Shown here: positions 1 through 64,000 of the stretch, in pieces
Numbering within the stretch: position 1 is the first letter of the stretch
How the letters are laid out: the number at the start of each line of letters is the position of its first letter
Assembly: GCA_902546975.1 (NCBI GenBank)
Contig: CACCLU010000002.1
Coordinates: forward strand, 124,001-188,000
Reading direction: 5' to 3'
Source of the DNA: an uncultured Alphaproteobacteria bacterium
Lineage (GTDB): Bacteria > Pseudomonadota > Alphaproteobacteria > HIMB59
DNA length: 64,000 nt
Notes under the pieces: model-generated
What the model saw: the letters and a program-made list of their open reading frames with translations, nothing else
Database searches by the model: none
Told to the model about the DNA's origin: nothing
Made by a program: the position numbers and the translations under genes

Positions 1-1
1 T

Positions 2-580
2 AACAACTTAGAGGATATACTTAGTGATCTTATTGATTTGAATTATAAATTAGATTTTAAAACTAAAACTTATCCTATGGATCCAAAAAATAAAATTCAA
101 AAGAAATTCAGAACAAAAAAGAATTCAAATGATTTTTATAAAAAAGGAGATCCTTTAGAACATCATGATTACAGTAAACACAGTAAAAAAATTGAAGATA
201 AATTTGAATATATGATCAATAATCATGGAAAGATCAAAAAAGAAATGAAAACAAGGAAATTTGCTCAAAGAGTTTTACCAAAAAGATGGGAAAAAAAAGG
301 TCCGTCCATAACCACAACATCTTTACCAGATGATTATGTACATTTTAGTCAGCCTAGATCATTAACTGTCAGAGAGTGGGCAAGATTACAAACTTTTCCA
401 GATTGGTATATTTTTAAAGGGAAAAGAACCACTGGAGGGATAAGAAGAGCAGGTAATCCTCAAAAAGGTATTTATGACAGGGAGCTCCCACAATATACTC
501 AAATTGGAAATGCAGTACCAGTGTTCTTAGCTTATAAAATTGGTAAACATTTCCTAAAATTGATTAAAGAGATGGAATAA
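2..580 (+). CDS. C5-cytosine DNA methyltransferase, C-terminal part (DrmMII-like), cut by window edge
   Basis: The reading frame is open to the left edge, so only the last 192 codons or so are present. The visible part carries the two last conserved blocks of C5-cytosine methyltransferases: motif IX (RSLTVREWARLQTFPDWY) and motif X (QIGNAVPVFLAYKIG). The basic stretch before motif IX would be the end of the target recognition domain. The PCQ, ENV and SAM-binding motifs would lie upstream and cannot be checked. Such enzymes methylate cytosine at position 5 in a short site. In class 2 DISARM the methylase DrmMII is of this type and marks host CCWGG sites (established knowledge). The downstream MvaI-like protein belongs to a CCWGG/CCSGG-recognising family, so a similar target is inferred. 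It is separated from the next gene by 40 bases. Confidence 0.88.
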   Translation, partial: NNLEDILSDLIDLNYKLDFKTKTYPMDPKNKIQKKFRTKKNSNDFYKKGDPLEHHDYSKHSKKIEDKFEYMINNHGKIKKEMKTRKFAQRVLPKRWEKKGPSITTTSLPDDYVHFSQPRSLTVREWARLQTFPDWYIFKGKRTTGGIRRAGNPQKGIYDRELPQYTQIGNAVPVFLAYKIGKHFLKLIKEME

Positions 581-620
581 ATCGATCAATTTTTCGTCTC
601 ATTAATTAAGAGATGCAATT

Positions 621-1295
621 ATGATTGAAGAGTATATTAGGAAATTTGAGGAAATTAAAAATTCTGGTTGGATCAATAGTCATAGACCAGGTGATACTGG
701 TGTAGGTTACACACTCGAAAAACTGATTAATCAAAGCAAAGAGCAAAAAAAACAATTAAGAATAAAGTCTATTAGGAAAGGTTCGAGCAGAAGATTAACA
801 TTATTTGCAAAAATACCGGTTTGGGGAATTGGGGGAAGAACAAAACTGTTAGATGACTATGGTTATTTTGACCAAAATAATAGATGGTCCTTGTACACAA
901 GTATTACTTCTAAAAAGAAAACTAAATTAGGTTGGCAAATTGAATTAGACGATGACAAAGTTTTTTTAAATAATTTTGGTAATGCAGTTATTTATTGGGA
1001 ACTATCTGTTTTAAAAAAAATTTTACAAAAAAAATTAAATCAAATGATTTTAGTTTACGCAGATTTTAAAAAAAATAATTTAAGAGAAGAATTATTCAAA
1101 TATAAAGATTTTTACCTTGTTCAGTATCCAGATCTAAATAGTTTTACCAATCTTATTCAGGATGGATCTATTTGCATAGATCTAGCAATACACCGAGAGA
1201 TATCATCAAACATAGTCAAAGATAAAGGTTTTTTATTTAGAGTAAGTGAGAACAAAATTGATAAGTTATTTCATTCTGTGAAAAAAATTATTTAA
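621..1295 (+). CDS. MvaI/BcnI-family restriction endonuclease-like protein, probably catalytically inactive
   Basis: This 224-residue protein matches, from memory, MvaI along its whole length. The N-terminal block reads SGWINSHRPGDTGVGYTLEKL; the TLF strand follows, and the C-terminal DNA-contact region contains IQDGSICIDLAIH and KGFLFRV. In MvaI the active site is Asp-x4-Glu-x-Lys in PDFHDIEIK. Here the corresponding stretch is QKKQLRIK, so the lysine remains but the aspartate and glutamate positions are Gln and Arg. The conserved glutamate in TLEKL is kept. I infer a DNA-binding, non-cleaving or weakly cleaving protein that may recognise a CCWGG-like site. Its stop overlaps the next start by one base (TAATG), and the methyltransferase lies just upstream, which fits a restriction-type pair now used inside a DISARM-like operon. 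Confidence 0.78.
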   Translation: MIEEYIRKFEEIKNSGWINSHRPGDTGVGYTLEKLINQSKEQKKQLRIKSIRKGSSRRLTLFAKIPVWGIGGRTKLLDDYGYFDQNNRWSLYTSITSKKKTKLGWQIELDDDKVFLNNFGNAVIYWELSVLKKILQKKLNQMILVYADFKKNNLREELFKYKDFYLVQYPDLNSFTNLIQDGSICIDLAIHREISSNIVKDKGFLFRVSENKIDKLFHSVKKII

Positions 1296-2272
1296 TGATA
1301 AAACAAATTTATTTAGACAAAAATTTATCATCACCAATTGGTGATTGGTTCAGTGATTTATACATTACAGGTTTTCAATTAGAAAAATGTCTATTAAAAG
1401 ATCGTAATTTCACCTTTGCTATTGTAAGCCCAGACATACCATCAACCGCAATAGCTATCTCATTGGGCTTAATTTGGAATAATATTTTTAAGAAAAAGAA
1501 AGAAGAACAAAATATTATTTCTAATAACTTAGTAAAAATGTCAACTCGATCACCATATATTGATTATTTAAAAAGCTTGAATAGAGGAGATGAGCTTTAT
1601 CTTAAAAACAATAAAAATTCAAAAAAAAGGATCTTTTTTGACTCTTGTATTAAAGATGATTTGCATGGTCCTTTTCTTTTCAAATTTCATATTTATGAGG
1701 GTAATAAGCAATATTCAAATATACTGCCATTAAAAAAAATCAAACAACTTATTTCTATAAGATCAAAATACGTGAATAATTATTTTTTAGAAAATTTTTT
1801 TTATGACACACACGATCAAAAAAATTTTAGTTTACTAAGGAACTTTATATATATTCTTGGAGAAAAATCAAAATTTGCAAAAATATCTGAAAGTGATGTA
1901 TTTATTGAAAATACAAAAATGGGAACAGACAATAGGTCGACTAAAGGAAGATTAGGTGACTTTCTTAGAATTACTGAAGAAGATAATAATTTAGATTATA
2001 TTTCTACTATCAAGTCAGATAGAGTTAAAATTAATTTTGAAGAGGTAGCTAAAAGAGAATTTACAATTTTTTTAGGCTCTAATTCTTTCATTAAACATAG
2101 TACTCAAAGAAAAATAAAAAATAAAATAGTAATTTTAGGAACCAAAGATGCTCAACTTCACGAAGCAGTAAATATTCTAAATAATAATTTTATCACAACA
2201 GAAGTCTTTAAAGAAAATTTTGAAAAAATTCAAAGACTAGAAAGAAACTTTCCTGCATTATTTTACCAATGA
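1295..2272 (+). CDS. unrecognised protein, candidate N-terminal half of a split DrmE
   Basis: This 325-residue protein has no motif I can assign with certainty. A hydrophobic strand-helix near residues 40-62 (FAIVSPDIPSTAIAISLGL) and another near residues 255-290 (TIFLGSNSF, IVILGTKDAQLHEAVNIL) look like Rossmann or RecA-type alpha/beta repeats without a P-loop. It lies between the MvaI-like gene and a 514-residue protein, sharing one base with the first and four (ATGA) with the second. The two together would be about 840 residues, and the position next to DrmA and DrmB is that expected for DrmE of class 2 DISARM. The assignment to DrmE rests on context and general look, not on a firm sequence match. 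No transmembrane segment or signal peptide is seen. Confidence 0.45.
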   Translation: MIKQIYLDKNLSSPIGDWFSDLYITGFQLEKCLLKDRNFTFAIVSPDIPSTAIAISLGLIWNNIFKKKKEEQNIISNNLVKMSTRSPYIDYLKSLNRGDELYLKNNKNSKKRIFFDSCIKDDLHGPFLFKFHIYEGNKQYSNILPLKKIKQLISIRSKYVNNYFLENFFYDTHDQKNFSLLRNFIYILGEKSKFAKISESDVFIENTKMGTDNRSTKGRLGDFLRITEEDNNLDYISTIKSDRVKINFEEVAKREFTIFLGSNSFIKHSTQRKIKNKIVILGTKDAQLHEAVNILNNNFITTEVFKENFEKIQRLERNFPALFYQ

Positions 2273-3813
2273 TACTTAATAATATAAACCAACATCATTT
2301 AAAGTTTCAAAAGAAACTTAACTTTAAAGAGATAATATTAAAAAATGAAAAAATATCAAAATTTAGTAGACACTTTCAAAATTTAAGGAAAATTATTTTC
2401 TTAGAGGAATTAAAAGGTGATAGTTACTGGCTTGAAATAATAAAGTTTTTATACGAAGCTCAAAATTTATATCTTAAGTACCCATTACCTAGTAATTATT
2501 TTCAATCTTATAATAAAGAAAATTTTGAAAATTTGTTATCTGTTTACAAAAATGTGTCAGATGTTCATCCAGAGTGCGCAAATGAAATTAATGAAATATT
2601 TGAGTTACTTAATTTTTCTCTCAATACTGATGAAAATATTTATCTTAAGGAAATCAATCATCTACTTGCCACAAATCCTATAGATAGTAATTATGTACTT
2701 TATTTAAAAAGTGGATCTCTTTATAACAATTTTGTCGATATATATAAAAATTCAATTGATAAAAGAATTACTATTGTAAATGAAGCTAATTATAGAAAAT
2801 TAAATCTAGATTTTGATTATTTGTTAGTTTTAGGTTGTCTGAATTTTTACGAAGCAAGAGACTTTATTGACCCTAAGTTTAAAAATCTGATTTGCTTTAG
2901 ACATAATTTTCTACCTACCCCAAATTTTGAAAAATTTAATTTTAAAAATCCAGTTTGGTCTAGATCTGTATTAGAATTTAAAACTAATAATGCGATAGAA
3001 AAAAAACAAATTTTTATTCCAGTTGAAGAAGAGATTGATAAAGAAAGTGAGTTTATTATTAACTACTACACACAAAATCTTTCCACTGGAAATAATGAAG
3101 ATAATGAGAATTTAAGAGAAGCAAATTTCTGTAAACTATCTGGCAATTATATTTGCTTTCTGTGCAATCATAAAGGAATTGACTCTACACAAGAAGTTTT
3201 GCAAATATTTGAGGATAGCTCTATTAAAATTACAAAACAAGAAATAGACGATATGAGCCCTGGTGATTTTGTAATCTTGAGAGTTGGCAAAAGCGATCAT
3301 GATTTAATAGAATTAAAAACAGAAGAAATTTTAAAAGAAAAATATGTTTTTTTAAATAATAGAAAAAATTTATGGAAAACTAACTTGCAAAAATACATAA
3401 ACTTAAATACCAGAGAAATTTTAAAAAAAAATATGAAAAATATTGGACTTAATCCAAGTGATGCTAATTTGAGAAATTGGCTGAGCCAAGATAATCAAAG
3501 GTTAAAGCATGATAATGATTTCATTAAATTATTACAATTAATTGGATTTGATCAAAAAGTATCAAAAGAAATTTCAAGTGAAATGAAATCTTTAATAATT
3601 GCCAAGCAAAAAGCAGGTAGACAAGTGAACGCAGAGTTAAAAAAAAGAATATTTAAGGATGACAATGGCATAGAAGAAATTTTAAATAAAGGATATGAAA
3701 TTTATAATTTTGAAGGATATAATCATAGTATAGGTGTTTTTCAAATCGAATATATTAAAAAAGATAAATTATTAAAATCATCCAGTAGTCTTGATGAGGC
3801 AATTAAAGTTTAA
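2269..3813 (+). CDS. unrecognised protein, candidate C-terminal half of a split DrmE
   Basis: This is a 514-residue protein of unknown function. A short block, FDYLLVLGCLNFYEARDF (about residues 183-200), resembles the strand and helix of a degenerate helicase-like domain. The C-terminal third has a GDFVILRVG block, then NLRNWL and AGRQVNAELKKRIF, a pattern I associate with the helical tail of DrmE-like defence proteins. It is translated in a -1 overlap (ATGA) with the preceding gene and shares one base (TAATG) with the following NERD-helicase, so the three are very probably made together. No Walker motifs or metal-binding cysteine pairs are visible. It could be the second half of DrmE or an unrelated accessory subunit. 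Confidence 0.45.
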   Translation: MILNNINQHHLKFQKKLNFKEIILKNEKISKFSRHFQNLRKIIFLEELKGDSYWLEIIKFLYEAQNLYLKYPLPSNYFQSYNKENFENLLSVYKNVSDVHPECANEINEIFELLNFSLNTDENIYLKEINHLLATNPIDSNYVLYLKSGSLYNNFVDIYKNSIDKRITIVNEANYRKLNLDFDYLLVLGCLNFYEARDFIDPKFKNLICFRHNFLPTPNFEKFNFKNPVWSRSVLEFKTNNAIEKKQIFIPVEEEIDKESEFIINYYTQNLSTGNNEDNENLREANFCKLSGNYICFLCNHKGIDSTQEVLQIFEDSSIKITKQEIDDMSPGDFVILRVGKSDHDLIELKTEEILKEKYVFLNNRKNLWKTNLQKYINLNTREILKKNMKNIGLNPSDANLRNWLSQDNQRLKHDNDFIKLLQLIGFDQKVSKEISSEMKSLIIAKQKAGRQVNAELKKRIFKDDNGIEEILNKGYEIYNFEGYNHSIGVFQIEYIKKDKLLKSSSSLDEAIKV

Positions 3814-5516
3814 TGGAGCTTTATCCAAATTTTATTGATAGATCTAACACAGATAGCCCTGGAGAGATCACTTTCTTTGATAAAATAAAAAATATAAAAA
3901 GCTCTAAGAATATAGTTTTTCACTCACTTGATATCAGGAAACACATTTCAAACTTTATGGGTGAAATCGATTTCTTAATGATAGTCCCTAACAAAGGAGT
4001 TCTTACTATTGAAGTAAAATCGCACAAAAGTATTAGTTTTGACAAAAATACAGGAATTTGGAAATTAGGTAATGATGCTCCAGAAAAGCGTGGCCCATTT
4101 AAACAAGCTAGAGAGAACCGGATAAGTTTAAGAGATATATTAATAAAACGATTCCCAACACTCAAAGAAATATTATTTTGGGATCTAGTTATTTTTACTG
4201 AAATAGAGATCGCAAATCAATTTGAATGGAATAAATGGGAGTATATGGATGTTAGAGATTTTAGTTTATCTGAAAAAGATTTCTTAAAAAAAATTGAATT
4301 AACTTTGGAAACAGCATACATCCAGAATAAAGACAAAATCCCTATTAAGCAAGGACAGCCAAATGATAGTCAAATGGGCATCTTAAGAGATCTTAGAAAA
4401 AATATAGAAATATATCTGTCTCCCAAGCAAAGAATTAAAAATCAAGAAAAAGAATTACATAAAGTATTCACACAAAATCAATTAAAAGTTTTAGATTTAA
4501 TTAGTTATAACAAAAGAATTGTTGTTGAGGGGCCTGCTGGTACTGGTAAAACATTACTGGCTATAGAAATTGCAAGAAGGTTAAATAATGAGAATAAAAG
4601 AACATTATTTTTATGTTTTAATACTTTGTTATTCCAATATCTAAGTGACCAGCTTTCTTCACTTAGTAATATTTATTTATCTACTTATGCAAACTTCGTA
4701 AAAAAAATTACAAACAAAGACTTAGGCTCAGTTAATCAAGATGAAATACTCTTGAATGTTCTTGACTTCAAAGATGAAAAAAAATTTGATGCAATTATTA
4801 TTGATGAAGCGCAAGATATTTTAGATGAAAACAGTTATGATATATTAGACAACTTATCTAAAAGAGGTATAAAAAACGAAACTTGCTATATTTTTGGAGA
4901 CTTTGAGCATCAAAAAATTCAAAATGTTAAAAACGAATTTAATATTAAAAATTTCACAACCAACTCACAATCTTTCTTTATTAAATTAAATGAGAATTGT
5001 AGAAACCTACCAGATGTACTTGAAGTTGCAAAATTATTTTGCAAAACTGATCCATATTCGAGAGTTCTAAGATCTGATCAAAAATCAGACCCTATAACTA
5101 AACCCTATGAAAATGAAGAAGACCAACTTGGTAATTTGGCTTCAATAATATTAGAATTAGATAAAGAATTTATAAGAAAAGAAATAACAATACTTACAAT
5201 GAAAACAATCAAAGAAAGTATATATAAATACAGAGAAGTTTTTCCAATATTTAATTTACTAAACGATATACCCAACAAATACAAACCTATAAAATATAAT
5301 GGTATATTTAAATTTGACCGGAAAAGATTTAATTTTTCGAATACCATTGATTTTACTACGGTGCGAAAGTTTAAGGGCTTGGAAAATAACATTATAATTG
5401 TCACAGATATTGATGATTTAGACTCTAATTTGCAAAGAAATATTCTCCATACAGCTATTACTCGAACAAAACAAAAAATAATTATATTATTTAAAAAAGG
5501 TATTAAAGTTGTCTAA
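3813..5516 (+). CDS. NERD nuclease domain fused to superfamily-1 (UvrD-like) helicase
   Basis: The 567-residue protein begins with a NERD (nuclease-related) domain. GEIDFLMIVPNKG at about residue 50 and TIEVKSH at about residue 68 give the Asp...Glu-x-Lys layout of PD-(D/E)xK nucleases. From about residue 220 it is a superfamily-1 helicase: Walker A GPAGTGKT (about residue 240), Walker B IIIDEAQD (about residue 328), NENCRN (motif IV region), and a C-terminal KFKGLENNIIIVTD and HTAITRTKQKIII (motifs V and VI). It likely unwinds and cuts DNA. Standard DISARM has no such gene; its nuclease-like subunit is DrmC of the phospholipase D family, so this protein may replace DrmC. The gene overlaps both neighbours, which ties it to the system. 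Confidence 0.85.
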   Translation: MELYPNFIDRSNTDSPGEITFFDKIKNIKSSKNIVFHSLDIRKHISNFMGEIDFLMIVPNKGVLTIEVKSHKSISFDKNTGIWKLGNDAPEKRGPFKQARENRISLRDILIKRFPTLKEILFWDLVIFTEIEIANQFEWNKWEYMDVRDFSLSEKDFLKKIELTLETAYIQNKDKIPIKQGQPNDSQMGILRDLRKNIEIYLSPKQRIKNQEKELHKVFTQNQLKVLDLISYNKRIVVEGPAGTGKTLLAIEIARRLNNENKRTLFLCFNTLLFQYLSDQLSSLSNIYLSTYANFVKKITNKDLGSVNQDEILLNVLDFKDEKKFDAIIIDEAQDILDENSYDILDNLSKRGIKNETCYIFGDFEHQKIQNVKNEFNIKNFTTNSQSFFIKLNENCRNLPDVLEVAKLFCKTDPYSRVLRSDQKSDPITKPYENEEDQLGNLASIILELDKEFIRKEITILTMKTIKESIYKYREVFPIFNLLNDIPNKYKPIKYNGIFKFDRKRFNFSNTIDFTTVRKFKGLENNIIIVTDIDDLDSNLQRNILHTAITRTKQKIIILFKKGIKVV

Positions 5517-8500
5517 GGATTTAAATCATGTAGAAAGCAGAGATTGGCTAATAGATGAATTGAAAAAAGAAGTTATTGGCCCAGAACCTTTTGGTGAAGA
5601 AATAGACTCTTCTGAACCACTAAATATATCTAAAGAGGATTTTCAATTAAAAAGATTTATTGACAAGAATGATGGTCAGGAAATTATGTTTTTTGAGTCT
5701 CCTTTACAAAAATACGGTGCAGGAATTTTATTTCCTAAAGAGCTTTTAAGCAACAAGCAAGAAAGCGAAAAAAACAATGATGAACTCAATGAGTATACTA
5801 ATAGTTCAAATTCAGAGGAAGATGATGAAGATAAAAAAAATTTAAAGAATTTAGATAAGATATCTCAAAGAATTCAAGATAATCTCAATAAATCTCATTT
5901 TTTAGAAGATGATGAAGAGTTTGACTTATCTGGAGTAAATTCACCTCGACCGTCTGCAATGGGTTTGTCTTTTTATGTAAATTTAAACCCAAATGGGCAT
6001 TTAATTATTGGTAGTCCTGAAAAAGATGATGTTGGTTGCTACAAGCAAATATTTAGTGATTTCAAAGTAGGTGGTGGAAGGAATATATGGAAAAGAGAAA
6101 ATTTCAAGTTTCAAAAAAAAATTGCAACTAATGAATTATTATCTTTGGATAAAAAAAGTACATTTTTATTTAAAAATGAACATTTTGATGTTCTCAGTCA
6201 CAAAAGATTTAATTTGGAAATTTTTCTCATTATTCGACCAACTGAAGAAAACAATAAAAAACTTATTACAATATCTTTACAAAATAATACACCTTTGGGA
6301 TTATCTTTAGAAAGTATTTGTCTTTTTCAATCCGCAATTGAATGTAAATTTGATGATAACCAAAATTATTTTTTACCGTATCCTACAGGCAAGTTTCAAA
6401 AATCAATAGCAGAGACAGATGATGAAGAAAATAATTTAAATTTAATTTATAGAAATAAAAAAAATTATGCTATTGGACATGGTTGCTCAGTTAACTGGCA
6501 GATCAATAAAAATGAAAATTTCATAAAACTATTTGCAAATCATTTTCCGATTTTTGATTTTCCAAATATAACCCCAGATTTAAAAATAAATAATGAGGAT
6601 TTTACTTTTTCAATGAAATCTTTAGCAGGTTTAGATGATACTAATATTTTTGATAATCTAAACGTACTTACTATAGAATATGAAAATTGGATAAATAATG
6701 AAAAGAGTAAAATAAAAAATATAGATAAAAATTTACAAAATGCGGCAATTATTAATATAAAAAAATGTGAAAAGTGTTTACTTAGTATTAGGGAGGGAAT
6801 TGAATTTATCAAAAATGATACAACTGCATTAAAAGCATTTAAATTAACAAACGAGGCAATTCTTTTTCAGCAGATAAGAGGAAATATAAAAAAAAAGACA
6901 TTTGAGGAAATGAAAGATGGCTATGAACTGCCAAATTTTGAAAATTTTGATAGTTCTAAAATAGGAAAGTGGAGACCATTTCAGATAGCGTTTTTGTTGA
7001 CATCAATTAAAAGCGCAGTCATTTTAAATGACCAGAATAGAGAGGATGTAGAACTAATTTTTTTTCCAACAGGCGGAGGAAAAACAGAAGCATATTTAGG
7101 ACTATCAGCATTTACTTGTTTTTATAGAAGATTAAAAAATCCTCTTGATAAAGGAGTTCAAGTATTGATGCGATATACCTTAAGATTGCTCACCGCACAA
7201 CAATTTATGAGAGCCTCTGGCATGATATGTGCCATGGAAATAATTCGATTAAGAATGATTGAGGAGCTGGGTAAAGATAGTTTCTCAATTGGTGTTTGGC
7301 TTGGAAGAGATAATACACCAAACAGAAATGATGTAAAAAGTGATAAATATCCAGGCGCTCTTCAAGTGCATACTAAACTTCTCTCAAATCCAAAGGAAAC
7401 CCTTTATCCTTTTTTAATAACAAAGTGCCCTTGTTGTTCAAGCCCAATCGGCAAAACATTAATTAACAACCAGATAAAGATTGTCGGACTGCAAAGAGAT
7501 AATAATGAAATTCAATTTGTATGTGAAAATACTAATTGTGAGTTTTATGAAAAAAATCTTCCTATTTATGTTGTTGATGAGGATGTTTATAAATACCAGC
7601 CTTCAGTTTTAATTGGCACAGTTGATAAATTTGTAAGAATAACATGGAATAAGGACTCAAAAAAAATTTTTGGATTAAATGATGATGGTGTAAGAGAGTT
7701 CTCTCCTCCAAGTTTAATTATTCAAGATGAACTTCACTTAATTACAGGACCATTGGGCTCTATGTGCGGTATGTATGAGGGACTTATTGAAGATTTATGC
7801 TCGCATAAATTAGAAAATAAAGTTTTTAAACCAAAGATTATTTGTTCTACAGCTACAATTAGAAGTTTTAACAGGCAAGTAAATGACTTATATAATAGAA
7901 AAAATGTAAATCTTTTCCCCCCATTTGCATTAAATGTTGAAGATAGTTTTTTCTCAAAATATGCAATTAAAGATGAAAATTTAATCAATCCAAAGAAATA
8001 TTTAGGTCTATTAACTCCAAATTATGGCTCAATACAAACAGCGCAAGTGAGAATTTATTCGCGCTTATTATATTCAGTTTTTCAGATGGATGAAGAAAAG
8101 CAAGACCCATGGTACACATTAATGAATTTTTTTGGCTCATTAAGAGAGCTAGGCACAACTATCTCCCTAATACAATTAGATATCGTCGATAGATTAAAGC
8201 TTTTAGGTAGAAGGTATCAATCAGATAAATCTCAGATAAGAAGGTTAGGTAGTCATTTAAACTCAATAATGGAATTAACTAGTAGAAAAAGTAGTGATGA
8301 AGTTGCAAGTGCTATTGATGAACTTTCAGTAAGTAAAAATATAAAATTATCCTCCAAAAATTCTAACAATTTACAACCTGTTGATATTTGTTTAGCATCA
8401 AATGTAATTGAGGTTGGAGTTGATGTTCCAAGACTGTCATTATTAACTATCCTTGGTCAACCTAAGACGACCTCCCAATATATTCAAGTTTCTGGAAGAA

Positions 8501-9057
8501 TTGGTCGTAACTGGATGGAGCGCCCTGGTTTAGTAGTCATATTGTATGGTCATACAAGACCAAGGGATAAATCTCACTTCGAAAAATTTAAAACATATCA
8601 TGATAGACTTTACGCACAAGTCGAGCCTATGAGCGTAACACCCTTTTCCCCACCTGTTATTGAAAAAGCGCTACATGCAGCACTAATTGGTTATATAAGG
8701 ATGTATGGTAATCAAGATGTGAACTCTAAACCTAAACCAATTCCAAATAACTTAATTAATGATTTTAAGATTTTAATTAGCGATAGAGTTAAACAAATAG
8801 ACATAAATGAATATGATTATTTAATCAAAAAATTTGAAGATAGAATAAAAAATTGGAAAGACTTAGATCATGATTATTGGACTAAAGACTCTAAAGACAT
8901 AGATATAGGTTTAATTCATCAAGCTGGTGATTTTTTACCACCAGATTTTCAGTATCGTACTTGGATTACACCTACATCGATGAGAGATGTTGATACAGAG
9001 TCAAATGCGGTGATTTCTCATCATTATAATAATATGGAAGAATATGAAAAACGATAA
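5509..9057 (+). CDS. drmA: DISARM helicase DrmA
   Basis: This is a very large superfamily-2-like helicase of 1182 residues. It opens with SRDWLIDELKKEVIGPE, the usual start of DrmA. Walker A is FFPTGGGKTEAYLGL (about residue 518), the DEXH-like motif II is IIQDELHLITGP (about residue 737), and the C-terminal lobe has SNVIEVGVDVPRLSLL and QVSGRIGRNW (about residue 994). Between the lobes is a likely zinc knuckle (CPCCSSP with CENTNCEF, residues 643-680). An acidic, low-complexity stretch lies at residues 85-140. In B. paralicheniformis DISARM, DrmA works with DrmB as the core DNA-engaging complex (established). The start is a TTG that overlaps the upstream stop by 8 bases; the next gene overlaps its end by 14. 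Confidence 0.93.
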   Translation: MSKDLNHVESRDWLIDELKKEVIGPEPFGEEIDSSEPLNISKEDFQLKRFIDKNDGQEIMFFESPLQKYGAGILFPKELLSNKQESEKNNDELNEYTNSSNSEEDDEDKKNLKNLDKISQRIQDNLNKSHFLEDDEEFDLSGVNSPRPSAMGLSFYVNLNPNGHLIIGSPEKDDVGCYKQIFSDFKVGGGRNIWKRENFKFQKKIATNELLSLDKKSTFLFKNEHFDVLSHKRFNLEIFLIIRPTEENNKKLITISLQNNTPLGLSLESICLFQSAIECKFDDNQNYFLPYPTGKFQKSIAETDDEENNLNLIYRNKKNYAIGHGCSVNWQINKNENFIKLFANHFPIFDFPNITPDLKINNEDFTFSMKSLAGLDDTNIFDNLNVLTIEYENWINNEKSKIKNIDKNLQNAAIINIKKCEKCLLSIREGIEFIKNDTTALKAFKLTNEAILFQQIRGNIKKKTFEEMKDGYELPNFENFDSSKIGKWRPFQIAFLLTSIKSAVILNDQNREDVELIFFPTGGGKTEAYLGLSAFTCFYRRLKNPLDKGVQVLMRYTLRLLTAQQFMRASGMICAMEIIRLRMIEELGKDSFSIGVWLGRDNTPNRNDVKSDKYPGALQVHTKLLSNPKETLYPFLITKCPCCSSPIGKTLINNQIKIVGLQRDNNEIQFVCENTNCEFYEKNLPIYVVDEDVYKYQPSVLIGTVDKFVRITWNKDSKKIFGLNDDGVREFSPPSLIIQDELHLITGPLGSMCGMYEGLIEDLCSHKLENKVFKPKIICSTATIRSFNRQVNDLYNRKNVNLFPPFALNVEDSFFSKYAIKDENLINPKKYLGLLTPNYGSIQTAQVRIYSRLLYSVFQMDEEKQDPWYTLMNFFGSLRELGTTISLIQLDIVDRLKLLGRRYQSDKSQIRRLGSHLNSIMELTSRKSSDEVASAIDELSVSKNIKLSSKNSNNLQPVDICLASNVIEVGVDVPRLSLLTILGQPKTTSQYIQVSGRIGRNWMERPGLVVILYGHTRPRDKSHFEKFKTYHDRLYAQVEPMSVTPFSPPVIEKALHAALIGYIRMYGNQDVNSKPKPIPNNLINDFKILISDRVKQIDINEYDYLIKKFEDRIKNWKDLDHDYWTKDSKDIDIGLIHQAGDFLPPDFQYRTWITPTSMRDVDTESNAVISHHYNNMEEYEKR

Positions 9058-10903
9058 TCCCATTAGAACTTCACAGTTGATTAGACCCTTTGGAGTAGGT
9101 TCTCTCTATGTTACAAAAGACGGCGCAGGTTTAATAGCATGTGGCTTAGATCACTGGTACAAATCATTTAATGGTGCATCAAGGAATAAAGATGAATTAG
9201 ATGAGTTTCTTATTTATGAATGGAGACTTCAAAGACAATTGAATGTTAGTCATTTTAGATCTCCTCCAGAATTTAGGGAAAAGGATTTTACCTCTACAAT
9301 TAATGATAAAAATACGGGTTTGGAAATGCCTTTTTTGCGTTTTCCAAAATGGCATTTTTGTAAAAAATGTCGAAAAATGGAGGAATTAGCACTACATAGA
9401 AGGGGCAAACCAAGATGTCGTGATTGCAAGCTTGTTTTGATACAAGTACCAATAGTCGTCATTTGTGAAAGTGGTCATATACAAGATTTTCCTTGGAATG
9501 AATGGGTACATCGAACTGCAAGCCCAACTTGTGATGATAAAAATTTATTTTATAAGTTTAGCGGAAGTCCTGGTTTACAAGGTCAAAGAATAGAATGTGG
9601 TACATGTAAAAAATCTAGGACATTAGGAGGCGTTTTATTTGGAACAAGATTGCAAGATAGTTTATCAACAGAGCACAAGTACTCTTGTAGTGGTAAAAGA
9701 ATTTGGAACCATCAAGAGACACCATCTCCATGTAATTCAAATCTAAGAGCCACATTAAGATCCTCCAGCAATATTTATTATGCTGTTCTTGAAAGTTCAA
9801 TTTTTGTTCCCGAGAACTTTGACTCTTTGCCTGAGGAGCTTATAAAAATTTTCAATTCAGTAGTTATTCGAACAAAGGTCGATACTTTGAATCAAATTGG
9901 ACATACCATTACCCCAGATATAATAAGAGATACAAGTTACAAAAAAGAGTTAAAGAAATTCTCTGATGAACAAATATCAAGGGCTATTAAAAATATGATC
10001 GATGCCAATAGTCTTTCTAACTCTGCAAATATTCCAAAAGAAGAAAATCAAAATGATTTTAAATTCCCTGAATATCTACTTTTTCAAAAGAATAATGATA
10101 GTGATGACTCAAGAACAATAGTTCTTGATAAAACGAATTACAAAGAAATAGTCTCTAATTTTTTTGATAAAATAACTCTGGTCAAAACATTAAAAAAGAC
10201 CGAGGTACTTTGTGGTTTTAACAGAATCTTACCTAATGGATCAATTTCAAAAAGAGAACTTTCAGAGTTGATGTGGGCTGAGAGGCCAGAGTACCAAGAC
10301 TCTTGGTTACCCGCTGTTAATCATAAGGGAGAAGGAATTTTTTTACAATTTAAAGAAGATATGATCAAAGAATTTGAAAATAGAGAGGTTGTATTAGAAA
10401 GAGTAAGAAATTTTAAAAAAATTATTCAGAGAGAATGGGAAGCTTCAAGAATGAACCCAAGATATATTTTTCTTCATACATTTGCACATTTATTAATTAA
10501 TACATTAATTTATGAGTGTGGATATGGGGCTGCTGCGCTTCAAGAGAGAATTTATTCTTCAAATGATGAAAAAAACCCAATGGCAGGTATATTAATTTAC
10601 ACTTCTTCAGGAAATAAAGAAGCCACAATGGGTGGTCTAGTTAGAATGGGCCAACCTGATTATTTAGAGAGAGTTATAGAAAAATGTATCGAAAATTCTA
10701 AATGGTGCTCTGTTGACCCAGTTTGTATGGAAGTCGGTGAAGTGGCTGGCCAAGGTCCATATTCATCTAATCTTGCATCTTGCCACAATTGCAGTTTGGT
10801 ACCTGAAACATCTTGTGAATTCTTCAATAGTTATTTAGATAGGGGTTTTGTTACAGGTAATATTAAAAATGATAATTTAGGTTTTTTCAGTAAATTAATT
10901 TAA
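9044..10903 (+). CDS. drmB: DISARM protein DrmB (DUF1998)
   Basis: This 619-residue protein starts with IRTSQLIRPFGVGSLYVTKD, typical of DrmB. The N-terminal third has paired cysteines (CKKCRK, CRDCK, and the C...H of CESGHIQDFPWNEW) likely binding zinc. The DUF1998 domain near residues 470-600 contains LHTFAHLLINTLIYECGY and the terminal cluster CMEVGEVAGQ, CHNCSLVPETSCEFFN. DUF1998 proteins partner with DrmA-type helicases. It overlaps drmA by 14 bases and ends the operon: 51 bases later an unrelated metabolic gene begins. No drmC follows, which is unlike class 2 DISARM as usually described, although drmC could be upstream of the window. Confidence 0.93.
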   Translation: MKNDNPIRTSQLIRPFGVGSLYVTKDGAGLIACGLDHWYKSFNGASRNKDELDEFLIYEWRLQRQLNVSHFRSPPEFREKDFTSTINDKNTGLEMPFLRFPKWHFCKKCRKMEELALHRRGKPRCRDCKLVLIQVPIVVICESGHIQDFPWNEWVHRTASPTCDDKNLFYKFSGSPGLQGQRIECGTCKKSRTLGGVLFGTRLQDSLSTEHKYSCSGKRIWNHQETPSPCNSNLRATLRSSSNIYYAVLESSIFVPENFDSLPEELIKIFNSVVIRTKVDTLNQIGHTITPDIIRDTSYKKELKKFSDEQISRAIKNMIDANSLSNSANIPKEENQNDFKFPEYLLFQKNNDSDDSRTIVLDKTNYKEIVSNFFDKITLVKTLKKTEVLCGFNRILPNGSISKRELSELMWAERPEYQDSWLPAVNHKGEGIFLQFKEDMIKEFENREVVLERVRNFKKIIQREWEASRMNPRYIFLHTFAHLLINTLIYECGYGAAALQERIYSSNDEKNPMAGILIYTSSGNKEATMGGLVRMGQPDYLERVIEKCIENSKWCSVDPVCMEVGEVAGQGPYSSNLASCHNCSLVPETSCEFFNSYLDRGFVTGNIKNDNLGFFSKLI

Positions 10904-10954
10904 AAATGACCCCTACCTAATAAAAATAATTTTGTTATTATCTCGTGCTTTATT

Positions 10955-13294
10955 ATGAATAAATTTAAAAAAATTGTTGTAATTGGTGCTGGTACGATGG
11001 GTTCAGGAATAGCCGCTCACCTTGCAAATTCAAACCGTCAAGTAGTCTTGCTTGATCTCAAAGGCAAAGACAAACCCAACCAAATTTCTGAAAATGCGAT
11101 TGATATTATCAAAAAGTCAGATCCACCCCTATTAGTGGAAAGGTCTCGAATTGACCATATCAAACCAGGTAATCTCGATGATGATTTTAATGAGATTAAA
11201 GATGCAGATTGGGTTATCGAAGCTGTTGTTGAGCGTATTGATATCAAACACAAACTTTACTCCCAAATTGATAAAGTTCGCAGCCCCAACTCTATTATTT
11301 CATCTAATACTTCAACAATTCCTCTTTCAATCCTGACACAAGATATGTCCGATAGCATGAAAGCTGATTTTTGTATTACTCACTTTTTTAATCCTGTCCG
11401 ATTTATGAGATTATTAGAGATCGTTGAAACACCAACGATGAATAAAGACAAGATGGGAGGACTTCGTGATTTCTGTAAAAATGAGCTAGGTAAAGGAATT
11501 GTGAATTGTAACGACACTCCTGGTTTTATTGGCAATCGAATTGGTGTGTACGCGATGCAAGTGGCAATGTATGAGGCTTTAGAACGAGGCCTTCCAGTAG
11601 AAATTGCAGATGCCTTATTTGGCCGACCATTAGGAATTCCTAAAACAGGTGTTTTTGGACTCTATGATCTCATTGGAATTGATTTGATGAAAGATGTTCT
11701 TGCAAGCTTTAAAAAAGAATTACAAGAAAATGATCCTTTTATGGATGTGGTAAAACCTCACCCTTTGGTCGAGCAGTTACTTGACAAAGGTTTTAATGGA
11801 AATAAGGGCCCTGGTGGTTTTTATCAAACAACAATTGTTGAGGGCGATGAACACGTTAAAGCCATGAATACTTCAGACATGAGTTATTATGATTTTGATA
11901 AAGTAGATTTAGAAATCGCTAGAAGAGTTGAGAAAGAGGGCATCAAAGCACTCCTTGATGATGATAGTGAGTATGGTCGATATGCTTTTGCAGTTCTAGC
12001 AAAAATCATTAATTATAGCGCTTTTTGTATTCCTGAAGTTACATCAAGGGTAACAGACATCGATGACGCTCTCCGCATGGGATTTAACTGGAATGAAGGG
12101 CCATTTGAATTATTAAATGAGTACGGTCTCAACAAATTTGTTCAACGACTTCAAGATGAAAAACAAGATATTCCTGAGTTGTTGACAACTATGATTAAGC
12201 TAAAACAAGAGCCTTACGACTCAGCTTCCTCACGAGCCTATAATCACGAGGCGGGCATGAAGTTTATCTCCAGAGGAGAGGGCGTTCGCCGATTAGGTGA
12301 TCACAAGAAATATGCTAACCCTTTATCTAAAAATTTTGCTGCCACTATATGGCAATTTAATGATGAGCCACGAGAACAGAAGGTACTATGTTGTGAATTT
12401 CACACGAAGGCTAATGCCTTGAACGCAGATGCCATGAAAATTTTAGAGGAGTCAGTAGACCGTCTTGAGCAAGATAATTATCAAGGGCTTGTAGTTTATA
12501 ATGAAGCTATGAATTTTTCTGCAGGCGCTGATTTAAATACCATGATTGGTTTAGCTGACGTAAAAGATTGGAAAGGTATCGATAAATACCTATCTGATTT
12601 TCAATCCGCGTGTATGAAATTGAAATATGCATCGAAACCAACAGTCAGTGCTGTCGCAGGTCTAGCTATTGGTGGTGGTTTTGAAGTGGCATGCCAAACT
12701 ACTAAGATGGTTGCTCACATGAATAGTACTTTAGGTTTAGTAGAAACAGGCGTCGGCCTTGTTCCAGGTGGTGGTGGTTGTAAAGAATTATTGTGGAGAT
12801 GGGTACAAGACAAAAAATATGTAAATGACCATGATCAAGCAGCTCTTCAAGTATTTGATATTATAGGATATGGCCTAATGGCCCATTCCCCATTGCAAGC
12901 TAAAAAGCATAAATTTTTTCTTGATGATGATATTTTTGTTTTAAATAGAGACAATCTTCTTGTGGAAGCCTTTAATCAAGTATCATTATTAAAGAGTGGA
13001 TATTCAGCTCCAGAAAAGCCAAAGTTCACACTAAGCGGACCTGAGGTAAAAGAGAAAATGCATCAAGTTTTATTGGATTTAGAGCAGAAAAAGATCATTT
13101 TTGGCTATGATGTTGATATTGGTCTTCATTTAGCAACCGTACTTAGCGGGGGTGATACAACTAAATCTAAAGAATTGTCGGAAGCTGATCTATATGATTT
13201 AGAGCGACAGTCTTTGATAAATTTAATACAATCCAATAAGACGAGGGATAGGATCCATGCAATGTTGTCTACAGGGAGAAGGCTAAAAAACTAA
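10955..13294 (+). CDS. FadN-type bifunctional 3-hydroxyacyl-CoA dehydrogenase / enoyl-CoA hydratase
   Basis: This 779-residue enzyme of beta-oxidation has the dehydrogenase domain first: NAD-binding VVIGAGTMGSGIAAHL at residues 7-22, and the catalytic ITHFFNPVRFM region. The crotonase-fold hydratase domain follows (about residues 460-720: NFSAGADLN, GLAIGGGFEVA, ETGVGLVPGGGG). This order, and the length near 790, match Bacillus FadN rather than E. coli FadB, whose hydratase domain is N-terminal. It would hydrate and oxidise acyl-CoA intermediates. The acyl-CoA ligase gene starts on the last base of its stop codon (TAATG), so the two are translationally coupled. Arginine is often CGA, CGT or CGC, unlike the AGA bias of the core genes, hinting at a different origin. 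A thiolase or acyl-CoA dehydrogenase partner is not in the window. Confidence 0.9.
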   Translation: MNKFKKIVVIGAGTMGSGIAAHLANSNRQVVLLDLKGKDKPNQISENAIDIIKKSDPPLLVERSRIDHIKPGNLDDDFNEIKDADWVIEAVVERIDIKHKLYSQIDKVRSPNSIISSNTSTIPLSILTQDMSDSMKADFCITHFFNPVRFMRLLEIVETPTMNKDKMGGLRDFCKNELGKGIVNCNDTPGFIGNRIGVYAMQVAMYEALERGLPVEIADALFGRPLGIPKTGVFGLYDLIGIDLMKDVLASFKKELQENDPFMDVVKPHPLVEQLLDKGFNGNKGPGGFYQTTIVEGDEHVKAMNTSDMSYYDFDKVDLEIARRVEKEGIKALLDDDSEYGRYAFAVLAKIINYSAFCIPEVTSRVTDIDDALRMGFNWNEGPFELLNEYGLNKFVQRLQDEKQDIPELLTTMIKLKQEPYDSASSRAYNHEAGMKFISRGEGVRRLGDHKKYANPLSKNFAATIWQFNDEPREQKVLCCEFHTKANALNADAMKILEESVDRLEQDNYQGLVVYNEAMNFSAGADLNTMIGLADVKDWKGIDKYLSDFQSACMKLKYASKPTVSAVAGLAIGGGFEVACQTTKMVAHMNSTLGLVETGVGLVPGGGGCKELLWRWVQDKKYVNDHDQAALQVFDIIGYGLMAHSPLQAKKHKFFLDDDIFVLNRDNLLVEAFNQVSLLKSGYSAPEKPKFTLSGPEVKEKMHQVLLDLEQKKIIFGYDVDIGLHLATVLSGGDTTKSKELSEADLYDLERQSLINLIQSNKTRDRIHAMLSTGRRLKN

Positions 13295-14919
13295 TGAATA
13301 ATTTTGAACAGGGAATGCATAAAAATGATGCAAACTTTGTTTCTTTAACTCCCATCAGTTTCCTTGATCGAATAAAAGACGTATACCCTGACTATGAAGC
13401 CATAGTATATAAAGAGAGAAAATACTCCTGGAGACAGGTTTACGATCGATGTACTCGATTTGCTAGTGCCTTAACCAAAGTTGGAATTGGTAAAGGTGAT
13501 GTTGTTTCTATTATGGCAGCAAATACACCTGAATTATTTGAAGCGCATTATTCTGTTCCTATGACAGGAGGAGTTGTTAATACAATTAATACTCGTTTAG
13601 ACACCAGAACAGTTGCTTACATACTAGATCATAGTGACTGTAAAGTTTTTATAGTGGATCGACAATTTCACAATGTAGCAATTGACGCTATTGCTCAAGT
13701 TAACCGAGATATCATCGTTATTGATATCGACGACAAGCAAGCAGATTTAGGAGATATTCCATCAATTGGAAAACTAGAGTACGAAAGTTTCCTACAAACA
13801 GGTGATGAGGGTTTTGAATGGATAAGACCTGATGATGAGTGGCAGGCTATTTCACTGAACTACACATCTGGAACAACAGGAAACCCAAAAGGTGTTGTGT
13901 ACCATCACAGAGGATCCTATTTAATGTCAATGGGAAGTATCACTGCATGGAATATGCCTAACCGGCTAACATATTTATATACAGTGCCAATGTTTCACTG
14001 CAATGGCTGGGGGTATCCATGGACTTTGGCGATGCTCCATGCCCGTGTAATATTTATACGAAATATTGTTGTTAAAGAAATTTTCGAATTAATTGATAAA
14101 TATGAGGTGACTCACTTTGGAGGTGCTCCTATCGTATTAAATATGATAGCAAATGCCCCTTCAGATGATCAAAAAGCATTGAATAATAAGGTTTATGTTA
14201 TGACTGCTGGTGCACCACCCCCTAGTTCAATTCTTCAAAAAATGGAGTCTTTAGGCTTTGAGGTTATGCATGTATATGGACTGACTGAAACTTACGGTCA
14301 TGTTGTTCATTGTGCTTGGAATAAGGACTGGGATAATCTAGCAGATGAGAAGCGATCTGAGCTCAAAGCCTATCAAGGAGTTCGCTATCCGCACACAGAA
14401 ATGGTATCGGTCATGAACCCAGAAACACTCGAACCTGTCCCTTCCGATGGAGAAACTATGGGGGAGATTATGATCCGAGGAAATACTGTCATGATGGGGT
14501 ATTACAAAAATGAAGAAGCCACGAAAGAGTCGATGAAAAGCGGATGGTTTCATTCAGGCGACTTAGCAGTAATGCACCCTAGTGGGTATATTCAAGTTAA
14601 AGATAGATCAAAAGATATTATTATTAGTGGTGGTGAAAATATATCATCTGTAGAAATTGAAAATATTATTACAAAGCACCCTGCAGTATCATTAGCAGCA
14701 GTTGTTGCTAGACCTGATGAAAAATGGGGTGAGACACCCTGCGCTTTTATAGAATTAATTGAAGGTCAAACAGTAGAAGAAGATGAGTTAAAGAAATTTT
14801 GTAGAGAGCACTTAGCTGGTTTTAAAATGCCTAAAACTTTTGTATTTCAGGTCCTACCAAAAACATCAACTGGTAAAATTCAAAAGTACGAGTTAAGAGA
14901 AACAGTCAAAAATCTTTAA
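13294..14919 (+). CDS. AMP-forming acyl-CoA synthetase (medium-chain/DmdB-like)
   Basis: This is a 541-residue member of the ANL superfamily. The adenylate-forming motif is YTSGTTGNPKGVVYHHRG (about residue 190). YGLTETYG (A5) is near residue 328, and the hinge SGWFHSGDLAVMHPSGY and the catalytic lysine region KTSTGKIQKYELR are at the C-terminus. The family activates carboxylates with ATP and CoA. Close relatives include medium-chain fatty acid ligases and DmdB (methylmercaptopropionate-CoA ligase), which have this length and this motif; the exact substrate cannot be read from the sequence. It is coupled to the FadN-type gene upstream, so its acyl-CoA product is probably oxidised by that enzyme. 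Its 3' end overlaps the convergent small zinc-ribbon gene by 4 bases. Confidence 0.88.
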   Translation: MNNFEQGMHKNDANFVSLTPISFLDRIKDVYPDYEAIVYKERKYSWRQVYDRCTRFASALTKVGIGKGDVVSIMAANTPELFEAHYSVPMTGGVVNTINTRLDTRTVAYILDHSDCKVFIVDRQFHNVAIDAIAQVNRDIIVIDIDDKQADLGDIPSIGKLEYESFLQTGDEGFEWIRPDDEWQAISLNYTSGTTGNPKGVVYHHRGSYLMSMGSITAWNMPNRLTYLYTVPMFHCNGWGYPWTLAMLHARVIFIRNIVVKEIFELIDKYEVTHFGGAPIVLNMIANAPSDDQKALNNKVYVMTAGAPPPSSILQKMESLGFEVMHVYGLTETYGHVVHCAWNKDWDNLADEKRSELKAYQGVRYPHTEMVSVMNPETLEPVPSDGETMGEIMIRGNTVMMGYYKNEEATKESMKSGWFHSGDLAVMHPSGYIQVKDRSKDIIISGGENISSVEIENIITKHPAVSLAAVVARPDEKWGETPCAFIELIEGQTVEEDELKKFCREHLAGFKMPKTFVFQVLPKTSTGKIQKYELRETVKNL

Positions 14920-15116
14920 TTTAATTTTTTATTTTTATCTTCAGTATTTATCACTTTAATAGCTTTTAGTTTTTTATAACACATGTAACAGACAAGATTA
15001 TGATGACTTTTAATTAAGTTTTGAACTTTCTTAGGCGCTGTTCGAATTTCAGATTCAATATACACACTGTCCATGACTGATAGCTCTCCCTCGCAATATT
15101 TGCATTTCTCAGCCAT
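14916..15116 (-). CDS. small zinc-ribbon-like protein, hypothetical
   Basis: A 66-residue frame with two CxxC pairs: CKYC near the N-terminus and CYMC about 35 residues later, a layout that fits a small zinc ribbon. A basic helix lies between them. It starts 2 bases after the stop of the photolyase antenna-like gene and is read in the same direction, so it may be the last gene of that operon. Its stop overlaps the acyl-CoA ligase end by 4 bases. I do not recognise a family. The paired cysteines and tight packing favour a real gene, but its small size leaves doubt. Confidence 0.5.
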   Translation of the reverse strand: MAEKCKYCEGELSVMDSVYIESEIRTAPKKVQNLIKSHHNLVCYMCYKKLKAIKVINTEDKNKKLN

Positions 15117-15118
15117 GA

Positions 15119-15514
15119 CTAATATTCTAAATTTTTCTTAATTTTGTTCCAATACTGAAAAAATCTTTTTGCTGGATGAAGATAATTCTCCTGTAACAAG
15201 AAGTAATCGGGTAACTGCTCTAAATCATATTTTTCACCTAATTTTTGAAATAAATTTTGGTAAATAGGTCTAAAAGTAGATTTTGTTATAATTTTGGATA
15301 TGGTGTTTTGGTTATGAATTTCTTGTAATATCTCATATGTATTACCTCTATAGATTTCAGCCCCTGCCTCTTTCGCTAAAAAGTATCTGTTTTCAATGAT
15401 TTTGTCACTAAGCTCATAGCCTTCAGTTAAAGTATCATCAAAGATGTAAACAGGATTACCCTCAATACCGGCTGGCACTCTCATAAACTCGTCATATAAA
15501 TAAATTAAGTTCAT
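15119..15514 (-). CDS. photolyase-like N-terminal alpha/beta (antenna) domain as a separate gene
   Basis: This is a 131-residue protein. NPVYIFDDTLTEG, AEIYRGNTYEIL, and ISKIITKSTFRPIYQNLF follow the strand-helix pattern of the N-terminal alpha/beta domain of DNA photolyases, where the pattern is PVFIFD...YVRxGD...V...Y.P. The order of pieces agrees, although the domain is shorter than the usual 130-170 residues plus linker. It lies immediately downstream of a gene encoding only the FAD-binding photolyase domain, overlapping it by 4 bases. In a normal photolyase this domain comes first in one polypeptide; here it is a second, separate protein. It may dock on the FAD domain and carry an antenna chromophore, or only stabilise it. 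The family call is moderately sure; the partnership is inferred. Confidence 0.6.
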   Translation of the reverse strand: MNLIYLYDEFMRVPAGIEGNPVYIFDDTLTEGYELSDKIIENRYFLAKEAGAEIYRGNTYEILQEIHNQNTISKIITKSTFRPIYQNLFQKLGEKYDLEQLPDYFLLQENYLHPAKRFFQYWNKIKKNLEY

Positions 15515-16248
15515 AAATTGGGAAAGAGCCTCGAGCTAATTTCTTCGTAGCTACCATCTATTTCTCGATTCTTCTCAGGGATAATATCTATGCTTTTGTG
15601 ACAGTATTTGTGAACATTTTCTAAATTAAATATATAAGGTTTTCCTGCAAAGGTACTCGCGATCCACTGCCAAGAGAAGTTATTACTTGCAATATCTCCA
15701 TCCAGTAAATGACTCATAAAAAACTTCGCTCCAGCTTGCCACTTCACTCTTCTAAAGTGAATAATATAAGAAGCCAAATACATACGTGCATGGTTATGAA
15801 GGTACCCAGTGCTAGTGAGTTGCTCGATGAAAATATTAATAATCTGTGTTGGTGTTGTTGCTGACATAATATCCTCAGGCAAGTTATCTTGATATTCTTG
15901 AGCTTGAAATCCAGTTTTATATTCTTCTACATCTGTCCATAGTTGATCAGGATGATGGTAGGCATAGCTTCTCCAAAAATCTCTCCATGCTAATTCTTGA
16001 ATAAACTTTTCACTCTCAACAAAATTATATTTGTCTCGAATATATTGATAGAGCTCTATGTTAGTGATGACTCCATATTTTATATGGGCTGATAATCTTG
16101 AAATTTGTCCATTCAAAAAGTTTCTTGTTTTTGCATAGAGAGCAGGATTAAAAGAATTGAATTTTTCCAGTGCATCATGTCTTGATAACATGGAGCTATT
16201 CGAATTTTTCGATATTGGTATAAGATCTTGAACGCTTGAGATTTTCAC
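15511..16248 (-). CDS. photolyase/cryptochrome FAD-binding domain protein
   Basis: The 245 residues correspond only to the C-terminal helical FAD-binding half of the photolyase family. ISRLSAHIKYGVI, FIQELAWRDFWRSYAYHHP, LHNHARMYLASYIIHF, GDIASNNFSWQWIASTFAG and KPYIFN are the FAD-cradle and substrate-pocket blocks (WRDFW, HNHARM, the DGD..SNN..WQW motif). The usual N-terminal alpha/beta domain is missing, but a candidate for it is encoded by the overlapping next gene. The protein probably binds FAD and repairs UV-induced pyrimidine dimers, or senses light. It starts with ATG 24 bases upstream of the pxpC stop side and is read in the same direction as pxpB-pxpC. Confidence 0.88.
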   Translation of the reverse strand: MKISSVQDLIPISKNSNSSMLSRHDALEKFNSFNPALYAKTRNFLNGQISRLSAHIKYGVITNIELYQYIRDKYNFVESEKFIQELAWRDFWRSYAYHHPDQLWTDVEEYKTGFQAQEYQDNLPEDIMSATTPTQIINIFIEQLTSTGYLHNHARMYLASYIIHFRRVKWQAGAKFFMSHLLDGDIASNNFSWQWIASTFAGKPYIFNLENVHKYCHKSIDIIPEKNREIDGSYEEISSRLFPNL

Positions 16249-16272
16249 TTTTAATTATACATAAAATCTGTG

Positions 16273-17151
16273 CTAATAGATTGTTTGTAAATCGAAGGTG
16301 ATTTTGGTTTCAGGGGGGAGCTGAGAGATTCTTGAAATATCCACTTCATTTAAAATTGCAATTTTGGGATACCCGCCAGTACAGGGAATGTCCCGCATTA
16401 ATACAATGGGTTGTCCATCACTTGGCACTTGAATAGACCCAGGTAATATTCCTTCAGACAAAATATCATGAGACTTAGAACTAATGAGACTCTCACCTTT
16501 GAGCCTGATACCCATTCGATCACTTTGATTAGTTATTGTAAAAACACCGCTAATAAAAGATTGTATAGTATTGTCTGAGAAATATTGAATTTGAGGACCG
16601 GGATAAACTTTGAAGTTGGTTACCTTTTCTAAATCAGGTTTTGGTATAGAGGTGAGATCCCAAGAGCTTACATCTTTACTAATGTGAAATATATCTTCAT
16701 CATTTAAAGGTCGATTAATTGAACCTATTCCTGCTTTTGTGTCAGTAGAGTAGCTATTAAGACAAGGCTCTAACCCAAGTCCATGTTCAAATGCTATGTA
16801 TCCGTATACTGAGTCTATTGTATTGTGAATAATCAATTCATCGCCCTCAAATAAATTAATACTTTTATAGGGCTGGCACTCAAGCTGGCTGTTGTTATTT
16901 TTCTGAATACTCATATTACAATTACCACCAACACAAATCTTAACAGATCCTTCTTTTACTTTTATTGAAGGCCCCACATAAGCAAATTCTAGAAATTGAT
17001 TTTGATGATTGGGTATAATTTTTTGTAGCTCTGTAATAATTCTTTGGTCCATTGCTCCACTTGGTGAAACTCCTAAGTGCTGATATTGAAATCTTCCAAA
17101 GTCTTGAATCGTTGAATGAGTCCCTGCACGAGTGATTATTATTGAGTTCAT
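16273..17151 (-). CDS. pxpC: 5-oxoprolinase subunit C (biotin-dependent carboxylase-like domain)
   Basis: This 292-residue protein is of the KipA/PxpC family. IITRAGTHSTIQDFGRFQYQ and LGVSPSGAMDQRI at the N-terminus are the family signature, and QSDRMGIRLKG and the C-terminal LSEGILPGSIQVPSDGQP complete it. PxpA, PxpB and PxpC together hydrolyse 5-oxoproline (pyroglutamate) to glutamate with ATP. The pxpB stop overlaps its start by 4 bases, so B and C are coupled, as in most genomes. The gene ends 24 bases before the photolyase gene on the same strand. Confidence 0.92.
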   Translation of the reverse strand: MNSIIITRAGTHSTIQDFGRFQYQHLGVSPSGAMDQRIITELQKIIPNHQNQFLEFAYVGPSIKVKEGSVKICVGGNCNMSIQKNNNSQLECQPYKSINLFEGDELIIHNTIDSVYGYIAFEHGLGLEPCLNSYSTDTKAGIGSINRPLNDEDIFHISKDVSSWDLTSIPKPDLEKVTNFKVYPGPQIQYFSDNTIQSFISGVFTITNQSDRMGIRLKGESLISSKSHDILSEGILPGSIQVPSDGQPIVLMRDIPCTGGYPKIAILNEVDISRISQLPPETKITFDLQTIY

Positions 17152-17867
17152 GACGAGTATTCTTTGATCAATTCATTTAATGAAAAATTATATTTTCTAA
17201 TTTTTTCAAACTCTGAAAGTGATACGGAGTAAAATTTTACCTCATCACCTGGAAGAAAAAGGGAAGGGTAAGAACTTTGTAAATCAAAAATATCAAATGG
17301 TATTTGTCCAATTATATTCCAACCCCCAGGTGAAACTTTTGGATATATACAGGTATGGTTTTTTGCTATGCCAATGGATCTAGCAGGAATTTTTACCCTT
17401 GGAGTAGCTAATCGCGGTGTGATTAATTGGGAGGGAACATCCCCTAAATATGGAAATCCCGGCATGAAGCCTATATAATATGTATAGTAACGAACTGATG
17501 AGTGAAGATTGATAACCTCTTCTTTTGTAATCTGGTGTAGTTTTTGGATGATCTTTATATCTAAAGCAAAATCTTCATTATAACATGCCGGTATTTCCCA
17601 TGTTTTAGTGACTTTTTTGTTAGTTTGAGAGTTTGTATCTTTCATTTTCATACTAATTTTGTTTTTGTTTTGATCTCTAATTTTTGAATTTTCAAAAATT
17701 ACAACTATTTTATTGAAGGAAGGAATAATGTTTAGTGATTGAAGATTAAGGTTTGAAATACTTAAAAATGTCTCATTTACCTCCTGCGATATAGATTTTG
17801 AGGTTTCATTCCCAAAATCTAGGACTAAACCCCGATCCCCATAAGAATTTATTCCTTTGAAATACAC
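17148..17867 (-). CDS. pxpB: 5-oxoprolinase subunit B
   Basis: This is a 239-residue KipI/PxpB-family protein. The C-terminal cyclophilin-like domain has the diagnostic GFMPGFPYLGDVP, TPRLATPRVKIPARSIG and VSPGGWNIIGQIP blocks. The N-terminal 90 residues are more divergent and include a lysine- and asparagine-rich linker (about residues 60-88). It is the first gene of the pxpB-pxpC-photolyase-side operon and is divergent from pxpA, with only 23 bases between the two starts. Any shared promoter must therefore lie inside one or the other coding start. Confidence 0.92.
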   Translation of the reverse strand: MYFKGINSYGDRGLVLDFGNETSKSISQEVNETFLSISNLNLQSLNIIPSFNKIVVIFENSKIRDQNKNKISMKMKDTNSQTNKKVTKTWEIPACYNEDFALDIKIIQKLHQITKEEVINLHSSVRYYTYYIGFMPGFPYLGDVPSQLITPRLATPRVKIPARSIGIAKNHTCIYPKVSPGGWNIIGQIPFDIFDLQSSYPSLFLPGDEVKFYSVSLSEFEKIRKYNFSLNELIKEYSS

Positions 17868-17890
17868 GTTAATATCATAATGTAACTTTA

Positions 17891-18664
17891 GTGCATTTGA
17901 ATAAAATTAATTTAAATTCTGATATCGCAGAAAAAGATCTCAGTTTTTTCGAGACTATTGATGCGCAGTTAATAAATAAAATTAGCTCTGCTAATCTTTC
18001 TTGTTTATATCATGGGGGGTCAGAAGACGTTGTTTTTAAAGCACTAAATTACTGTAAAACAAAACATGTTTCAGTTGGTGCGCATATTTCTTTTTTAGAT
18101 AGAGATAATTTTGGGCGCACAAAAATTAATTGGAACAAAAAATTAATCCAAGAAATTGTCAAAGACCAGTTAATGTTTATGCATAATCTTGCCTCTAATA
18201 TTAATTTTCCATTAACACATGTTAAGCTTCATGGAGCTTTGAGTAATATGGCATGCGTTGACCAAGACCTTTCTAGTGAAATAGTAGATGTTTTAAAAAA
18301 AAATTACCCATCAATGATATTACTTGCACCTGCTTTAAGTGAACTTGCTAAAATCGGTATGAATTGCAACATACCCACCGCCCTTGAGATTTTTGCAGAT
18401 CGCACTTATGAAGATGACGCTACTTTAACACCTCGTTCCATTAATGACTCTTTGATAACAGATCCTAGAAGCGCCAAGGAGCATGTAAAAGCCATGCTTG
18501 TACAAGAAGGGATTATTTCACGTTATGGGAATATTCTCAAAACAAACATTCACTCAGTGTGTGTTCACAGTGATACGCGAAATAGTGTTGAAATTTCTGA
18601 ACAAATTTGCATACTCCTTCATGAAATGAAGATAAAAAAAGCAGCTCTTCCAGAATTTTTCTAA
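17891..18664 (+). CDS. pxpA: 5-oxoprolinase subunit A (LamB/YcsF family)
   Basis: This 257-residue protein matches PxpA: INLNSDIAEKD at the N-terminus (usually DLNADLGE), SANLSCLYHGG, VGAHISFLDRDNFGR, HVKLHGAL and EIFADRTYEDDATLTPRS. Several usually fixed residues differ: the N-terminal DLGE is DIAE, and the late CVHGD is CVHSD. The enzyme may therefore be divergent, though the overall pattern is intact. It removes 5-oxoproline together with PxpB and PxpC, which are encoded divergently. The start is GTG, with the next gene (a gamma-glutamylcyclotransferase-like protein) 7 bases downstream, so production and hydrolysis of 5-oxoproline may be linked. Confidence 0.9.
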   Translation: MHLNKINLNSDIAEKDLSFFETIDAQLINKISSANLSCLYHGGSEDVVFKALNYCKTKHVSVGAHISFLDRDNFGRTKINWNKKLIQEIVKDQLMFMHNLASNINFPLTHVKLHGALSNMACVDQDLSSEIVDVLKKNYPSMILLAPALSELAKIGMNCNIPTALEIFADRTYEDDATLTPRSINDSLITDPRSAKEHVKAMLVQEGIISRYGNILKTNIHSVCVHSDTRNSVEISEQICILLHEMKIKKAALPEFF

Positions 18665-18671
18665 GACTAAA

Positions 18672-19169
18672 ATGAATAATTATTTTTTTTACGGTACTCT
18701 TCGCTCTATTGCAATATTAGAGAAGGTTATAAGAGGAAAAACTGATCACTTAAAAATAAATAAAGCTTTTGCACCAAAAAGTGAATTGCGTTTAGTCATT
18801 AATGAAAACTTCCCTGTAATAATCTTCGGTGAAAATTATTCTGGCGTTGAAGGTATAGTGGTTAAAGGATTAACCGAAGAAGATATAGCACGTATACGTT
18901 TTTTCGAGGATGTAGAGTTTTCTCCTAAAACAATGATTATAGACATAGGGGGAATTCATGAAGAGGTCAATTATTTTTCACAAAAAGGAGTTGAGCCCTC
19001 TTTATACCCTTGGTTCTATGATGAGTGGAAAGAAAAAGAGGAAGCTTTATCTTTAGTGACAACTGATCTTTGGATGCAACTTTACGGAAAATATACAGCT
19101 GAAGAGGCAGATCAATATTGGAATGACATAAAAAAGCAGGCATATCATCAATACCTCTCACAACAATGA
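18672..19169 (+). CDS. gamma-glutamylcyclotransferase/AIG2-like protein
   Basis: This is a 165-residue protein beginning YFFYGTLRS, the family hallmark (YGTL) of the gamma-glutamylcyclotransferase fold. The G-E-G loop (YSGVEGIVVKGLTEEDIARI) and the FEDVEF stretch contain the usual acidic residues. Such enzymes release 5-oxoproline from gamma-glutamyl compounds, although many AIG2-like members have other or unknown substrates. Its place right after pxpA supports a 5-oxoproline role. The end overlaps the next gene by 4 bases (ATGA). Confidence 0.75.
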   Translation: MNNYFFYGTLRSIAILEKVIRGKTDHLKINKAFAPKSELRLVINENFPVIIFGENYSGVEGIVVKGLTEEDIARIRFFEDVEFSPKTMIIDIGGIHEEVNYFSQKGVEPSLYPWFYDEWKEKEEALSLVTTDLWMQLYGKYTAEEADQYWNDIKKQAYHQYLSQQ

Positions 19170-19753
19170 AAATTGTTAATTTCTTTTTCTTAATTTCTCT
19201 TTTTTTTACATTTAATTCTTTATCTGATGAAACAGCAAGTTGGGAATTATTAAAAGAGGGCGGTAAAGTAGTTTTTATTCGTCACGCATATGCTCCTGGA
19301 GGCGGTGATCCCAATAATTTTGAATTATACGATTGTTCAACACAAAGAAATTTAAATGAACAAGGAATTAATCAATCTAAACGAATGGGTATATTATTTT
19401 CTAAATATTCTATTCCAATAGACTCTGTTTATTCCAGCGAATGGTGTCGCTGCAAAGAAACCGCTCGTCTGGCATTTGGAAATTTTGAGAGTTTAAGTGC
19501 CTTAAATTCAACATTTTCAGCTGATTATCAAAAAAACCATTCAAAACAAATGTATGAATTAAATCAATTCATTAAAAATTGGGACGACAGTCAAGGTAAT
19601 TTAATTTTTGTAACCCATTATGTAATTGTTGGTGGTTTTCTTGATTATTATCCAAGTTCAGGAGAAATGGTGATAACAGATAAATCTCTATCAGTTCTTG
19701 GCACTATTAAAATTAATTTTTTAAAAGAATACTCTTTCAATAAACCAATATAA
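19166..19753 (+). CDS. secreted histidine phosphatase family protein
   Basis: This 195-residue protein has a hydrophobic N-terminal signal sequence (about residues 1-20, KIVNFFFLISLFFTFNSL) followed by the phosphoglycerate-mutase-like fold. VVFIRHAYAPGGGD carries the catalytic RHx motif, SSEWCRCKETARL the second arginine, and LIFVTHYVIV the second histidine. It likely acts in the periplasm or is membrane-anchored; the substrate is unknown. It is coupled to the cyclotransferase gene by a 4-base overlap. Its last 33 bases overlap the end of the convergent HupE gene, so the two read through each other's terminal codons. Confidence 0.82.
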   Translation: MKIVNFFFLISLFFTFNSLSDETASWELLKEGGKVVFIRHAYAPGGGDPNNFELYDCSTQRNLNEQGINQSKRMGILFSKYSIPIDSVYSSEWCRCKETARLAFGNFESLSALNSTFSADYQKNHSKQMYELNQFIKNWDDSQGNLIFVTHYVIVGGFLDYYPSSGEMVITDKSLSVLGTIKINFLKEYSFNKPI

Positions 19754-20824
19754 ACCAATCATTGAAATTATAATCGAAATAGGAATTTGCAAAAATGCTC
19801 TATACCAACTCTGACGTGAAGGTATTATAAAGATAATTGATGCTAAGATAATAATTGCTATCTGTGCTATTTCTACACCAATGTTAAATGAGATTAAACT
19901 TAAAACAAGTTGACTAGTATTTAACCCAATATCTCCCAGCACAAACGCAAAACCTAAACCATGAATTAATCCAAAAATAAAAATTATTAAATACCGAAGT
20001 AAAGTTGAACGTCTTTGAAATATATTCTCAATTGCAACATAGCTTATAGACAATGCTATTAACGGTTCAACAATAGTAGCAGGTATAAAAATTAAATTAA
20101 AACTAGCTAGAATAAGTGTGATCGAATGCGCAACTGTAAACATTGTGACTTGAAGTAATAAAGGTTTAAATTTGATGGCGTAAAAAAAGATACCTATTAT
20201 GAATAAGATATGGTCAAGTCCCTTAGGAACAATATGCTCTATCCCTAAAACTAAATATTCAATTGTTGTACTTAAAGCTGAAGACCGTGTCTGTTGAGAT
20301 ATGAGTGATGATCTTTCAGCAGGTTGTAAATAAGTTGTAAATAAAGCAGACTCTTTTGATAAATCCTCAAAATGTCTAATTACCACGGGACCCAATTCTT
20401 TTTCAAATTGAATGGTAAAAGACTCATCTTTTATTTCAAAACCTATGTTTAAAGTTGTATCTCTGGGAAATTCATCGTTTATTTCTTGAAAAGTATCTAC
20501 ATTTCTTAAAGAAAGCGGAATAGTTTCATCTCCGATATTGATTTTAATCTTATCTGTAAATTTGTTTTCATTTTCTATGACCATTTTCTCTACTTCTTCA
20601 GTGGAAAGGGCCCGTAACGCATCATATTTTTGAGATTGAGGTGAGTCGTTGGTATCCTGATATAAAGAGGCATCAATTTCAGAAAGAACAGTTTCTGCAT
20701 TTAATTTAAATTCGATTGATGCATTTCCTTCAATAATGGTAATATCCATCACTGCGGGTTTAATTTCGTGTGAATGCAGAGGAGAGCTCAATATTAAAAT
20801 TAGAAAAAATAAGTACTTAATCAT
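19721..20824 (-). CDS. HupE/UreJ-family membrane protein
   Basis: From the chosen start the protein has about 367 residues: a signal peptide (MIKYLFFLILILSSPLHS), a soluble periplasmic part of about 160 residues, and a C-terminal membrane domain of about seven helices. The membrane part carries GLDHILFIIGIFF, VAHSITLILASF and GLIHGLGFAFVL, whose histidines are the metal-site candidates in HupE/UreJ nickel or cobalt transporters. A start 24 bases further upstream (20848) is open, but it would put extra charged residues before the signal peptide and overlap the divergent gene. The DUF4198 neighbour is often found with metal uptake systems. I infer a role in nickel, cobalt or a similar metal, with substrate uncertain. 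Confidence 0.8.
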   Translation of the reverse strand: MIKYLFFLILILSSPLHSHEIKPAVMDITIIEGNASIEFKLNAETVLSEIDASLYQDTNDSPQSQKYDALRALSTEEVEKMVIENENKFTDKIKINIGDETIPLSLRNVDTFQEINDEFPRDTTLNIGFEIKDESFTIQFEKELGPVVIRHFEDLSKESALFTTYLQPAERSSLISQQTRSSALSTTIEYLVLGIEHIVPKGLDHILFIIGIFFYAIKFKPLLLQVTMFTVAHSITLILASFNLIFIPATIVEPLIALSISYVAIENIFQRRSTLLRYLIIFIFGLIHGLGFAFVLGDIGLNTSQLVLSLISFNIGVEIAQIAIIILASIIFIIPSRQSWYRAFLQIPISIIISMIGLYWFIERVFF

Positions 20825-20830
20825 TCGGTC

Positions 20831-21664
20831 ATGTTTACCAAAATTCATCTAAAAATTCTTTATATTTTTTTTCTACTTATTGCTTATTCTATTAGAGCAA
20901 ACGCTCATGAATTTTGGATCGAGCCTACGCAATATCAACTTAATGATGACTTAATAAATGCTCACTTGAGGGTAGGACAAGAATTTCAAGGTATGGTTTT
21001 AATGTATAATCCACAAGATTTTAAAACATTTAAAATTTTATCTGGATCCAAAAATAAAAAAGAAAAAATAAAGGGCATACTAGGTGATGTGCCTGCAATT
21101 AATATAACGACTAATTTAGACAATTTATTAATTATTTATCATGAAACTAAAGATAAATATGTTGATTATAAAAAGTTTCAAAAATTCGAGGATTTTGTTA
21201 ATGAAAAAGGTTACCAGCAACTAATCGATACTCATTTTGAGAAAGGATTTCCCGAAAGTAATTTTATTGAGAGTTATCGTCGTTATGCAAAATCTCTTAT
21301 TACACTAAATGGCAGTGAGGGGAAGGATAAAAAAACAGGACTTCTATTTGAATTTGTTTTAGACCAAAATCCTTACAAAGAATTGAATTCAAAGCAAATG
21401 AGTGGAACTTTATATTACAAAAAAAAACCACTAAAAAAAAATCTTGTTACAATTTTTTCGAAATATAAAAATACAAAGTTATCAATTGTAAATACCATAA
21501 CGGATGATAAAGGAAAATTCACTTTTGATATTGAACCAGGAAGGGAATATCTTTTAGACTCAGTTGTGATTTATCCATTAAAAGCAGACCCAGAAAAAAA
21601 TGAGCCAATCTGGCATAGTGATTGGGCATCAACAACTTTCTTAATACCTGAAAATAATCTTTAA
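20831..21664 (+). CDS. DUF4198 (NikM-like) periplasmic protein
   Basis: This 277-residue protein has a signal peptide ending around SIRANA, followed by HEFWIEPTQYQL, the hallmark start of mature DUF4198 proteins. The C-terminal part (residues 185-270) looks like a beta-sandwich carrier domain: SGTLYYKKKPLKKNLVTIF and DDKGKFTFDIEPGREYLL. DUF4198 proteins accompany nickel/cobalt transporters, and the N-terminal His after cleavage may bind metal. It is transcribed away from the HupE-type gene with about 6 bases between the likely starts, so the two probably form one functional unit but have separate promoters within each other's coding start. Confidence 0.8.
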   Translation: MFTKIHLKILYIFFLLIAYSIRANAHEFWIEPTQYQLNDDLINAHLRVGQEFQGMVLMYNPQDFKTFKILSGSKNKKEKIKGILGDVPAINITTNLDNLLIIYHETKDKYVDYKKFQKFEDFVNEKGYQQLIDTHFEKGFPESNFIESYRRYAKSLITLNGSEGKDKKTGLLFEFVLDQNPYKELNSKQMSGTLYYKKKPLKKNLVTIFSKYKNTKLSIVNTITDDKGKFTFDIEPGREYLLDSVVIYPLKADPEKNEPIWHSDWASTTFLIPENNL

Positions 21665-21694
21665 TTATTATTAATTAGTATAAAATAGATAATT

Positions 21695-22030
21695 ATGATT
21701 TTTGCTTTAAAAGTTTTATTAGCTGCTCTTGTGATTGCATTTGCAAGTTGGCTTTCCGGTAAAAAACCTGAGCTATCTGGATTTATTATTGCTCTTCCAA
21801 TAGCAAGTATAATAGCCATAGCCTTCTCTTTCTTAGAGCATAAAAATACTGAAAATACTGTAATATTTGCAAAAAGCATTCTTATTGGAGTACCTGTCTC
21901 ATATTTATTTTTCTTACCTTTTTTCTTTGCAAAAAATCTCAATATGAATTTTTGGCTAATTTACTTGATTGGATTGACTTTACTCGTAATAGGATATTTT
22001 GTTCATAAATATATTATGAGTTTAATTTGA
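21695..22030 (+). CDS. DUF3147-type small membrane protein
   Basis: This 111-residue protein has about four predicted membrane helices. The first half contains ASWLSGKKPELSGFIIALP, a loop pattern seen in DUF3147 family proteins, whose function is unknown. It lies 30 bases after the DUF4198 gene, and the next gene starts on the base after its stop, so the run is probably one operon. Another frame on the opposite strand covers the same bases but is lysine-rich and repetitive and is not supported. Confidence 0.7.
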   Translation: MIFALKVLLAALVIAFASWLSGKKPELSGFIIALPIASIIAIAFSFLEHKNTENTVIFAKSILIGVPVSYLFFLPFFFAKNLNMNFWLIYLIGLTLLVIGYFVHKYIMSLI

Positions 22031-22645
22031 ATGTTTGAGTTATTTGCAGACTCAACTCCAAATGCAAGAAAAATTTCAATAATGTTAGAGGAGATTAATG
22101 AGAGTTATGATTTGACTTTAAATAATTTAAATAAGGGTGAACAATTCAACGATGAGTTTAAAAAAATTTCTCCATTTTCAAAAATTCCTGTTTTAAGACA
22201 TGATAATAAGACCATATTTGAGTCTGGTGCTATCTTAATTTACTTGGCAAATTTATCAGGAGAATTTTATGGCTCAAATCAAAGTGTAACAACCCAGTGG
22301 TTGATGGCTCAAATGGGTTATATAGGCCCTATGTTAGGTCAGCATCATCAATTTCATCATTATAATCCCGGTAAAAGTGATTTTGGTGAAGATAGATATT
22401 TTAAAATTGCAGAAACGATATACAAAAATTTAGATGATCATTTGTCTAAAAATGAATATTTGGCAAATGAATATTCAATTGCAGATATCGCAACATTTCC
22501 TTGGATCGCTAGACATCCAATTCATGATATAGGTCTGAATAAATATATCAATCTATTGCGTTGGTATAATCAAATATCACTTAGACCTGCTGTCTTAAAG
22601 GGATATGATCTATTTAAAGATGGCTCAATACCACCACCCGCATAA
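22031..22645 (+). CDS. glutathione S-transferase, Nu-like
   Basis: A 204-residue protein with a thioredoxin-fold N-terminal half (FELFADSTPNARKISIMLEE, then KIPVLRH and FESGAILIYLA for the glutathione-binding strand and ESGAI motif). The helical C-terminal half contains QWLMAQMGYIGPMLGQHHQFHHY, the signature of Nu-class (YfcG/YghU-like) transferases, which often act as disulfide-bond reductases with glutathione. The catalytic-type Thr/Ser is near the N-terminus (STPN). It follows the DUF3147 gene directly and precedes a DCC thiol oxidoreductase gene, so redox handling may be a common theme of this run. Confidence 0.88.
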   Translation: MFELFADSTPNARKISIMLEEINESYDLTLNNLNKGEQFNDEFKKISPFSKIPVLRHDNKTIFESGAILIYLANLSGEFYGSNQSVTTQWLMAQMGYIGPMLGQHHQFHHYNPGKSDFGEDRYFKIAETIYKNLDDHLSKNEYLANEYSIADIATFPWIARHPIHDIGLNKYINLLRWYNQISLRPAVLKGYDLFKDGSIPPPA

Positions 22646-22650
22646 TCAAA

Positions 22651-22986
22651 ATGAAAGTATACTTTAATGGTTCATGTAATATTTGTAATGCAGAGATAAG
22701 TCACTATAAAAAGAAAACCTGTAATATAAACTATGTTGATATTTCAAAAAATAAAGATGAGCATATAAATCATCTCTCCAAAAAAGATTTATTTAGAAGA
22801 ATGCATGTATATCATGATGGAAAAATTGTTTCTGGATCAGAGTCCTTTTTAGTTTTATGGGATACAATTCCAAGATGGAGATACCTGTCTTTATTGTTGA
22901 AGCTACCATTATTTAGACAATTATGGAAAATTGCATACGAAGGACTAGCTTTACTACTTTATTTGAAAAACAAAAAGAAAATTTAG
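22651..22986 (+). CDS. DCC-family thiol-disulfide oxidoreductase (DUF393)
   Basis: This 111-residue protein starts KVYFNGSCNICNAEISHYKK; the CxxC after a short beta strand defines the DCC family (named for the DxxCxxC pattern, here NGSCNIC with Asn-Gly at the Asp position). The second half, GSESFLVLWDTIPRW and LPLFRQLWKIAYEG, is also typical. It probably exchanges thiols with a partner protein. It starts 5 bases after the glutathione transferase stop. Its stop at 22986 is followed at once by a 13-base perfect inverted repeat that may end the transcript. Confidence 0.82.
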   Translation: MKVYFNGSCNICNAEISHYKKKTCNINYVDISKNKDEHINHLSKKDLFRRMHVYHDGKIVSGSESFLVLWDTIPRWRYLSLLLKLPLFRQLWKIAYEGLALLLYLKNKKKI

Positions 22987-22987
22987 T

Positions 22988-23023
22988 AGAACCATTCTTG
23001 AAGAAAACCACAAGAATGGTTCT
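22988..23023. repeat. perfect 13-base inverted repeat between convergent genes
   Basis: AGAACCATTCTTG (22988-23000) pairs exactly with CAAGAATGGTTCT (23011-23023), leaving a 10-base loop. It lies between the DCC gene (ending at 22986) and the convergent folC gene (ending at 23136). The right side has no U-tract; the left side, read on the minus strand, is only moderately T-rich. It may be a bidirectional terminator or an RNA-stabilising end. The rest of the 149-base gap (23024-23135) holds nothing I can identify. Confidence 0.6.
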
Positions 23024-23135
23024 GGAGGATTAAGGTTAGTTATTAATTCCTACTTTTCTGAGAAAATTTAGATCAATCAATATATCTTTATAAATGCGGA
23101 TATTTTTGCTATTTGGCACTATATAGTGAGAAAAT

Positions 23136-24383
23136 CTAATTTTTTAAACGATTTAATTTTATCACTTCACCAATAAAATATAATGATCCTCCAAAATAAA
23201 TTGTGGTCTGATTTGATGAGAATTTATTAATCATTTTAAATGAATCTGTTAAGGAATTTGCAAAATAGAGTTTAAGGTATTTGGGTAGTAGATCCTCAGT
23301 AATAGAATTTTCCTCATTCATTTTAACAACAATTAATTTATTAAAATGATTTGATAAGCTAGAAAGCATCTGAATATATTTTTTGTTATTTAAAAAAGAG
23401 CATATGAGTATTTTCCTATTTTTTGGTAATGATTTAATTAATGCTTTCATGCCATCTATATTGTGAAAGCCATCTAAGTAAATATCCTTATATTTTTTTA
23501 TTTTTTTATTTAAAAGTCCACTCTTAATTTGCTGTAATCTCCCAGGCCACTCACAATTCATCAACGCTTTTTCTGTTTTTTCTATTACAAATTTTTCTTT
23601 CAATATATTCCTAGCTAAGTGTATTGCTAATCCAGCATTAATTAATTGATGTGATCCTTGTAAACTTAATTTTGATAAATTAATTTTTATATCATTCGAT
23701 AAATAAAAATTAGATTTTATTTTCCAATGATTATTAAATAGATTTGCAGTTAATTTTCTTTTTTTTAATTGTGACTTAATATATTTCATAACATTTGTTT
23801 TCTGTCGATTAATAAAAATCTTACTTTTTGGATTTAATATTCCTAATTTCTCAAAAGTAATTTGAAGCAATGAATTTCCTAAATAATCTTGATGATCTAA
23901 GGAAATTGGAGTGATAGCTGCATACTTTGATTTCTTTAAAATATTTGTAGCATCAAATCTTCCTCCAAGCCCAACCTCTAATATCAGATAGTCAGCTTTA
24001 TGATCTTGAAAAGCTTTAAAGGCTGCCGCAGTAGTAATTTCAAAAAATGTTATCAAGTTTCCTTCATTTTTATCTTCGCAATACTTCAAATACTCTAATA
24101 ATTTTTGATTGGAAATTTCTTTTGATCTTAATTGAATTCTTTCATTAAATTTTACTAGGTGAGGTGTGGAGTATACGTGTGTTGAATAATTATGATGATT
24201 GAGAATTGATTTCAAAATAGCTGCTGTTGAGCCTTTACCATTAGTACCAGCTATGTGAATGACTTTCGGTAGTAAATTTTCATCAAAATTGATTTTCTTT
24301 AAAAGTTTTTTAATTCTCCCTAAAGATAAGTCTGAAAATTTTGGATGTAAATTTAGTAGCCTTTGAAAAATGGGATCTTTCAA
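23136..24383 (-). CDS. folC: folylpolyglutamate/dihydrofolate synthase
   Basis: The 415-residue protein has the Mur-ligase ATP motif HIAGTNGKGSTAAILKSIL (about residue 42), the YSTPHLVKFNERI block and VGLGGRFDATN, which identify FolC. The bacterial enzyme adds glutamate to dihydropteroate or tetrahydrofolate. It is the last gene of the long minus-strand cluster, 4 bases downstream of accD; accD-folC is a common order in alphaproteobacteria. Its product also keeps the folate pool charged for the methyl-group metabolism encoded at 55-64 kb. Confidence 0.92.
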   Translation of the reverse strand: MKDPIFQRLLNLHPKFSDLSLGRIKKLLKKINFDENLLPKVIHIAGTNGKGSTAAILKSILNHHNYSTHVYSTPHLVKFNERIQLRSKEISNQKLLEYLKYCEDKNEGNLITFFEITTAAAFKAFQDHKADYLILEVGLGGRFDATNILKKSKYAAITPISLDHQDYLGNSLLQITFEKLGILNPKSKIFINRQKTNVMKYIKSQLKKRKLTANLFNNHWKIKSNFYLSNDIKINLSKLSLQGSHQLINAGLAIHLARNILKEKFVIEKTEKALMNCEWPGRLQQIKSGLLNKKIKKYKDIYLDGFHNIDGMKALIKSLPKNRKILICSFLNNKKYIQMLSSLSNHFNKLIVVKMNEENSITEDLLPKYLKLYFANSLTDSFKMINKFSSNQTTIYFGGSLYFIGEVIKLNRLKN

Positions 24384-24387
24384 GAAC

Positions 24388-25233
24388 TTATTTTTTTACG
24401 AATGATAAAACTTTTGAAAGTGTTTGACTTAATTCTTTTCGATGGACAACCATATCAACCATTCCGTGTTCAAGAAGATATTCCGCTGTTTGAAAATCCT
24501 CAGGTAATTGTTCTTTGATTGTCTCTTCGATAACTCTTTTTCCAGCAAAACCAATCATACTTCCTTTTTCAGCAATTATAATATCTCCAAGCATCGCAAA
24601 CGAAGCACTCACACCTCCAGTGGTAGGGTGAGTTAGAACACTTACGTAAGGAATTTTATGTTGGTCTAGCATATTCACAGCTGCAACTGTTTTGGGTAGT
24701 TGCATTAAACTTACAATACCTTCTTGCATCCTTGCACCTCCTGAAGAAGCAACAGATATAAATGGACAATTCAAATCAACAGCGTTTTGACAACCAATTT
24801 TAAATGCTTCACCAACAAATTGACCCATTGAACCACCCATAAAATTAAAATCTAAAATAAAAACTACAACTTTTTCGCTTCCAATTTCACCTTTAGCTAA
24901 AATGGCGGCATCTTTTTGATCAGTTTTTTTTTGTGCAGCTTTCATCCTGTCTGTGTATTTTTTAAGATCTTTAAATTTTAGAGGATCATTATTTTCAAAA
25001 GGGACCTCGATTAATTCATAATTTTCGTTATCAAATAAATTTTTTAATCTACTATTTACATCCATCCCCATATGAAAGTCACAATATGAACACACATTAA
25101 GATTTTCTTTTAAGTCACTTACATACAGGGTTCTTTCCCCGCATCCACACTTAGTCCATAATTCAGATGGAGGCTCTTTTCTATTTACAAGGGAGCTTAA
25201 TTTAGGTTTTACATAATCTGTGAGCCAGTTCAT
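24388..25233 (-). CDS. accD: acetyl-CoA carboxylase carboxyltransferase subunit beta
   Basis: This 281-residue protein is the beta subunit of the carboxyltransferase that, with AccA, moves the carboxyl group from biotin to acetyl-CoA to make malonyl-CoA. VFILDFNFMGGSMGQFVG and VASSGGARMQEGIVSLMQ are the family blocks, followed by THPTTGGVSASFA. The N-terminal zinc ribbon appears as TKCGCGERTLY...NVCSYCDFH; its first pair is CxC instead of the CxxC that I know from E. coli, one residue shorter. It sits 4 bases before folC and 2 bases after trpA, inside the trp-acc-fol operon. Confidence 0.93.
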   Translation of the reverse strand: MNWLTDYVKPKLSSLVNRKEPPSELWTKCGCGERTLYVSDLKENLNVCSYCDFHMGMDVNSRLKNLFDNENYELIEVPFENNDPLKFKDLKKYTDRMKAAQKKTDQKDAAILAKGEIGSEKVVVFILDFNFMGGSMGQFVGEAFKIGCQNAVDLNCPFISVASSGGARMQEGIVSLMQLPKTVAAVNMLDQHKIPYVSVLTHPTTGGVSASFAMLGDIIIAEKGSMIGFAGKRVIEETIKEQLPEDFQTAEYLLEHGMVDMVVHRKELSQTLSKVLSFVKK

Positions 25234-25235
25234 TT

Positions 25236-26012
25236 TTAGACCTTAACCTCTTGAATAAATTTTTTAAGGCTTTTAAGGTACTTATTAAAATCCATCTTTA
25301 TATCAAAATATTTTTGAATTAGAGCTGAGCCAATTATAACGCCATCTGCATTTGTTTTTTTGGATATATCAATGACATCTTTTTTAGACTTGATCCCAAA
25401 TCCAACTAAAACAGGAACAGAAGACATTTTTTTTATAGATTTAACATTTTTATTTATTTCTTTGTAATCTAATTTATTTGAACCAGTGATTCCAGTTGCT
25501 GATATATAATAAATGAATCCTTTTGAATTTTTTAAAAGTTTTTGTGATCTTTTTTCATTAGTCATTGGAGAGATTAACTTAATCAAGTGGATGTTATTTT
25601 TAGACAATGACTTTTTGATTGCATCTTCTTCTTCAAAAGGCAAATCAACAATTATTATACCATCGACAATACTTTTAATATTTTTGATGAATTTATTTAA
25701 TCCAAATTTACGGACAGTATTTAAATAACACATAATAACAAATGAAGTATTATTTTTAGATTTACTTAATTCTTTAATTAAATTAAGTGATTGTTGTGTT
25801 GATAATTTTGATCTAAGTGCAAGTTTGTTTGCCTCTTGGATAATAGGCCCATCTGCCATTGGATCAGAAAAGGGAAGCCCAAACTCAATAATATCTGGTT
25901 GATGAGATAACATTTCACTAAAAACCTTTTTACTTTGATTTAGTGTAGGAAACCCACACGTCATAAATAACGAGAGTATTTTTTTCTTAGGAAGAGAGTC
26001 TAGATTATTCAT
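25236..26012 (-). CDS. trpA: tryptophan synthase alpha chain
   Basis: This is a 258-residue TIM-barrel protein. [18 protein letters not shown] carries the two catalytic acids (Glu in the IIEFG strand and Asp in DPMADG). [20 protein letters not shown] and VGFGIKS, plus [10 protein letters not shown] for phosphate binding, are complete. It cleaves indole-glycerol phosphate and passes indole to TrpB. It overlaps trpB by 8 bases and is followed by accD after 2 bases. Confidence 0.95.
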
Positions 26013-27210
26013 CTACATCAAATCCTATTGCTTTAGCTGCAGTAAATAAATCTTTATCACCTCGTCCACACATATTTAAAATTACAACTTTATTTTTATG
26101 TTTATTTTTAAACGCTTTAATTAAGTAGGCTAGGGCATGAGAAGGCTCAAGTGCAGGAATAATTCCCTCTAGTTTTGAACATGTTTGAAATGCTTCAAGT
26201 GCTTCTTTATCAGTTATACCAAAGTACTTAACTCTTTTAATATCTTTTAGATGGGAGTGTTCTGGCCCTACGCCAGGATAATCGAGGCCGGCAGAAATAG
26301 AGTGGGCCTCTTTTATTTGTCCATCATTGTCTTGTAAGACATAACTGTAACTACCATGTAAAATACCTGGAGTTCCAGATGTCATTGTAGCAGCTGTCTC
26401 TTCTGTTTTTGCGCCTCTACCAGCCGCCTCAACTCCAATAATTTTCACCTTTTTATCATTCAAAAATGGATAAAATAAACCCATGGCATTTGAACCACCT
26501 CCAACGCAAGCAATCAAATAATCTGGTAGTTTTTTCTCTGCTTTTAATATTTGCTCTCTAGCTTCTTTTCCAATTACAGATTGAAAATCTCTTACCATTT
26601 TTGGATAGGGGTGAGGACCTGCGGTAGAGCCGATAATATAAAAAGTATCTCTGACGTTTTTAATCCAATCTCTTAAAGCTTCATTCATTGCATCCTTTAA
26701 GGATTTACTGCCAGACTCAACAGGAATAATGGTGGCTCCTAGAAGCTTCATTCTAAAAACATTAGGTTTTTGTCTTTCGATATCTTTAGACCCCATGTAA
26801 ATATAACAAGGAAGACCAAAAAGAGCACAAACAGTAGCTGTTGCAACTCCGTGTTGTCCAGCACCTGTTTCAGCAATAATTCTTGTTTTGCCCATTTTTT
26901 TTGCAAGGAGTATTTGCCCGAGGCAATTATTGATTTTATGGGCTCCTGTATGATTTAGCTCATCTCTTTTAAAATATACTTTTGGTCCATTAATATATTT
27001 AGATAAATTTTTAGCAAAGTGCAAAGAGGAGGGCCTACCCACGTAGTTTTTAAAAAGATCATTTAGCTCTTTTCTAAATTTTTTATCCTTTTGAATTTTT
27101 TTGTAAGATTTATCTAAATTTAATAATAGGGGCATTAATGTTTCTGAGACATACATGCCTCCGAACTCACCAAATCTTCCAACAGAGCTAGGTTGTTTAT
27201 AAGTTTTCAT
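26005..27210 (-). CDS. trpB: tryptophan synthase beta chain
   Basis: The 401-residue PLP enzyme joins indole and serine. The PLP lysine lies in [10 protein letters not shown] (about residue 85-92), the phosphate loop is [12 protein letters not shown], and the [17 protein letters not shown] start is the usual N-terminus. [12 protein letters not shown] and the C-terminal [12 protein letters not shown] are intact. It shares its stop with the trpF start side (1-base overlap at 27210) and overlaps trpA by 8 bases, which allows coupled translation for the alpha-beta complex. Confidence 0.96.
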
Positions 27211-27836
27211 TAATTATAAATCGATGAAATAATACCATCTATCAAAGTAAGGCTTTTTTCACCTGGTTGTTCCTCTACACCAGAATTTATATCAACAAAA
27301 TTCGCACCTGTTAAGCTAATTGCTTTTTTGATATTAGTGACATTTAGACCTCCTGATAAAATATAAGGAAGTTTTTTAATATTTTTAAAATCAGACCAAT
27401 CCCAAGTTTTATTGTTTCCTCCAGGCATCTGATTTGAAGAGGGTTTCGTTTCAATAAGGAACTGATCTACATCTATTAATTCAGTTGTTTTAAAATCTTC
27501 TGGGGATATAGATTTATATATATTTTTCTTAAAATTACATTTCACTTCGCTTATGAATTTTTGATCTTCATTCCCGTGAAGTTGAATTGTATCAAAATCA
27601 AAAACTTCTAATTTATTTTTAATCTCATCAATCGATGGATTAACAAAAACACCAACAAATTTATCTTTATGTAATTTAAAGTATTGGTTAATAAGAGATA
27701 ATGTGTCTATATCTATAAACCTTGGACTCTTTTCGTAAAAAATTAACCCTTGATATGAAATATTTAAATCTAGACAGTGATTAATTATAGCTGGATTATT
27801 TTGTCCACAAATTTTTATTTTTATATTGTTCACCAT
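27210..27836 (-). CDS. trpF: phosphoribosylanthranilate isomerase
   Basis: This 208-residue TIM barrel isomerises N-phosphoribosylanthranilate. The catalytic cysteine is in KIKICGQ (residue 10). The region that in TrpF carries the general-acid aspartate reads [17 protein letters not shown], with Glu129 where Asp is usual. [19 protein letters not shown] and [12 protein letters not shown] are present. The start codon lies inside the end of pyrF, overlapping it by 41 bases, and its stop overlaps the trpB start. Pathway context (trpF-trpB-trpA) supports function despite the unusual residue. Confidence 0.9.
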
Positions 27837-28503
27837 ATTTTTTTAATAAATCTAAAGGTTTTTTGCTCTCTATTAATTCTCTGCCTATTACGACAAAGCT
27901 TGCACCATCTTGTAAAGCATTATGAACAAAAGTAACTCTTTTTTGATCATCATTTCTAGCAAACATTTTAACACCTGGTGTTATTTTAATTAATTTTTTA
28001 AATTTTGCCAAAATTTTCAGGTCATCACCTGAGCAAACAAGCCCGTGAATGTTTTCATTCATTGCGATTTCAGTATATTTTTTTACAAGTTTTTTTGTAT
28101 TTCTCTCTTTATATAATTTATTGCTATCTTTTCCATCTAAGCTCGTCAATAAGGTTACACCTAAGATTTTAGTTTTAAGTTTATTTTTCTTAATAGAGTT
28201 TAAAGCAGCTTTGATCATCTCGCTACCTCCTGATATATGCAAGGTAAGAAAATCAGGATTTATATTCGATAAAGAGTCAATTGCACCACTAACAGTATTA
28301 GGAATATCATGAAGTTTTAAATCGAGAAATAATTTACTTTTTTTCTTTTTAATTTCTGAAATTAGTTCGTTTGAACGTTTATTATAGAAAGACCTATAAC
28401 CAACTTTAAAACCATACACATGATAATGTAGTTTTTTTACAATACTTATATTTTGAGCATTGGATTTGAGGTCTAAAGCAATAAAAGATTTAAATTTTCT
28501 CAT
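27796..28503 (-). CDS. pyrF: orotidine 5'-phosphate decarboxylase
   Basis: This 235-residue enzyme makes UMP from OMP. The catalytic LFLDLKLHDIPNTV block carries the Lys-x-x-Asp pair, IALDLKSNAQN is the substrate-binding Asp at the N-terminus, and TPGVKMFARNDDQKR and VVIGRELIES bind phosphate. Length agrees with bacterial PyrF. It overlaps ihfB by 14 bases upstream and trpF by 41 bases downstream, so it sits in a dense operon. Confidence 0.94.
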   Translation of the reverse strand: MRKFKSFIALDLKSNAQNISIVKKLHYHVYGFKVGYRSFYNKRSNELISEIKKKKSKLFLDLKLHDIPNTVSGAIDSLSNINPDFLTLHISGGSEMIKAALNSIKKNKLKTKILGVTLLTSLDGKDSNKLYKERNTKKLVKKYTEIAMNENIHGLVCSGDDLKILAKFKKLIKITPGVKMFARNDDQKRVTFVHNALQDGASFVVIGRELIESKKPLDLLKKYGEQYKNKNLWTK

Positions 28504-28795
28504 TCAACTTTTTATTAATATATTCACTTGCCTTGAATGTAACTTTCCATTTAGATGGAATATATATTTTTTTCTTATTTCTAGGATCAGATCCAAATCT
28601 AGAACTCATAAACTTAATTTTAAAAACACCAAAATTTCTTAATTCTATCGATAGATGATCACTTATATTTTCTTCTAAAATTTCGAAGAACCTTCTAAAT
28701 ATATCCTCGTTAATTTTAGGAGTTAAGTCAGTCTCATATTGGAGATAAGTCTTTAGTATGTCAGATTTATTCTTCTTTAGGGTCCTTATCCTCAT
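28490..28795 (-). CDS. ihfB: integration host factor beta subunit / HU-family DNA-binding protein
   Basis: This 101-residue protein has the HU/IHF fold: ELRNFGVFKIKFM in the arm region, GSDPRNKKKIYIP (the RNP(R)T-like block with Pro) and KVTFKASEYINKKLN in the C-terminal helix. Position directly downstream of rpsA identifies it as the beta subunit by gene order. IHF bends DNA at specific sites. The ATG used lies inside the end of rpsA (29-base overlap); no later start is available before the conserved residues. The sequence is quite divergent from E. coli IHF. Confidence 0.85.
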   Translation of the reverse strand: MRIRTLKKNKSDILKTYLQYETDLTPKINEDIFRRFFEILEENISDHLSIELRNFGVFKIKFMSSRFGSDPRNKKKIYIPSKWKVTFKASEYINKKLNEKI

Positions 28796-30464
28796 CCAAA
28801 GCCTTACCTAGAATATCTCCTAAAACTGATCCAGATGATTTAGATCCATATTTTTCTAACAAACTTTGTTCTTCATCAATCTCTAGTTGCCTTATAGAGA
28901 GAGAAAATTTTCTATTTGTAAGATCAATAGAGCTAATCTTAGCATCAATTTTTTGACCCTCATTGTACCTCGATATATTCTGCTCCTCTTTATTTTTTGA
29001 TAGCTCTTTTCTTCTGATAGTTGTCTCAATAAAGTTAGCTACCTCAACATCAATACCGTTATTATTAATTTTAGTTATTGTAGCAGAAACAATATCGCCT
29101 TTAGATTTATCTTTAAAAAATTCATTAAATGGATCTGCAGATAATTGCTTTATACCAAAACTAATTTTTTCTTTTTCGGGATCAATTTCTAAAATTTTAA
29201 CCTGAATATTCTGACCTTTTTGATATTTTTTTAGTGTTCTATCACCATTCGAGTCAGTCCATGAGAGGTCATTTTTATGAATAAGCCCGTCTATATTCTC
29301 GTTAAGTTTTGCAAATATACCAAACTCAGTTATGTTTTTAATTTCAGTATCAATTATCTGATCTTTTTTGTATTCATTTAAAATATTTTCCCATGGATTT
29401 GGCTCAGTTTGCTTAATCCCAAGACTTATTCTTTTCTTCTCTTTATCAATTTCTAAAACTTTTACTCTTATATTAAATCCAACTTCGAGTATTTTATTAG
29501 GATGAATATTTTTTTTTGTCCAACTTATGTCGTTAGAGTGTACCAATCCCTCTAAATCTTTTTCTGTAAGTTGAACAAAAGCACCATAATCAGTTATATG
29601 AGTGATTTTTCCGTCGTAAATTTCATTAAGTGAAATTTTCTCTTCAATTTTCTCCCAAGGATCATCTTTTAGCTGTTTATAACCTAAGCTGATTTTGTCG
29701 GAGTCATCTGTCACCTTGAGAATTTTAAATTCATATTTTTTGCCAACCTCTAATACATCCGATGGATGACCTATTCTACTCCAAGATATGTCACTTAAAT
29801 GAACTAAACCATCAATTCCACCAAGGTCAACGAAAGCCCCGTAGTCAGTGAATGTTTTTACTTTACCCGTTACAACAGAGTTACTTTGAGACTTTTCTAA
29901 AATTTGTTTTTTAATTTCTTTCTGTTTCTCTTCTAGAATTGCTTTTCTTGAGACAACAATATTTCCCTTTGAATAATCCATTTTAAGAATTTCAAAAGTT
30001 TCCTCCGTCTTTAATAAATGACTCACATCTCTGACGGGACGAACGTCAATTTGACTTAATGGTAAAAATGCATTTGTGCCCATAATTTTTACATAAAGAC
30101 CAGCTTTGGCTTTACCAACTATAAAGCCTTTTACTCTTTCTTTATTATCAAAAAGTTTTTGAAGTTTTTCCCATGATTTCATTTTTATAGCTTTTTCATG
30201 AGAGACTTTTACATTACCTTCTCTATCTTCTAATTTTTCAACAAACACTTCAATTACTTGACCTGTTTTTAAATCATCTGATGATCCAGTATTAAGAAAT
30301 TCTTCTTTTGGTATCTGACCCTCGCTTTTATATCCAATATCAACTGTAATGTGTTGATCACTTATTTTGAGAATTGTTCCAGAGATTATTTTATTTGCAG
30401 CGATTATATTTTTTGTTTCGAATTGTTGGTCTAGCAATTTGCTATACTCGTCATTAGATATCAT
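28767..30464 (-). CDS. rpsA: ribosomal protein S1
   Basis: This is a 565-residue protein with six S1 RNA-binding repeats. The repeats show V.G.V......YGAFVDLGG(I)DGLVHLSDISW-type blocks (residues about 200-265, 280-350 and 370-440), and the last two are more divergent. S1 binds mRNA and helps start translation on the 30S subunit. The conserved aroA-(cmk)-rpsA-ihfB order is seen here without cmk. A 65-base gap upstream (30465-30529) separates it from aroA; a weak sigma-70-like site may lie there, but it is not strong enough to list. Confidence 0.95.
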   Translation of the reverse strand: MISNDEYSKLLDQQFETKNIIAANKIISGTILKISDQHITVDIGYKSEGQIPKEEFLNTGSSDDLKTGQVIEVFVEKLEDREGNVKVSHEKAIKMKSWEKLQKLFDNKERVKGFIVGKAKAGLYVKIMGTNAFLPLSQIDVRPVRDVSHLLKTEETFEILKMDYSKGNIVVSRKAILEEKQKEIKKQILEKSQSNSVVTGKVKTFTDYGAFVDLGGIDGLVHLSDISWSRIGHPSDVLEVGKKYEFKILKVTDDSDKISLGYKQLKDDPWEKIEEKISLNEIYDGKITHITDYGAFVQLTEKDLEGLVHSNDISWTKKNIHPNKILEVGFNIRVKVLEIDKEKKRISLGIKQTEPNPWENILNEYKKDQIIDTEIKNITEFGIFAKLNENIDGLIHKNDLSWTDSNGDRTLKKYQKGQNIQVKILEIDPEKEKISFGIKQLSADPFNEFFKDKSKGDIVSATITKINNNGIDVEVANFIETTIRRKELSKNKEEQNISRYNEGQKIDAKISSIDLTNRKFSLSIRQLEIDEEQSLLEKYGSKSSGSVLGDILGKALDEDKDPKEE

Positions 30465-30529
30465 AAGTCATTATTAACCTTTCAAATTGTGTAGACTTTT
30501 TAAAGTTTTATCGATTTTTTTCAAGAAAA

Positions 30530-31828
30530 TTAATTACTAAATTGAGAAATATGTTTGAAAAACGACGGATAGCTTGTTTTTACACATGTTTTATCTTTTA
30601 TTATGTTATTTTTTTTACAAATCATATTAGCAATAAAAAAAGACATTAGTATTCTATGATCATCATTGTGTTTAATTATACCAGCACCTTTTTTTAAATC
30701 ATGATTGCCATAAATATATAAATCATAATTTTTAATAATTGATTTTACACCGATTTTTTTTAAATTTTCGTGTATAAGTAATAACCTATTACTTTCTTTT
30801 ACAGTCAATTCTTTTAATCCTCTAAATATTGTAAGACCATCTGCAAAAGACGCTACAATGGACAAAATTGGTATCTCATCTATCTGTAATGGAATATCAT
30901 TAGGTTCAAGTGTAATTGATTTAAGATTTATCTTTTGCTCAACAACTAAATCTGCTATTAATTCACCATGAATTTTTCTCCTTCTAACTACTTTAATATT
31001 ACCTCCCATACTCTTTAAAGTTTTTATATAACCAACCCTTGTTTTATTAAAAAGCATGTTTTTAACTATAAGCTTAGATCCGGGTTTCAAACAAGCTGCT
31101 GAAATTAAAAATGCTGCAGAGGATGGATCACCTGGTACTTTATAGTTTATAGTTTTCAGATCTTTGTCATTTTTCATTTCTATAAACCTATGTATAGAAT
31201 TTTCTTTTACTTTTATGTTATATCCCATCGACTTAAGCATATTTTCTGTATGATCTCTTGTAGTTTTAAATTCTTTAATTTTTACAATCCCATTAGTATT
31301 TAATGCTGATAGCATTATTGCACTTTTGATTTGGGCGGAGGGAATGATTATTTCAAATGTTAATGGAACTGCATTGCCAGTGCCTTTTATTTTAATAGGA
31401 GGAAATATTTTTTTTCTTAACTCAATATTAGCTCCAATCTTAGATAAATGCTCTGTAACCCTTTTCATTGGTCTTTTGCTCAAAGAACTATCTCCAATTA
31501 ATTTTACCTCAATGTTATTAGTTGAAATTAATCCTGAAATTAGCCTTATTCCAGTTCCTGAATTACCAAAATCTATCATCTTTCTTGGTTGAATTAACCC
31601 ACCTGGCGGAATGCCAAAAACTTCAAAACTATTTGTTTTTTTTATTATTTTCACACCCAATAATCTCATAGCTTTAAGAGTGTTTATTACATCTTCACTT
31701 TGTAATAAATTTTTAATTTTTGATTTACCAACAATTTGACCAGTTAAAATCAAAATTCTATGACTAATTGATTTGTCACCCGGAGGTAAATATGTACCTT
31801 TTATTATTCTTTTATAATTAAAAGGCAT
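30530..31828 (-). CDS. aroA: 3-phosphoshikimate 1-carboxyvinyltransferase (EPSP synthase)
   Basis: This 432-residue enzyme adds enolpyruvate to shikimate 3-phosphate. PGDKSISHRILILTG holds the N-terminal catalytic Lys and Arg, FGNSGTGIRL the second motif, and VPGDPSSAAFLI the phosphate-binding region; DEIPILSIVASFADG and LKELTVKESNRL carry the catalytic Asp and Glu. Length is normal. It lies 4 bases downstream of lptB on the same strand. The next gene in this direction is rpsA, with no cmk between. Confidence 0.95.
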   Translation of the reverse strand: MPFNYKRIIKGTYLPPGDKSISHRILILTGQIVGKSKIKNLLQSEDVINTLKAMRLLGVKIIKKTNSFEVFGIPPGGLIQPRKMIDFGNSGTGIRLISGLISTNNIEVKLIGDSSLSKRPMKRVTEHLSKIGANIELRKKIFPPIKIKGTGNAVPLTFEIIIPSAQIKSAIMLSALNTNGIVKIKEFKTTRDHTENMLKSMGYNIKVKENSIHRFIEMKNDKDLKTINYKVPGDPSSAAFLISAACLKPGSKLIVKNMLFNKTRVGYIKTLKSMGGNIKVVRRRKIHGELIADLVVEQKINLKSITLEPNDIPLQIDEIPILSIVASFADGLTIFRGLKELTVKESNRLLLIHENLKKIGVKSIIKNYDLYIYGNHDLKKGAGIIKHNDDHRILMSFFIANMICKKNNIIKDKTCVKTSYPSFFKHISQFSN

Positions 31829-31832
31829 AAAC

Positions 31833-32549
31833 TTAGTTGTAATTTTTACCTAAATAGATTTTTTTTACAAATTTGTCAGAGGTAATTTCTTTTGGACTGC
31901 CAGATTTTATTATTTCTCCATTGTAAATTATGTATCCAAATTCGACGATACTCAAAGCTTCTTTCACATTATGGTCAGTAATAATAATACCAATATTCAT
32001 TCTTTTTAATAAAGATATTGTTGACTTAACTTCTTCTATTGCAATTGGATCTATACCGGCAAAAGGTTCATCAAGTAAAAGAAATTTAGGATTACTTGCA
32101 AGTGCTCTGGCAATTTCAGCTCTTCGTCTCTCACCCCCTGATAGTAATTTACCTTTAGTGTTCTGAAAATTACCTAATGAGAATTGTTTTATTAAACTTT
32201 CGGTTATTTTGATTGAATTCTTTTTGTTATGAAATAGTTCCGCTATCGCAAAAATATTGTCATGCACGCTCAAATCTCTAAAGATTGATGCTTCTTGAGG
32301 TAAATATGAAATACCTAGTTTTGTTCTTATGCTAAGATTTTTATCATTTAAAACTTGTCTATCTAAAATAATTTGACCATTATCTGGAGACAAAAAACCA
32401 GCTACTATATTAAAAAGTGTTGTTTTCCCACTTCCATTAGGTCCAAGTAAACCATTAATCCTATCACTCTTAAACTCAATATTCACACTATTAAGAGCTT
32501 TTTTTGACTTAAAGCTTTTGCTAATTTCAATAAGTTTAATCGTTTGCAT
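31833..32549 (-). CDS. lptB: LPS export ABC transporter ATP-binding protein LptB
   Basis: This 238-residue ABC ATPase drives lipopolysaccharide extraction with LptF and LptG. Walker A is GLLGPNGSGKTTLFN (about residue 33), the signature is LLSGGERRRAEIARAL, and Walker B is KFLLLDEPFAGIDPIA, with H-loop IITDHNV. GILP..ASIF..LS near the Q-loop (SYLPQEASIFRDLSV) is characteristic of LptB. It overlaps lptA by 14 bases and belongs to the kdsD-lptC-lptA-lptB transcription unit. Confidence 0.95.
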   Translation of the reverse strand: MQTIKLIEISKSFKSKKALNSVNIEFKSDRINGLLGPNGSGKTTLFNIVAGFLSPDNGQIILDRQVLNDKNLSIRTKLGISYLPQEASIFRDLSVHDNIFAIAELFHNKKNSIKITESLIKQFSLGNFQNTKGKLLSGGERRRAEIARALASNPKFLLLDEPFAGIDPIAIEEVKSTISLLKRMNIGIIITDHNVKEALSIVEFGYIIYNGEIIKSGSPKEITSDKFVKKIYLGKNYN

Positions 32550-33006
32550 TATTTTCTAATAAAACTTCAACTAGAGATTCATTATTAGCTGAGTTAAGTA
32601 TTCTTTTGTTGTTATCTATATCAGCAATTAATTCACTTCCAGTTAGTAATCTTGTTGGAGATTCAATTGATACATCCCCGACTAGTTTTATTATGTTATC
32701 TTCACGCGTGTAAATAGCATAATTTCCCTTAAAAGTTTCCTCTTCAAACTCTATAACAACATTATTAAAAAGCTCAATTTTAGTGAAAACTTCATCATTA
32801 TTTCTCTCTTCATAATTAGCAATCATCTTATCTGCAAAAGCTATAAATTTATCATTTTTGAACTCTACATCTCCATTTGCGGTGTAGCTTTTATTATTAG
32901 AGTCCCAAATAAGGCTGTCCCCAGCTTTTACATAGCCCTCAGCATTCGCATTAAAAAAAACAAATAAATATAAAAATGAAAAAATTAATTTATTTATTAA
33001 TAACAA
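32536..33006 (-). CDS. lptA: periplasmic LPS bridge protein LptA
   Basis: This 156-residue protein has a signal peptide (MLLINKLIFSFLYLFVFFNANA). The OstA-type beta-jellyroll follows (SLIWDSNNKSYTANGDVEFKN, YAIYTREDNIIKLVGDVSI), with the repeated GDV/GNV turns of the family. It forms the bridge that carries LPS from inner to outer membrane. The 17-base overlap with lptC and the 14-base overlap with lptB place it within the lpt operon. Confidence 0.88.
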   Translation of the reverse strand: MLLINKLIFSFLYLFVFFNANAEGYVKAGDSLIWDSNNKSYTANGDVEFKNDKFIAFADKMIANYEERNNDEVFTKIELFNNVVIEFEEETFKGNYAIYTREDNIIKLVGDVSIESPTRLLTGSELIADIDNNKRILNSANNESLVEVLLENNAND

Positions 33007-33418
33007 ATTCTACCTCACCTTCAAAAAATATTTTACCATCATTGTCATAATTCTTAAAACTTTGAGCTTTTAATAATCCCATTTTATTAATTACCTCTAC
33101 AGGCTCATTACTATTGGATATTTCCTCATTGAGGTTTATTTTTATATCTTTTCCATAAATCTTATATTCTTTATTTTCAAGATACGATTTTCCCTCTAAA
33201 TAAATATTATTATCATCAATTTTATTTAATTTCTCTGAACCAATTTTTGTAATACCTGAGTTACTAAGAACAATACTTGAAAAATTTTCTACAGTTATAG
33301 TTTTTTTACTATAATTTTCTGTCAAAGGTTTTTGGTTTAAAAAATAAATAAAAAATTGAATAATTATAACAAAAATTATTAATGCATTAATAATTTTACT
33401 ACTAAAATTACGTGTCAT
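32990..33418 (-). CDS. lptC: LPS export system protein LptC
   Basis: This 142-residue protein has an N-terminal membrane anchor (residues 9-27, IINALIIFVIIIQFFIYFL), then a short periplasmic beta domain of LptC type ending with FFEGEVEFVINK. It sits between kdsD and lptA, as expected. LptC binds LptA and LptFG and hands over LPS. Sequence identity to known LptC is weak; the call relies on the anchor, the size and gene order. Confidence 0.82.
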   Translation of the reverse strand: MTRNFSSKIINALIIFVIIIQFFIYFLNQKPLTENYSKKTITVENFSSIVLSNSGITKIGSEKLNKIDDNNIYLEGKSYLENKEYKIYGKDIKINLNEEISNSNEPVEVINKMGLLKAQSFKNYDNDGKIFFEGEVEFVINK

Positions 33419-34358
33419 TCTCTAAACATTTTTTAATATTAACAATTCCAACTGGCTTATTTTGGTTTGCAACAATAAGGCTTGTGATAGAATATTTATT
33501 CATTAGAACAATAGCTGAGGAAATTAACAAATCACTCTTTGCCACCACTGGCTTACTTTTCATTATACTAGTAGCTTTTTTGTTCATATCAATCTTTGAA
33601 ATTGATCTTCTTAAATCGCCATCAGTAATGATACCTTTGATTTTTTTATTATTATCTAACACAACAACGCATCCATACTTCTTTTCAGTCATAATCAAAA
33701 CAGCGTCAATGATAGATGAATTAGATTGAATAGAAGGAATATCTGTATCCATAATTTCATTAAGAGTTTTCAATTTTTTTCCAATTTTGCCGCCTGGATG
33801 TAACTCTCTAAATGACTTTTTGTCAAATTTTCTTAAACTTAGCACTGAGCAACAAAGTGCATCACCAAGGGCCAAACACATTGTGGTTGAGGTTGTGGGT
33901 ATTGTTTGCAATTTATCAGCCTCTAAATGATTGGGTATTATTAAATTAATATCAGAGTTTTTTGATAGTAAGCTTTTATTAGATGAAGTTATCGAAATAA
34001 TTTTTAATTTTTTTTTCATACTAAAATTTATTAAATCTGTTAATTCATGCGACTCTCCAGAATTAGATAAAATTATCAAAAGATCATTTTTATCAATGAT
34101 GCCCATATCACCATGACTTGCATCAACTGGATTTAAATAAATTGCTGGTATTCCGGTTGATGTGAATGATGCAGCAATTTTACCTGCAATATTTCCACTT
34201 TTTCCAACTCCTGAAATAATAATTTTACCATTTAGTTGGGATATAAGCTCAACAGCTTCTACAAAATTCTTATCTAAACTTTTTGAAAGTTTAGCTAAAG
34301 CAAGAGATTCTAACTTTATTACATCCTGCCCCACTTTTTTGATTTTAGATTTATTCAT
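33408..34358 (-). CDS. kdsD: arabinose-5-phosphate isomerase (KdsD/KpsF)
   Basis: This 316-residue protein has a SIS sugar-phosphate domain (IISGVGKSGNIAGKIAASF, YLNPVDASHGDMG, LSNSGESHEL) and two C-terminal CBS repeats (about residues 200-315: IMDTDIPSIQSNSSIIDAVL, GIITDGDLRRSI). It makes arabinose 5-phosphate, the precursor of Kdo, the inner-core sugar of LPS. It precedes lptC by an 11-base overlap, so Kdo supply and LPS transport are co-expressed. Confidence 0.93.
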   Translation of the reverse strand: MNKSKIKKVGQDVIKLESLALAKLSKSLDKNFVEAVELISQLNGKIIISGVGKSGNIAGKIAASFTSTGIPAIYLNPVDASHGDMGIIDKNDLLIILSNSGESHELTDLINFSMKKKLKIISITSSNKSLLSKNSDINLIIPNHLEADKLQTIPTTSTTMCLALGDALCCSVLSLRKFDKKSFRELHPGGKIGKKLKTLNEIMDTDIPSIQSNSSIIDAVLIMTEKKYGCVVVLDNNKKIKGIITDGDLRRSISKIDMNKKATSIMKSKPVVAKSDLLISSAIVLMNKYSITSLIVANQNKPVGIVNIKKCLENDT

Positions 34359-34361
34359 TAA

Positions 34362-34994
34362 TTATTTATGAGCAAAAATATCTATTTCTCCCCATCCTTG
34401 TAAATCTAAATCGACCCTTACTTCCATAAACTTCATAATTGATTTAAACATTTTTAATCTCTTTTGATTAATTAATTTATTGTTTAGTGAATTTTTGATT
34501 TCTGACAAATATAAAACATCATTCATGGCATATTCAATTTGTTTTTTAGTTAGCTTATTCTTACTCCAATCGGAGGACTGTTCTGTTTTATCTAATTGTA
34601 TATCTAATAATTCATTAACTAGATCTTTAAGTCCGTGCTTTGAGGAGTAAGTTCGTGTTAATTTTGATGCTACTTTAGTACAAAAAACGTTTTTAACATT
34701 TATTTTCAAATTTTCTTTCAAAACTGCCATATCAAATCTTCCAAAATGGAAAATTTTTGTAAGATTATTATTTTCTAATAATATTTTTATATTTTTTGAT
34801 GATTTTGGAGATAAGTCCTCTTCAAATTTAATTAGATATATTTTTTTATCTGTTTCGTTTCTCAATTGAATAAGACAGAGCCTATCTCTTTTGATATTTA
34901 AACCCAGGGTTTCAGTATCAATAGAGATATCCCCCTTAAAAGATTTTAAAACCTTACTTGGGAGATCATTTTGAAATAATTGATAGTTTGACAT
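34362..34994 (-). CDS. rnd: ribonuclease D-like 3'-5' exonuclease
   Basis: This 210-residue protein is a DEDD exonuclease domain: SIDTETLGLNIKRDRLCLIQL (Exo I), FHFGRFDMAVL (Exo II) and EYAMNDVLYL (Exo III, with the Tyr of the DEDDy subtype). The HRDC domains of full-length RNase D are missing, which is common in this short alphaproteobacterial form. It trims tRNA and other RNA 3' ends. It lies directly upstream of kdsD and divergent from the NDUFA9-like gene. Confidence 0.88.
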   Translation of the reverse strand: MSNYQLFQNDLPSKVLKSFKGDISIDTETLGLNIKRDRLCLIQLRNETDKKIYLIKFEEDLSPKSSKNIKILLENNNLTKIFHFGRFDMAVLKENLKINVKNVFCTKVASKLTRTYSSKHGLKDLVNELLDIQLDKTEQSSDWSKNKLTKKQIEYAMNDVLYLSEIKNSLNNKLINQKRLKMFKSIMKFMEVRVDLDLQGWGEIDIFAHK

Positions 34995-35029
34995 CCTAGA
35001 ACATATATTTATATAAGATAGATATCACA

Positions 35030-35959
35030 ATGAAAAACAAAAATATCTTAGTGTTTGGATCCACAGGCTTTATAGGAAGAAGTTTAACGAAAAGACTACT
35101 ACAAAATGGTGACAAATTAATATGCCCTGTAAGAAATGCAAGTAGAGTAAAAAGAAATATACTTTCAGGAGATATTGGGCAGATAGAAGTTATAGAATTT
35201 GATATTCATAATTTAGAAGAAATTAAAAGTTTAATTGCAAATTCAGACTTAGTAATTAATTTGATTGGTATTTTATATGAAAAAAATAATTCATCATTTG
35301 AACTAGTTCATTATTTACTGCCAAAAAAAATTGCTAATTATTGTGAGTTTTACAAAAAACCTTTTCTTCATGTCTCTGGCTTAGGGTCTACTTTTCAAAC
35401 AAAATCAAATTATCTAATCAGCAAAAAAATGGGTGAGGAATTCATAGAAAACAACAATACTAATCATATAATAGTTAGGCCAAGCACTGTTTACGGTGAA
35501 GAAGATAATTTCTTCAATTTATTTGGTAAGATGGCTAAAATTTTACCATTCTTACCATTAATTAAAAATGGAATGACTAAATTTCAGCCAATTTATGTAA
35601 ATGACTTATCTCTTTTAATTTTTAATTTGTTAAATAATTTTGAAAAGCACAAAAACTCTAATATTGCTGCAGTAGGCAGTGAAATATTTACATTTAAAGA
35701 AATTTTGAGTCATATATTTTTATCTTTGAAAAAAAAGGAGAGATTTTTTTACATACCTTCTTTTTTGGCAATTATTCAAGGTAAAGTATTAGAAAAACTA
35801 CCAAAACCATTATTTACATATGATCAGTATGTCACCCTTTCTCATGATAGTATCTCGGAGGGAAGTCAAAAATTAGTAACTGAAATATTGAAACAAGATT
35901 TATCAGATATGAGGGTTATTACCTCAGAATATCTAAAAAAGTTCATCGATAAAGTTTAA
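35030..35959 (+). CDS. NDUFA9-like NAD(P)-binding protein (complex I-associated SDR family)
   Basis: This 309-residue protein starts ILVFGSTGFIGRSLTKRLL, a Rossmann NAD(P)-binding motif (GxxGxxG), with VINLIGILYEKNNSSFE, HVSGLGS and the atypical short-chain dehydrogenase pattern. The C-terminal region is not catalytic by eye. In alphaproteobacteria such proteins are homologues of the mitochondrial complex I subunit NDUFA9, often near rnd or uppP. It may help complex I assembly or bind nucleotide. It ends next to uppP (convergent, abutting). Confidence 0.8.
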   Translation: MKNKNILVFGSTGFIGRSLTKRLLQNGDKLICPVRNASRVKRNILSGDIGQIEVIEFDIHNLEEIKSLIANSDLVINLIGILYEKNNSSFELVHYLLPKKIANYCEFYKKPFLHVSGLGSTFQTKSNYLISKKMGEEFIENNNTNHIIVRPSTVYGEEDNFFNLFGKMAKILPFLPLIKNGMTKFQPIYVNDLSLLIFNLLNNFEKHKNSNIAAVGSEIFTFKEILSHIFLSLKKKERFFYIPSFLAIIQGKVLEKLPKPLFTYDQYVTLSHDSISEGSQKLVTEILKQDLSDMRVITSEYLKKFIDKV

Positions 35960-36715
35960 TTAAGATAAATACATTAGTAAAATTATACCTAGTAAAACTC
36001 TATAAATAACAAAAGGTGTAAAGCCAATTTTATTTATCAGTTTAATAAACATGGATATTGTAAAATATGCTGCAAAAAATGTAGCAATAAATATTAAAGA
36101 TAGATTTTTATCTACAATAAAATTTTCAAATTCTTTAATATTTGAAAAAAAAGATAAACAAATTATAGGTATACCCATATATAAACTATAAATAGATGAA
36201 TATTTTCTATCTTCTCCAAATATTCTGAACGCAATTATACAACTTCCTGCTCTACTGAAACCTGGTAAAAAAGCTAGACATTGAAAAAGTCCAGCCAAAA
36301 TAAATTTGGTACTTTTATTTTTGATTTTAAATTTAAATTTTTTTGCTTTGTCTGAAACATAGAGTAGTATTGCTCCAGTAATCGAAGTGTATCCAATTAA
36401 CTTTAAGTTGATATAACTTACATCATAAAATTTTAGTATAAAACCGAGAATAATTGCAGGTATGGTCGCATAGATTAATATTTTCCAGTAAGCTTTGATG
36501 TTTGATTTTGAAAAATGTTTGTTTGCGAATAAGTATAATAACAAAGCCAATAAAGAGGCAAAGTGTGCTGATGTTTCATATAAATAATTTCTGGATTCTA
36601 AGTTTTTAAATAAGATTTCTAAGATATTAAGGTGCCCACTGGAACTAATGGGGATAAATTCAGTAATTCCCTGTATTAAACCATAAAAAACAAAAAAAAT
36701 ACTACTATTAGTCAT
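35960..36715 (-). CDS. uppP: undecaprenyl-diphosphatase
   Basis: This 251-residue BacA/UppP-type membrane enzyme has the active-site block GITEFIPISSSGHL near the N-terminus and PGFSRAGSCIIAFRIFG in the second half, with about seven predicted membrane helices. It dephosphorylates undecaprenyl pyrophosphate, recycling the lipid carrier for peptidoglycan and envelope polysaccharides. A 94-base gap (36716-36809) separates its start from the divergent gltD start and must carry the promoters for both; no clear consensus stands out. Confidence 0.93.
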   Translation of the reverse strand: MTNSSIFFVFYGLIQGITEFIPISSSGHLNILEILFKNLESRNYLYETSAHFASLLALLLYLFANKHFSKSNIKAYWKILIYATIPAIILGFILKFYDVSYINLKLIGYTSITGAILLYVSDKAKKFKFKIKNKSTKFILAGLFQCLAFLPGFSRAGSCIIAFRIFGEDRKYSSIYSLYMGIPIICLSFFSNIKEFENFIVDKNLSLIFIATFFAAYFTISMFIKLINKIGFTPFVIYRVLLGIILLMYLS

Positions 36716-36809
36716 AATTTATTATCATTTACAAGTTTACTTAATTCATAAATATTAGTATTAATACATTCCATTTATTTGTAGGAGAATAAAGTAATAT
36801 TTTATTATC

Positions 36810-38222
36810 ATGTTAGAGTTTCATAAAAAAAAATCTAAGAATCCTTCTAAAACTGAACCAGAAAAAAGAATAAAGGATTTTCAGGAGATTTATAGTCAGT
36901 TTGATAAAAATGACTCTATTGAGCAATCGTCAAGATGCTCTCAATGCGGAATCCCATATTGTCAAATACATTGTCCTTTAAATAACAATATACCAGATTG
37001 GTTACGTTACATTGCAGAAGGCCGACTGGAAGAGGCTTATCAAGTATCTGCGTCTACAAATGCATTTCCAGAGGTTTGTGGTAGAGTTTGTCCTCAAGAT
37101 CGTTTGTGTGAGGGTAATTGTGTTGTCGAACAGGCAGGCTTTGGAGCCATTACAATTGGTAATTTAGAAAAATACCTTACAGAAATAGCATGGGAAAAAG
37201 GATGGATTAAAAACCTATCATCACAAAACCAATACAAACAGAAAGTTGCAATAATAGGATCTGGCCCTGCAGGAATGGCTGCATCAGCATATTTAATTCA
37301 AAATGGATATAAAGTAGATGTCTATGAAAAAAATGACCGAGCTGGTGGCTTGATGATTTATGGCATACCTAACTTTAAATTAGACAAAAAAATTGTTGAG
37401 AGAAGAACAGAGTGGCTTACTGATAGTGGAGTTGTATTTAACTTAAACACAGAAGTAGGAAAAAATATTTCCTTCCAAGATTTGGAAAAAGATTATGATG
37501 CAATATTAATTGCAACTGGTGTATACAAAGCAAGACAATTAGATATTGACACCTCAACAGTCAATAATAGCATTCCTGCTTTGGATTTTTTAATTGAGAG
37601 TAACAGAACTGGTTTAGGTGACTCTCCCTCAAAAAATAAATATCTCACAGCAAAAGATAAACATGTAGTTGTTATTGGTGGAGGTGATACTGCAATGGAT
37701 TGTGTTAGAACAGCCATTAGACAGCAAGCAAAAGAGGTTACTTGTCTTTACCGAAGAAACAAAGAAAATATGCCTGGATCAGCAAGAGAAGTTCTAAATG
37801 CAGAGCAAGAAGGCATCAAATTTAATTGGTTATCTGTTCCATCTAAAATTATTAGCGAAAGTGCTACTGCAACAAGTATGACATACAAAGTGGCTACATT
37901 AGGTGAGGTGGATGAGAGTGGAAGAAGAAAACCAATTGATACTGGCGTTCAAAAACAAATAAAAAGTGACTTAATTATTCAAGCTCTTGGTTTTGAGCCT
38001 GAAGATTTAAACCATAATTTCAAAACAAATATTGAACTAACTAGCTGGAAAACAGTTAAAGTTGATTTTAAAAAGTTTCAAACTAGCAACCCAAAGATTT
38101 TTGCTGCAGGTGATATTGTTAGGGGCGCCTCTCTTGTTGTTTGGGCGATACATGATGGCCGAGAAGTTGCAAAATCAATTCATAATTTCTTACAGAGTTC
38201 GAAAATTAAAAAAGCATCATGA
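36810..38222 (+). CDS. gltD: glutamate synthase small subunit
   Basis: The 470-residue protein begins with the cysteine-rich adaptor (CSQCGIPYCQIHCPLNNNI and FPEVCGRVCPQDRLCEGNC) that holds the two iron-sulfur clusters. FAD- and NADPH-binding domains follow (AIIGSGPAGMAASAYL, VVIGGGDTAMDCVRTA, FAAGDIVRGASLVV). With GltB it makes glutamate from 2-oxoglutarate and glutamine using NADPH. It overlaps gltB by 4 bases. The order gltD-gltB is the reverse of E. coli gltBD. An AGGAG about 20 bases upstream of the ATG is too far to be a clear ribosome site. Confidence 0.95.
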   Translation: MLEFHKKKSKNPSKTEPEKRIKDFQEIYSQFDKNDSIEQSSRCSQCGIPYCQIHCPLNNNIPDWLRYIAEGRLEEAYQVSASTNAFPEVCGRVCPQDRLCEGNCVVEQAGFGAITIGNLEKYLTEIAWEKGWIKNLSSQNQYKQKVAIIGSGPAGMAASAYLIQNGYKVDVYEKNDRAGGLMIYGIPNFKLDKKIVERRTEWLTDSGVVFNLNTEVGKNISFQDLEKDYDAILIATGVYKARQLDIDTSTVNNSIPALDFLIESNRTGLGDSPSKNKYLTAKDKHVVVIGGGDTAMDCVRTAIRQQAKEVTCLYRRNKENMPGSAREVLNAEQEGIKFNWLSVPSKIISESATATSMTYKVATLGEVDESGRRKPIDTGVQKQIKSDLIIQALGFEPEDLNHNFKTNIELTSWKTVKVDFKKFQTSNPKIFAAGDIVRGASLVVWAIHDGREVAKSIHNFLQSSKIKKAS

Positions 38223-41200
38223 AAGACAATCCATTAGAAATTTTTAAAATAAATAGACAAAAACTAAAAGATAATCACGTTTATAATGAAAAATATGAAC
38301 ATGATAATTGTGGTGTAGGTTTAGTTGCCTCAATAAATGGTGAGTCAAGAAGAGACATAGTCGAAAAAGGAGTTGAGGCACTTAAAGCAGTATTCCATAG
38401 AGGTGCGGTTGATGCTGATGGCAAAACTGGAGATGGTGCTGGAATTATGTTGGAGGTTTCAAATTCTTTTTTCAGCAAACAAGTTTTAAAAATGGGTCAC
38501 AGAACAACTAAAGACACTGTGTTAGGTGTAGGCATGATTTTTCTGCCTAAAAGAGATTTTGGAGCCCAAGAAAAATGTAGAGCTATCGTTGAATATGAAA
38601 TAATAAAATCTGGAATGAATCTGTTTGGATGGAGACAGGTTCCTGTTAATACAGAGATCATTGGAGAAAAAGCTAACTATACTAAACCAGAAATAGAACA
38701 AATAATTTTCTCACCTAAAGAAAAAACACCTGATATTGAAAAGAAACTTTATTTAACAAGGAAAAGGATAGAGAACAAAATTAAAGCACAGAGTATTAAC
38801 GATTTTTATGTTTGCTCTTTATCTACACAAACAATTGTTTACAAAGGTATGTTTTTAGCTGAACAGTTATCGGAGTTTTATCCAGATTTGCTTGATAGTG
38901 AATTTACATCCAAATTTACTATTTACCATCAAAGATATTCTACCAACACATTTCCTACGTGGTCCTTAGCGCAACCATTTCGAGTTTTGGCTCATAATGG
39001 TGAAATCAATACTCTGAAAGGAAATATAAATTGGATGAGCGCACATGAACCAAGAATTACTCACCCCTTTTTTAACGAGAGAATTAATGATTTGAAACCG
39101 ATACTTGACCCAGACGCCTCTGACTCTGCTTCGCTTGATGCTGCTTTTGAACTTTTTGTTCAAACTGATAGGGACATGCCGATGGCTAAATCAATGATAA
39201 TTCCTGAGTCTTGGTCTAATCGATCTGATTTATCTGATCGATTAAAGGCTATGTATGCTTATTGTAACGCTGTCATTGAACCATGGGACGGACCAGCTGC
39301 TGTCTGCGGAAATTTTGGAGATTGGATAATTTCTGGTATGGATAGAAACGGGTTAAGGCCCCTACGATACATACTTACGGATGACGATTTACTAATTTCA
39401 GGATCTGAAGTTGGAATGATTAATATAGATGAAAAAAATATAAAAAAAAAAGGAAGAGTTGGGCCTGGTGAATTAATAGCAGTTAATTATAAAGAGAATA
39501 AGTTTTATGAGAGCTTTGAATTAAAAGAATTACTCAGTCAAGGTAATAATTACTCAGATTGGAATAAAAAAACTATAAAGTTAGATAACATATTATCTAA
39601 TGAAAAAATTTTTGAACCATCAACAAAGGATGAAGAAAATGTTTTTCAAATTGCTAAATCATTTAATTTAACATTAGAAACTCTTGATTTAATTCTAGAT
39701 CCTATGGTTAAAACAGGTCAAGAGGCTGTTGGATCAATGGGAGACGACGCACCACTAAGTGTACTCACTGAAAGATACAGAGGTCTTCATAGTTTTTTTA
39801 AACAAAATTTTGCTCAAGTCACAAACCCTCCAATTGATAGCCTTAGGGAACAAGTTGTAATGAGTTTAAAAACTAGGCTTGGAAACCTAGGAAACATTGT
39901 AGAAGAAGACTCTGAACAATGTAATTTGGTACTTTTAGAAAGTCCTTTATTACTAGATCATGAATTGGAAAAACTAAAAAATCATTTATCAAAGTTTACA
40001 ACTGAGATTGACTGCACTTATAAATTGACTGAAGAGACTAGTTTTTTAAATGAAATTCAAAGAATATGCTCTGAGGCAGAACAGGCAGTAAGATCTGGTT
40101 CTCAACATCTAATTATAACTGATAATAACATTAATAAAGACAGAATTGCTTTACCAATGATACTTGCCACTAGCGCTGTTCATAGTTATCTAATAAAAAA
40201 TAATTTAAGGACTTTTACTTCTTTAAACGTCTCTTCTAAAGAGTGTCTTGATGTACACTACTTTGCAGTACTTATTGGTGTTGGTGCTACTACCGTCAAT
40301 GCTTCACTAGTGGAAAAACTTATTGCAAATAGGTATAGAAAAAATATTTATCAGAATACTGATTACCCTCAACTAATTAAAAACTTTAAAAAATCCATAG
40401 AGAAAGGATTAAGAAAAATTATAAGTAAAATGGGAATTTCAGTAATCAGTTCATATCGTGGTGGAAGAAATTTTGAAATAATTGGTTTAAGCAGAAGCAT
40501 GGTAGAAAGTTTCTTTCCAGGGATGTCTTCTAGAATTTCTGGTATTGGATTAGATGGATTAGAAAAAAGAGTAAGGCGACAGCATGAAGTATCATTTAAA
40601 TCTGATAATGTAATTTTAGATATAGGTGGTGAATATAGATTTAGAGCTAATAGTGAAGCACACGCTTATGAGGGTGTTTCAATACATATGCTTCAAGAAG
40701 CTGTAACTAGAGACTCATATAATCTTTATAAAAAATATACCTCTAGAATTTATAGCTCCAAACCAATTCAAATAAGGGATTTACTTCAATTTAATGAAAG
40801 TAGCAATTCTATAAATTTGGACAATGTAGAGAGCATTTCTGAAATAAGAAAAAGCTTTGTATCTCCTGGAATTTCACTTGGTGCTCTTAGCCCTGAGGCT
40901 CATGAAACTTTAGCTATAGCAATGAACAGAATAGGTTCAAAGTCAGATAGCGGAGAAGGAGGAGAGGATGCAAGAAGATATTCCAAATTAAAAAATGGTG
41001 ATAATCCAAGCTCAGCGATCAAACAAGTTGCAAGCGGAAGATTTGGTGTGACCGCAGAATACTTGAATAACTGCTCAGAATTAGAAATTAAAATAGCTCA
41101 AGGTGCTAAGCCTGGAGAAGGTGGTCAATTACCTGGTTTTAAGGTCACTGATTTAATTGCTAAATTAAGACATAGTACAAAAGGTGTAACACTTATTAGT

Positions 41201-42733
41201 CCTCCCCCACATCATGATATTTATTCTATAGAGGACCTAGCTCAACTTATTTACGATTTAAAACAAATCAATCCAATAGCAAAAGTTTGTGTAAAACTAG
41301 TTGCACAATCAGGTATAGGAACTGTTGCTGCTGGTGTTGCAAAAGCTAAAGCTGATGTAATTTTAGTTTCAGGACATTCTGGTGGAACAGGGGCAAGCCC
41401 TCAGTCAAGTATTAAGTATGTTGGCCTTCCATGGGAATTAGGTATAAGTGAGGTTCACCAAATTTTAGCTTTGAATGGTTTAAGAGATAAGGTTCTTCTT
41501 AGAACAGACGGAGGAATTAAAACAGGAAAAGATATTGTTATTGCAGCAATATTGGGAGCTGAGGAATATGGAATTGGTACAGCCTCGTTGGTAGCAATGG
41601 GATGTATAATGGTTAGACAATGTCACTCAAATACATGTCCAGTTGGCGTCTGCACCCAAGATGAAAAACTTCGTGAAAAATTTGGAGGCACTCCTGAAAA
41701 AGTTGTAAATTTGTTCTCATTTATTGCCGAAGAAGTCAGAGAAATTCTTGCCTCTTTAGGTTACAAATCCTTAAAGGATATTATTGGTAAAACAGAATTA
41801 TTATCTCAAATTCATTATGGTTCCAGTGATTTAGATAATCTCGACTTAAATCCAATATTAACAAAGATTGATGATGGCAAAATCTATAATTACCATTCAC
41901 CAAAAAAACGAAATGAAGTACCAAAAACACTTGACGATCAGTTTGAAAAAGACGGAAAAGACTTTATCAACTCAGGTCAAAAAATTGAACTTACATATAA
42001 TATACAAAATACATTAAGAACAATAGGAACTAAAATTTCATCCATCATCACAAGAAAATATGGTATGAATACCTTATCTGAAGATCATGTTACTCTAAAA
42101 CTAAGAGGCTCAGCTGGTCAGTCCTTGGGAGCATTTGCCGTCAAAGGTCTTACTTTAAAAGTGTTTGGCGATGCTAATGACTATGTAGGCAAAGGTCTCT
42201 CTGGAGGAAAAATTATCGTTCAACCAAGAAATTCATTTACTCAACCCAGTCATGAAAATGTAATTATTGGAAATGTCACCCTCTATGGAGCGACTGATGG
42301 AAGGTTATATGCTTCTGGTCAAGCAGGTGATAGATTTTGTGTGAGAAATTCCGGTGCATTAGCAATTGTAGAGGGATGTGGTGCTAATGGATGTGAATAT
42401 ATGACTGGTGGGTCTGCAATTATTTTAGGAGATGTTGGCGATAACTTTGGTGCTGGGATGACTGGTGGATCTGCTTTTATTTACTCTGAACAAAAGAATA
42501 TTCCTGATTTGATGAACATGGAAACCATTGGACTTTATGAAGTAGATAACAAAGAATGGAAGAACCACCTCCTTGATCTTTTAAAAGATTTCTATAAAGA
42601 GACTAAATCAAAAAGAGCAGAGTTTATTATTGAAAATTATGACTCTGAGATCAAAAAATTTGCTCACGTTGTTCCTGATGAAGTGATTGATAAACTAGAG
42701 TTTCCAGTTACAAAAAAATCAAAAATAGCTTAA
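38219..42733 (+). CDS. gltB: glutamate synthase large subunit
   Basis: This 1504-residue enzyme has an N-terminal amidotransferase domain. Its nucleophile Cys31 lies in EHDNCGVGLVASING, so the first 30 residues would be removed. The FMN-binding synthase barrel follows in the second half (DVILVSGHSGGTGASPQ and the iron-sulfur motif CHSNTCPVGVC). The C-terminal beta-helix of glycine repeats ends the protein (GGKIIVQP and GGSAIILGDVGDNFGAGMTGG). Full-length size fits family norms. The beginning MKDNPLEIF overlaps the gltD stop. The gene meets the convergent hydrolase gene with a 4-base overlap at its end. Confidence 0.96.
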   Translation: MKDNPLEIFKINRQKLKDNHVYNEKYEHDNCGVGLVASINGESRRDIVEKGVEALKAVFHRGAVDADGKTGDGAGIMLEVSNSFFSKQVLKMGHRTTKDTVLGVGMIFLPKRDFGAQEKCRAIVEYEIIKSGMNLFGWRQVPVNTEIIGEKANYTKPEIEQIIFSPKEKTPDIEKKLYLTRKRIENKIKAQSINDFYVCSLSTQTIVYKGMFLAEQLSEFYPDLLDSEFTSKFTIYHQRYSTNTFPTWSLAQPFRVLAHNGEINTLKGNINWMSAHEPRITHPFFNERINDLKPILDPDASDSASLDAAFELFVQTDRDMPMAKSMIIPESWSNRSDLSDRLKAMYAYCNAVIEPWDGPAAVCGNFGDWIISGMDRNGLRPLRYILTDDDLLISGSEVGMINIDEKNIKKKGRVGPGELIAVNYKENKFYESFELKELLSQGNNYSDWNKKTIKLDNILSNEKIFEPSTKDEENVFQIAKSFNLTLETLDLILDPMVKTGQEAVGSMGDDAPLSVLTERYRGLHSFFKQNFAQVTNPPIDSLREQVVMSLKTRLGNLGNIVEEDSEQCNLVLLESPLLLDHELEKLKNHLSKFTTEIDCTYKLTEETSFLNEIQRICSEAEQAVRSGSQHLIITDNNINKDRIALPMILATSAVHSYLIKNNLRTFTSLNVSSKECLDVHYFAVLIGVGATTVNASLVEKLIANRYRKNIYQNTDYPQLIKNFKKSIEKGLRKIISKMGISVISSYRGGRNFEIIGLSRSMVESFFPGMSSRISGIGLDGLEKRVRRQHEVSFKSDNVILDIGGEYRFRANSEAHAYEGVSIHMLQEAVTRDSYNLYKKYTSRIYSSKPIQIRDLLQFNESSNSINLDNVESISEIRKSFVSPGISLGALSPEAHETLAIAMNRIGSKSDSGEGGEDARRYSKLKNGDNPSSAIKQVASGRFGVTAEYLNNCSELEIKIAQGAKPGEGGQLPGFKVTDLIAKLRHSTKGVTLISPPPHHDIYSIEDLAQLIYDLKQINPIAKVCVKLVAQSGIGTVAAGVAKAKADVILVSGHSGGTGASPQSSIKYVGLPWELGISEVHQILALNGLRDKVLLRTDGGIKTGKDIVIAAILGAEEYGIGTASLVAMGCIMVRQCHSNTCPVGVCTQDEKLREKFGGTPEKVVNLFSFIAEEVREILASLGYKSLKDIIGKTELLSQIHYGSSDLDNLDLNPILTKIDDGKIYNYHSPKKRNEVPKTLDDQFEKDGKDFINSGQKIELTYNIQNTLRTIGTKISSIITRKYGMNTLSEDHVTLKLRGSAGQSLGAFAVKGLTLKVFGDANDYVGKGLSGGKIIVQPRNSFTQPSHENVIIGNVTLYGATDGRLYASGQAGDRFCVRNSGALAIVEGCGANGCEYMTGGSAIILGDVGDNFGAGMTGGSAFIYSEQKNIPDLMNMETIGLYEVDNKEWKNHLLDLLKDFYKETKSKRAEFIIENYDSEIKKFAHVVPDEVIDKLEFPVTKKSKIA

Positions 42734-43455
42734 ATAAATTTAGATAGTGTTATTAAACTATCTTTATCAGACAGGCTATGATCTGCATGTTTAATTAAAA
42801 TATTCTTAAAGTTTTTAAATTTTTTACTAAAATTGAAATTGTCATTATATCCATATGGAACAGCTCTATCTTGGCCTCCATGAAGGAAAATAGTCTCTCC
42901 TAGAAAATTACCCTTAATCTTTTCAATTAGATATTTTTTACTTCTTTTAAAAAGTGCTGGAGAGTAATAATAATTAAAATCGGAACTAACCTTTTGTTTA
43001 ACGATCTTATTATTTTTAATTTTATTTTTTTGATGAGTATTAAAATTTTTCCAAATTAACTTTGTAGTAAAATCAGGTGCAGGGGCTATGCCAATAAGTT
43101 TCGTAACTTTTCTTGGATGTATTAAAGCATATATGATAGCAACCCAACCACCCATACTACTCCCAACCAGAATAAAATTTTTTATTTTTAGGTATTTTAT
43201 AATATTGTCTAAATCATCATACCAATCACTAATACCAAAGTTAGTAAATTCACCGCTAGATCTACCATGCCCTTGAAAGTCAAAACACAAATATGAAATT
43301 TTATTTTTTTTGCAATAATTATTTAAAAAATTGGACTTTTTACCATTCATATCTGATAATAAGCCATGTAAAAAGATCAGAGTTTTTTTACTTCTTTTGT
43401 AATATCTATAAGATATTTTAACATCATCTTTTTTATAAAAGCTTAGTTTTGACAC
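42730..43455 (-). CDS. alpha/beta hydrolase
   Basis: This 241-residue protein has the alpha/beta hydrolase triad: nucleophile Ser in VGSSMGGWVAII (about residue 100), acid Asp in GGQDRAVPYGYN, and His in KHADHSLSD. The oxyanion part FLHGLLSDMNG fits the fold. Its substrate is unknown; close relatives are often carboxylesterases or thioesterases. The start is GTG and overlaps the divergent glycosyltransferase start region by 7 bases. Its stop overlaps the end of gltB by 4 bases. Confidence 0.83.
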   Translation of the reverse strand: MSKLSFYKKDDVKISYRYYKRSKKTLIFLHGLLSDMNGKKSNFLNNYCKKNKISYLCFDFQGHGRSSGEFTNFGISDWYDDLDNIIKYLKIKNFILVGSSMGGWVAIIYALIHPRKVTKLIGIAPAPDFTTKLIWKNFNTHQKNKIKNNKIVKQKVSSDFNYYYSPALFKRSKKYLIEKIKGNFLGETIFLHGGQDRAVPYGYNDNFNFSKKFKNFKNILIKHADHSLSDKDSLITLSKFI

Positions 43456-44543
43456 AATTTAAAAATACAAAAAAAATAACTTGTTTACAAATAATTCCAT
43501 CCATGGGCATTGGAGGTATTGAGACTGGTGTGAGAGATATTGCAAAATATCTCAATAAAAAAAAAATTAATAACTATATATTATGTGAAAATAGCAATAA
43601 AAATTTTTATATTAAAGGTTTAAAAATAATAAAATTAAATAATTGCAAATTTAAAAACATTTTTGATCAAAACAAAATCAAAATCCAAATAAAGCAATTA
43701 ATTAAACGAAAAAGAATAAACTTAGTACATATCTCTTCAAGAGCACCAGCTTTTTTTCTTATTAAATATATTAAAAATTTAAATATAAAAGTCGTTACAA
43801 GTATTCACAACAAATATGAGTCTAAGTCATTTTTAAAAGATTGGTATAACAGTTTTTTGTTGAAAGGTGATGCAATTATTTTTAACTCAAATTTTGTAAA
43901 AAAAACATATGAGCATAAATTTAGTGATAAAACTAAACTACATGTCATTCCAAGAGGTGTAGATACAAATTACTTTTCACCGTCGAGAAAAAAACTTACG
44001 AGTAAAAATATTTTTATACCCTCAAGGATTTCAAGTTGGAAAGGGCATGAATTATTACTAAATTACTTCTCATTATTGCAGCAAAAGCACAAAGACACAT
44101 TCAATATTCACATTGTATCTTTAAATAAAAGTAAAGAAGAAAAAAAAATACAATTACTAATTAATAATTTAAATATATCAAAAAAAATTATAATTCATAA
44201 ACCCACATTAGATGTAAAAAAACTGTATCAAGGGGCATACTTGGTTGTAAATATTTCTAAGCGACCCGAAGGGTTTGGTAGAACTGTTTCTGAGGCATTA
44301 TCTGTATCTAAAGTTGTTATAGCTCCTAATCAAGGTGGCACTAAAGAGCAACTTTTCAATTTTGATAAAAATTTGTTATTTGATATTAACTCTTTTAAAT
44401 CATTCCAAAAAACTTTTAAATATGCTTTAAAAAATTACAAAGAAATATCAAAAAAAGGAAGATCTTATGTAGAAAAAAATTACTCATCTGATCTCATGTG
44501 CAGAAAAACTTTGGACATTTATAATCAATTAATTAATTCATGA
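43449..44543 (+). CDS. glycosyltransferase family 4-like protein
   Basis: This is a 364-residue GT-B glycosyltransferase. The N-terminal lobe opens with ITCLQIIPSMGIGGIETGV (nucleotide-sugar glycine loop). The C-terminal lobe has IFIPSRISSWKGHELLLNYF and the donor motif RPEGFGRTVSEALSV with the E-x7-E pattern. It probably adds a sugar to LPS core or another envelope glycan. The start is TTG, just inside the opposite-strand hydrolase start. It overlaps the next gene (glycosyltransferase 9) by 4 bases. Confidence 0.88.
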   Translation: MTQFKNTKKITCLQIIPSMGIGGIETGVRDIAKYLNKKKINNYILCENSNKNFYIKGLKIIKLNNCKFKNIFDQNKIKIQIKQLIKRKRINLVHISSRAPAFFLIKYIKNLNIKVVTSIHNKYESKSFLKDWYNSFLLKGDAIIFNSNFVKKTYEHKFSDKTKLHVIPRGVDTNYFSPSRKKLTSKNIFIPSRISSWKGHELLLNYFSLLQQKHKDTFNIHIVSLNKSKEEKKIQLLINNLNISKKIIIHKPTLDVKKLYQGAYLVVNISKRPEGFGRTVSEALSVSKVVIAPNQGGTKEQLFNFDKNLLFDINSFKSFQKTFKYALKNYKEISKKGRSYVEKNYSSDLMCRKTLDIYNQLINS

Positions 44544-45448
44544 ATATTCTAGTAATTAAACATGGTTCACTTGGTGATTTAGTCTTATCATTTGGAGCTA
44601 TTAAAACACTAAGAGAAAATTATCCAAACTCGAACATATACTTACTTACACAGTCTAACTATAAACAAATTTTTAAAAACTTACCTTATGTGAATGAAAT
44701 TTTAGTTGATAATAGGATATCAATTTTCCCTTCAGTAAAAAATATTTTGAAAAAAGTTAAAGAAAAAAAAATAGATTTATTAATTGATTTACAAAACTCA
44801 ACAAGAACAGAAATTTATAATTTCTTCATTAAGATATTCACTAAATGTAAAATCTTATCTGCAAGAAAATTTTCGGATTACAAATACAAGCAAAAAAAAC
44901 TTGGTGTTCAACACATCACGAAAAATCATCAAGAACAATTAAAATATTTGGAAATAAATACATATCTAAAGCCTGATTTAAGTTGGATGATTAAAGGTAA
45001 AACAAAACAATCAAAAAAAGTAATTTTTATTCCAGGGACCTCAAAATCTGGAGAATATAAAAAATGGCCTTCAGATAAATATGCTGAAGTGGCAAAGTAT
45101 TTAGCTAGCAGAAACTATGAAATTTATCTGACAGGATCTGATTTGGATATAAATACAATTAATGAAATAATTAAATTGTGTCCAGACTCTAAAAATAAAA
45201 TTAATGAATCAAAGATTGAGGATTTCTATCAATTATGCATGTCGTCTGAGTTAATCCTTACAAATGATACAGGGCCAGCCCATATTGCAGGTCTTACAAA
45301 TAAAAACGTAATTTGGTTAGCAAATGATAACGAAATTTCACGATCATGTTACCCGCTAGGGAATAATTTACATAAAATTACTGCATCTAACGTAAAAAAT
45401 ATTAGTGTGAACACTATTATCAATAAAATAGAACAAATATTAAAATAA
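44540..45448 (+). CDS. glycosyltransferase family 9 (heptosyltransferase-like)
   Basis: This 302-residue protein resembles ADP-heptose:LPS heptosyltransferases: ILVIKHGSLGDLVLSFGAIKTL is the N-terminal signature, and FIPGTSKSGEYKKWP and LTNDTGPAHIAGL bind the nucleotide-sugar. It likely adds a heptose or similar sugar to the LPS inner core. It is coupled to the GT4-type gene by a 4-base overlap. A promoter-like element for infC begins 13 bases after its stop. Confidence 0.85.
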   Translation: MNILVIKHGSLGDLVLSFGAIKTLRENYPNSNIYLLTQSNYKQIFKNLPYVNEILVDNRISIFPSVKNILKKVKEKKIDLLIDLQNSTRTEIYNFFIKIFTKCKILSARKFSDYKYKQKKLGVQHITKNHQEQLKYLEINTYLKPDLSWMIKGKTKQSKKVIFIPGTSKSGEYKKWPSDKYAEVAKYLASRNYEIYLTGSDLDINTINEIIKLCPDSKNKINESKIEDFYQLCMSSELILTNDTGPAHIAGLTNKNVIWLANDNEISRSCYPLGNNLHKITASNVKNISVNTIINKIEQILK

Positions 45449-45461
45449 TTTATATTTACAA

Positions 45462-45491
45462 TTGACCTATCTTTGCTAATAATCCTAAGAT
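45462..45491 (+). promoter_or_regulatory. candidate promoter for infC operon
   Basis: TTGACC (45462-45467) is followed after 18 bases by TAAGAT (45486-45491), about 70 bases upstream of the infC start. The -35 box is close to consensus and the -10 box matches four of six positions. It is the only plausible place between the preceding gene (ending at 45448) and infC. This is a sequence-only guess. Confidence 0.35.
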
Positions 45492-45530
45492 GATTTTATT
45501 AAAGCAATCACTAGGACATTTATAATTGCA

Positions 45531-45540
45531 AATCTCCTTT
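45531..45540 (+). promoter_or_regulatory. infC leader element complementary to the rpmI ribosome site
   Basis: AATCTCCTTT in the infC leader is an exact 10-base reverse complement of AAAGGAGATT (46188-46197), the ribosome-binding site of rpmI. It also resembles the anti-Shine-Dalgarno end of 16S rRNA. In E. coli the rpmI start is closed by a long-range pairing controlled by L20 (established). A similar pairing is possible here, although the partner lies some 650 bases upstream, and chance similarity to the anti-Shine-Dalgarno is a real alternative. Confidence 0.35.
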
Positions 45541-45562
45541 CTTCCCTATTACATATAATATT

Positions 45563-46108
45563 TTGAATAAACCTTACCAAAGAAATAATAATTTTCGTGG
45601 CAAAAAAGACCTCCACAAGATAAATAATTTTATTTCTGCGGCGGATGTTAGGGTTATTCTTGATGATGGGGAGCAATTAGGAGTTATGAAAAAAAATGAA
45701 GCCTTAGACATTGCTAAAGGTAGAGGTATGGATTTAGTAGAGATTGCTCCAAATAATAATCCTCCGGTTTGTAAAATAGTAGACTATGGAAAATTTAAGT
45801 ATCAAGAACAGAAGAAAAAAAATGAATCAAAAAAGAAACAAAAAGTAATTGAAACTAAAGAGCTTAAAATTAGACCCGGCACAGGAGAGCATGATTACCA
45901 AGTTAAAATCAGAAATGCTCAGAAATTTTTAAAAGAGGGAAACAGAGTGAAATTCAGCTTGAGATTTAAGGGTAGAGAGATGGAACACTCTAATTTAGGT
46001 ATTGATATGCTTAAAAGAGTAAAAACTGATTTGGGAGAACTTATTAGAGTTGAAATGGAACCTAAAATCGAAGGAAGACAAGCTTTCCTCGTAGTTGCAC
46101 CTAAATAA
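45563..46108 (+). CDS. infC: translation initiation factor IF-3
   Basis: This 181-residue protein has the N-terminal domain (VRVILDDGEQLGVM, AKGRGMDLVEIAPNNNPPVCKI), a lysine-rich linker (KYQEQKKKNESKKKQK) and the C-terminal domain (ELKIRPGTGEHDYQVKIRNAQKFL, FKGREMEHSNLGI). IF-3 keeps 30S subunits free and checks the start codon. The start is TTG. Rare start codons in infC are a known device for autoregulation (ATT in E. coli), and no strong ribosome site precedes it. Genes rpmI and rplT follow in the classical order. Confidence 0.96.
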   Translation: MNKPYQRNNNFRGKKDLHKINNFISAADVRVILDDGEQLGVMKKNEALDIAKGRGMDLVEIAPNNNPPVCKIVDYGKFKYQEQKKKNESKKKQKVIETKELKIRPGTGEHDYQVKIRNAQKFLKEGNRVKFSLRFKGREMEHSNLGIDMLKRVKTDLGELIRVEMEPKIEGRQAFLVVAPK

Positions 46109-46126
46109 ATTATATGATATCAAATT

Positions 46127-46173
46127 GACCTCAGTTGGTCGAAGGGGCTTTTAAAAGGGTATGCCTTAAGACC
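46127..46173 (+). promoter_or_regulatory. structured leader upstream of rpmI
   Basis: The 91-base gap between infC and rpmI can fold. GACC (46127-46130) pairs with GGTC (46137-46140) across a 6-base loop. Alternatively, GGTCgAAGG (46137-46145) pairs with CCTTaaGACC (46164-46173), enclosing an A/T-rich loop. The two are mutually exclusive, which would suit an L20-type switch in front of the L35-L20 genes. I have not computed energies. Confidence 0.35.
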
Positions 46174-46199
46174 TAAATAATTACTCAAAAGGAGATTAA

Positions 46200-46400
46200 A
46201 TGCCCAAACTTAAAACAAAAAGTAGCGTCAAAAAACGCTTTAAAAAATCCTCATCAGGAAAATTAGTTGTCGGAAACGTTGGTAAACGCCATGGCATGTC
46301 CAAAAGAACAAACTCTTTTATCAGAAATTCTAAAGGTACAAGGGTTTTATCAAAATCTGCATCAATAATAATTGACTCAATGATGCCATATTCTAAATAG
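46200..46400 (+). CDS. rpmI: ribosomal protein L35
   Basis: This 66-residue basic protein carries the L35 pattern [15 protein letters not shown], then KRHGMSKR and the C-terminal [14 protein letters not shown]. It has an excellent ribosome site (AAAAGGAGATTAA ending just before the ATG). It lies between infC and rplT, whose order is nearly universal. It is part of the large ribosomal subunit. Confidence 0.96.
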
Positions 46401-46416
46401 GTAAAGGAGAGATATT

Positions 46417-46776
46417 ATGCCAAGAGTTAAAAGAGGTGTTACAGCAAGAGCTAAACATAAAAAAGTTTTTGAATTTACAAAAGGTCATCGTGGGAGAAGA
46501 AAAAATGTTTATAGAGTAGCAACACAAAGTATGGATAAAGCTCTACAATACGCATATCGTGATAGAAGAAATAAAAAAAGAGATTTTAGAGGATTGTGGA
46601 TCCAAAGAATAAATGCCGGCGTTAGAGAACATGGTCTGACTTATGCAAAATTTATTGATGGATTAAAAAAAGCAAACGTTGAAATCAATAGAAAAATTCT
46701 CTCTGAAATTGCATTTCATGAACCCGCTGCTTTTAAATCAATTGTTGAGAAAGCCAAGGCTAATTTAGCCAACTAG
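46417..46776 (+). CDS. rplT: ribosomal protein L20
   Basis: This 119-residue protein begins [18 protein letters not shown] and has [14 protein letters not shown] and [20 protein letters not shown], the L20 signature. L20 nucleates 50S assembly and, in enteric bacteria, represses its own operon. A GGAGAG ribosome site precedes it; the next gene pheS starts 7 bases after its stop. Confidence 0.97.
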
Positions 46777-46783
46777 ATTAAAA

Positions 46784-47833
46784 ATGGACATTAAAAAAGT
46801 CCTAAATGAAGTTACGAAAGAAATAGAGCAATGCTCTAGCCAACAAGAACTACAAAACGTTAAAGTAGCTTACTTAGGAAAAAAGGGAAAAATAACTGAG
46901 TTATTGAAAAGTCTTAAGGATCTTTCTTTAGAAGAAAAAAAATCATCAGGTTCAAAATTAAATTTACTAAGAATTGAAGTTGATAATCTTATCAAAAATA
47001 AATTTAATGATTTAAAAATTGAAGAAATAAACTCTAAATTAAAAAATGAATATTTAGATATAAGTTTCCCTCCACCAAATTCTATAGCCTCGAAGGCTCA
47101 TCCAATATCAAAAACATTTGATGAGGTTATCACTATTTTTGGATCAATGGGTTACTCTGTTGCCGAAGGCCCTGATATTGAGACAGATTTTTTCAATTTT
47201 TCAGCATTAAATATTCCTGAAAATCATCCTGCACGTGAAATGCAGGATACTTTTTATATAGATGACAAGGATAAGGAGGGTAAGTCCTACGTTTTACGAA
47301 CACACACTAGCCCAGTTCAAATTAGAACGTTATTAAATCAAAAACCCCCAGTCAAAATAATTGCTCCTGGAAGAACCTATAGGTGCGACTCTGACTCAAC
47401 ACATTCTCCAATGTTTCATCAAGTTGAGGGTTTGTTTGTTAATGAGAATGCAAATATGGGTGATTTGAAGGGCACTCTAATTGAATTCTGTAAACAATTT
47501 TTTAACGTACAGAATTTAAAAGTAAGATTTCGACCTAGTTACTTTCCTTTTACTGAACCCTCTGCTGAAATGGATATTGCTTATGAGATTGTGGATAACA
47601 AAATTCAATTAGGTCAAGGCGATCGTTGGCTTGAGATACTTGGATGTGGAATGGTGAACCCAATAGTTCTAGAGAACTGCAATGTGGATACGAATATCTA
47701 TCAAGGTTTTGCATTTGGAGTGGGCTTAGACAGGATCACAATGTTAAAGTATGGGCTTACAGATATTAGATCATTTTTTAGTGGAAACTTAAATTGGATA
47801 GCTAGCAATGGCTTTACCATAGGAGATTTTTAG
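46784..47833 (+). CDS. pheS: phenylalanyl-tRNA synthetase alpha chain
   Basis: The 349-residue class II synthetase subunit has an N-terminal coiled coil (residues 1-90), then motif 1 (SKAHPISKTFDEVITIF), motif 2 (IIAPGRTYRCDSDSTHSPMFHQ) and motif 3 (AFGVGLDRITMLKYG). It charges tRNA-Phe together with PheT. Its stop (TAG) and the GTG start of pheT share one base. Confidence 0.97.
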   Translation: MDIKKVLNEVTKEIEQCSSQQELQNVKVAYLGKKGKITELLKSLKDLSLEEKKSSGSKLNLLRIEVDNLIKNKFNDLKIEEINSKLKNEYLDISFPPPNSIASKAHPISKTFDEVITIFGSMGYSVAEGPDIETDFFNFSALNIPENHPAREMQDTFYIDDKDKEGKSYVLRTHTSPVQIRTLLNQKPPVKIIAPGRTYRCDSDSTHSPMFHQVEGLFVNENANMGDLKGTLIEFCKQFFNVQNLKVRFRPSYFPFTEPSAEMDIAYEIVDNKIQLGQGDRWLEILGCGMVNPIVLENCNVDTNIYQGFAFGVGLDRITMLKYGLTDIRSFFSGNLNWIASNGFTIGDF

Positions 47834-50226
47834 TGAAGTTTAGTTATAGTTGGTTGTGTGATCATTTAGAGACAGATAAAAATGCAAATGAAATTGGTGA
47901 AGCTCTTACAAATTTAGGTCTTGAACTTGAAAGCTTGACTGACTATTCAGAATACTCAAAGTTTGTTGTAGCAACCATCAAAGATTTTAGAAAACATCCT
48001 AATGCAGATAGATTAAATATCTGTAAAGTTGATGATGGAACCAATACCTATCAGGTAATCTGTGGAGCAAATAATGTAAAGAAGGGATTAAAAGGAATAT
48101 TTGCCAAAGATGGCATGTATATTCCAGGAACACAGATAAATTTAAAAAAAGGAAAAATTAGAGGTGAAATATCTGAGGGTATGCTTTTGTCTGAGAGGGA
48201 GCTTAACTTAAGTGATGATCATGAGGGAATTATTGAGTTATTAGATGATTTTCAAAATGGCACCTCAGCAGTTGAAGCTTTGAAGTTAAATGATCCTATT
48301 TTCGAGATAGGTATTACACCTAATAGAGGAGATTGCCTTGGTGTTAGAGGTGTTGCTAGAGATCTTTCAGCTAAAGGTGTTGGTAAACTAAAGCCTTTGA
48401 ATTTTAAAAAAATAAATCAGTTAGAATTTTCAAGCCCAATCATTTGGAATATTAACAATGATGATAATAGCTGTGAATATGTAGTAAGTAGATATTTTAA
48501 AAATGTAAATAATTCTAAATCTCCAGAATGGTTACAAAAAAAACTTATCAGCCTTGGATTAAGACCTATAAACGCTTTAGTTGATATAACAAATTATATT
48601 ACTATTGATTTAGGGAGACCTTTACACGTTTTTGATGCAGATAAAATTGGAAAAAAACTTGATATGAGACTTGCAAATGCAAATGAAAGAATTCTTGCTT
48701 TAGATAATAAAGAATACACTTTAGATAAAAATACAACCGTGATAGCCGATGGAGATAATGCACTCGCTATAGCAGGGATTATAGGAGGAGACTACAGCGG
48801 ATGCACAGATGATACTAAAAATGTATTTCTTGAGGTTGCTCTTTTTAATCCGAATAGTGTTGCACAAACTGGTAGAACTCTTGGAATAAATTCAGATGCC
48901 AGGTATCGTTTTGAAAGAGGATTAGATAAAAATATGGTCATTGAAGGTTTAGAATATGCATCATATTTAATAAATAAAATATGTGGGGGCTTAGTAAGTA
49001 AAAATATTGAAGCTGGAAAATTAGATAATTTTGAGCATAAAATAAATTATAATTTTGACTATTTTAATAAGACTATTGGTTTAGAACTAGATCCACAAAA
49101 ACAAATCAAAATATTAAAAGACCTTAAATTTCAAATTAATAAAAGTAATGAAAAGGAATGTGAAGTCTTAGTACCATCATGGAGGAATGATGTTAAAAAC
49201 AAAATCGATATAGTTGAAGAAATTATAAGAATTTATGGATATGAAAATATTAAACAAAGTGTGCCCTCTGCATCAATCGAAGAGATTGATAAGATTGATA
49301 ATTCATCAACAAATAAGAAATATAAATCAATAAAAAAACTTAAAAAAACCCTTATATCAAATGGAATTTCTGAAGTTATAACTTTTTCTTTTCACTCAAT
49401 TAGAGCTCAAGAAATCCTTAAAGGAGATAAATCCTTAAAAATTTCAAATGCAATTAGTGATGATCAATCTTATATGAGAAATTCTATGATATTTAACCAT
49501 TTAGAAAGTGCAGAATTAAATTTTAAAAAAGGTTTTAAAAATATTCAATTATTTGAAATTGGGCCTATTTATAATTCACCTCAATCCCAAGAAAATATTT
49601 TATCATTGCTTATTTCAACTGAAGAAAATACAAACTCTATTTATAAATCTGAAGAATTTAATTTTTACTCTCTTACAGAATTAACCTCAATATTAATAAG
49701 TTCACTAAATTTTGATATAAAACAATTTAACATATCAAGATCAACTTCAAATACATATCACCCAGGTCAGTCTGCTGAACTATTTATGGGAAAAAAATTA
49801 ATAGCTAGATATGGAAAAGTTCACCCACTAATTATGGAGGAATTTTCTAAGCTTAAAAATTTTTATGCAATTGAATTATTTTTTGAAAACCTTCCAATTG
49901 ACTCAATTAGTAGAACTAACAGTATAAATATCCCAGACTCCCAATTTCAGTTCAGTGAAAAAGACTTTTCTTTTTTATTCGAAAAGGAGCAAAATCTTTA
50001 TGAAGTTCAGAGATACGTCAAAGGTTTAGATAAAAACTTAATCAAAAATGTTGAATTTTTTGATTTATATATAGCAAAAGATTTAGGTGATGACAGTAAA
50101 AGTGTAACATTTAGGGTTACTATTCAATCTAAAGAAAAAACTCTTGAAGAAAAAGATTTAGAGCAATTACATAAAAATATTTTAGAAAAAGTATCAAATA
50201 AATTTAAAGCAAAAATTAGAAGCTAA
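47833..50226 (+). CDS. pheT: phenylalanyl-tRNA synthetase beta chain
   Basis: This 797-residue subunit has the EMAP-type tRNA-binding domain ([20 protein letters not shown], about residue 44), the B3/B4 editing domain ([18 protein letters not shown], and [12 protein letters not shown] near residue 314), B5 ([18 protein letters not shown]), and a C-terminal ferredoxin-fold anticodon-binding domain ([12 protein letters not shown]). It is GTG-started and overlaps lepA by one base (TAATG). Size matches the long bacterial form. Confidence 0.96.
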
Positions 50227-52025
50227 TGGAAATTTCTAAAATTAGAAATTTTTCGATAATAGCTCATATAGATCATGGTAAATCCACTCTGGCGGACAGA
50301 ATAATTGAAATTTGTGGAGGGATGGATGACAGGACCAAAAAAGACCAAGTCTTGGACTCAATGGAGATTGAAAGAGAAAGGGGGATCACTATAAAAGCTC
50401 AGACAGTAAGACTAAACTACAAAAATAAAAAGGGCGATGAATATCAACTTAATATACTTGATACACCTGGACACGTTGATTTTTCCTATGAAGTTTCAAG
50501 ATCACTATCAGCTTGTGAAGGCTCAGTTTTAGTTGTTGACAGCACACAGGGCGTTGAGGCACAAACTCTCGCAAATGCTTATCAGGCAATAGATGTAAAT
50601 CACGAGATACTTCCAGTTCTCAACAAAGCAGATTTACCTGCATCCGAGCCAGAGAGAGTAAAAGAAGACATTGAACAAACAATAGGAATAGATACTTCAG
50701 AAGCTCGTCTCGTTTCTGCAAAAACTGGACTAGGAGTTGAAGATTTATTAGACCAGATTGTAGAAAAACTTCCCTCTCCAAATACAAATGAAAAAAATCT
50801 CAAGGCTCTCTTAGTGGACAGTTGGTACGATAATTATTTAGGAGTAACGGTTCTGGTTCGAGTTCTTGATGGAGTTATGAAAAAGGGTATGAAGGTTAAG
50901 TTTTTATCAAATAATCAACAATACAATATCGATAGAATTGGATATTTCACACCTGAAATAAATTATTGTGAAGAATTAGGTCCAGGAGAAATAGGTTTTA
51001 TTAATGCTAGTATAAAGTCAGTTGCTGACTGTAAGGTCGGTGACACAATAGCAGAATTAAATGATCAAAAAATAAAACCACTTCCAGGTTTCAAGCCCTC
51101 ATTACCAGTCGTGTTTTGTGGGATATATCCTGTTGATACATCAGATTATGAGAGACTTAAAGAGAGTTTTGAAAAACTTGCTTTAAATGACTCAAGTTTT
51201 ACATATGAAAATGAAACTAGTGCTGCTTTAGGTTATGGTTTTAGGTGTGGTTTTTTAGGTTTGCTTCACCTAGAGGTTACAACAGAAAGACTTAGAAGAG
51301 AATTTGATTTAGATTTAATTACTACTGCTCCAGGAGTTGTATACAAAGTAATTGACAGAAATAAAAACGAAATTGTAATAAGAAATCCCTCTGAACTGCC
51401 TGATCCAGCTGAAATAGATAAAATTTTAGAACCATGGGTTAAATCTACTATAATAGTGCCACAGGATTATTTGGGTACGGTAATAACACTTTGTATTGAA
51501 AAAAGAGGTAAACAAAAAAACTTAAATATACAAAACAACAGAGCTATCTTAGAAATGGAATTACCTTTGAATGAAATCGTTATAGATTTTTATGACAAAT
51601 TAAAATCTTATTCAAAAGGTTATGCTAGTTTTGATTATCAGGTCTATGATTATTTTGAAGGAGATCTAGTAAAACTAAATATTCTTGTTAATTCAGAAAC
51701 TGTTGATGCATTTTCAAATATAGTTCATAAAACAAGAGCTGAAATAATTGGTAGAAGGATTTGTAATAAGCTAAAGGATTTAATCCCAAGACAAAACTTT
51801 CAAATACCAATTCAGGCTGCAATTTATGGAAAAATTATAGCCAGAGAAACTATTAAAGCTTTTAGAAAAGATGTGACTGCTAAACTTTATGGTGGAGATG
51901 TGAGTAGAAAGAAAAAACTTTTAGAAAAACAAAAAAAGGGAAAGAAAAGAATGAAACAATTTGGTAATGTCGAAATTCCGCAGACTGCTTTTTTTGAGGC
52001 ATTAAAAATAGGTGATAATGAATAA
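50226..52025 (+). CDS. lepA: elongation factor 4 (LepA)
   Basis: This 599-residue GTPase has G1 [14 protein letters not shown], the [10 protein letters not shown] switch, G3 [12 protein letters not shown] and the NKADLP G4. The C-terminal half carries the LepA-specific domain (GEIPRQ-like [17 protein letters not shown] and [21 protein letters not shown]). It back-translocates stalled ribosomes. The coding sequence ends only 4 bases before a tRNA-Ser gene, so both are very likely on one transcript. Confidence 0.96.
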
Positions 52026-52029
52026 TCAT

Positions 52030-52119
52030 GGAGAGATGGCCGAGTGGTTTAAGGCGCACGCCTGGAACGCGTGTATAGGGGCAACTCTATCGTGGGTTCG
52101 AATCCCACTCTCTCCGCCA
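52030..52119 (+). tRNA. tRNA-Ser (GGA)
   Basis: This 90-base type II tRNA has acceptor stem GGAGAGA with TCTCTCC and an encoded CCA. The anticodon stem CACGC/GCGTG encloses CTGGAAC with anticodon GGA (52064-52066), and a long variable arm follows. It reads UCC and UCU. It starts 4 bases after the lepA stop, and a glycosyltransferase start codon lies 10 bases after its CCA. No duplicated 3' end is seen nearby, so there is no sign that it is an integration site. Confidence 0.97.
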
Positions 52120-52129
52120 TACTTAAGAG

Positions 52130-52948
52130 ATGCAAGACAACACAATAAATAAAATTAAATATAATATAAGAAAAATTACAGAATACCCACTTGTAGAAAT
52201 TCAAGATCAAATAGCAATAAGACCACCAAAACAAAAAATTTCGCCTGTGGTATATCAAACATGGATAGATAATAAGTTTGGAAAAACACATGCTAAATCA
52301 ATTTTAAAGTTTAGAGAATTAAATAAAAATTTATCATTTAGGATCTATTCAAATCAAATGATGGACGATTATATGGAAAAAAATTGGGGTAGACAAAAAA
52401 TTTACCAAATTTTTAAAAATTCATTAATCGGACCACTCAAATCTGATATTTTTAGATATTGTATTTTATATGATCAAGGTGGATACTATTTTGATATAAG
52501 TCGAGGTTGTGATGTCCCTCTTACAAAACTTCATGATAAAAATACGAGTTTCATTTTAACTTACGAAGATACTGATTGTTACATACCACCTAATAATCAA
52601 AAAATATTTAATTTAAAAAGACCCTTTAATCACATGCTCCAATGGGGACTAGCTTTTGAAAGAAAATGTAAATTTTTAAAAATATTAATTGAAGAAATTG
52701 TTAATTCCTACTCATTTTATAAAAATAAAGTTTTTAAAAATCCCAAAGTTGCAATATTAAATTTTACAGGTCCTGGTATGTATACAAAAATAATGAGAGA
52801 CTATCTTTCTTATGACAAAAAAAATAATTACAAAGAACTTGATATTAAATTTAACGGAAAAGGAATATTTAAGTTGAAAGGTTCACAGATAAGATATCAT
52901 AAAGAACCAAGTTACACTTACTTAAAAAATAAAAAGATATGCAATTAA
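52130..52948 (+). CDS. glycosyltransferase with DXD-type sugar-binding region (GT32/OCH1-like)
   Basis: This 272-residue protein has [14 protein letters not shown] and [28 protein letters not shown]. This is the pattern of GT32/DXD glycosyltransferases (PKIIHQTW; A.SD..RY.LY..GGiY.D.D), although the second acidic position is DIS instead of DXD. It may add a sugar to a surface polysaccharide. The ATG lies 10 bases after the mature tRNA end, with no Shine-Dalgarno at a normal distance, so the mRNA may be near-leaderless after tRNA processing. Alternatively, translation may start further in. Confidence 0.72.
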
Positions 52949-52972
52949 TGTTTTTATACAAAAAAACTGATA

Positions 52973-53857
52973 ATGAATAAAAATCTAATCGTAAGTTCCT
53001 CTGATGAAAATTACTCTCATCTCCTAAAAGAGCTCTATTCTTCAACGTTAAATTTGAATGGTTATGATTTTGCTGTGTTGGATTGTGGTCTTTCCGAAGA
53101 CAGTAAAGATTTTTTCAAACAAAAAAATATTCAGGTTTTAGAGTGTAAATGGGATATTGATGTCCCATCTTATAAAGTAAGAGGTAGAGAGTATCTTAAA
53201 GCACAATTTTCAAGGTTTTTTTTAGATTTATACTTTCCTGGATATGAAAATTATATTTGGATGGACTCTGACACGTGGATAGCTTGTCCAAATACTTTTG
53301 ATTATTATGTTCAGGGGTCCAATCAAAGAGGCTTTGCAATCACACCTCAAGTTGACAGAGCATCTCCAAAACTTGTTAATATTAAATGGTTTATGAATAT
53401 CCCATCAAAAATTAATTCCATCAATTTTAAGAATATATCCAAAAGTATTTCAAAAGATTTAGCAAAGAAATATGCTGGACATTATACATTAAATGCTGGG
53501 TGTTTTGCCTACAATAAAAATTTTGATGGTATTAATACTATTAAAAAAAACTTAAATAATGCATCTAGAAAAGGAAGATTATTTGGTTCAGATCAAGTTG
53601 CATTAGCAATTTCATTGTTTGAAGATAATTTAGATTTTGAGCTTCTTCCGTCATATTGCAATTGGCTGTGTGAACACCACATGCCAAAATTTTCTATTGA
53701 TAAAAATACTTTTGTTGAGCCTTACATACCAAATCATAACATTGGAGTAATGCATTTAGCAGGTTTAGATGAAGACAGAAGCGCAAACGTTTTTCACAAA
53801 ATATCAACTACTGACAAAAAAATTATTGAAAAATCCCTTAGATATAAATCAATTTAA
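52973..53857 (+). CDS. glycosyltransferase with DSD motif (GT8-like)
   Basis: This 294-residue protein has YIWMDSDTWIACPNTFDYYV, a DXD-type metal/UDP-sugar site after a hydrophobic strand, and GHYTLNAGCFAYN and GSDQVALAISLF further on, resembling GT8 enzymes. The C-terminal GVMHLAG holds a histidine typical of the family. It likely acts with the preceding glycosyltransferase on a surface glycan. It ends with a 9-base overlap to the convergent rmuC gene. Confidence 0.7.
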   Translation: MNKNLIVSSSDENYSHLLKELYSSTLNLNGYDFAVLDCGLSEDSKDFFKQKNIQVLECKWDIDVPSYKVRGREYLKAQFSRFFLDLYFPGYENYIWMDSDTWIACPNTFDYYVQGSNQRGFAITPQVDRASPKLVNIKWFMNIPSKINSINFKNISKSISKDLAKKYAGHYTLNAGCFAYNKNFDGINTIKKNLNNASRKGRLFGSDQVALAISLFEDNLDFELLPSYCNWLCEHHMPKFSIDKNTFVEPYIPNHNIGVMHLAGLDEDRSANVFHKISTTDKKIIEKSLRYKSI

Positions 53858-54802
53858 GTCTTTTTTATTATTTGCTCCAAGATTTCTCATTTGTTCAGCT
53901 CTGCTAAACAACGAACCTCGACCCTCTTTAAGATATTTTTTTGCATTTACCAAATTTTGAGTTGCCTTAATTAAACTACTTTCAGAGTCTTCAATTACAT
54001 TGATTGATTTTATTATTTGATCAATCATTTGACCTCCGATATCAGCAATTTCTTTAGAGTTTTTATTTTGTTTTTCAAGTCTCCAAATACTTTCAACTAA
54101 CTTCATACACATTATAAGTGTTGAGGGACCAACAATGATAATTTGTTTTTGTTGAGCAAAATTTAATATACTTTGATCATATTTTTGTGCTGTAATTAAT
54201 GCAAATTCATGAGGCATAAAGATGAAAACATAGTCGGGTGAATTTATATTTAATAATTTTGAGTACTCTTTTTTATGAATACTAGTGATGTGACTTTTCA
54301 AAGAAACTATGAAACTTTTGATTTCCAATTCTTTTGATGACTGGTCATCAGTATTCTGAAATTTATACCAATGTTTCATGGGCACTTTCGAGTCAATGAT
54401 AATATTTCTTTTTTCTGGCAGAAAAATTACAACATCAGGTCGATATATATCACCTTCATCATTCCTGTCAGTATATTGAGTTTTGTAATCTCTGTCTTTT
54501 GTCATACCACAGTCTTGTAATATATTTTCAAGTATTACCTCCCCCATTTCTCCCATTTCGTTAATATTAGAGGTCATTGCATTTGTCATTTTTTTTGTAA
54601 GATCTCCAATTTCATCTATCTTTGAATTTACATATCCTGTTTGTTCCATTGTTTTGTCAAATAGAGTTTGGAGATTTTGATTTATTTTTTGAATATCCAG
54701 ATCGGAATTGGATACGTCTTTAAGTTTTAATCTAAATATCAAAAAAATTAGCAAAAATATTATTGCTATTAAAAATATAATTATAATTATGTCGATACTC
54801 AT
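53849..54802 (-). CDS. rmuC: DNA recombination protein RmuC
   Basis: This 317-residue protein has an N-terminal membrane helix (residues 4-24), a helical region and the RmuC domain: VVIFLPEKRNIIIDSKVPM, YVFIFMPHEFAL and SIWRLEKQNKNSKEIA. The Asp-x-Lys and Glu residues fit the PD-(D/E)xK-like core proposed for RmuC. It limits certain recombination events and phage-related DNA in other bacteria. A short hypothetical gene lies 21 bases upstream. Confidence 0.87.
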   Translation of the reverse strand: MSIDIIIIIFLIAIIFLLIFLIFRLKLKDVSNSDLDIQKINQNLQTLFDKTMEQTGYVNSKIDEIGDLTKKMTNAMTSNINEMGEMGEVILENILQDCGMTKDRDYKTQYTDRNDEGDIYRPDVVIFLPEKRNIIIDSKVPMKHWYKFQNTDDQSSKELEIKSFIVSLKSHITSIHKKEYSKLLNINSPDYVFIFMPHEFALITAQKYDQSILNFAQQKQIIIVGPSTLIMCMKLVESIWRLEKQNKNSKEIADIGGQMIDQIIKSINVIEDSESSLIKATQNLVNAKKYLKEGRGSLFSRAEQMRNLGANNKKDLN

Positions 54803-54823
54803 TATTTTATTAATTCTTGAAAC

Positions 54824-55198
54824 TTAAGAATAAATTTTACTAATTCTATCAAGGCTACTTTTTAATCTACTTTTCAGATTATAAAAAACTTTATCATCAA
54901 AAAAGTTATCATTTAAAAAGTGGTTAAAACTATCTCTAATATCCTTCGAGATACTCTCTATTTTAAGGAAGTCTTCCGGTATTTGATCTTTTAGCTTGCT
55001 CATTTCTTCATTAAATTCATTTAAAGCATTTTTAAAATGATTATCTGAAAAAGTTTCAAGTTTGTTTTTGAAATTTTCAATATTTAAATTTGTATCTAAT
55101 TTAGACTCGAGGTCATAAATAGTCAGACTAAAATAATCAAAAATTTGATTATACAAATCATACAATTTATTAGAATCGATGACTTTTTGTAAATTCAT
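54824..55198 (-). CDS. hypothetical helical protein
   Basis: This 124-residue protein is rich in leucine, lysine, aspartate and asparagine. It looks entirely alpha-helical, with a possible coiled coil around residues 55-100 (FSDNHFKNALNEFNEEM). No domain is recognised and there is no signal peptide or membrane helix. It starts upstream of rmuC on the same strand with a 21-base gap, so it may be co-transcribed. The frame is open without interruption and is the only good one here. Confidence 0.55.
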   Translation of the reverse strand: MNLQKVIDSNKLYDLYNQIFDYFSLTIYDLESKLDTNLNIENFKNKLETFSDNHFKNALNEFNEEMSKLKDQIPEDFLKIESISKDIRDSFNHFLNDNFFDDKVFYNLKSRLKSSLDRISKIYS

Positions 55199-55252
55199 AA
55201 GAAAAGATTACTATAGTTACTTTTAAAATGTCAAAGTATAAATAATTTTGCA

Positions 55253-55290
55253 AAAAGCCCAGATTTGCTAAATATTACCTGGACTTTTTA
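55253..55290 (-). terminator. intrinsic terminator of the methyl-glycine cluster
   Basis: Read on the minus strand, AAAAAGTCCAG (55290-55280) pairs with CTGGGCTTTTT (55263-55253) with one G-U pair, giving an 11-base stem around a 16-base loop and ending in a run of five T. It begins 12 bases downstream of the aminomethyltransferase stop. On the plus strand one mismatch weakens it, so it mainly serves the minus-strand operon. The rest of the 103-base gap is featureless. Confidence 0.8.
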
Positions 55291-55301
55291 AATGTATATT
55301 T

Positions 55302-56606
55302 TTAGTAAGCTGCGTCTCTTCCGTCTCCTTTTGCAATTTCACGTGCATTTGGATTTACAGATGGTCTAAACGGAATTTCTACTATCTCTCCATCAACTGG
55401 TGTTCCAGGTGTATCACAATATTGATCAGGGAGATGAAATTTAAATTTATTTCCAATATCCTTTTTTTCATAAGGAACATATCCCATCGCTATATTAGTT
55501 TCCAATTCTGGAGAGTACCAAGGTGATGTTAGATAACCTATAGGTGTCGATCCATCTTCAGATATGAGCCAAAAATCAGGTGCATATTCATCAATTGGCT
55601 TACCCCCTAATCTAAATCCAACAAGCTGGTTACTATAAGGTTTTTCTCCCGCTTCAATTTTTGCTCTCATAGCCTCTAATGCTTGCTTACCAATATAATC
55701 TCCTTGTTTTTTTCTTGGAACCTGGTAGCCGAGGTTACATTGAAAAGGATAAGTTTCAGCATCAAGATCTTGACCCCAAGATAAAATTCCTGCAGCTATT
55801 CTTCTATGGTGTGCAGGTGCTATTACTTTTAAATTATGTTTCTTTCCAGCCTCTAAAACCGCATTCCACATATCATCAGCGTATAAAGTTGCATCTCTGA
55901 GGTAGATCTCATACCCCTTTTCCCCAGTAAAACCTGTTTGCGAAATAATACAATCTCTCCCTCCAACTTTTGCTGCCATTAAGCCATAGTAAGGAATGTC
56001 TCTAACAGCATCTCCAACTAAATCTGCCATAAGATCGATTGATTTTGGTCCTTGAATTTGAACAGGAGATACATCTATTTCATCAATTTCTACATTAAAT
56101 TTTTTATCGTGATTTACTCCTTGAAGAAAAAACATAATATCGGAGTCAGAAAGTGAAAACCAAAATTCATCCTCTGCAATTCTAAGTAATATAGGATCAT
56201 TTAACACTCCTCCTTTGTCATTACAAAGGATTACATATTTTCCTTTCATTACTTCAATTCTTGTTGCATCTCTTGTGATAACAAAATTTGTAAATTTTAA
56301 TGCATCTGGTCCTTTTACACGAATTTGTCTTTCAACTGCTACATTCCACATTGTTACGTGATTAACTAATGCATCATATTCAACCATTGCACCACCATCT
56401 TCAGGTTTTACATAACCTCTAGGATGATACATTCTATTGTATACGGTGCATCTCCAACATCCTGCTTCAACTGATAAATGCCAATAAGGATTTTTTCTAA
56501 CTCTAGTAGATATAAGCATTTGTTGAGGTGTTGGTCCTGATTGCCTTAAATTAAATGGGACTTTTCTGTCAGATTGGTCCACTGAACTTGGTTGCTTTAG
56601 CTTCAT
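55302..56606 (-). CDS. GcvT/DmdA-related aminomethyltransferase-like enzyme
   Basis: This 434-residue protein carries a folate-dependent methyltransferase fold: ERQIRVKGPDALKF, GGVLNDPILLRI and FWFSLSDSDI in the first half resemble DMSP demethylase DmdA. However, the later motif is TGFTGEKGYEIYL, the usual GcvT form, instead of the SGW-SKQGGYE form I know from DmdA, and the protein is some 60 residues longer. HHRRIAAGILSWG resembles the ligand-binding Arg segment. It should transfer a methyl group to tetrahydrofolate, but its substrate is not known. A strong AGGAGG ribosome site precedes it. It ends the cluster with dimethylglycine/sarcosine enzymes and is followed by a terminator. Confidence 0.75.
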   Translation of the reverse strand: MKLKQPSSVDQSDRKVPFNLRQSGPTPQQMLISTRVRKNPYWHLSVEAGCWRCTVYNRMYHPRGYVKPEDGGAMVEYDALVNHVTMWNVAVERQIRVKGPDALKFTNFVITRDATRIEVMKGKYVILCNDKGGVLNDPILLRIAEDEFWFSLSDSDIMFFLQGVNHDKKFNVEIDEIDVSPVQIQGPKSIDLMADLVGDAVRDIPYYGLMAAKVGGRDCIISQTGFTGEKGYEIYLRDATLYADDMWNAVLEAGKKHNLKVIAPAHHRRIAAGILSWGQDLDAETYPFQCNLGYQVPRKKQGDYIGKQALEAMRAKIEAGEKPYSNQLVGFRLGGKPIDEYAPDFWLISEDGSTPIGYLTSPWYSPELETNIAMGYVPYEKKDIGNKFKFHLPDQYCDTPGTPVDGEIVEIPFRPSVNPNAREIAKGDGRDAAY

Positions 56607-56686
56607 ATATCCTCCTATAAAAAATGCAGTAGCAATTTTTGAAAATTAATTTCTTTTTAGGTTCTATGCAATCGAAAAATTAGAGC

Positions 56687-57568
56687 TTAAAAGATTTTGT
56701 TGTGGAGGACTATTTTGTCATTTTCCATTGTAAAATCACCATTTTGAAGAGCATTTAACCAATGACAGGTCTTCTCGAAGCCACCAAAAGGAAAGCAGTG
56801 AAAATTTTTAAAAGAACTCTGTTCTTTAGAGAAGTTTGCTAATTCAATAAACATTTCATCGTTTGAAGTTTTTGTTAAAAGGTCAGTTACTTTAGATGAG
56901 TTCTTTTTCAGAAAACTTAATGAATTTCCAACACCACTCATTATCCCAAAATTAAGGAGTGTTTTAAAAGAAGCTGGGCCTGGAAAGCCTACTCTGACGG
57001 GTAATTTTATATTTGAATTATCTAAAAATTTACACCATTTAATAAACGGTTCGGCATTAAAAAAAAATTGCGTAACAAGTTCTAAATTTAGATTCTTATC
57101 TTTTGATAATTCATATTTTTTGTTTAAAAATTCGTTCACAGTATTTTGATCAATATCAGGTGAGCCTTCTGGGTGCCCAGCTATTCCTATTTCTTCAAAA
57201 TCATTATCCTTTAATAAACCACACTCTAGTATTTCCAGTGAAGATGATACTGATCCATTCTGATTGCCTCCACCACCTATAACAAGAATTTTTTTACTAT
57301 CTGTTCTATTTCTAAGTTCTTTTAGGAAGTCTGAAACATGATCTAAATCTTTCATTGTCCTTGCAGGCAAATGAGTAATAGGAGTTAATTCTTGTTTAGA
57401 TACAAAATCAACAGTTTCTAAAATATCGTTTTCCGTAGCATCAGGTAAATATGTTATGTAGACATTATTTTTTTTATCTAAAGGAATCGACTTTAGTTTA
57501 TGTCTTACTTTTGGGTTAAGCTCTACTGTAAAGCCATCAACTAAAGAAATAATATTTTCTTTGATCAT
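56687..57568 (-). CDS. MetF-like methylenetetrahydrofolate reductase family protein
   Basis: This 293-residue TIM-barrel protein of MetF size has VYITYLPDATENDILETVDF at the N-terminus, THLPARTMKDLDHVSDFL, ILVIGGGGNQNGSVS and GIAGHPEGSPDID, with ITQFFF-like LVTQFFFNAEPFIKWC. These are MetF blocks, in a divergent form. It would reduce 5,10-methylene-tetrahydrofolate, the product of dimethylglycine and sarcosine demethylation, to the 5-methyl form. It starts 18 bases after the dehydrogenase gene and precedes the GcvT-like gene, so all three act on folate-bound one-carbon units. Confidence 0.8.
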   Translation of the reverse strand: MIKENIISLVDGFTVELNPKVRHKLKSIPLDKKNNVYITYLPDATENDILETVDFVSKQELTPITHLPARTMKDLDHVSDFLKELRNRTDSKKILVIGGGGNQNGSVSSSLEILECGLLKDNDFEEIGIAGHPEGSPDIDQNTVNEFLNKKYELSKDKNLNLELVTQFFFNAEPFIKWCKFLDNSNIKLPVRVGFPGPASFKTLLNFGIMSGVGNSLSFLKKNSSKVTDLLTKTSNDEMFIELANFSKEQSSFKNFHCFPFGGFEKTCHWLNALQNGDFTMENDKIVLHNKIF

Positions 57569-57586
57569 ATTTTTAAAATATAATAG

Positions 57587-60061
57587 TTAAGACTTTAATC
57601 TATTATTTTCTGGGTCGAGCAAAGGTTCCTCAGTAACTGTTAATGGATACCTTTTGCCAAAGTACTCGACTTCTAACTTATTTCCTTTTTCTGACAATTC
57701 TGATGGTAAATATCCATAAACGATGTGTTTATCAACAAAATATCCATAATTTGTACTTGTAACGTACCCTACAGCTTTCCCATTTGAATAAATCGGTTCT
57801 GTGCCCAAGGCCATTCCTTCAGGGTCATCAATAATCATACAAGTAAGTTTCTTTTCAATTGGTTCTTCTTTTATTTTTTGAAGAGCATTCTTACCAATAA
57901 AATCATCATCTTTTTTTAGCTTTACCGTAAAGCCTAAGCCTGACTCATAAGGGTTGTAATTAGTATGAATATCTGTACCCAGTGATCGATAGCCTTTCTC
58001 CAATCTGAGTGACTCAAAAGCACCAGCACCTGAGCAAATCATGTTGAACTCTCTTGAGGTTTCTCGAAGTTCATCCCATAATGATAGCCCATACTCGGTA
58101 GGTGTATATATTTCCCAACCTAATTCACCTATGTAAGAAATTCTTACAGCAACACAAGGAATGTTACTGATTGAAATCTTTTTAATATGGAAGAATGGAA
58201 AACCTTCGTTAGATACATCATCATCATCACACAGTTTTTCAAGAACAGATCTTGAATTTGGCCCCCATAAGCCAATACCTGCAAAAGCAGATGTCCAATC
58301 TATGATCTGAACACTTCCATCATCGGGAGCATTTGCTCGAAGCCAACTAATATCAATCATTCCATTCCCAGCTCCTGCCAAGACCCAAAATTTATTTTCC
58401 TCAAGTCTACTAATTGTAAGATCACTTTTTATACCACCATACATATTAGAAATTACGCTATAAACAACTTTACCTACGGCAACATCAATATTATTTGTGC
58501 AAACTTTCTGCAATAATTTAAGAGCACCTTTTCCACTTACTTCAATTTTCACAAATCCTGTAATATCAAACAGGGCACCCGTTTGTCTTGTTACAAGATG
58601 TTCAGCTGCTTGAATAGGTGACCAATATTTTGCAGCCCAGCCTGTTCTATTTGGAAAGTTTTTACCCTTCATTAATTCAGCATTTGACTCATACCATTGA
58701 GGTCTTTCCCAGCCCATAGTCTCAAAGAAATGTGCTTTTTGTCCTTCTAATCGTGCATAAAATGGACTTCTTCGTAGCGGTCTTGGCTGCTCCATTTGTT
58801 GAAGTGGGTGAATAATGTCATATACCTCTTTATAATTCTGCTTACCTCTTGACCTTAGATATTTCCTGACATGATGATGTTGATGAAAACGATTGATATC
58901 TCCTTGACGAACATCAAGTTCAGGCTCTCCATTTACTATCCACTCTGCCATAGCTTTTCCAACACCACCTGCATGTGTTATCCATACAGCATTAGCGGTC
59001 CACAAACCTTTTACACTTGTCTCACCCATCAAAGGGTTACCATCAGTTGTAAATGAAAAAATTCCATTAATTTTTTTTGTAAGTTTTTTTTGAGAAAATT
59101 TTGGGAACAACCAATTCGACTCTTTATGCGCACCTTCAAAATCATCAGGTCTAAAGTCCACCAAAGAGGGCATTTCTTCAGCATCTTCAGGTTTCTTTAA
59201 TTCTTCTGACTCTAAAATTCTTGGTTCATGTCTATAATTTCCAATAACATAAGTATCATTCCATTGTCTGAAATAGAGACTGTAATCTTGGTGACGCATC
59301 AATGCGTGTTCAACCAAAGCTTCTTTGTGATCAGCTTTAAATTCTTTCAATTCTTCAAACGGTTCTAACCACACCATTTGATGTTCACAGGGAACTAAAG
59401 GCAATGATATGTTCGCAAGTCTTCCCATTTTTGGAGCCCAGATACCAGTAGAGACAAGTACAATATCAGCTTCATAATCACCCTTAGATGTTTGTACACC
59501 GCGAATTTGATTATTCTGAATTTTAAAACCATTAACTGCTGTATCACCAAAAAATTCCCCTGCTTTTAAATCAGTGACATATTTTGCCATTGCTTGCACT
59601 GCTCTTACAGGTGCTGCTAAACCATCAGTTGGAACATAATATCCCCCGTGAATTTTTTCTGGATCAATATAGGGGCTCATTTTTAAAACTTCATCTGGAG
59701 TAATTATTTTTGCATCAGTTAATCCATAACTGTGAGCTATACCTAGTTTTCGATACAAGTCTTGATGTCTTTCTTTTGTCTTTGATATTTCAATTCCTCC
59801 AACAGTATGAAAACAAGGTTTTCCCTCAAATGATAAGGATCTAAGTAAGTCAACTGTGTACTGTGCAAATTTACACATCATTCGTGAAGGATTAGTTTGA
59901 AATACACCTCCTGGTGCATGACTTGTAGAACCACCAGTTTCAAATAATGGCCCTTGATCAAGTATAACCATATCTTTCCAGCCCAATTGAGCTAAGTGAT
60001 AGGCGGTGCTTGCTCCAACAATACCACTACCAACGATTATTATTCTTGATTTTCTTGCCAT
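57587..60061 (-). CDS. dimethylglycine/sarcosine dehydrogenase-type FAD and folate enzyme
   Basis: The 824-residue protein has an N-terminal FAD domain (IIIVGSGIVGASTAYHLAQL) and GGSTSHAPGG, whose His48 is the flavin-attachment position of dimethylglycine dehydrogenases. The C-terminal half (about residues 430-815) is a GcvT-like folate domain with SYIGELGWEIYTP and SGLGFTVKL. It oxidises a methyl of dimethylglycine or sarcosine and passes formaldehyde to tetrahydrofolate; which substrate is preferred cannot be told. It has its own -35-like TTGACA upstream. Confidence 0.88.
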   Translation of the reverse strand: MARKSRIIIVGSGIVGASTAYHLAQLGWKDMVILDQGPLFETGGSTSHAPGGVFQTNPSRMMCKFAQYTVDLLRSLSFEGKPCFHTVGGIEISKTKERHQDLYRKLGIAHSYGLTDAKIITPDEVLKMSPYIDPEKIHGGYYVPTDGLAAPVRAVQAMAKYVTDLKAGEFFGDTAVNGFKIQNNQIRGVQTSKGDYEADIVLVSTGIWAPKMGRLANISLPLVPCEHQMVWLEPFEELKEFKADHKEALVEHALMRHQDYSLYFRQWNDTYVIGNYRHEPRILESEELKKPEDAEEMPSLVDFRPDDFEGAHKESNWLFPKFSQKKLTKKINGIFSFTTDGNPLMGETSVKGLWTANAVWITHAGGVGKAMAEWIVNGEPELDVRQGDINRFHQHHHVRKYLRSRGKQNYKEVYDIIHPLQQMEQPRPLRRSPFYARLEGQKAHFFETMGWERPQWYESNAELMKGKNFPNRTGWAAKYWSPIQAAEHLVTRQTGALFDITGFVKIEVSGKGALKLLQKVCTNNIDVAVGKVVYSVISNMYGGIKSDLTISRLEENKFWVLAGAGNGMIDISWLRANAPDDGSVQIIDWTSAFAGIGLWGPNSRSVLEKLCDDDDVSNEGFPFFHIKKISISNIPCVAVRISYIGELGWEIYTPTEYGLSLWDELRETSREFNMICSGAGAFESLRLEKGYRSLGTDIHTNYNPYESGLGFTVKLKKDDDFIGKNALQKIKEEPIEKKLTCMIIDDPEGMALGTEPIYSNGKAVGYVTSTNYGYFVDKHIVYGYLPSELSEKGNKLEVEYFGKRYPLTVTEEPLLDPENNRLKS

Positions 60062-60077
60062 TTATTCCTCAAAAAAT

Positions 60078-60106
60078 ACCTAATCAGTTCCAAAATTTGA
60101 TGTCAA
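60078..60106 (-). promoter_or_regulatory. candidate promoter in front of the dehydrogenase gene
   Basis: On the minus strand TTGACA (60106-60101) matches the -35 consensus exactly and lies about 40 bases before the dehydrogenase ATG. The downstream -10 region (TTAGGT-like, about 17 bases later) is poor. The 58-base gap to soxG may therefore hold an internal promoter, giving the last three genes separate expression. Confidence 0.3.
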
Positions 60107-60119
60107 TATGAAAAAAAAC

Positions 60120-60641
60120 TTAATAGTTAACCGCGTCAATAAGACGATCCTCAAGATAGTCAGCAAATGACCGATTACAACTAAGTAATAATTTAAGCTC
60201 AAGATTAAAAATAGAACAGTCTACTCTAGCTAATAATGTTTGTGCAGCAGTAGATTTTTTAAAGGATTTTTCTCTAAAGTCAAAATGCGTTAATTTATTT
60301 AAAATATCAAAACTATTTTTACCTTGAATTTCAAAAAATACTTGTGAGTCAGAAATATTTGTCGCCAATATTAAGGGTGATTTATTTAAGTCAGCTATAA
60401 TTTTGTTGAGTTTTTTATTTTCAATTTCTTTTTCAAATATTAAATTCCATTGATCAAAAGACATTTTTGCTAAAGTATAATTATTATTTGAAATTATTCT
60501 TAAATTGTCTGATGGTGGTAAAAGTTTTAAAGATTTATTTATAAGATTATTAAATTTTGAGTCACCAGATCCTCTTAACAGAATTTGTTGAATAACTTTT
60601 TTTTTTATTTCAATACCATCAGATCGGATTACCTCAGTCAT
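60120..60641 (-). CDS. soxG: sarcosine oxidase gamma subunit
   Basis: This 173-residue protein fits SoxG, the smallest folate-domain-like subunit. QVFFEIQGKNSFDILNKLTHFD and the C-terminal AAQTLLARVDCSIFNLELKLLL, SFADYLEDRLIDA are family patterns. It overlaps soxA by 4 bases. The function is structural in the heterotetramer. Identity is moderate, but gene order soxB-D-A-G confirms it. Confidence 0.87.
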   Translation of the reverse strand: MTEVIRSDGIEIKKKVIQQILLRGSGDSKFNNLINKSLKLLPPSDNLRIISNNNYTLAKMSFDQWNLIFEKEIENKKLNKIIADLNKSPLILATNISDSQVFFEIQGKNSFDILNKLTHFDFREKSFKKSTAAQTLLARVDCSIFNLELKLLLSCNRSFADYLEDRLIDAVNY

Positions 60642-63616
60642 GAAACTAACCTTTTATTATCCTCGTCATAAAAAACGGGTTTTACTATATCCACACCAGT
60701 TGTACTCATACTAGATGTAGAAGCGTAAGCTTTTGTTCCAATCATAGAGTGGCCATTTTTAATAACAGCTAATGCAAAATCATGACCTAAAGTAGAACTA
60801 TGATAACAAGATGTAATATGACCAAGCATTGGTACAGGAGACTTAATTTCTTTTTCGAGAATGATATGTTGTCCTTCTTCTAGTTTATCTTCTTTATTCG
60901 ATGGAACTATACCTACAAGTTGCTTCCTATCTTCTCTTACAGTATCAGACCGAGTAAGCGATCTTTTACCTAAAAAATCTTTTTTTGATTTACCAATCAT
61001 CCAACTAAGTCCTAAATCTATTGGCGTTATAGAACCATCTGTGTCTTGGCCAACAATAATGTAACCTTTTTCTGCTCTTAAAAGATGCATTGCCTCCGTA
61101 CCGTAGGGAGCTAGGCCAAATTCTTTTCCAAAACTTTGAATACCTTCCCAAATTTTAAGAGCACTATTTGAAGGAATATATATTTCGTAACCTAGCTCCC
61201 CTGTAAAGCTTGCTCTTAGAATTCTTATTGGAACACCATTAAATTCATGAAATTGGAAAGTCATAAATGGAAACTCCTCATTGCTAAAATTGATATCAGG
61301 GAAAGCTTTTTTCATTATTTCTCTTGTTTTTGGTCCACTAATGTTGAACGTTGCATATTGTTCTGTAATCGAGTTCATAAAAACTTTTAAATTTGGCCAC
61401 TCGGTTTGAGCATATTCTTCCATGCAACCTAAAACAGTAGCAGCACCTCCAGTAGTTGTAGTGGCAATAAAATGCTGATCAGAAATTTTACAAATTATTC
61501 CATCATCTTTTACCATTCCATCTTCTCCTAGCATAAGAGCATATCTAGCAGATCCTTGTTTCATTTTAGTAAAACTATTTGTGTAAATTAAATTCATAAA
61601 TTCCAACGCATCCTCGCCTTTAATTTCAATTTTTCCAAGTGTGCTACCATCTAAAATACCTGCGTTTTCTCTTACGTTTTTACTCTCTCGTTGAACAGCT
61701 TCATGCATCGTCTCATCTTTATTAATTTGAAAATACCAAGGTCTTTTCCATTGCCCAACATCTTCAAAAATTGCGCCATTATTTAAGTGCCAGTTATGTA
61801 TGGGTGATTTTCTCTCTGGGTCATAAAACTCATAGCAATTTCTTCCAGCTATTGCAGAAAAACTTAATGGAGCATAGGGTGGGCGATAAATAGTTGTGCC
61901 AACTTCATTTACTTTTTTATCCAGAAGATCAGAAACTATTCCCAGAGCGTTAATACTACTAATTTTACCTTGATCAGTTCCCATACTATTTGTCGTATAT
62001 CTTTTTAAATGTTCAATTCTATCAAAACCCTCTGTTATTGCTTGACGGATATCTTTAGTTGTTACATCATTTTGTAAGTCGATAAATGATTTAGTCCATA
62101 ATGATTTCTTTTGTGGAGAGACCTCCCACAATTTTTCAATATTGTATTTAGCGTTTGTATTTAATTCGAGTTTTACATCTAATTTTTTTATTTTAAAGTT
62201 TTTCAATTTATCATTTATGTCAGAATTTAAATGATCAAAATTAAATTGTCCTGAAGCAGAACCAAGAGTAATGGTGGGTTGAAAAGGTTTTGATGGCTTG
62301 TAAGTTAAATCTTTTTCATCCCAATCTAATAAACCCTTTGATTGAGTGAACAGGTGAACATCTGGATTTATTCCACCTGACAAACATAATTGGTCACATT
62401 TAATTTCATTTAAAGCACCAGAACTATCCTCAATAAGAATTTTTTCAATTTTTTTACTTCCAAATGCTCCTTTTATTTGTGAATTTGTATAGAGAGGAAC
62501 ATCATTCTTTCTTATCAAATCAAACAAATTTGGTTCAATTTTTTCTCCAGATCGCGAGTCGATATATGCTTTTGGTTTTAAACCAGCTTTTATAAGACTA
62601 TAAACCAAGCTATTTGAATTCGAATTATTACTGAAAATAACTGGCTCTTTAGAGGGTGCTATCCCATATCGGCAAATATATTTTTCAAATGAGGAGCTGA
62701 GCATTATGCCTGGGAGATCATTATTTTGAAAAGATAAAAATCTTTCAATGTGTCCATTACATAATATTGTGTGATCTGTTCGTATCTTATGTAAAGTGCT
62801 ATTAACTTTTCCTTCTATCGGTTTAGAGCCAACAAATCTATCTTCAATGGCTATAAGATGATTTATGTAATTATAAGTTGTAACAAGTGTGTTCTTTAAA
62901 ATCTTTACATTCTTGGATTCTTCTATTTCTTGTATAGTTTCTTTTAACCAATCTTTAGGCTCTTTATTATCTATTAATGAAATTTTGTTTGAATTATTGA
63001 TAATGCCACCAAGTTGCTCTTCAAATTCAATTAATAACACATCATAATTTGAGTTGATGAAAGATTTAGCTGCTAGAAGTCCATTTAATCCTCCCCCTAT
63101 AATTGTAACATCGACGTTGTGATGGATATGATTGCTTATGCCTTTGAAATCTTTGGGAGGTTTACCCAATCCAGCGGCTCTTCTAATAAGTGGTTCATAC
63201 AAATTTTTCCAAAATTTCTTATGCGGCCCCATGAATGTTTTATAGTAAAAACCAGCACTAAAAATTGGAGAAAATAAGTTATTGATACTTCCAAAATCGT
63301 TTTCAAGAGAAGGCCATCTGTTTTGACTTTCAATTTCCATACCTTCATAAATTTTTTTTATAGTTGCTCTTGTGTTTGGTTCGGAGTATTCACTAATTAT
63401 TTGGACTAGAGCGTTTGGTTCTTCTATACCACATGTATAAATTCCTCTTGGCCTATGGTACTTAAAACTTCTTCCGACAAGGTTAATATTATTTCTTAAT
63501 AGAGCTGAGGCTATAGTATCACCTTTGTAACCAAAATATTTGACCCCATCAAACTTGAAGCTAATTTTTTGATGAAACTGAATAAATTGATTTTCTTTTA
63601 AATTTATAGATTTCAT
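60638..63616 (-). CDS. soxA: sarcosine oxidase alpha subunit
   Basis: This 992-residue subunit has an N-terminal ferredoxin-like domain (GDTIASALLRNNINLVGRSF, YHRPRGIYTCG), then an NAD-binding Rossmann domain (VTIIGGGLNGLLAAKSF), and a C-terminal GcvT-type folate domain (about residues 600-980, ITEQYATFNISGPKTREIM and ASFTGELGYEIYIPS). It carries NAD and folate and, with SoxB, oxidises sarcosine to glycine and 5,10-methylene-tetrahydrofolate. It overlaps soxD by 4 bases and soxG by 4. Confidence 0.96.
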   Translation of the reverse strand: MKSINLKENQFIQFHQKISFKFDGVKYFGYKGDTIASALLRNNINLVGRSFKYHRPRGIYTCGIEEPNALVQIISEYSEPNTRATIKKIYEGMEIESQNRWPSLENDFGSINNLFSPIFSAGFYYKTFMGPHKKFWKNLYEPLIRRAAGLGKPPKDFKGISNHIHHNVDVTIIGGGLNGLLAAKSFINSNYDVLLIEFEEQLGGIINNSNKISLIDNKEPKDWLKETIQEIEESKNVKILKNTLVTTYNYINHLIAIEDRFVGSKPIEGKVNSTLHKIRTDHTILCNGHIERFLSFQNNDLPGIMLSSSFEKYICRYGIAPSKEPVIFSNNSNSNSLVYSLIKAGLKPKAYIDSRSGEKIEPNLFDLIRKNDVPLYTNSQIKGAFGSKKIEKILIEDSSGALNEIKCDQLCLSGGINPDVHLFTQSKGLLDWDEKDLTYKPSKPFQPTITLGSASGQFNFDHLNSDINDKLKNFKIKKLDVKLELNTNAKYNIEKLWEVSPQKKSLWTKSFIDLQNDVTTKDIRQAITEGFDRIEHLKRYTTNSMGTDQGKISSINALGIVSDLLDKKVNEVGTTIYRPPYAPLSFSAIAGRNCYEFYDPERKSPIHNWHLNNGAIFEDVGQWKRPWYFQINKDETMHEAVQRESKNVRENAGILDGSTLGKIEIKGEDALEFMNLIYTNSFTKMKQGSARYALMLGEDGMVKDDGIICKISDQHFIATTTTGGAATVLGCMEEYAQTEWPNLKVFMNSITEQYATFNISGPKTREIMKKAFPDINFSNEEFPFMTFQFHEFNGVPIRILRASFTGELGYEIYIPSNSALKIWEGIQSFGKEFGLAPYGTEAMHLLRAEKGYIIVGQDTDGSITPIDLGLSWMIGKSKKDFLGKRSLTRSDTVREDRKQLVGIVPSNKEDKLEEGQHIILEKEIKSPVPMLGHITSCYHSSTLGHDFALAVIKNGHSMIGTKAYASTSSMSTTGVDIVKPVFYDEDNKRLVS

Positions 63617-63963
63617 TTCTCAACCGTAAAATTACCTGAACCAACTTCAGGTTCCCCAGATGGCGTTTTAACAACACTTTTGAAATTATTTAAATTTGGT
63701 TTTTTTTCATCGAGCTTGTAGGTCACCAAAATTTTATCAGTAGATGTATCTCTAACACAATTAAACCATTTTCGACAACCATGTGTGTGAACCCAGCGCT
63801 CATAAAACAAACCTTTTGGATTTGCTCTTATAAAGACATATTCTCCCCACTCACGATCACCAATTTCTTTTGATCCATCGGGTCTTTTTACATGCGCCTC
63901 TCCTCCATTTGAAAATTCCGATTGATCTCGTGGGCCGCAATAAGGGCAATTAATTATGAGCAT
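63613..63963 (-). CDS. soxD: sarcosine oxidase delta subunit
   Basis: This 116-residue protein has IINCPYCGPRDQSEF (zinc-binding CxxC) and WVHTHGCRKWFNCVRD, the SoxD signature with the second pair of zinc ligands. It is a small zinc subunit that holds the tetramer. It lies between soxB, whose end is visible just upstream, and soxA. Confidence 0.95.
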   Translation of the reverse strand: MLIINCPYCGPRDQSEFSNGGEAHVKRPDGSKEIGDREWGEYVFIRANPKGLFYERWVHTHGCRKWFNCVRDTSTDKILVTYKLDEKKPNLNNFKSVVKTPSGEPEVGSGNFTVEK

Positions 63964-63968
63964 ATTAA

Positions 63969-64000
63969 TTAATGTGCTACGGCTGCAGCACCGTGTTCGT
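63969..64000 (-). CDS. soxB: sarcosine oxidase beta subunit, C-terminal end only
   Basis: The last 9 codons before a TAA stop read EHGAAAVAH on the minus strand; this is the usual C-terminus of SoxB. The body of the gene lies beyond the right edge of the window. Five bases separate its stop from the soxD ATG. The call rests on the tail plus the conserved soxBDAG order. Confidence 0.7.
   Translation of the reverse strand, partial: EHGAAAVAH

Follow-up and report, generated by a model that had tools for sequence, protein, structure and literature searches.

The window, the whole 64,000-nucleotide stretch analyzed here, opens inside a C5-cytosine DNA methyltransferase gene, which is followed by six genes on the same strand (Table 1). 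A sequence-only reading had described a C5-methyltransferase tail and six overlapping genes ending with DrmA and DrmB, and our analysis bears out this layout at window 2-10903. Within the operon the overlaps are 1, 4, 1, 8 and 14 nt, matching the range of 1 to 14 given earlier, and a gap of 40 nt separates the methyltransferase, whose tail covers 2-580, from the MvaI-like gene. The left half of the cluster is low in G+C.

Table 1. Genes of the DISARM-type locus, in window coordinates
Feature	Position	Strand	Evidence and remarks
C5-cytosine DNA methyltransferase, 3' part	1..580	+	PF00145 4.9e-16 on tail; DrmMII-type role
MvaI/BcnI-family protein, 224 aa, predicted catalytically inactive, accessory	621..1295	+	PF15515 E 1.3e-33
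DrmE-N, N-terminal part of split DrmE, 325 aa	1295..2272	+	profile match
DrmE-C, middle and C-terminal part of split DrmE, 514 aa	2269..3813	+	PF24957, profile matches
NERD nuclease and UvrD-like helicase, 567 aa, proposed effector	3813..5516	+	NERD PF08378 2.2e-10 and helicase domains
DrmA, YprA-family SF2 helicase, 1182 aa, TTG start	5509..9057	+	PADLOC 2.7e-207
DrmB, DUF1998/MZB protein, 619 aa	9044..10903	+	NF038324 3.4e-121; MZB PF09369

The operon carries the pair that defines DISARM, a DrmA helicase and a separate DrmB (DUF1998). DrmA matched NCBIfam NF038325 with 839 bits (5.6e-252), short of the curated cut-off of 950 and thus of the equivalog threshold, while DrmB scored over the NF038324 cut-off. 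Annotation can be uninformative for this helicase: DrmA of R. opacus pROB02 is named just "helicase-related protein", and the same label appears on DrmA matches that lack a NERD match. No phospholipase D gene (DrmC) follows drmB as it does in class 2 DISARM, the next gene being fadJ-like, and a search of the whole genome (94% complete) for PF13091 at E <= 0.01 returned only a single frame of 703 aa, located at C2:16.3-17.1 kb and thus more than 100 kb from the operon. The absence of DrmC from the locus, suspected from the visible stretch alone, also held on extension to the left: no drmC or drmE was seen among the open reading frames of the 11.3 kb before the methyltransferase, read by eye and in one case (o137) additionally scanned by profile. 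An intact DrmE or DrmC further left was not found in these frames or by the genome-wide phospholipase D search. The site before fadJ is variable, with different genes occupying this stretch in relatives. The large defense operon that had seemed striking in so compact an AT-rich genome is real, but DrmA is also present in other genomes of the order (5 of 162, this one included).

The subunit set was first read without DrmE; we correct this, as profile comparison identifies the two unnamed genes before the NERD-helicase as DrmE split in two, so that this class 2 subunit is present as two genes. The DrmE-N profile (A4) matched single-gene DrmE in its N-terminal part alone (probability 89, E 2.2e-6), with a probability under 1 against other DrmE segments and controls. 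DrmE-C matched PF24957 (DrmE_C) at 5.2e-5, below the cut-off, and its profile matched single-gene DrmE (E 3.7e-32) and another DrmE group (E 5.8e-21). AF2 models of the two halves had mean pLDDT values of 71.5 (DrmE-N) and 80.4 (DrmE-C). Their ten best foldseek matches were mostly SNF2 rows for DrmE-N and mostly SF2 helicases for DrmE-C, all with E > 0.001; PilT and Elongator were also among the top rows, and query-normalized TM scores stayed at or below 0.28 among the 50 matches listed per half. The models thus give only a hint of a degenerate helicase-like fold. All rows with a split DrmE fall inside one 25-row branch of the DrmA tree, spanning six phyla; one DrmE-C gene (L030) had been hidden by length-based thinning of open reading frames beneath an opposite-strand frame and was found on re-examination. 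Pfam DrmE_C matches 15 of 21 single-gene DrmE proteins of NERD-type relatives. With the PADLOC DrmE models, 3 to 4 of these 21 are recognized, as are 3 to 5 of 14 in another DrmE group; neither half in the window is.

We surveyed 104 DrmA loci, selected for their similarity to the window DrmA, including the best 80 genome loci and 17 viral ones; the proportions are biased, since the loci kept are those most like the window DrmA, and near-duplicates remain in the census. The earlier proposal of a variant DISARM with a NERD-helicase and an MvaI-like protein as core parts and without DrmC survives as to the DISARM-type operon, the NERD-helicase and the missing DrmC: the NERD-helicase recurs in the neighborhoods, the MvaI-like gene does not. 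Among the matches listed, a NERD-helicase occurs in 61 of 104 loci, upstream in 50 and directly before drmA in 48 of these, and DrmC was detected in none of the 61 against 7 of the other 43. For full loci listed, DrmC was found in 0/51 with NERD versus 6/29 without (Fisher p 0.0016, with only 9 phylogenetically independent pairs). Yet 23 of those 29 loci without NERD, among the matches listed, also lack a detected DrmC, so the NERD-helicase does not simply take the place of DrmC. DrmC was called at E 1e-20 with a model built from 7 proteins; relaxing this to E 1e-3 added one match in L026, a protein of 736 aa encoded past drmB at a distance of over 5 kb. NERD and DrmE offered too few pairs for a phylogenetically independent comparison.

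In the DrmA tree, 45 NERD-upstream rows fall in one 55-row branch, which contains the split-DrmE branch. Exceptions within this NERD branch are L044, with DrmE directly before drmA and no NERD, and L039 and L057, also without NERD. L027 and L037 have a broken DrmA frame, and their NERD genes are found at -2 and -3. The tree holds 100 rows, leaving out three near-duplicates (L009, L052, L110) and L114, with a DrmA under 700 aa; no DrmA frame was obtained for L096 and L097.

Across 50 of 50 aligned NERD-helicase copies, the residues of the nuclease and helicase motifs are invariant: E18, H37, D53, E67, K69 (in NERD), Q98, G243, G245, K246 (in Walker A), D331, E332 and R551; set A2 left out 12 of 62 upstream "NERDhel" matches (under 245 bits, without a NERD domain). 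The window protein matched PADLOC RTasNERD-Hel at 4.2e-41. All five DrmA loci of the order carry a NERD-helicase directly upstream of drmA, and a class-level sample, scored at up to 3 candidates per genome, held a related NERD-helicase in 5 of 385 genomes, each within a DrmA locus. The NERD type is rare on plasmids, where 76 records had a DrmA match and 2 a NERD-helicase match (both at E 1e-20). In the genome G154, a related NERD-helicase (RTasNERD-Hel 9.9e-52) sits at the same site in an Mza-like cluster, a stretch with no DrmA or DrmB match. The NERD-helicase is the probable effector.

The methyltransferase gene is complete beyond the window edge (L002:11345-12580, 411 aa, with a PPCQ motif seen by eye) and provides the DNA methyltransferase associated with DISARM, which it may serve. 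It is 64% identical to methyltransferases beside DISARM in L009 and L010, and 46-47% identical to two plasmid methyltransferases, each followed by an MvaI/BcnI gene. The product of the MvaI-like gene matches R.BcnI (2.6e-12) and R.MvaI (1.4e-11), but lacks the PD motif and has Arg for the E of E-x-K, so that the acid...E-x-K site, intact in ten other sequences compared and in L149 and L122, is not kept. The motif lies in neither other frame, which speaks against a hidden frameshift in the active site, and the protein is predicted to be catalytically inactive. A core role for it is rejected: PF15515 gave no match above cut-off in 46 related genomes or records, nor in control genomes, in a search that finds the window copy; one sub-threshold match lay on a different contig of G521. 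No close relatives were found in viral contigs, nor any phage record with the window methyltransferase at E 1e-60. Over 76 kb, CCWGG occurred 58 times (66 expected) and CCSGG 6 times (7.6 expected), so that site avoidance gave no clue to the specificity of the methyltransferase. A promoter scan around the methyltransferase gave fewer sites than shuffles did. The MvaI-like gene is accessory and pairs with the methyltransferase.

Altogether, the gene content is that of a known kind of system, DISARM, here with a NERD-helicase, a split DrmE and no DrmC. We consider it probable that C5 methyltransferase, split DrmE, NERD-helicase, DrmA and DrmB form one NERD-type cassette, presumably acting in anti-phage defense. 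It looks like a poorly recognized branch of DISARM, since related clusters in several bacterial phyla have the same layout. The methyltransferase would mark host DNA, and a DrmA-DrmB complex may load on invading DNA that lacks the mark and has a 5' single-stranded end, by analogy with the loading of Serratia DrmAB on such DNA reported in PMC9142583. DrmE could serve as a scaffold whose helicase-like fold has degenerated, as weak fold matches suggest. The NERD-helicase would degrade the DNA, serving as both nuclease and translocase, a job assumed for DrmC elsewhere; its invariant active site, its place beside drmA and the absence of DrmC point this way. The MvaI-like protein may be the inactivated nuclease of the restriction-modification pair that gave the methyltransferase. 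An improbable extension would make this a separate DISARM class with a NERD-helicase effector, where, in this lineage, the cut-dead endonuclease reads unmethylated sites and hands the DNA to DrmAB and the NERD-helicase.

The locus could instead hold two adjoining systems, a type II restriction-modification pair and a DISARM that does not use its methyltransferase. The methyltransferase/MvaI pair does stand alone on Phaeobacter pP75_g, and an Alisedimentitalea plasmid has it next to Druantia II; in G147 and G055 the methyltransferase is present with no DISARM genes detected in 20 kb, and 10 of 50 NERD-upstream loci (among the matches listed) have no C5 methyltransferase detected within 6 genes. 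Against this, the other 40 do have one, L009 and L010 keep a same-lineage methyltransferase beside DISARM without MvaI, the MvaI-like gene shares its last 1 nt with the start of drmE-N, and its lost nuclease site leaves no working restriction nuclease; we regard two systems as unlikely. We give still less credence to a plain class 2 DISARM that lost drmC and gained an unrelated NERD-helicase by chance: C5 methyltransferase, DrmE, DrmA and DrmB are all there, NERD-helicases do occur in other systems and DrmC is described as non-essential in other DISARMs (PMC9142583), but the recurrence of NERD directly upstream of drmA in several phyla, with invariant motifs, argues otherwise. Least credible of all is a decaying or non-functional remnant, as the dead MvaI-like site, the divided DrmE and the low G+C of the left half might suggest; every gene is open with tight overlaps, the DrmE split is common to its whole branch, and NERD, helicase and methyltransferase motifs are retained.

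The term "DISARM-like" is used in PMC10270631, and we found no earlier description of NERD-type DISARM in the open-license papers searched. Standard models miss much of this branch, as the PADLOC counts above illustrate. The branch bears on the question of which subunit breaks down phage DNA in DISARM: the gene adjoining drmA encodes a nuclease whose active site is invariant, DrmC was not detected, and this offers a candidate accessible to point mutation. The methyltransferase/MvaI pair further suggests a route by which restriction-modification may donate a methylase to a larger defense system, its own nuclease silenced.

Class 2 DISARM of Ofir et al. 2018 reportedly comprises drmMII, drmE, drmA, drmB and drmC, and class 1 is said to comprise drmD, a methyltransferase, drmA, drmB and drmC. 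The window shares the C5 methyltransferase, the DrmE family, DrmA and DrmB with class 2, from which it differs by the added NERD-helicase, the split DrmE and the absent DrmC. With class 1, exemplified by Deinococcus p96k, it has the DrmA/DrmB core in common but not DrmC; of the class 1 markers, neither a DrmD SNF2 helicase nor an adenine methyltransferase was found among operon genes by profile or upstream frames by eye. PADLOC RTasNERD-Hel and the Mza-like cluster of G154 have the NERD-helicase architecture seen here, although, unlike RTasNERD-Hel, the window genes had no Pfam match to a reverse transcriptase. R.MvaI and R.BcnI share the fold family and PF15515 with the MvaI-like protein, whose catalytic acids are lost; its partner is a C5 methyltransferase, whereas the copies in G150 and G154 adjoin an SPPY-motif methyltransferase. 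TALON, as outlined in PMC12458937, combines a YprA-family helicase with a NERD nuclease, has ARMADA-like YprA, TPR-CSD and TBP genes and is largely found in Chloroflexota. The operon genes include no TPR-CSD or TBP, and the MZB domain sits in a separate DrmB, whereas TALON has helicase and DUF1998 in a single chain. YprA-family helicase and NERD nuclease thus occur in both, but the window encodes DrmA apart from DUF1998 and joins NERD to a helicase in one protein.

The cassette lies in a 1.29-Mb genome (94% complete; the window covers bases 124001-188000 of contig C2). The sequence-only reading had described a methyltransferase followed by six overlapping genes ending with drmA and drmB, and ORFs and family matches bear this out, with overlaps of 1, 4, 1, 8 and 14 nt along the six-gene run. 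It had also inferred that DrmC, the phospholipase D (PLD) subunit of class 2 DISARM, is absent from the visible stretch. We extended the analysis leftward, and inspection of the ORFs in the adjoining 11.3 kb by eye (L002) showed neither drmC nor drmE. In this 94% complete genome PLD domains are confined to one 703-aa frame more than 100 kb from the cassette; judging by its length, this is perhaps a polyphosphate kinase.

Layout of the cassette and its right flank
Feature	Position	Strand	Basis
C5-cytosine methyltransferase	L002:11345-12580, ends at window 580	+	whole gene, 411 aa
MvaI/BcnI-like gene	621-1295	+	family match
325-aa protein, otherwise unnamed (DrmE-N)	second of six genes	+	ORF reading; profile comparison
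514-aa protein, otherwise unnamed (DrmE-C)	third of six genes	+	sub-threshold DrmE_C; profile comparison
NERD-UvrD helicase	fourth of six genes	+	family match
DrmA	fifth of six genes	+	family match
DrmB	sixth of six genes	+	family match
fadJ-like gene	at 10955, after drmB		named by eye

By eye, the region left of the cassette (L002:1-10564) encodes caspase-like, TPR-CHAT, ECF-sigma-like and trypsin-like proteins, along with a PrsW-like membrane protein of a kind also encoded in L008, L011 and L139. Across 76 kb of own sequence (window and L002), GANTC occurs 119 times for 182 expected.

This DISARM branch regularly includes the NERD-helicase, in line with the proposed role of the latter as a core component. 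Of 162 genomes of the order, many of them incomplete, five (our own counted) have a DrmA relative at E <= 1e-20, and all five loci carry a NERD-helicase directly upstream of drmA. In a class-level sample, 5/385 genomes, including our own, encode a related NERD-helicase (E <= 1e-15), each inside a DrmA locus. We then surveyed 106 loci picked by likeness to the window DrmA (the best 80 genome-contig loci by DrmA alignment, 17 viral-contig loci, 8 further genome loci and our own), 104 of which yielded a DrmA ORF. Among these best matches, 61/104 encode a protein that combines NERD and helicase domains within six genes of DrmA: 50 upstream, 48 of them directly adjacent, and 11 downstream. The DrmA frame is broken at the two non-adjacent upstream loci. 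A C5 methyltransferase lies within six genes at 40 of the 50 upstream loci. Among plasmid records, 76 match DrmA and two match the NERD-helicase (both at E 1e-20); these two, from Rhodococcus opacus B4 and Deinococcus psychrotolerans, match DrmA too. Seven loci (L063, L064, L066, L069, L075, L076 and L082), four of them Bacillota by title, show the order DrmE-DrmA-DrmB with the NERD-helicase behind drmB. Fifty upstream NERD-helicases, picked by profile score from 62 upstream matches, were aligned; Pfam detects NERD in 46/50 and UvrD_C_2 in 47/50, and E18, H37, D53, E67, K69, Q98, the tested Walker residues and R551 are identical in all 50.

A FastTree phylogeny of 100 DrmA rows, whose long branches and uneven composition leave fine placement unsure, groups 45 of the 49 NERD-upstream rows in a 55-row branch (support 99), with L088, L089, L092 and L093 outside. 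Eight rows of this branch lack NERD. Five (L035, L036, L053, L080 and L101) are contigs ending at drmA; L039, L044 and L057 are not accounted for by contig ends, and at L044 DrmE immediately precedes drmA without NERD. Every one of the 22 rows with a split DrmE, the window among them, falls in a nested 25-row branch (support 100), whose other three members are two cut contigs and L030, which does have a split DrmE-C gene. This nested branch spans Pseudomonadota, Actinomycetota, Acidobacteriota, Myxococcota, Verrucomicrobiota and Candidatus Dormiibacterota, plus a cut Poribacteria contig.

As judged from profile comparisons, DrmE is split into two adjacent genes, a 325-aa N part and a 514-aa middle and C-terminal part. 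The 514-aa protein matches DrmE_C below threshold (5.2e-5), and in the same-genus genome G132 the equivalent position is taken by a single 850-aa gene that clearly matches DrmE_C (6.8e-18) and also hits PADLOC DrmE (4e-6). Against single-gene DrmE, the 514-aa family covers the middle and C-terminal portion (E 3.7e-32) and the 325-aa family the N-terminal portion (probability 89, E 2.2e-6); the 325-aa family also matches the N-terminal portion of a separate DrmE group (probability 62, E 7.8e-5). Controls for the 325-aa family against DrmE-C, the NERD-helicase and the remaining segments of DrmE each scored under 1, and whole-length DrmE gave probabilities of just 55 and 37. Pfam DrmE_C was found in 15/21 single-gene versions, and PADLOC's two DrmE models matched 3/21 and 1/21 of these and 3/14 and 2/14 of the separate group. 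One single-gene DrmE also matches a Pfam intein splicing domain (5.1e-5). AlphaFold models of the two halves (mean pLDDT 71.5 for the 325-aa and 80.4 for the 514-aa protein) retrieved mostly SNF2 and SF2 helicases as top foldseek rows, every E >0.001, which is only a hint of a degenerate helicase-like fold.

DrmC was detected at 0/61 NERD-helicase loci versus 7/43 remaining surveyed loci. Among full-length, de-duplicated loci the counts are 0/51 with NERD and 6/29 without (Fisher p 0.0016, relatedness not removed, with only 9 phylogenetically independent pairs); 23 of these 29 non-NERD loci have no detected DrmC either.

The MvaI-like protein had been put forward as a further core part, which the survey contradicts: among the 46 other genomes or records that carry a related DrmA locus (L009 and L021 are the same genome), none has PF15515 above its cut-off, and by this measure the gene is accessory. 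Among the 162 order genomes, only G150 and G154 hold a further MvaI-family copy, each adjoining a methyltransferase with an SPPY motif, as in ordinary restriction-modification. Only two plasmid methyltransferases match that of the window at E 1e-60 (47.0% and 46.4% identity). Each of these relatives directly precedes an MvaI/BcnI gene that keeps its motif, so the window methyltransferase and its MvaI-like neighbour appear to be a long-standing pair. In Phaeobacter pP75_g the pair stands alone; in Alisedimentitalea, similarity to the window methyltransferase runs through residues 201-340 (44%), the assumed target-recognition region. On the Alisedimentitalea scapharcae plasmid (L132:5778-18936), Druantia II DruF and DruE are followed by the C5 methyltransferase and its motif-intact MvaI/BcnI gene. 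The acid and E-x-K are kept in R.MvaI, R.BcnI, six aligned relatives and two more. In the window protein the first-position Asp is missing, with a Glu one residue off, and the E-x-K Glu is replaced by Arg, with a deletion just before; these changes suggest that it is probably dead as a nuclease. Same-lineage methyltransferases stand beside DISARM without MvaI at L009 and L010 (64%); those of G147 and G055 (61-62%) have no DISARM genes detected near them. At L022:1624-2523, an HhH-GPD glycosylase gene lies between the methyltransferase and drmE-N; its product possibly repairs mismatches arising from 5-methylcytosine.

Altogether, we consider it fairly probable that the cassette is a NERD-type DISARM variant comprising a C5 methyltransferase, split DrmE, a NERD-helicase as proposed effector, DrmA and DrmB, with no DrmC; the plasmid counts and L044 lower our confidence. 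Serratia DrmAB is reported to prefer 5'-overhang DNA, and its ATPase to be reduced by methylated DNA (PMC9142583). In the cassette, the methyltransferase would mark self DNA and DrmAB would sense unmarked DNA, while DrmE-N/C may scaffold the complex and the NERD-helicase could provide cutting and translocation. We found no description of DISARM with NERD, with MvaI or of a third class in the open-licence literature; a figure legend in PMC12458937 indicates many uncharacterised DISARM-like classes within its DISARM-like clade, and the excerpts available from that paper mention NERD for TALON only. The cassette contains the DISARM core of DrmA, DrmB and methyltransferase, and DrmE is present. 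Compared with class 2 DISARM, it departs from the gene list by lacking DrmC and carries the NERD-helicase as an extra component.
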